A program made the translations under genes and the position numbers. Shown here piece by piece: positions 1-11,751 of a stretch of 11,751 bases of DNA. The notes beneath the pieces were generated by a model, which saw only the letters and a program-made list of their open reading frames with translations, did not search any database and was not told where the DNA came from. Source of the stretch: Anaerolineaceae bacterium (GTDB taxonomy: Bacteria > Chloroflexota > Anaerolineae > Anaerolineales > Anaerolineaceae); NCBI GenBank assembly GCA_028699715.1, contig JAQVUC010000013.1, positions 1 through 11,751 of the forward strand, in the 5' to 3' direction. Position 1 is the first letter of the stretch. Each line of letters opens with the position of its first letter.

Positions 1-1362
1 AGCATTGAGTGCCGGGTAGTCTCTTCGAATTTTGATCAACTCCTTGTAACAATTTAGCAAGGAAGCTGACGAGCTTGATTGATTCTCAACATTCCTTACT
101 TTGTAATCTTTATGGATGTGCAGCCAGGGTTCTCCGGTGGTGAAACCGGAATTGGGTTTTGAATTCCACTGCATTGGAGCCCGGCAACCATCGCGCCCTT
201 TGTTAAATGGCCAATAGTATTTTCCGATTGGATCCTGGATTTGTGAACGAGTCAGGGAGATATCGCGCATGCCAATCTCTTCGCCATAATAGAGGTAGGG
301 GGTCCCTCTCACTGTCAGGTGCATGGCTGCCAGAAGTTTTAGGATGGTGTCGCTCTCGCCTGCAGCAAATCGCGTTGAACTACGGCTGGTGTCGTGGTTG
401 TTGAAAAAGTAGTTTGGCCAGGCTTCTTCGCCATGCAGCGCGTCCCAAAATTGAATCGCTTTGCCAAAAGCTTTGGCGCTTAAGGGGCTATTGGTATAAG
501 CATAATCAAAGCCGGCATGTAAACGATCTGACCCGATGTAGGTGCGAGCCTGAGCGGAATCTGCCAAAAAAGTCTCTCCTACAACATATTTGTCAGGGTA
601 GCTGTCCATGATTTTGCGGATGTCTTGCACAACTTCGATCATCTCTGGTTGAGAGGTGTCGTAAATATGATCATGGGCATCAAATTTCCTGATATTAAAG
701 CCTTTGCGTATGGGGTTATCCCGGAAAAGTTCATCTTTGTAGTAATTATTGAAAACATCCAGCCGAAAACCGTCAACGCCCTTGTCCAACCAATATCGGA
801 AGATATCCAACATCATGGAGCGCACTTCGGGATTGCGCCAATTCAGGTCGGGTTGATGCTTATTGAACATGTGATAGTAGTACTTGCCCAAATTCTCATC
901 AAATTCCCAGGCACTGCCTCCAAAAACCGAGAGCCAATTATTGGGTTTTCGTCCACCTGGCAGAGGATCTTTCCAGATATACCAGTTGTGGTAAGGGCTG
1001 TTGATCGACTTGCGTGATTCCTGGAACCAGCGGTGTTGGTCGGAAGTGTGGTTGAGCACCAGGTCCATAATGATGTGCAGATCGCGTTTGTGAGCTTCCT
1101 TGACAAGACGGTCAAAGTCCTGAAGGTTCCCATGTTTTGGGTCGATCGTATGATAATCAGCCACATCATAGCCGAAATCATGATCGGGCGATGGATAGAT
1201 GGGGGAGAGCCAAATGCCGTCAACTCCCAGCTCTTTTAAATAATCCAAATGTTGGACGATGCCGTTCAAATCCCCGATGCCGTTCCCGGTTGTATCCTGA
1301 AAGGAACGCGGATAGATTTGGTAGATAATTCCATTCTTCCACCATAGTTTATTTTCTGTCAT
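1..1362 (-). CDS. GH13 alpha-glucosidase (oligo-1,6-glucosidase-like), 3' end cut by window edge
   Basis: Reading the minus strand from the ATG at 1362 gives 454 uninterrupted codons to the window edge. It is a (beta/alpha)8-barrel glycoside hydrolase of family 13 that cleaves terminal alpha-glucosidic bonds of oligosaccharides. All family signatures are visible: region I with Asp100, Asn104 and His105 (DLVLNHTS); region V QPDLN at 170-174; region II GFRLDV with the nucleophile Asp202; the general acid Glu263 in VVGET; and NHD at 322-324 with the third catalytic Asp324. There is no signal peptide, so the enzyme should act in the cytoplasm on imported sugars. QPDLN and Val203 directly after the nucleophile are the residues usual in alpha-1,6-acting members (established for isomaltase/oligo-1,6-glucosidase versus maltase). 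The substrate remains a prediction. Family members are about 530-560 residues, so roughly 80-100 C-terminal residues (end of barrel and C domain) lie outside. A GGAGGT ribosome binding site at 1367-1372 (minus strand) supports the start. Confidence 0.93.
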   Translation of the reverse strand, partial: MTENKLWWKNGIIYQIYPRSFQDTTGNGIGDLNGIVQHLDYLKELGVDGIWLSPIYPSPDHDFGYDVADYHTIDPKHGNLQDFDRLVKEAHKRDLHIIMDLVLNHTSDQHRWFQESRKSINSPYHNWYIWKDPLPGGRKPNNWLSVFGGSAWEFDENLGKYYYHMFNKHQPDLNWRNPEVRSMMLDIFRYWLDKGVDGFRLDVFNNYYKDELFRDNPIRKGFNIRKFDAHDHIYDTSQPEMIEVVQDIRKIMDSYPDKYVVGETFLADSAQARTYIGSDRLHAGFDYAYTNSPLSAKAFGKAIQFWDALHGEEAWPNYFFNNHDTSRSSTRFAAGESDTILKLLAAMHLTVRGTPYLYYGEEIGMRDISLTRSQIQDPIGKYYWPFNKGRDGCRAPMQWNSKPNSGFTTGEPWLHIHKDYKVRNVENQSSSSASLLNCYKELIKIRRDYPALNA

Positions 1363-1412
1363 CGTGACCTCCAACGAAGAGATGTGGGTAAGCTGTTTTG
1401 GTTAGTTCTCTT

Positions 1413-1446
1413 ATTTTACTTCATTGAGAAAGAACAACAAGCGCTT
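1413..1446 (-). promoter_or_regulatory. Predicted promoter and palindromic operator of the alpha-glucosidase gene
   Basis: On the minus strand, TTGTTG (1435-1440) and TAAAAT (1413-1418) are separated by 16 nt and lie about 50 nt upstream of the GH13 start. A perfect palindrome AAGCGCTT (1439-1446) overlaps the -35 box. A central CG flanked by AT-rich arms is the general look of LacI/GalR-family operators, which often control sugar-utilisation genes. Operator identity is inference; no regulator gene lies in the window. Confidence 0.35.
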
Positions 1447-1493
1447 AAGGCATTCTACTTATTAATTGCGTCATTTTGCTTGCTCACTTGAAC

Positions 1494-1522
1494 TTGCATT
1501 TGCTTTTTTATTATGGTAATAT
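1494..1522 (+). promoter_or_regulatory. Predicted sigma-70-type promoter of the nusA operon
   Basis: TTGCAT (1494-1499) and TAATAT (1517-1522) are separated by exactly 17 nt. Transcription would start near 1528-1530. That leaves a leader of about 100 nt before nusA, containing the hairpins at 1544-1582. The promoter is divergent from that of the alpha-glucosidase gene. Confidence 0.5.
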
Positions 1523-1543
1523 TTACTCGTTAGTCAGTTCAAT

Positions 1544-1582
1544 ACTTTTCAACCTGAAAAGTGGACAGAGGTCCACTTTTTT
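1544..1582 (+). promoter_or_regulatory. Candidate transcription attenuator in the nusA leader (alternative hairpins plus T-run)
   Basis: Two perfect inverted repeats share one strand. The first pairs ACTTTTCA (1544-1551) with TGAAAAGT (1555-1562). The second pairs AAAAGTGGAC (1557-1566) with GTCCACTTTT (1571-1580), has an AGAG loop, and runs into six T (1577-1582). The second is a textbook intrinsic terminator; forming the first would disrupt it. It lies inside the predicted leader, about 45 nt before the nusA start, so it would stop transcription before the operon unless read through. Premature terminators upstream of rimP/nusA operons are known in other bacteria, and NusA itself affects hairpin pausing and termination, so autogenous control is plausible but inferred. 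The hairpin cannot be the alpha-glucosidase terminator because that gene reads away from it. Confidence 0.6.
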
Positions 1583-1627
1583 GCTTAGAACTGGGAATGC
1601 GTTTTAGTTGGAGAAAGAAAAAAAGCG

Positions 1628-3550
1628 ATGAAAAGCGAATTTACATTAGCCTTTAATGAAGTCCTGGAAGAAAAAGGCTTGCCAAGGGATGTCATCCTGG
1701 CAGCTCTTGAGTCTGCAATGGTTTCCGCCTATCGGAAGGCTGTTGGAGCCTCTACCGCCCAAGACGTTCAGGTAAAGCTTGATTTTGAAAATGGTCAGGT
1801 GAGTGTATTTGCGGAGAAAGAAGTCTCCGAAACCATCACAGATGAGCGAACCGAAGTCTTATTAGAAGAAGCCCTCAAGGTTGATCCGGAATGTCAGATC
1901 GGCGATCTTGTGTTGGTTGAATCTACACCAAAAGATTTTGGTCGTATTGCCGCGCAAACCGCCAGGCAAGCCATCCAACAACGTATTCGCGATGCAGAAA
2001 GACACCGCCAGTTCGAGCATTTCAGCAAGCAAGTTGGCGAGATCACCAACGGTATCGTCCAGGCAGTTAACTCCCGCCAGGCAACCATTGGTCTCGATTT
2101 GAAGGCAGAAGGCACTTTGCTGCGCAAGGAAATGATTCCAAATGAACGTTTCCGCATTCATGACCGGGTCCGGGCTTACATCGTTGAAGTAACTGACTCA
2201 CCCAAGGGCTTACAGATCATCCTGTCACGTGGACATCGCAACTTCCTGCGGCGATTATTGGAAAACGAAGTGCCTGAAATTTATCACGGCATTGTTGAAA
2301 TCCGATCCATTGCCAGGGAGCCAGGTCAACGAGCCAAGGTGGCGGTTTCCGCCACGCAGCAGGGAATTGACCCTGTCGGCGCTTGTGTTGGCCAACGGGG
2401 TGTGCGCATTCAGGCGATCGTGCGTGAATTGCACGATGAGAAAATTGATGTGATCGAATGGAATGCTGACGCTGCTGTATATATCAGCAAGGCAATCAGC
2501 CCGGCACGGGTTTCCGGTGTCTACCTGAACCCTTCGCTTTACGAACACAAGACAGCCACTGTTGTTGTGCCGGAAGACCAACTTAGTCTCGCCATTGGGC
2601 GCGAGGGTCAAAATGCCCGCCTGGCAGCTAAACTGACCGGATGGCGCATTGACATCATGAGTGTCTCTGAAGCTGCAGCCAAGGCTTTAGTCAAACTTCG
2701 CAAGGATCCGACTTTGGCTGAATTGGCAAAAGCAGAAGCCGCGACAATGACCCGTGTGGAAGAGCTGCTGCAAATGAAATCTGAAGGGCGCGTGCTCAGT
2801 ATGGATGACAGCGCGCTGATTGGCCGCTTTGTGGACCGCGTTGAAAGACGTGGTGAAGCTGATCGAAAAGAAGAATTGGATGCTCACATGGCTGAGCTCA
2901 AGGCAGTTCGTGATGGCATCGATCCACGGGCTTATGAGACCAGCATCTATGATGTTGAGCAGATCAAGGAACACATCCAGATCATCCTCCAGGAAAATGG
3001 CGTGGAAACCTTTGGAGATTTGTTCTTTACAGTTCGCACCGATCCTGAAAGCCTGTTGGCCTTCAACGGAATTGGACCAAAGAACTTTGAGGAACTGATT
3101 GACCTCGTAAATACTTACGAATTCCCAGCTGTTGAGGTTGAAGAAGTACCAGAAGCTGTCGCGACGGTTGAAGAAGCGGCGGAAGAGGTTGCTGTTCCGG
3201 AAGAGACAGCTGAAGTTGTTGAACAAGTCGAGGTCGAAGAAGCCGAAGGAACTCTTGAAGAAGAGGAAGAAGAGCAAATTTCTGCTGAAGAAGCAGAAAC
3301 TTCCGAAGGAAAAGATAAAGAAGAGGAAGCTTCAGAAGAGAAGAGCTTTGAAGAACTCTTCCGTTTAGACACGATCAAAAGAGAAAAAACGACTCCGGAA
3401 GAAGATGAAGAATATCAGCGCATGATGGCGGATAAAAAGAAAAAAGGCAAAAAACGTCGCGGCTTTACTGTTGAGTATGATCCTGAACAGGATACCGATG
3501 TGGTTCGTTACAAACACCGCAAAGCCGAAGATGATTGGGAAGACTGGTAA
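1628..3550 (+). CDS. nusA: Transcription termination/antitermination factor NusA, extended C-terminus
   Basis: NusA binds RNA polymerase and nascent RNA in the cytoplasm and modulates pausing, termination and rRNA antitermination. Domains in order: N-terminal RNAP-binding domain (about 1-125), S1 domain (about 134-200), KH1 with a GQRG loop at 255-258, and KH2 with GREG at 324-327 followed by the typical QNARLA. After about residue 350 comes a helical linker, then a helix-hairpin-helix-like segment at about 460-495 (FNGIGPKN). Next is an acidic Glu/Val/Ala-rich stretch (about 501-590), a basic patch at 603-611, and a tail ending in DDWEDW. At 640 residues it is much longer than the roughly 350-400 residue Firmicutes proteins and lacks an obvious second AR repeat. 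GGAGA at 1610-1614 is a rather distant ribosome binding site (13 nt). It is the first gene of the cluster; rimP is not upstream in this window. Confidence 0.97.
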   Translation: MKSEFTLAFNEVLEEKGLPRDVILAALESAMVSAYRKAVGASTAQDVQVKLDFENGQVSVFAEKEVSETITDERTEVLLEEALKVDPECQIGDLVLVESTPKDFGRIAAQTARQAIQQRIRDAERHRQFEHFSKQVGEITNGIVQAVNSRQATIGLDLKAEGTLLRKEMIPNERFRIHDRVRAYIVEVTDSPKGLQIILSRGHRNFLRRLLENEVPEIYHGIVEIRSIAREPGQRAKVAVSATQQGIDPVGACVGQRGVRIQAIVRELHDEKIDVIEWNADAAVYISKAISPARVSGVYLNPSLYEHKTATVVVPEDQLSLAIGREGQNARLAAKLTGWRIDIMSVSEAAAKALVKLRKDPTLAELAKAEAATMTRVEELLQMKSEGRVLSMDDSALIGRFVDRVERRGEADRKEELDAHMAELKAVRDGIDPRAYETSIYDVEQIKEHIQIILQENGVETFGDLFFTVRTDPESLLAFNGIGPKNFEELIDLVNTYEFPAVEVEEVPEAVATVEEAAEEVAVPEETAEVVEQVEVEEAEGTLEEEEEEQISAEEAETSEGKDKEEEASEEKSFEELFRLDTIKREKTTPEEDEEYQRMMADKKKKGKKRRGFTVEYDPEQDTDVVRYKHRKAEDDWEDW

Positions 3551-3608
3551 GATTCAGGTACAGTCAAGATTGAGATTAAGCGCTTTTTTAGAGAAAGCAT
3601 AGAAGAAG

Positions 3609-3956
3609 GTGGCAGCAAAAAACAAATTAAAACCCAAACACATTCCTCAACGCACCTGTGTGGGGTGTCGCGAGGTCCTTCCCAAGCGGAATTTGATCCG
3701 ACTGGTGAGGACAACGGAAGGTGTAAAGATTGACCTGAGCGGCAAGCTGCCGGGTCGTGGTGCTTATTTGCACGACCAAAAGAGCTGCTGGGTTAAAGGG
3801 TTAAAAGGATCTTTAGCAAAGGCTTTACGGACTACGGTTTCGGAGCAGGATTTGGCCACACTGCATGCTTATATGGAAGGTTTGCCAGAGGATACGCGAG
3901 AAAGCGAGACCTCCCAGGATTCAGATCTCCCTGATAAGGACAGCGTGATGGCTTAA
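3609..3956 (+). CDS. rnpM: RNase P modulator RnpM (YlxR family)
   Basis: This small RNA-binding protein belongs to the YlxR/DUF448 family, whose Bacillus member was shown to bind RNase P RNA and modulate its activity. The family signatures are present: PQRTCVGCR at 13-21, the K-R-N-L-I-R-L-V-R segment at 26-34, GRGAYLH at 49-55, and Cys60-Trp61 followed by Lys-rich helix residues. The core ends near residue 88. The remaining 27 residues are a Ser/Asp/Glu-rich tail that most family members (about 90 residues) lack. The start is GTG; the only purine-rich sequence ahead, AGAAGAAG, abuts it, so translation may depend on coupling to nusA, 58 nt upstream. The usual neighbour ylxQ (L7Ae-like) is missing between this gene and infB. 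Confidence 0.9.
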   Translation: MAAKNKLKPKHIPQRTCVGCREVLPKRNLIRLVRTTEGVKIDLSGKLPGRGAYLHDQKSCWVKGLKGSLAKALRTTVSEQDLATLHAYMEGLPEDTRESETSQDSDLPDKDSVMA

Positions 3957-4002
3957 TTGTCAGCCTGACAACTTGCTTTTAGATACCGTTGCCGCCAGGC
4001 AA
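3957..4002 (+). promoter_or_regulatory. Two inverted repeats in the rnpM-infB spacer
   Basis: The 78-nt spacer starts with the perfect palindrome TTGTCAG-C-CTGACAA (3957-3971), directly after the rnpM stop. A second short repeat TTGCC-GCCA-GGCAA follows (3989-4002). CTTGC at 3972-3976 could also pair with GCAAG at 3999-4003, so the folds compete. There is no T-run, so this is not an intrinsic terminator. It may be an RNA processing site or a leader structure controlling infB translation; the role is unknown. Confidence 0.3.
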
Positions 4003-4034
4003 GGGGGTTGCTGTAATAGAATACGGAGGTATCT

Positions 4035-5819
4035 ATGGGCAAAAAAGAAAATACAATCATTCAACTACCATACAGCATTACCGTGCGGGAACTGGCAGGT
4101 TTGCTGGATAACAGTGCGGTTCAGGTCATCAAAATTTTGATGTCCAATGGCGTCATGGCCAGCATCAATCAGACAATTGACTTTGATACAGCTGCAGTTG
4201 TGGCGACAGAATTGGGTTTTGAACCCCAATTGGAGCAGGAAGAAGTCAAAGAAGAAGAAACCGGCGAAATGCCGCTTTGGCGCCGTGTAATTCTGGAAGA
4301 GGATCCAGACAAGCTTACAGCCCGCCCTCCAGTTATTACCATTCTGGGACATGTTGACCACGGAAAGACGACTTTGTTGGATGCCATCCGCAACACAGAC
4401 GTGGCAGGTGGGGAAGTTGGCGGCATTACGCAGCACATCGGTGCCTACCAAATCACTCATAAAGATCGACTGGTCACCTTCCTGGACACTCCGGGTCATG
4501 CCGCTTTCTCATCCATGCGCGCTCGAGGCGCTCAAGGGGCTGACATCGTCGTGCTGGTAGTTGCGGCGGATGATGGCGTTCAGCCTCAAACCCGTGAAGC
4601 CGCAAACCATGCCAAAGCTGCCCAGGTGCCGATCATCGTCGCTCTGAACAAAATTGACAAGACTGATGCCAATCTGGACCGGGTAAAACGACAGTTATCT
4701 GAAATTGGATTGCAACCAGATGAATGGGAAGGTGACACTTTTGTCATGCCTGTTTCAGCCAAGGGTCGCATCGGTTTGGAAGATTTGTTGGAAACCATCC
4801 TTTTGGTGGCGGACAATGTCACCATCAAGGCAAACCCCAAAGGTCAGTGTATTGGTACAGTGGTGGAAGCCCGGCTTGATAAAGCCCGCGGTCCATTGGC
4901 AACCTTGTTGGTGCAAAACGGCACACTCAAGGTGGGCGATGTGGTGGTGGCTGGTGAAGGCACTGGCAAAATCAAAGCCATGTTTGATCAGCGCAATAAA
5001 CGTGTTTCAAAAGCAGCTCCTTCCACACCAGTTGTGGTCATGGGCTTGAGCGTTTTACCCGAAGCCGGAGACCTGTTCCAGGTTGTTGAAAACGAAAAAG
5101 AAGGGCGTTCGATCGTCTCAAACCGCAAAGCGGAACGTGAGGCAAAACGCAGTGTAAAACGCGCCACGCTGGAAGAACTGTTCAGTCGCTTTAAATCTGG
5201 ACAAGCTAAAGAATTGCGCCTGATCCTGAAGGCTGACGTCCAGGGTTCACTTGAACCAATCACAAATGAGATGGAAAAGATCAGCAAACAGCAAAAAGAC
5301 CTGTCCATCAAAGTTTTGCATGCTGAAACTGGCAACATCACCGAAAGTGACATCATGCTGGCGGCAGCCTCAGACGCGGTTGTAATGGGCTTTGATGTTG
5401 ATGCGGATCAGGCTGTGCGAAGATTGGCAGACACCGAAGGTGTTTCAGTTCGTCTTTACAACATTATTTACCGCCTGGTGGAAGATGTTGAAAAGGCTCT
5501 GAACGGTTTGCTCGAACCTGAATTAGTGGAACGTGTGATAGGCAAGGCCGCCGTATTGGCAACCTTCAAAGTTTCCAAGGGTGGTACAGCAGCAGGCTGC
5601 CGTATTCTGACTGGTGAATTTCGTAGGAATGCTTCTGTTAGAATCCTGCGTGATGGAGAAGAAATTGCCAAGACAGAAGTGTCTTCTCTGAGACGCGAAA
5701 AGGAAGACGTGCGTGAGGTTCGCGAAGGTATGGAATGCGGGATCACGTTGAAGAACTACGAAGAATTCGAAGTTGGTGATGTATTTGAATGTTTTGTGGT
5801 AGAGAAATTTGGGGGCTGA
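4035..5819 (+). CDS. infB: Translation initiation factor IF-2
   Basis: IF-2 is the GTPase that delivers formyl-methionyl-tRNA to the 30S subunit and promotes subunit joining. The protein opens with a single IF2_N-type helical module (about 6-60, [10 protein letters not shown]...), a short acidic linker (about 63-90), then the G domain. The G domain has G1 GHVDHGKT at 105-112, G2 around Thr132 (GGITQHIG), G3 DTPGH at 151-155, G4 NKID at 205-208 and G5 SAK at 241-243. Domains II to IV follow, including the conserved [10 protein letters not shown] at about 398-407 and the C-terminal fMet-tRNA-binding domain (about 500-590). At 594 residues it is a short form without the long repetitive N-terminus of enterobacterial IF-2. 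GGAGGT at 4025-4030, 4 nt before ATG, fixes the start. A TAG directly follows the TGA stop. Confidence 0.98.
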
Positions 5820-5843
5820 TAGCACCCAGGTACAGGAGGAGAT

Positions 5844-6290
5844 ATGCCTTCGAAGTTAAGGATGAAAAGAATCAATGACAGAATGAAAGAAATTCTGTCA
5901 ATGGTATTGTTAGCAAAAATTGAAGACCCTCGCTTGCTGGGTGTTTCCGTGACCGATGTCAAGGTCGACAGGGAACTCGATTATGCCAATATCTACGTCT
6001 CAGCGCTTGAGGGTCAGGAGCGGTCTCAGGAAGTCATTGAGGCGCTGAACCACGCCAGAAAATTCCTGCGCTATGAGATTTCCCAGGAAATAGACCTACG
6101 CGTCACCCCAAAATTACGCTTCTTCTGGGATCCTACGCCTGAAAAAGCGGCCAGGATCGATTTGTTATTGGCTGAATGGCAGAACGAAGAACATCCGGTT
6201 TTCGATGACGATGCAGAGGAAGACCTGGGCGACTATGGAGATGAGGTCGAAGAAGACGATTTTTATGACGAGGATGAAGAAGAAGTATGA
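5844..6290 (+). CDS. rbfA: 30S ribosome-binding factor RbfA with acidic C-terminal tail
   Basis: RbfA is a KH-fold factor that binds the immature 30S subunit near helix 1 of 16S rRNA and helps late maturation. The core (about 1-112) shows the family pattern: basic N-terminus with KRINDRMKEIL, EDPRLLGVSVTDVKV at 27-41, YANIYVS at 47-53, the helix ALNHARKFLRYEIS at 67-80, and LRVTPKLRFFWD at 85-96. Residues 121-148 form a strongly acidic tail, with 19 of 28 residues Asp or Glu; typical RbfA proteins are about 115-130 residues. AGGAGG at 5834-5839, 4 nt ahead of ATG, is an excellent ribosome binding site. Its last bases overlap the start of the next gene (ATGA), pointing to translational coupling. 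Confidence 0.96.
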   Translation: MPSKLRMKRINDRMKEILSMVLLAKIEDPRLLGVSVTDVKVDRELDYANIYVSALEGQERSQEVIEALNHARKFLRYEISQEIDLRVTPKLRFFWDPTPEKAARIDLLLAEWQNEEHPVFDDDAEEDLGDYGDEVEEDDFYDEDEEEV

Positions 6291-7249
6291 GTGAAGTGTT
6301 TGACGTCGATAATTTGATCAAAGAACAATTGAGCCAGGCCAGGCGGGTTGTGCTTGTTTCACACATCCGACCGGATGGCGATGCTGTTGGAAGCATGTTA
6401 GCTTTTGGAACCGCGCTCAAAGAAGCCGGCAAAGATGTGCAATGCGTGCTTGAAGATGGGGTCGCAGAACGATATCATTCCCTGCCTGGTGCCACTGATG
6501 TGTCCAATAAGATTTCACTTGATTTCGACTATTTAATTGTTGTCGATTGCGCCGATGCTCCCCGGGTGGGTAGTGTCCTCAAGGATGTTTCGGCTCCGGA
6601 TTTGGTAGTGGATCATCACAAAACACACATTAACTTTGGCAAAATCGATTATGTGGAACCCGAAGCAGAGGCTACGGCGCTTATGCTGGCTGAGACATTG
6701 CCAAAATGGGGTTTGAAAGTGAGCCCCGGTGTGGCAGCCGCTTTGCTAACCGGTTTGTTGGCTGACACCTTGGGTTTTAGGACAAACAACACCACACCAA
6801 AAGCTTTAAGAATAGCCGCAGATTTGATGGAAAGCGGTGCTGATTTGGTCAATGTTTACCACAACACGCTTTCAATGCGCAGCCTGGCTGAAATTCGTTA
6901 CTGGGGCCAGGGTTTAACAAAATTGGAGTTCAACGATGGTCTCTTATCCTCCACGCTCACGCTTGAGGATAGAGAAATTGCTGGTTATCCTGAAAATGAC
7001 GATGCAGATTTGATCAATATGTTGACTGTCGTACCCGAGGCTCTGATTTCGGTCTTGTTTATTGAGCAAGAAAACGATAGTATTAAGGTAAGCTGGCGTT
7101 CCGTTAAAGGAATTGATGTTTCAAACATCGCCACTATGTTCGGCGGGGGAGGGCATGAATCCGCTGCTGGTGCTGATATACCAGGCAGCCTGGATCAGGT
7201 CAAAAATCGAGTTTTGGAAGTTACTCAGAACATTTTAAAAGGGGAATGA
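6287..7249 (+). CDS. nrnA: DHH/DHHA1 phosphoesterase, NrnA-type nanoRNase/pAp phosphatase
   Basis: NrnA-type enzymes degrade 2-5-nt RNA oligomers and dephosphorylate 3'-phosphoadenosine 5'-phosphate using two Mn(II) ions. Metal-binding motifs of the DHH domain are complete: His26, Asp30 and Asp32 in HIRPDGDAVGS; Asp87 in VVDCAD; the DHH triad at 109-111; and Asp160 in GLLADT. The C-terminal DHHA1 substrate-binding domain carries FGGGGHESAAG at 285-295. At 320 residues it matches the family's usual length. It overlaps rbfA by 4 nt (ATGA) and sits immediately ahead of truB, an arrangement shared with many nusA/infB clusters. Related subfamilies (c-di-AMP phosphodiesterase GdpP, RecJ) carry extra domains not present here. 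The exact preference for nanoRNA, pAp or linear dinucleotides cannot be read from sequence. Confidence 0.92.
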   Translation: MSEVFDVDNLIKEQLSQARRVVLVSHIRPDGDAVGSMLAFGTALKEAGKDVQCVLEDGVAERYHSLPGATDVSNKISLDFDYLIVVDCADAPRVGSVLKDVSAPDLVVDHHKTHINFGKIDYVEPEAEATALMLAETLPKWGLKVSPGVAAALLTGLLADTLGFRTNNTTPKALRIAADLMESGADLVNVYHNTLSMRSLAEIRYWGQGLTKLEFNDGLLSSTLTLEDREIAGYPENDDADLINMLTVVPEALISVLFIEQENDSIKVSWRSVKGIDVSNIATMFGGGGHESAAGADIPGSLDQVKNRVLEVTQNILKGE

Positions 7250-7260
7250 ATAGAGGAAAA

Positions 7261-8184
7261 ATGAACGAACGAGATGAACTCAAACGAAAATTTGTAAACA
7301 AAGTTTCCGGTGTTTTGGTTGTGGATAAACCAATCGGAATGACCTCCCATGATGTTGTTCAATTCATTCGCAGAGGTACCCACATTAACCGGGCAGGACA
7401 TACCGGAACACTTGACCCGAGGGCTTCTGGTGTTTTGGTGGTGCTTGTTGGACCTGCAGTACGCTTAAGCGAGTTCGTGGCTGCCTCTGAAAAGCGATAT
7501 CAGGCTGTAATCAAATTTGGTATGACAACCACCACTTACGATTTGGAAGGCGAAGTCACCGCTGTCAGACCGGTTGATATCAGTTTTGAAGAACTGGAAG
7601 AAGCACTCAAAGGTTTTGTTGGTGAGAGCGAGCAGGTACCCCCGGTCTTTTCCGCCTTGAAGATCAACGGCAAAAAGGCTTACGAATTGGCCCGTGAGGG
7701 CAAAGAAGTTGAGATGGAACCTCGTACGATCGTTGTGCACGACCTTGAGCTTTTGGATTGGGACCCACCCGAAGCGGTGGTCGATATCCATTGTTCTTCT
7801 GGCACATACGTGCGCTCTTTGGCTTCAGATCTGGGCGAAAAACTTGGCTCCGGAGCAACTTTGATTGGGTTGCGACGCACCAAGAACGGGCAGTTTGGAT
7901 TGCGCGACGCAGTTTCACTCCGCCGCCTGGAAGAAGCTTTTCAAAATAACGATTGGTACAAATTTTTGATTCCAGCTGCAGAGGTCCTGGGAGATTGGTA
8001 TACAATCAAACTTAGTTTCGAGCAAGTTGACGAGGTAGTCCATGGTCACCGCATCCCTGGCGAAGAAGGGTTGGAAGATAAAATGCTGGCCCGGGCCATC
8101 AGTGCGGATGGAGAACTGATCGCCTTGATGGAATATGATGCTGAAAAATCAGAATGGCAACCCCGCAAGGTTTTTGGCAACTAA
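7261..8184 (+). CDS. truB: tRNA pseudouridine(55) synthase TruB
   Basis: TruB isomerises U55 in the T-loop of tRNAs to pseudouridine and acts as a tRNA chaperone. From the ATG at 7261 the protein is 307 residues. The opening GVLVVDKPIGMTSHDVV and the catalytic loop GHTGTLDP (catalytic Asp52) are diagnostic. Further family blocks are KRYQAVIKFGMTTTTYDLEG, QVPPVFSALKINGKKAYELA and CSSGTYVRSLASDLG, followed by a C-terminal RNA-binding extension of TruB-C type. An in-frame ATG at 7246 overlaps the nrnA stop by 4 nt and would add five residues (MNRGK). I prefer 7261 because GAGG (7253-7256) lies 4 nt ahead, the spacing used elsewhere in this cluster, whereas the 7246 codon has GGGG only 1 nt away. 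Either start leaves the catalytic core unchanged. A terminator hairpin follows. Confidence 0.96.
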   Translation: MNERDELKRKFVNKVSGVLVVDKPIGMTSHDVVQFIRRGTHINRAGHTGTLDPRASGVLVVLVGPAVRLSEFVAASEKRYQAVIKFGMTTTTYDLEGEVTAVRPVDISFEELEEALKGFVGESEQVPPVFSALKINGKKAYELAREGKEVEMEPRTIVVHDLELLDWDPPEAVVDIHCSSGTYVRSLASDLGEKLGSGATLIGLRRTKNGQFGLRDAVSLRRLEEAFQNNDWYKFLIPAAEVLGDWYTIKLSFEQVDEVVHGHRIPGEEGLEDKMLARAISADGELIALMEYDAEKSEWQPRKVFGN

Positions 8185-8203
8185 AAAGATTTGCATACGT
8201 GAA

Positions 8204-8236
8204 CCCCGCCTGACAATGCTCAGACGGGGTATTTTT
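8204..8236 (+). terminator. Intrinsic terminator after truB
   Basis: CCCCGCCTGA (8204-8213) pairs with TCAGACGGGG (8220-8229) with one C/A mismatch and a 6-nt loop. TATTTTT (8230-8236) follows. It most likely ends the nusA-truB transcript. Its T-run lies only 17 nt before the ribF start, so it could also act as a leader attenuator for ribF. Confidence 0.8.
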
Positions 8237-8253
8237 AAGACAGGAAAAGACTT

Positions 8254-9183
8254 GTGACTAAAGAATATCAGGACTGGCCAGATCATACGCTTGAGCCTGC
8301 GTGGGCAACTATCGGTAATTTTGACGGTGTGCATTTGGGCCATCAGGCATTGATCAACAGAGTAATCAACCGGGCTAAAAATGATGGTGTTCAGTCTTTG
8401 GTCGTGACTTTTTGGCCTCATCCGCGTGTATTTTTCACAAAAACTGTTGAGGGTTACTACCTTAATAATCAAAAAGAAAAGCGCGATTTGCTCGCCGCCA
8501 GCGGGGTAGACACGGTTTTGTGCCTGCCCTTTGACCAGAGTTTGGCAGATATGAACACCAAAGAATTTATAGCAAAGCTGAACTCCATTGTGCCGCTAAA
8601 AGGGCTGATCGTAGGTGAAAGTTTTGCTCTGGGCAAAGATCGTTCGGGAACAGGGGAAGTGCTGCAGAAAGTTTGTGATGATTTTGGGATTGAGTGCGTT
8701 CATATATCTCCTGAATTGTTTGACGGCCAGGTGATTTCATCCCAACGTATCCGTCAGGCTCTTGACAGCGGTAATGTTAAGTTGGTAGCCAGCCTGCTTG
8801 GGCGAAGCTTCACGCTTTCCGGTTATGTCGCGCCAGGACGGCAGGAAGGCACCAAGCTTGGTTTCCCAACCGCCAATTTATATTTTGACAGCCACCGTAA
8901 ATTACCGCGTTTTGGCGTTTATGCCTGCCTGGTGGATTTGGATGGCAAGTTTTACAAGGGAGTAACCAATGTTGGCATCAGACCAACTTTTGATGACGGC
9001 CTTTCACCCAGCATTGAGACTCTTCTGTTGGATTTTGATGATAATATCTATTACAAATTGATCCACGTTCACTTCATCGAAAATATCCGTGATGAAGTCA
9101 AATTCAAGTCAATTGCTGATCTGGTTGAACAGATCAACATCGATAAAACGAATGCCCGGAGGATATTGACAGATGGAACATAA
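8254..9183 (+). CDS. ribF: Bifunctional riboflavin kinase / FMN adenylyltransferase RibF
   Basis: RibF phosphorylates riboflavin to FMN and adenylates FMN to FAD in the cytoplasm. The N-terminal nucleotidyltransferase part shows GNFDGVHLGHQ with the HxGH signature at 27-30, PHP at 55-57, and ISSQRIR at 161-167 in place of the usual SSTxIR. The C-terminal flavokinase domain shows KLGFPTANL at 201-209, NVGIRPTF at 239-246 and the likely catalytic base Glu255. At 309 residues it is full length. The motif normally written as G-x-D-F-x-F-G reads GESFALG at 121-127, a mild departure. The GTG start is preceded by AGGA at 8242-8245. The gene lies just downstream of a terminator with no room for a promoter between, so it needs readthrough or a promoter inside truB. 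No FMN riboswitch was recognised. Its end overlaps the next gene by 11 nt. Confidence 0.95.
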   Translation: MTKEYQDWPDHTLEPAWATIGNFDGVHLGHQALINRVINRAKNDGVQSLVVTFWPHPRVFFTKTVEGYYLNNQKEKRDLLAASGVDTVLCLPFDQSLADMNTKEFIAKLNSIVPLKGLIVGESFALGKDRSGTGEVLQKVCDDFGIECVHISPELFDGQVISSQRIRQALDSGNVKLVASLLGRSFTLSGYVAPGRQEGTKLGFPTANLYFDSHRKLPRFGVYACLVDLDGKFYKGVTNVGIRPTFDDGLSPSIETLLLDFDDNIYYKLIHVHFIENIRDEVKFKSIADLVEQINIDKTNARRILTDGT

Positions 9184-10609
9184 ACGCAGAATTTACCGAT
9201 TAAGTGCTCGCAGCCTTGGTGCGGAAACAATCGCAGTCACTTTCGCCAAAACCTCAAGATCCCCCGAAGCTTTTGACAAGATCGCGGCTGAGCTTGACGA
9301 CGAGAAAAGCACCGAGTTTAGTGAAAAATGGATTGTAGGTTACGGTCACAGCAGTGTGGCCGAACATGCCGTGCTGCATCTGGCAATTGAAAACGTCTCC
9401 CGGTTGGCGATCGAGACGATAGAAGGCAACCGTTTGGCTTCTTATACTGAAAAATCAACCCGCTATCAGCAGTGGGACCCAACCGCTTTTGTGATCCCTC
9501 CGGAAATTCAATATAGCCCCTTCGCAAAAAGCTACCAGGAAAGCATCAGCAGGCTTTTTGAGACCTACGCGGAAATCCTGGAAGGTCTGATGCCTTGGGG
9601 GCAGGCTCAAACGGAACGAAAAGAAAATGAGTCCGAAAGAGCCTGGTTGAATCGTTCCCGACTGAAAGCGGTGGATGTGGCTCGTTTTGTTTTGCCGGCG
9701 GCGTCAATGGCAAATGTAGGTTTGACCATTAATGCGCGCGCTTTGGAATACGCTATTCGCAAAATGCTCTCCTCAGAGTTAATGGAAGTGCGCTTGATCG
9801 GTGAAGAAATGAAGCGGGTGGCAACACAAGAGCTGCCCACCCTGGTCAAATACGCTGATCCAATCGGCTATTTGCCCGAGGTCAGCCGTTATTCACATGA
9901 ACTGGCGGAAGAAATCCCCTTTAGCCAGGAACAACCCTTTCAACTGGTGTCAATTGACCCGGATGGTGAGAATAAGATCTTGGCAGCCGTGCTATACCGT
10001 TATGGTAGTGGAAGTTACCAATCCTGTCTGGCAAAAGTCAAGGCGATGGGTTTGCCAGCCAGGCAAGAATTGGTCGATAAACTCTTTGAAAATGTGGGTA
10101 AATTCGACATCCCCTTGCGTGAATTAGAGTATGCCACTGCCACTTTTGATCTGGTTATGGATCAGGGCGCATATTTTGAATTCAAACGTCACCGGATGAT
10201 GACCCAAACCGTGCAGGTTTTCAACATTCAACATGGCTATGCAATTCCATTGGCGATCACCGAAGCCGGGTTGGAACCAGTTTACAGGGCAAGCATGGAT
10301 GAAATGGCGGCTCTTTATGGGCAGTTCGCTGAGTGGAATCCCCAGGTTGCGGCTTATGTTTTACCGAACGCTTTCAACCGCCGGGTGTTATGTGAATCAA
10401 ATTTGCGCTCGCTTTTCCATTTCATCAAATTACGCAGCGCGAGCAACGCGCATTTCTCCATTCGCAGGGTCGCATTCAGCTTGTTGGAACTGCTGCGTCC
10501 GCATTACCCACTTTTTTCTCAAAAAATCCTGTGTTCCTCTGAGTTGAGCAGTCAGATGATTGAATCAGACTTCTTTTCGACTGTCGCACAAGAGGTGGCA
10601 TCAAAATAA
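9173..10609 (+). CDS. Tandem (double-domain) ThyX-like protein, FAD-dependent thymidylate synthase family
   Basis: ThyX makes dTMP from dUMP with methylene-tetrahydrofolate and FAD, usually as a tetramer of about 220-250-residue chains. This 478-residue protein is about twice that and contains two ThyX-like halves. The N-half (about 1-235) has GHSSVAEH at 58-65. Its signature RHRx7S reads GNRx7S, with Gly85-Asn86-Arg87 in place of RHR but Ser95 and Arg97 kept. It also has a late NAR (187-189) helix. The C-half (about 245-478) keeps RHR at 339-341, but the Ser position is Val349, and the EH of GHxSxxEH reads Glu319-Tyr320. It keeps NLRSLFHFIKLR (410-421) and SIRR (429-432), typical of the ThyX C-terminal helix. 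A composite active site is possible but unproven; it could also have another flavin- or uridylate-related role. GGAGG at 9158-9162 supports the start, and the overlap with ribF suggests coupling to FAD synthesis. Confidence 0.85.
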   Translation: MEHKRRIYRLSARSLGAETIAVTFAKTSRSPEAFDKIAAELDDEKSTEFSEKWIVGYGHSSVAEHAVLHLAIENVSRLAIETIEGNRLASYTEKSTRYQQWDPTAFVIPPEIQYSPFAKSYQESISRLFETYAEILEGLMPWGQAQTERKENESERAWLNRSRLKAVDVARFVLPAASMANVGLTINARALEYAIRKMLSSELMEVRLIGEEMKRVATQELPTLVKYADPIGYLPEVSRYSHELAEEIPFSQEQPFQLVSIDPDGENKILAAVLYRYGSGSYQSCLAKVKAMGLPARQELVDKLFENVGKFDIPLRELEYATATFDLVMDQGAYFEFKRHRMMTQTVQVFNIQHGYAIPLAITEAGLEPVYRASMDEMAALYGQFAEWNPQVAAYVLPNAFNRRVLCESNLRSLFHFIKLRSASNAHFSIRRVAFSLLELLRPHYPLFSQKILCSSELSSQMIESDFFSTVAQEVASK

Positions 10610-10631
10610 GCAAGAGATTTTTTGGAAAGAG

Positions 10632-10666
10632 TATAATGACCAAAACCGAATTATCAATTGAGAGGT
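10632..10666 (+). promoter_or_regulatory. Predicted -10 box and ribosome binding site of the small lipoprotein gene
   Basis: A consensus TATAAT lies at 10632-10637, 22 nt after the thyX-like stop codon, but no good -35 hexamer is found at 16-18 nt spacing. AGAGGT (10661-10666) sits 4 nt before the ATG. There is no terminator between the thyX-like gene and this site, so readthrough transcription is also possible. Confidence 0.4.
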
Positions 10667-10670
10667 AAAC

Positions 10671-11120
10671 ATGAAAAAAAGATCGATCCTGGTTATTAGT
10701 CTAATCCTCATCGCAAGCGTAATTTTAAGCGCTTGTGGGAGCACTGAACCGACTGATGAAAATGTGACAATCAATATGCCGATCGTTGATGTGGGCAGCA
10801 AGGAAACGGAAGAATCTCCCACCCCTCAAACTGAACCCGCCGAGGTGGTGGATACCTACCCGATCAATGAAGCCCCTGCGGTTCCGGATGATAGCCCGAT
10901 GAATACGTATCCTATCGATTCAAGCGCTCTTGACTATGATGAACAAATGGAGGCATATGTACTGGAGCTTTTGGATGGTAAACATGAACTGCAATTCTTG
11001 TTTGACCAGGATCTAAGCGCGGAGCAATGGCGTGAAATTCTCATGAACAGCAATCACAATCACATCGTTCTTTCAGAGGGTGAACTGACTGCTGTAATCG
11101 AGTGGTTGATTTCTAAGTAA
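10671..11120 (+). CDS. Small predicted lipoprotein of unknown function
   Basis: The 149-residue protein begins with a lipoprotein signal peptide: MKKR, a hydrophobic stretch at 6-19, and the lipobox LSAC at 19-22. It should be cleaved before Cys22, lipid-anchored, and face the outside. Residues 23-85 are an acidic, Pro/Thr/Ser-rich and probably disordered linker with a small repeat, TYPIN at 62-66 and TYPID at 79-83. Residues about 86-149 look like a compact alpha-helical domain (EQMEAYVLELL, SAEQWREILMN, SEGELTAVIEWLIS) separated by a NHNH segment. I do not recognise the family. The S-x-E-x-W...L-S-x-x-E-L helix pair loosely recalls cytochrome-like tails, but there is no CxxCH haem motif. 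It has its own -10 box and a strong terminator, so it is probably a separate transcription unit. Confidence 0.8.
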   Translation: MKKRSILVISLILIASVILSACGSTEPTDENVTINMPIVDVGSKETEESPTPQTEPAEVVDTYPINEAPAVPDDSPMNTYPIDSSALDYDEQMEAYVLELLDGKHELQFLFDQDLSAEQWREILMNSNHNHIVLSEGELTAVIEWLISK

Positions 11121-11140
11121 TTTCTCACCTCAAACCCAGA

Positions 11141-11172
11141 AGACATCCTCAGTGTGAAGGGTGTCTTTTTTT
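11141..11172 (+). terminator. Intrinsic terminator after the small lipoprotein gene
   Basis: AGACATCCT (11141-11149) pairs with AGGGTGTCT (11158-11166), nine pairs including one G/T, with an 8-nt loop. Seven T follow (11166-11172). It lies 20 nt after the stop codon. Confidence 0.88.
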
Positions 11173-11419
11173 ATTAAGAGACAATACTTTAAAACTGAAT
11201 TTTCAACGCTATCCTCCTATTCTGTCATAAGAAAGGGTTAATCAAGGCAAAAAAGGAAATATCCTACTCAAGAACATCGAATGTTTTTCTATTCAGTTTA
11301 TTTGAGAGTTTCCACGGCATTATTTTATTGCATGCGTTGAACGATGGCTACATTCAAACATATTTTGTATTCAAGTTTTTCTTGCCTAATTCCGATTGGC
11401 CATTTCGATTGTGATAATT
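11173..11419. other. AT-rich intergenic stretch without recognisable gene
   Basis: I see no convincing coding region, RNA gene or repeat here. A short AT-rich inverted repeat at 11271-11287 ends in Ts but is too weak to call a terminator. Together with the leader that follows, it makes up the longest non-coding stretch in the window. Confidence 0.5.
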
Positions 11420-11448
11420 TTCATTAAAGTACGTAAGCATAGTACAAT
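11420..11448 (+). promoter_or_regulatory. Tentative promoter of the second lipoprotein gene
   Basis: TACAAT (11443-11448) is a good -10 box; the matching -35 position, 17 nt away, reads TTCATT (11420-11425), only half consensus. Transcription would start near 11455, giving a leader of about 135 nt that begins just before the hairpins at 11465-11566. Confidence 0.35.
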
Positions 11449-11464
11449 AAAACTGTTTCTTCGA

Positions 11465-11583
11465 CTTGCGGTACCTAAATTACATAAACAAGGTACTGTG
11501 AGCGGTAGCAGGTGGAAAATCCCAGTTACCATCTGTTCGAGGGTGTTGCCGGAAACAGCAGCGCCTCCCATTTTGGAAAGGAG
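11465..11583 (+). ncRNA. Candidate structured 5' leader (cis-regulatory RNA) of the second lipoprotein gene
   Basis: Three consecutive hairpins can be drawn by hand. P1 is 12 pairs (three G/T) between 11465-11476 and 11491-11502, with a 14-nt loop. P2 joins GGTAGC (11504-11509) to GTTACC (11525-11530) with an inner TGG/CCA stem. P3 joins GGTGTTGC (11542-11549) to GCAGCGCC (11558-11565) with an 8-nt loop. Right after P3, CTCC (11565-11568) can pair with GGAG of the ribosome binding site (11580-11583). CTGTT (11533-11537) can instead pair with AACAG (11554-11558), which would break P3. I recognise no known riboswitch class. The regulatory role is inference from position and structure. Confidence 0.4.
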
Positions 11584-11589
11584 AAGGAA

Positions 11590-11751
11590 GTGAAGCACGT
11601 ATTTAAGAGTTTCTTTTTTGTTTTATTATTGGGGGTAATGATCAGTCTAACTGGTTGCGCGACACCAATTGTTGAAGCCCCACCAGAGACAGTCGTTGAT
11701 GTACCAGCTGAGCAGCCAAGTGAAAGTGAAGCCGAACCAGAGATTCCGGTT
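11590..11751 (+). CDS. N-terminus of a predicted lipoprotein, cut by right window edge
   Basis: An open frame of 54 codons starts at GTG 11590 and runs off the window. It begins with a lipoprotein signal peptide: Lys2/Lys6, a hydrophobic stretch at about 8-20, and the lipobox LTGC with Cys23 as the lipidated residue. The mature part seen so far is a Pro/Glu/Val-rich linker like that of the lipoprotein upstream, so the functional domain lies outside the window and no function can be given. AGGAG at 11579-11583, 6 nt before GTG, supports the start. The gene is preceded by a long leader that can fold into three hairpins. Confidence 0.75.
   Translation, partial: MKHVFKSFFFVLLLGVMISLTGCATPIVEAPPETVVDVPAEQPSESEAEPEIPV

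Follow-up and report, generated by a model that had tools for sequence, protein, structure and literature searches.

A tandem ThyX protein of Anaerolineaceae whose two halves show complementary losses of active-site residues

The active site of the flavin-dependent thymidylate synthase ThyX is built by three subunits (PMC6514825, PMC5003785, PMC3498832, PMC11940539). FAD in the M. tuberculosis enzyme is bound by the RHR of subunit A together with S71 and R190 of B, while dUMP is bound by R95 and R199 of A together with R87, S105 and R107 of C, Y108 of C serving as a lid (PMC6514825). In PolB, the nucleotide is contacted by F79, R82, H83, R86 and R193 of one monomer and by E94', S96', A97', R98' and R166' of another (PMC5003785). 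In PBCV-1 ThyX, an inhibitor makes contact with monomer A through Q75 and R182 and with monomer B through S88 (PMC3498832), and in T. maritima ThyX it is a third monomer that supplies H53 (PMC11940539). As to the chemistry, R174 activates dUMP, and S88 and Y91 assist the methylene transfer (PMC8316439). ThyX is studied as a drug target, and with the active site spread over three identical subunits the part played by each is hard to assign. A duplication of the ThyX domain has been known since 2009, when Valas and Bourne reported it for the fully sequenced Chloroflexi except Dehalococcoides and added that it "has not been characterized" (PMC3224940).

The window, that is, the whole stretch of DNA analysed here, comprises 11,751 nucleotides of an Anaerolineaceae contig and contains a gene of this double-length kind:

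9173..10609, + strand: tandem ThyX gene, 478 aa (ORF with ATG start, two Thy1 stretches, AlphaFold2 model)
9173..9868, + strand: N-half ThyX domain, residues 1-232, assigned the dUMP-loop and GHxS roles
9926..10552, + strand: C-half ThyX domain, residues 252-460, assigned the RHR/R174 role
8254..9183, + strand: ribF, riboflavin kinase/FAD synthetase (FAD_syn 141.8 bits, Flavokinase 129.6 bits), overlapping the thyX start by 11 nt

The original prediction read the ORF at 9173-10609 as two ThyX halves, and Pfam PF02511 (Thy1) indeed finds two stretches within the 478-aa protein, with 185.4 bits against a cut-off of 24.8. The TIGR02170 thyX profile gives 96.6 bits (cut-off 87.9). The single-chain AlphaFold2 model has a pLDDT of 91.6 and a pTM of 0.89. 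Solved ThyX chains are matched by the N-half and by the C-half, which places the ThyX fold in both. By profile and by fold the protein belongs to the Thy1 superfamily, and it is not a canonical homotetrameric ThyX. A BLASTP comparison of the N-half with the C-half gave no meaningful match, which is compatible with an old duplication. An assembly or frameshift artefact was considered and discarded, as the ORF is intact and relatives of equal length and organisation occur at 72 loci in other assemblies. These include full-length relatives at 73-79% identity; the 99% identical cluster P0002 is the window's own protein and was excluded as support. Viral contigs, scanned with the 478-aa protein as the only query, yielded no relative.

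The neighbouring ribF lies directly upstream of the tandem thyX in 58 of the 64 loci with sufficient upstream DNA (8 further loci had too little), and the 11-nt overlap, as extrapolated from alignments, is the same in 44 of these 58. ribF encodes the FAD-making enzyme.

The two halves were compared in four sets of homologues. The main panel holds 182 sequences including the window protein; P0071 (317 aa) was left out, and then 12 of 194 that were identical, shorter than 440 aa or copies of the window (L001, L002). The second set, 28 divergent proteins, represents further families of Chloroflexota and was drawn from 30 genomes of various families that were hand-chosen among those with two matches; one genome (G133) gave no match, and a 131-aa fragment (L133, genome G092) and L134, which is the same gene as L121, were left out. 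The remaining two sets are 120 relatives of L127 (group 2) and 120 of L130 (group 3, with names including Ardenticatena and Acidobacteriota), in each case the best 120 among the matches listed. The sets overlap (L127 is P0122 and L130 is P0242), so that the 450 rows slightly exceed the number of proteins, and the rows are related by descent and are hence not independent events. Roles are given in T. maritima ThyX numbering, the sequence used for it having been verified at 219 of 220 residues; the published residue numbers were converted to T. maritima positions by alignment and constant offsets, a step of our own. The register between the halves was taken from helix and strand offsets in the AlphaFold2 model (254 near RHR, 223 from R147 to R174). 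Where four counts are given below, they refer to the panel, the divergent set, group 2 and group 3, in this order; all other counts refer to the panel, unless the total is 450.

9344..9367, + strand: GHSSVAEH (58-65), kept in the N-half (H59, E64 and H65 in 182/182, S61 in 181/182)
9425..9433, + strand: GNR (85-87), degenerate RHR of the N-half (position 85 never R, being S in 78, G in 75, A in 25 and N in 4 of 182; N86 in 182/182)
9449..9466, + strand: EKSTRY (93-98), kept dUMP loop of the N-half, T. maritima E86, S88, R90 and Y91 (E93, S95, R97 and Y98 in 182/182)
9683..9685, + strand: R171, kept R147 equivalent of the N-half (182/182, 28/28, 119/120, 120/120)
9731..9766, + strand: N187-M198, N-half helix that has M198 in place of the R174 equivalent (M in 150 and L in 32 of 182; adjoining K197 invariant; helix register from the model)
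10118..10120, + strand: R316, an almost invariant Arg newly present in the C-half, at or close to its GHxS position (182/182, 26/28, 120/120, 120/120)
10187..10195, + strand: RHR (339-341), kept FAD/dUMP motif of the C-half (182/182, 28/28, 120/120, 120/120)
10211..10228, + strand: VQVFNI (347-352), degenerate dUMP loop of the C-half (347, 349, 351 and 352 variable; S349 together with R351 in 0/450 rows)
10352..10354, + strand: A394, lost R147 equivalent of the C-half (A in 108, S in 65, G in 8 and Q in 1 of 182; register from strand and helix offsets of the model)
10400..10435, + strand: NLRSLFHFIKLR (410-421), kept C-half helix with R421, T. maritima R174 (N410, R412 and R421 in 182/182)

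In the panel, the N-half keeps H53, E86, S88, R90, Y91, R147 and R165, each in 182/182, and the GHxS serine in 181/182. It is without R78, which is replaced by S, G, A or N, without H79 (N86 in 182/182), and without R174 (M or L). The C-half keeps R78, H79, R80, R165 and R174, each in 182/182, and is without H53, E86, R147 and the S88/R90/Y91 set; S occurs alone at 349 in 10 of 182 and R alone at 351 in 2 of 182. In the window protein the C-half equivalents of E86, R90, Y91 and R147 are V347, N351, I352 and A394, and the His and Ser of GHxS are also gone. R80 and R165 are common to both halves, and the other losses are complementary. The RHRx7S signature of ThyX, as it is named in the original prediction, is intact within neither domain, since the N-half reads GNR...S95 and the C-half RHR...V349. 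The residues named in that prediction all lie where it placed them (GHSSVAEH 58-65, GNR 85-87, S95, R97, E319-Y320, RHR 339-341, V349 and N410...R421), and its central claim, that the signature is lost in complementary parts by the two halves, is confirmed and extended by the further losses at M198, V347, N351, I352 and A394. Of the listed differences, Glu319-Tyr320 in place of EH is, on the sequence comparison, the least informative; in the 182 sequences E319 is invariant, and position 320 holds Tyr (159 sequences), His (15) or Phe (8).

It is important to point out that one of these assignments is sensitive to the register. Residue 197 of the N-half is an invariant Lys (Arg in many relatives) that adjoins M198, and a gapped alignment sets K197 on R174, while the helix positions of the model set M198 there instead. 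The loss of the N-half R174 equivalent depends on this choice, settled here in favour of M198 by the helix positions. For the C-half, Y395 was considered as the R147 equivalent and dropped because the model offsets point to A394; the conclusion about the split is the same either way.

We now turn to the subunit roles defined by the solved structures. As judged from the aligned residues, the C-half is the one that keeps role A and the N-half the one that keeps roles B and C. None of the positions with a known role contradicts this assignment in the panel, and with the C-half as A and the N-half as B and C the full complement of dUMP and FAD ligand residues is obtained. The position of M. tuberculosis R87, a residue of subunit C, fits the expectation, being R77 in the N-half (182/182) and Q331 in the C-half (182/182).

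The alignment of double-length homologues, proposed in the original prediction as a check, shows the split to be conserved. Scoring five dUMP-binding residues (R78, R174, S88, R90 and R147), R78 and R174 are in the C-half and S88, R90 and R147 in the N-half in 449 of the 450 rows of the four sets (182/182, 28/28, 119/120 and 120/120), and a reversed, an all-in-N or an all-in-C arrangement of the five occurs in 0/450. The N-half R147 equivalent is absent in P0227, and in P0208 the C-half R147 position is occupied by R. Outside the five scored residues there is some variation: the H53 position carries D or E in 10 of the 28 divergent proteins; group 2 does not retain the M. tuberculosis R87 equivalent, and its N-half RHR equivalent starts with D-E (120/120); and in group 3 E86 is replaced by Q, R165 is gone from both halves, and the degenerate motif is a different one, H-S/A-H. 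The model of the group 3 protein P0242 is of moderate quality (pLDDT 76.2). The tandem ThyX appears to be common. Searches with three tandem queries, each capped at about 8,000 scored proteins, returned at E <= 1e-5 at least 6,402, at least 8,000 and at least 7,750 proteins; these overlap, and the analysis covered the best 120 of each.

With the lost sets matching the subunit roles in the structures, the split present in 449 of 450 rows and the halves clustering by kind in trees (see below), a composite active site is supported. We consider it highly likely that the protein is a functional, and probably the sole, flavin-dependent thymidylate synthase of the bacterium, derived from an old duplication that joined two ThyX subunits in one chain, after which the halves specialised. 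The C-half would take the part of subunit A, with its RHR holding the FAD phosphates and the flavin and its R174 equivalent activating dUMP, while the N-half would provide the dUMP loop (E86, S88, R90, Y91 and R147) and also the third-subunit part, GHxS with H53. That the kept residues face one pocket would follow by homology. Two chains are predicted to assemble into a pseudo-tetramer in which two composite FAD/dUMP sites are complete and the other two dead, corresponding to one FAD and one dUMP per 478-aa chain. As this pseudo-tetramer would have two N and two C domains, the arrangement is self-consistent if a C-half takes role A and two separate N-halves take roles B and C. In each live site, a C-half would bind FAD through its RHR, and an N-half would hold the FAD tail with its GHxS side; dUMP would be bound by R171 and the E93-S95-R97-Y98 loop of a second N-half and activated by R421 of the C-half. 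The folate would enter beside H59, and the chemistry would be as in ordinary ThyX. The same grounds support the idea of the original prediction that a duplication was followed by subfunctionalisation and that the fused halves combine to make complete sites.

In the dead sites, one side is without RHR and the opposite side without the dUMP loop. The variability of the dead-site positions is close to that of the protein overall, with mean entropies of 1.05, 2.11, 1.17 and 0.82 bits against 1.37, 2.07, 1.15 and 0.99 bits for the whole protein (182, 28, 120 and 120 rows), whereas the live-site positions are nearly invariant (0.01, 0.37, 0.01 and 0.11 bits for the same rows). The D-E of group 2 would be expected to repel the FAD phosphates, and may perhaps face the invariant R316. 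Five residues that are invariant in the panel, N86, R87 and K197 of the N-half and R316 and R412 of the C-half, are expected by homology to surround the vacated FAD pocket. In mammalian adenylyl cyclase a degenerate site binds forskolin (PMC8815786). By analogy, the two dead sites could have become sites for a regulatory or structural ligand, marked by these five residues, making this ThyX an allosteric two-site enzyme, although we regard this as improbable.

Next, the genomic context of thymidylate synthesis was considered for 121 genomes of the order, namely 120 drawn at >=90% completeness and the window's own genome. A Thy1 match is present in 74 of the 121 and two or more in 67 of those, here called tandem genomes; in one of them (G382) the matches are on different contigs. 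Seven genomes have a single Thy1 match (G380, G386, G323, G335, G351, G356 and G389). ThyA (PF00303) is found in 1 of the 67 tandem genomes versus 41 of the 47 ThyX-less genomes, and DHFR (PF00186) over the cut-off in 0/67 (G381 has a sub-threshold match) versus 42/47, with Fisher p values, which ignore kinship, of 2e-23 and 5e-26, respectively. The sole ThyA-like match in a tandem genome (G329) is divergent and lies in a 458-aa ORF. The 41 include one short match with two internal stops (G317) and one partial match (G303), and the 42 one partial match with one internal stop (G352). ThyX users often do without DHFR, and the near-exclusion of both enzymes is expected of a working dTMP synthase that makes DHFR unnecessary. 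Within the order, then, the tandem ThyX stands in for ThyA and for the need of DHFR. Two families hold both kinds of genome, as if one enzyme had replaced the other: in f79 the tandem form is found in six (G314, G337, G342, G347, G357 and G361), ThyA with DHFR in three (G326, G332 and G352) and neither in one (G302), and in f85 the tandem form is found in two (G320 and G329) and ThyA with DHFR in one (G308). The exclusion is less strict in the phylum as a whole (301 genomes), where at least four genomes with two Thy1 matches (G071, G087, G225 and G260) carry PF00303 matches as well, weak and partial ones of 49-56 bits, that of G225 with an internal stop. A ThyA hidden in the window's own genome was also considered; the search, another of the checks originally proposed, gave 0 matches, which is weak by itself in a genome that is 73% complete. 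The tandem ThyX very probably still makes dTMP, judging from these distributions.

These data bear directly on the alternative raised in the original prediction, in which dTMP synthesis has been given up for a different uridylate or flavin substrate; methylation of UMP, as by PolB, would be one example. The broken signature within each half would fit such a change, and PolB is a ThyX relative able to take UMP (PMC5003785). However, with the two halves taken jointly, 449 of 450 rows retain the scored dUMP-contact residues, 66 of the 67 tandem genomes of the order are without ThyA and all 67 without DHFR over the cut-off, with no other known de novo dTMP route seen in them, and the mixed families f79 and f85 look like cases of exchange between the two enzymes; the departure from dTMP synthesis is thus very unlikely. 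Another option is neutral decay, in which one half has become a structural partner and the other alone is catalytic. The much higher entropy of the dead than of the live site (1.05 versus 0.01 bits, mean of 182 rows) could be read in this way, but the kept residues are spread across both halves and nearly invariant, and in none of the 450 rows is the five-residue set complete within one half, which means that no single type of half can supply a ThyX site. We consider this scenario extremely unlikely.

The remaining alternative concerns the history and leaves the mechanism unchanged, so that its likelihood does not compete with that of the composite enzyme: several independent fusions could each have been followed by the same split, instead of one old duplication. 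In a tree of all columns with 105 domains (40 N, 40 C and 25 single; 28 of the 133 domain rows were thinned), all 40 C-halves fall on one side of a branch (support 96) and 33 of the 40 N-halves form one clade (99), while the seven group 3 N-halves, of the Ardenticatena/Acidobacteriota type, lie among single-domain ThyX. This placement speaks for separate fusions, as does the different degenerate motif of group 3 (H-S/A-H). When the site columns are removed, however, all 40 N-halves (support 73, which is not strong) and all 40 C-halves (95) each fall on one side of a branch (S_L136 was also taken out of this tree), and the same half has the same role in every set. Independent fusions are for these reasons rather doubtful; one old duplication would be the simpler reading, and the clade structure appears consistent with it.

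If the composite enzyme is as proposed, nature has provided a half-site ThyX and a clean case of subfunctionalisation after fusion. The roles that are superimposed in ThyX would be separated into the halves of one gene, where they can be mutated singly, and the same particle is predicted to have a dead reference site built in. There is also a caution for annotation: neither half alone has a full ThyX site, yet the protein is very likely active. The database names of the tandem proteins among the matches listed are mostly FAD-dependent thymidylate synthase or thymidylate synthase ThyX, with a few hypothetical proteins.

Within the open-access literature covered, we found no account of a complementary active-site split, and the only relevant paper on a duplicated ThyX was that of Valas and Bourne, in the accessible part of which no text on active-site residues or on a split was found (PMC3224940); the split, unlike the duplication itself, is apparently new. 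T. thermophilus ThyX (PDB 6j61) is titled as having an extra C-terminal domain, and its chain of 270 residues is too short for two ThyX domains. The closest relatives are the canonical homotetrameric enzymes (T. maritima TM0449, M. tuberculosis, PBCV-1 and PolB), which have the same fold as both halves and the same ligand residues as the halves combined. They have one domain per chain, however, whereas the tandem protein has two non-identical domains, neither with an intact RHRx7S and each having lost the residues of one or two subunit roles, and for it two sites per four domains are predicted instead of the canonical four. A like design is found in mammalian membrane adenylyl cyclase, a C1a/C2a pseudo-heterodimer in which one chain with two homologous domains forms one live and one degenerate pseudosymmetric site; it is unrelated in protein and chemistry, and its dead site is a known regulatory site, that of forskolin (PMC8815786).

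The gene cluster that lies upstream of the tandem thyX gene in the window is an ordinary one:

Window 1628-8184: nusA, ylxR, infB, rbfA, a gene for a DHH/DHHA1 protein, and truB

In G168, G378 and G386, which belong to a single genus in the window's own family, profile searches of the order's genomes matched neither ThyA nor DHFR nor a tandem ThyX. The sole Thy1-like ORF of G386 is partial, with 171 aa, and is adjoined by a dCTP deaminase ORF. Among the tandem genomes of the order, that is, those with at least two Thy1 matches, G329 is the only one with a ThyA match, and the domain is divergent. A weak third Thy1 match was found in G040 and G088 of the order, in each case in a frame of its own apart from the tandem gene; the tandem profile has no match in L138, the locus in G040. 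The loci concerned are:

L135:2126-3210 (contig C3): G386 locus with the partial Thy1-like ORF
L137:409-1785, minus strand: G329 ThyA-like ORF, 458 aa, with the ThyA domain at residues 186-368
G040:C13 (L138): third weak Thy1 match, frame of 319 aa
G088:C7: third weak Thy1 match, frame of 316 aa

In the phylum sample, two Thy1 matches occur together with weak, partial PF00303 matches in G071, G087, G225 and G260, the latter matches perhaps representing another ThyA-like family.

We now turn to the tandem proteins themselves. In the domain tree, L116 branches off first within the main N clade, and its C-half does the same within the main C clade. Its N-half keeps QHR, the decay there being among the mildest seen, and the protein may stand near the initial steps of the N-half/C-half split.

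Among the matches listed, the tandem relatives P0277 and P0286 (701 and 723 aa, respectively) carry an additional Pfam domain, PF14890. In the divergent group-3 tandem ThyX, the type of Ardenticatena and Acidobacteriota, C489, C501 and C508 near the C-terminus are invariant (alignment A2, P0242 and 41 relatives), and these cysteines perhaps constitute a metal site.
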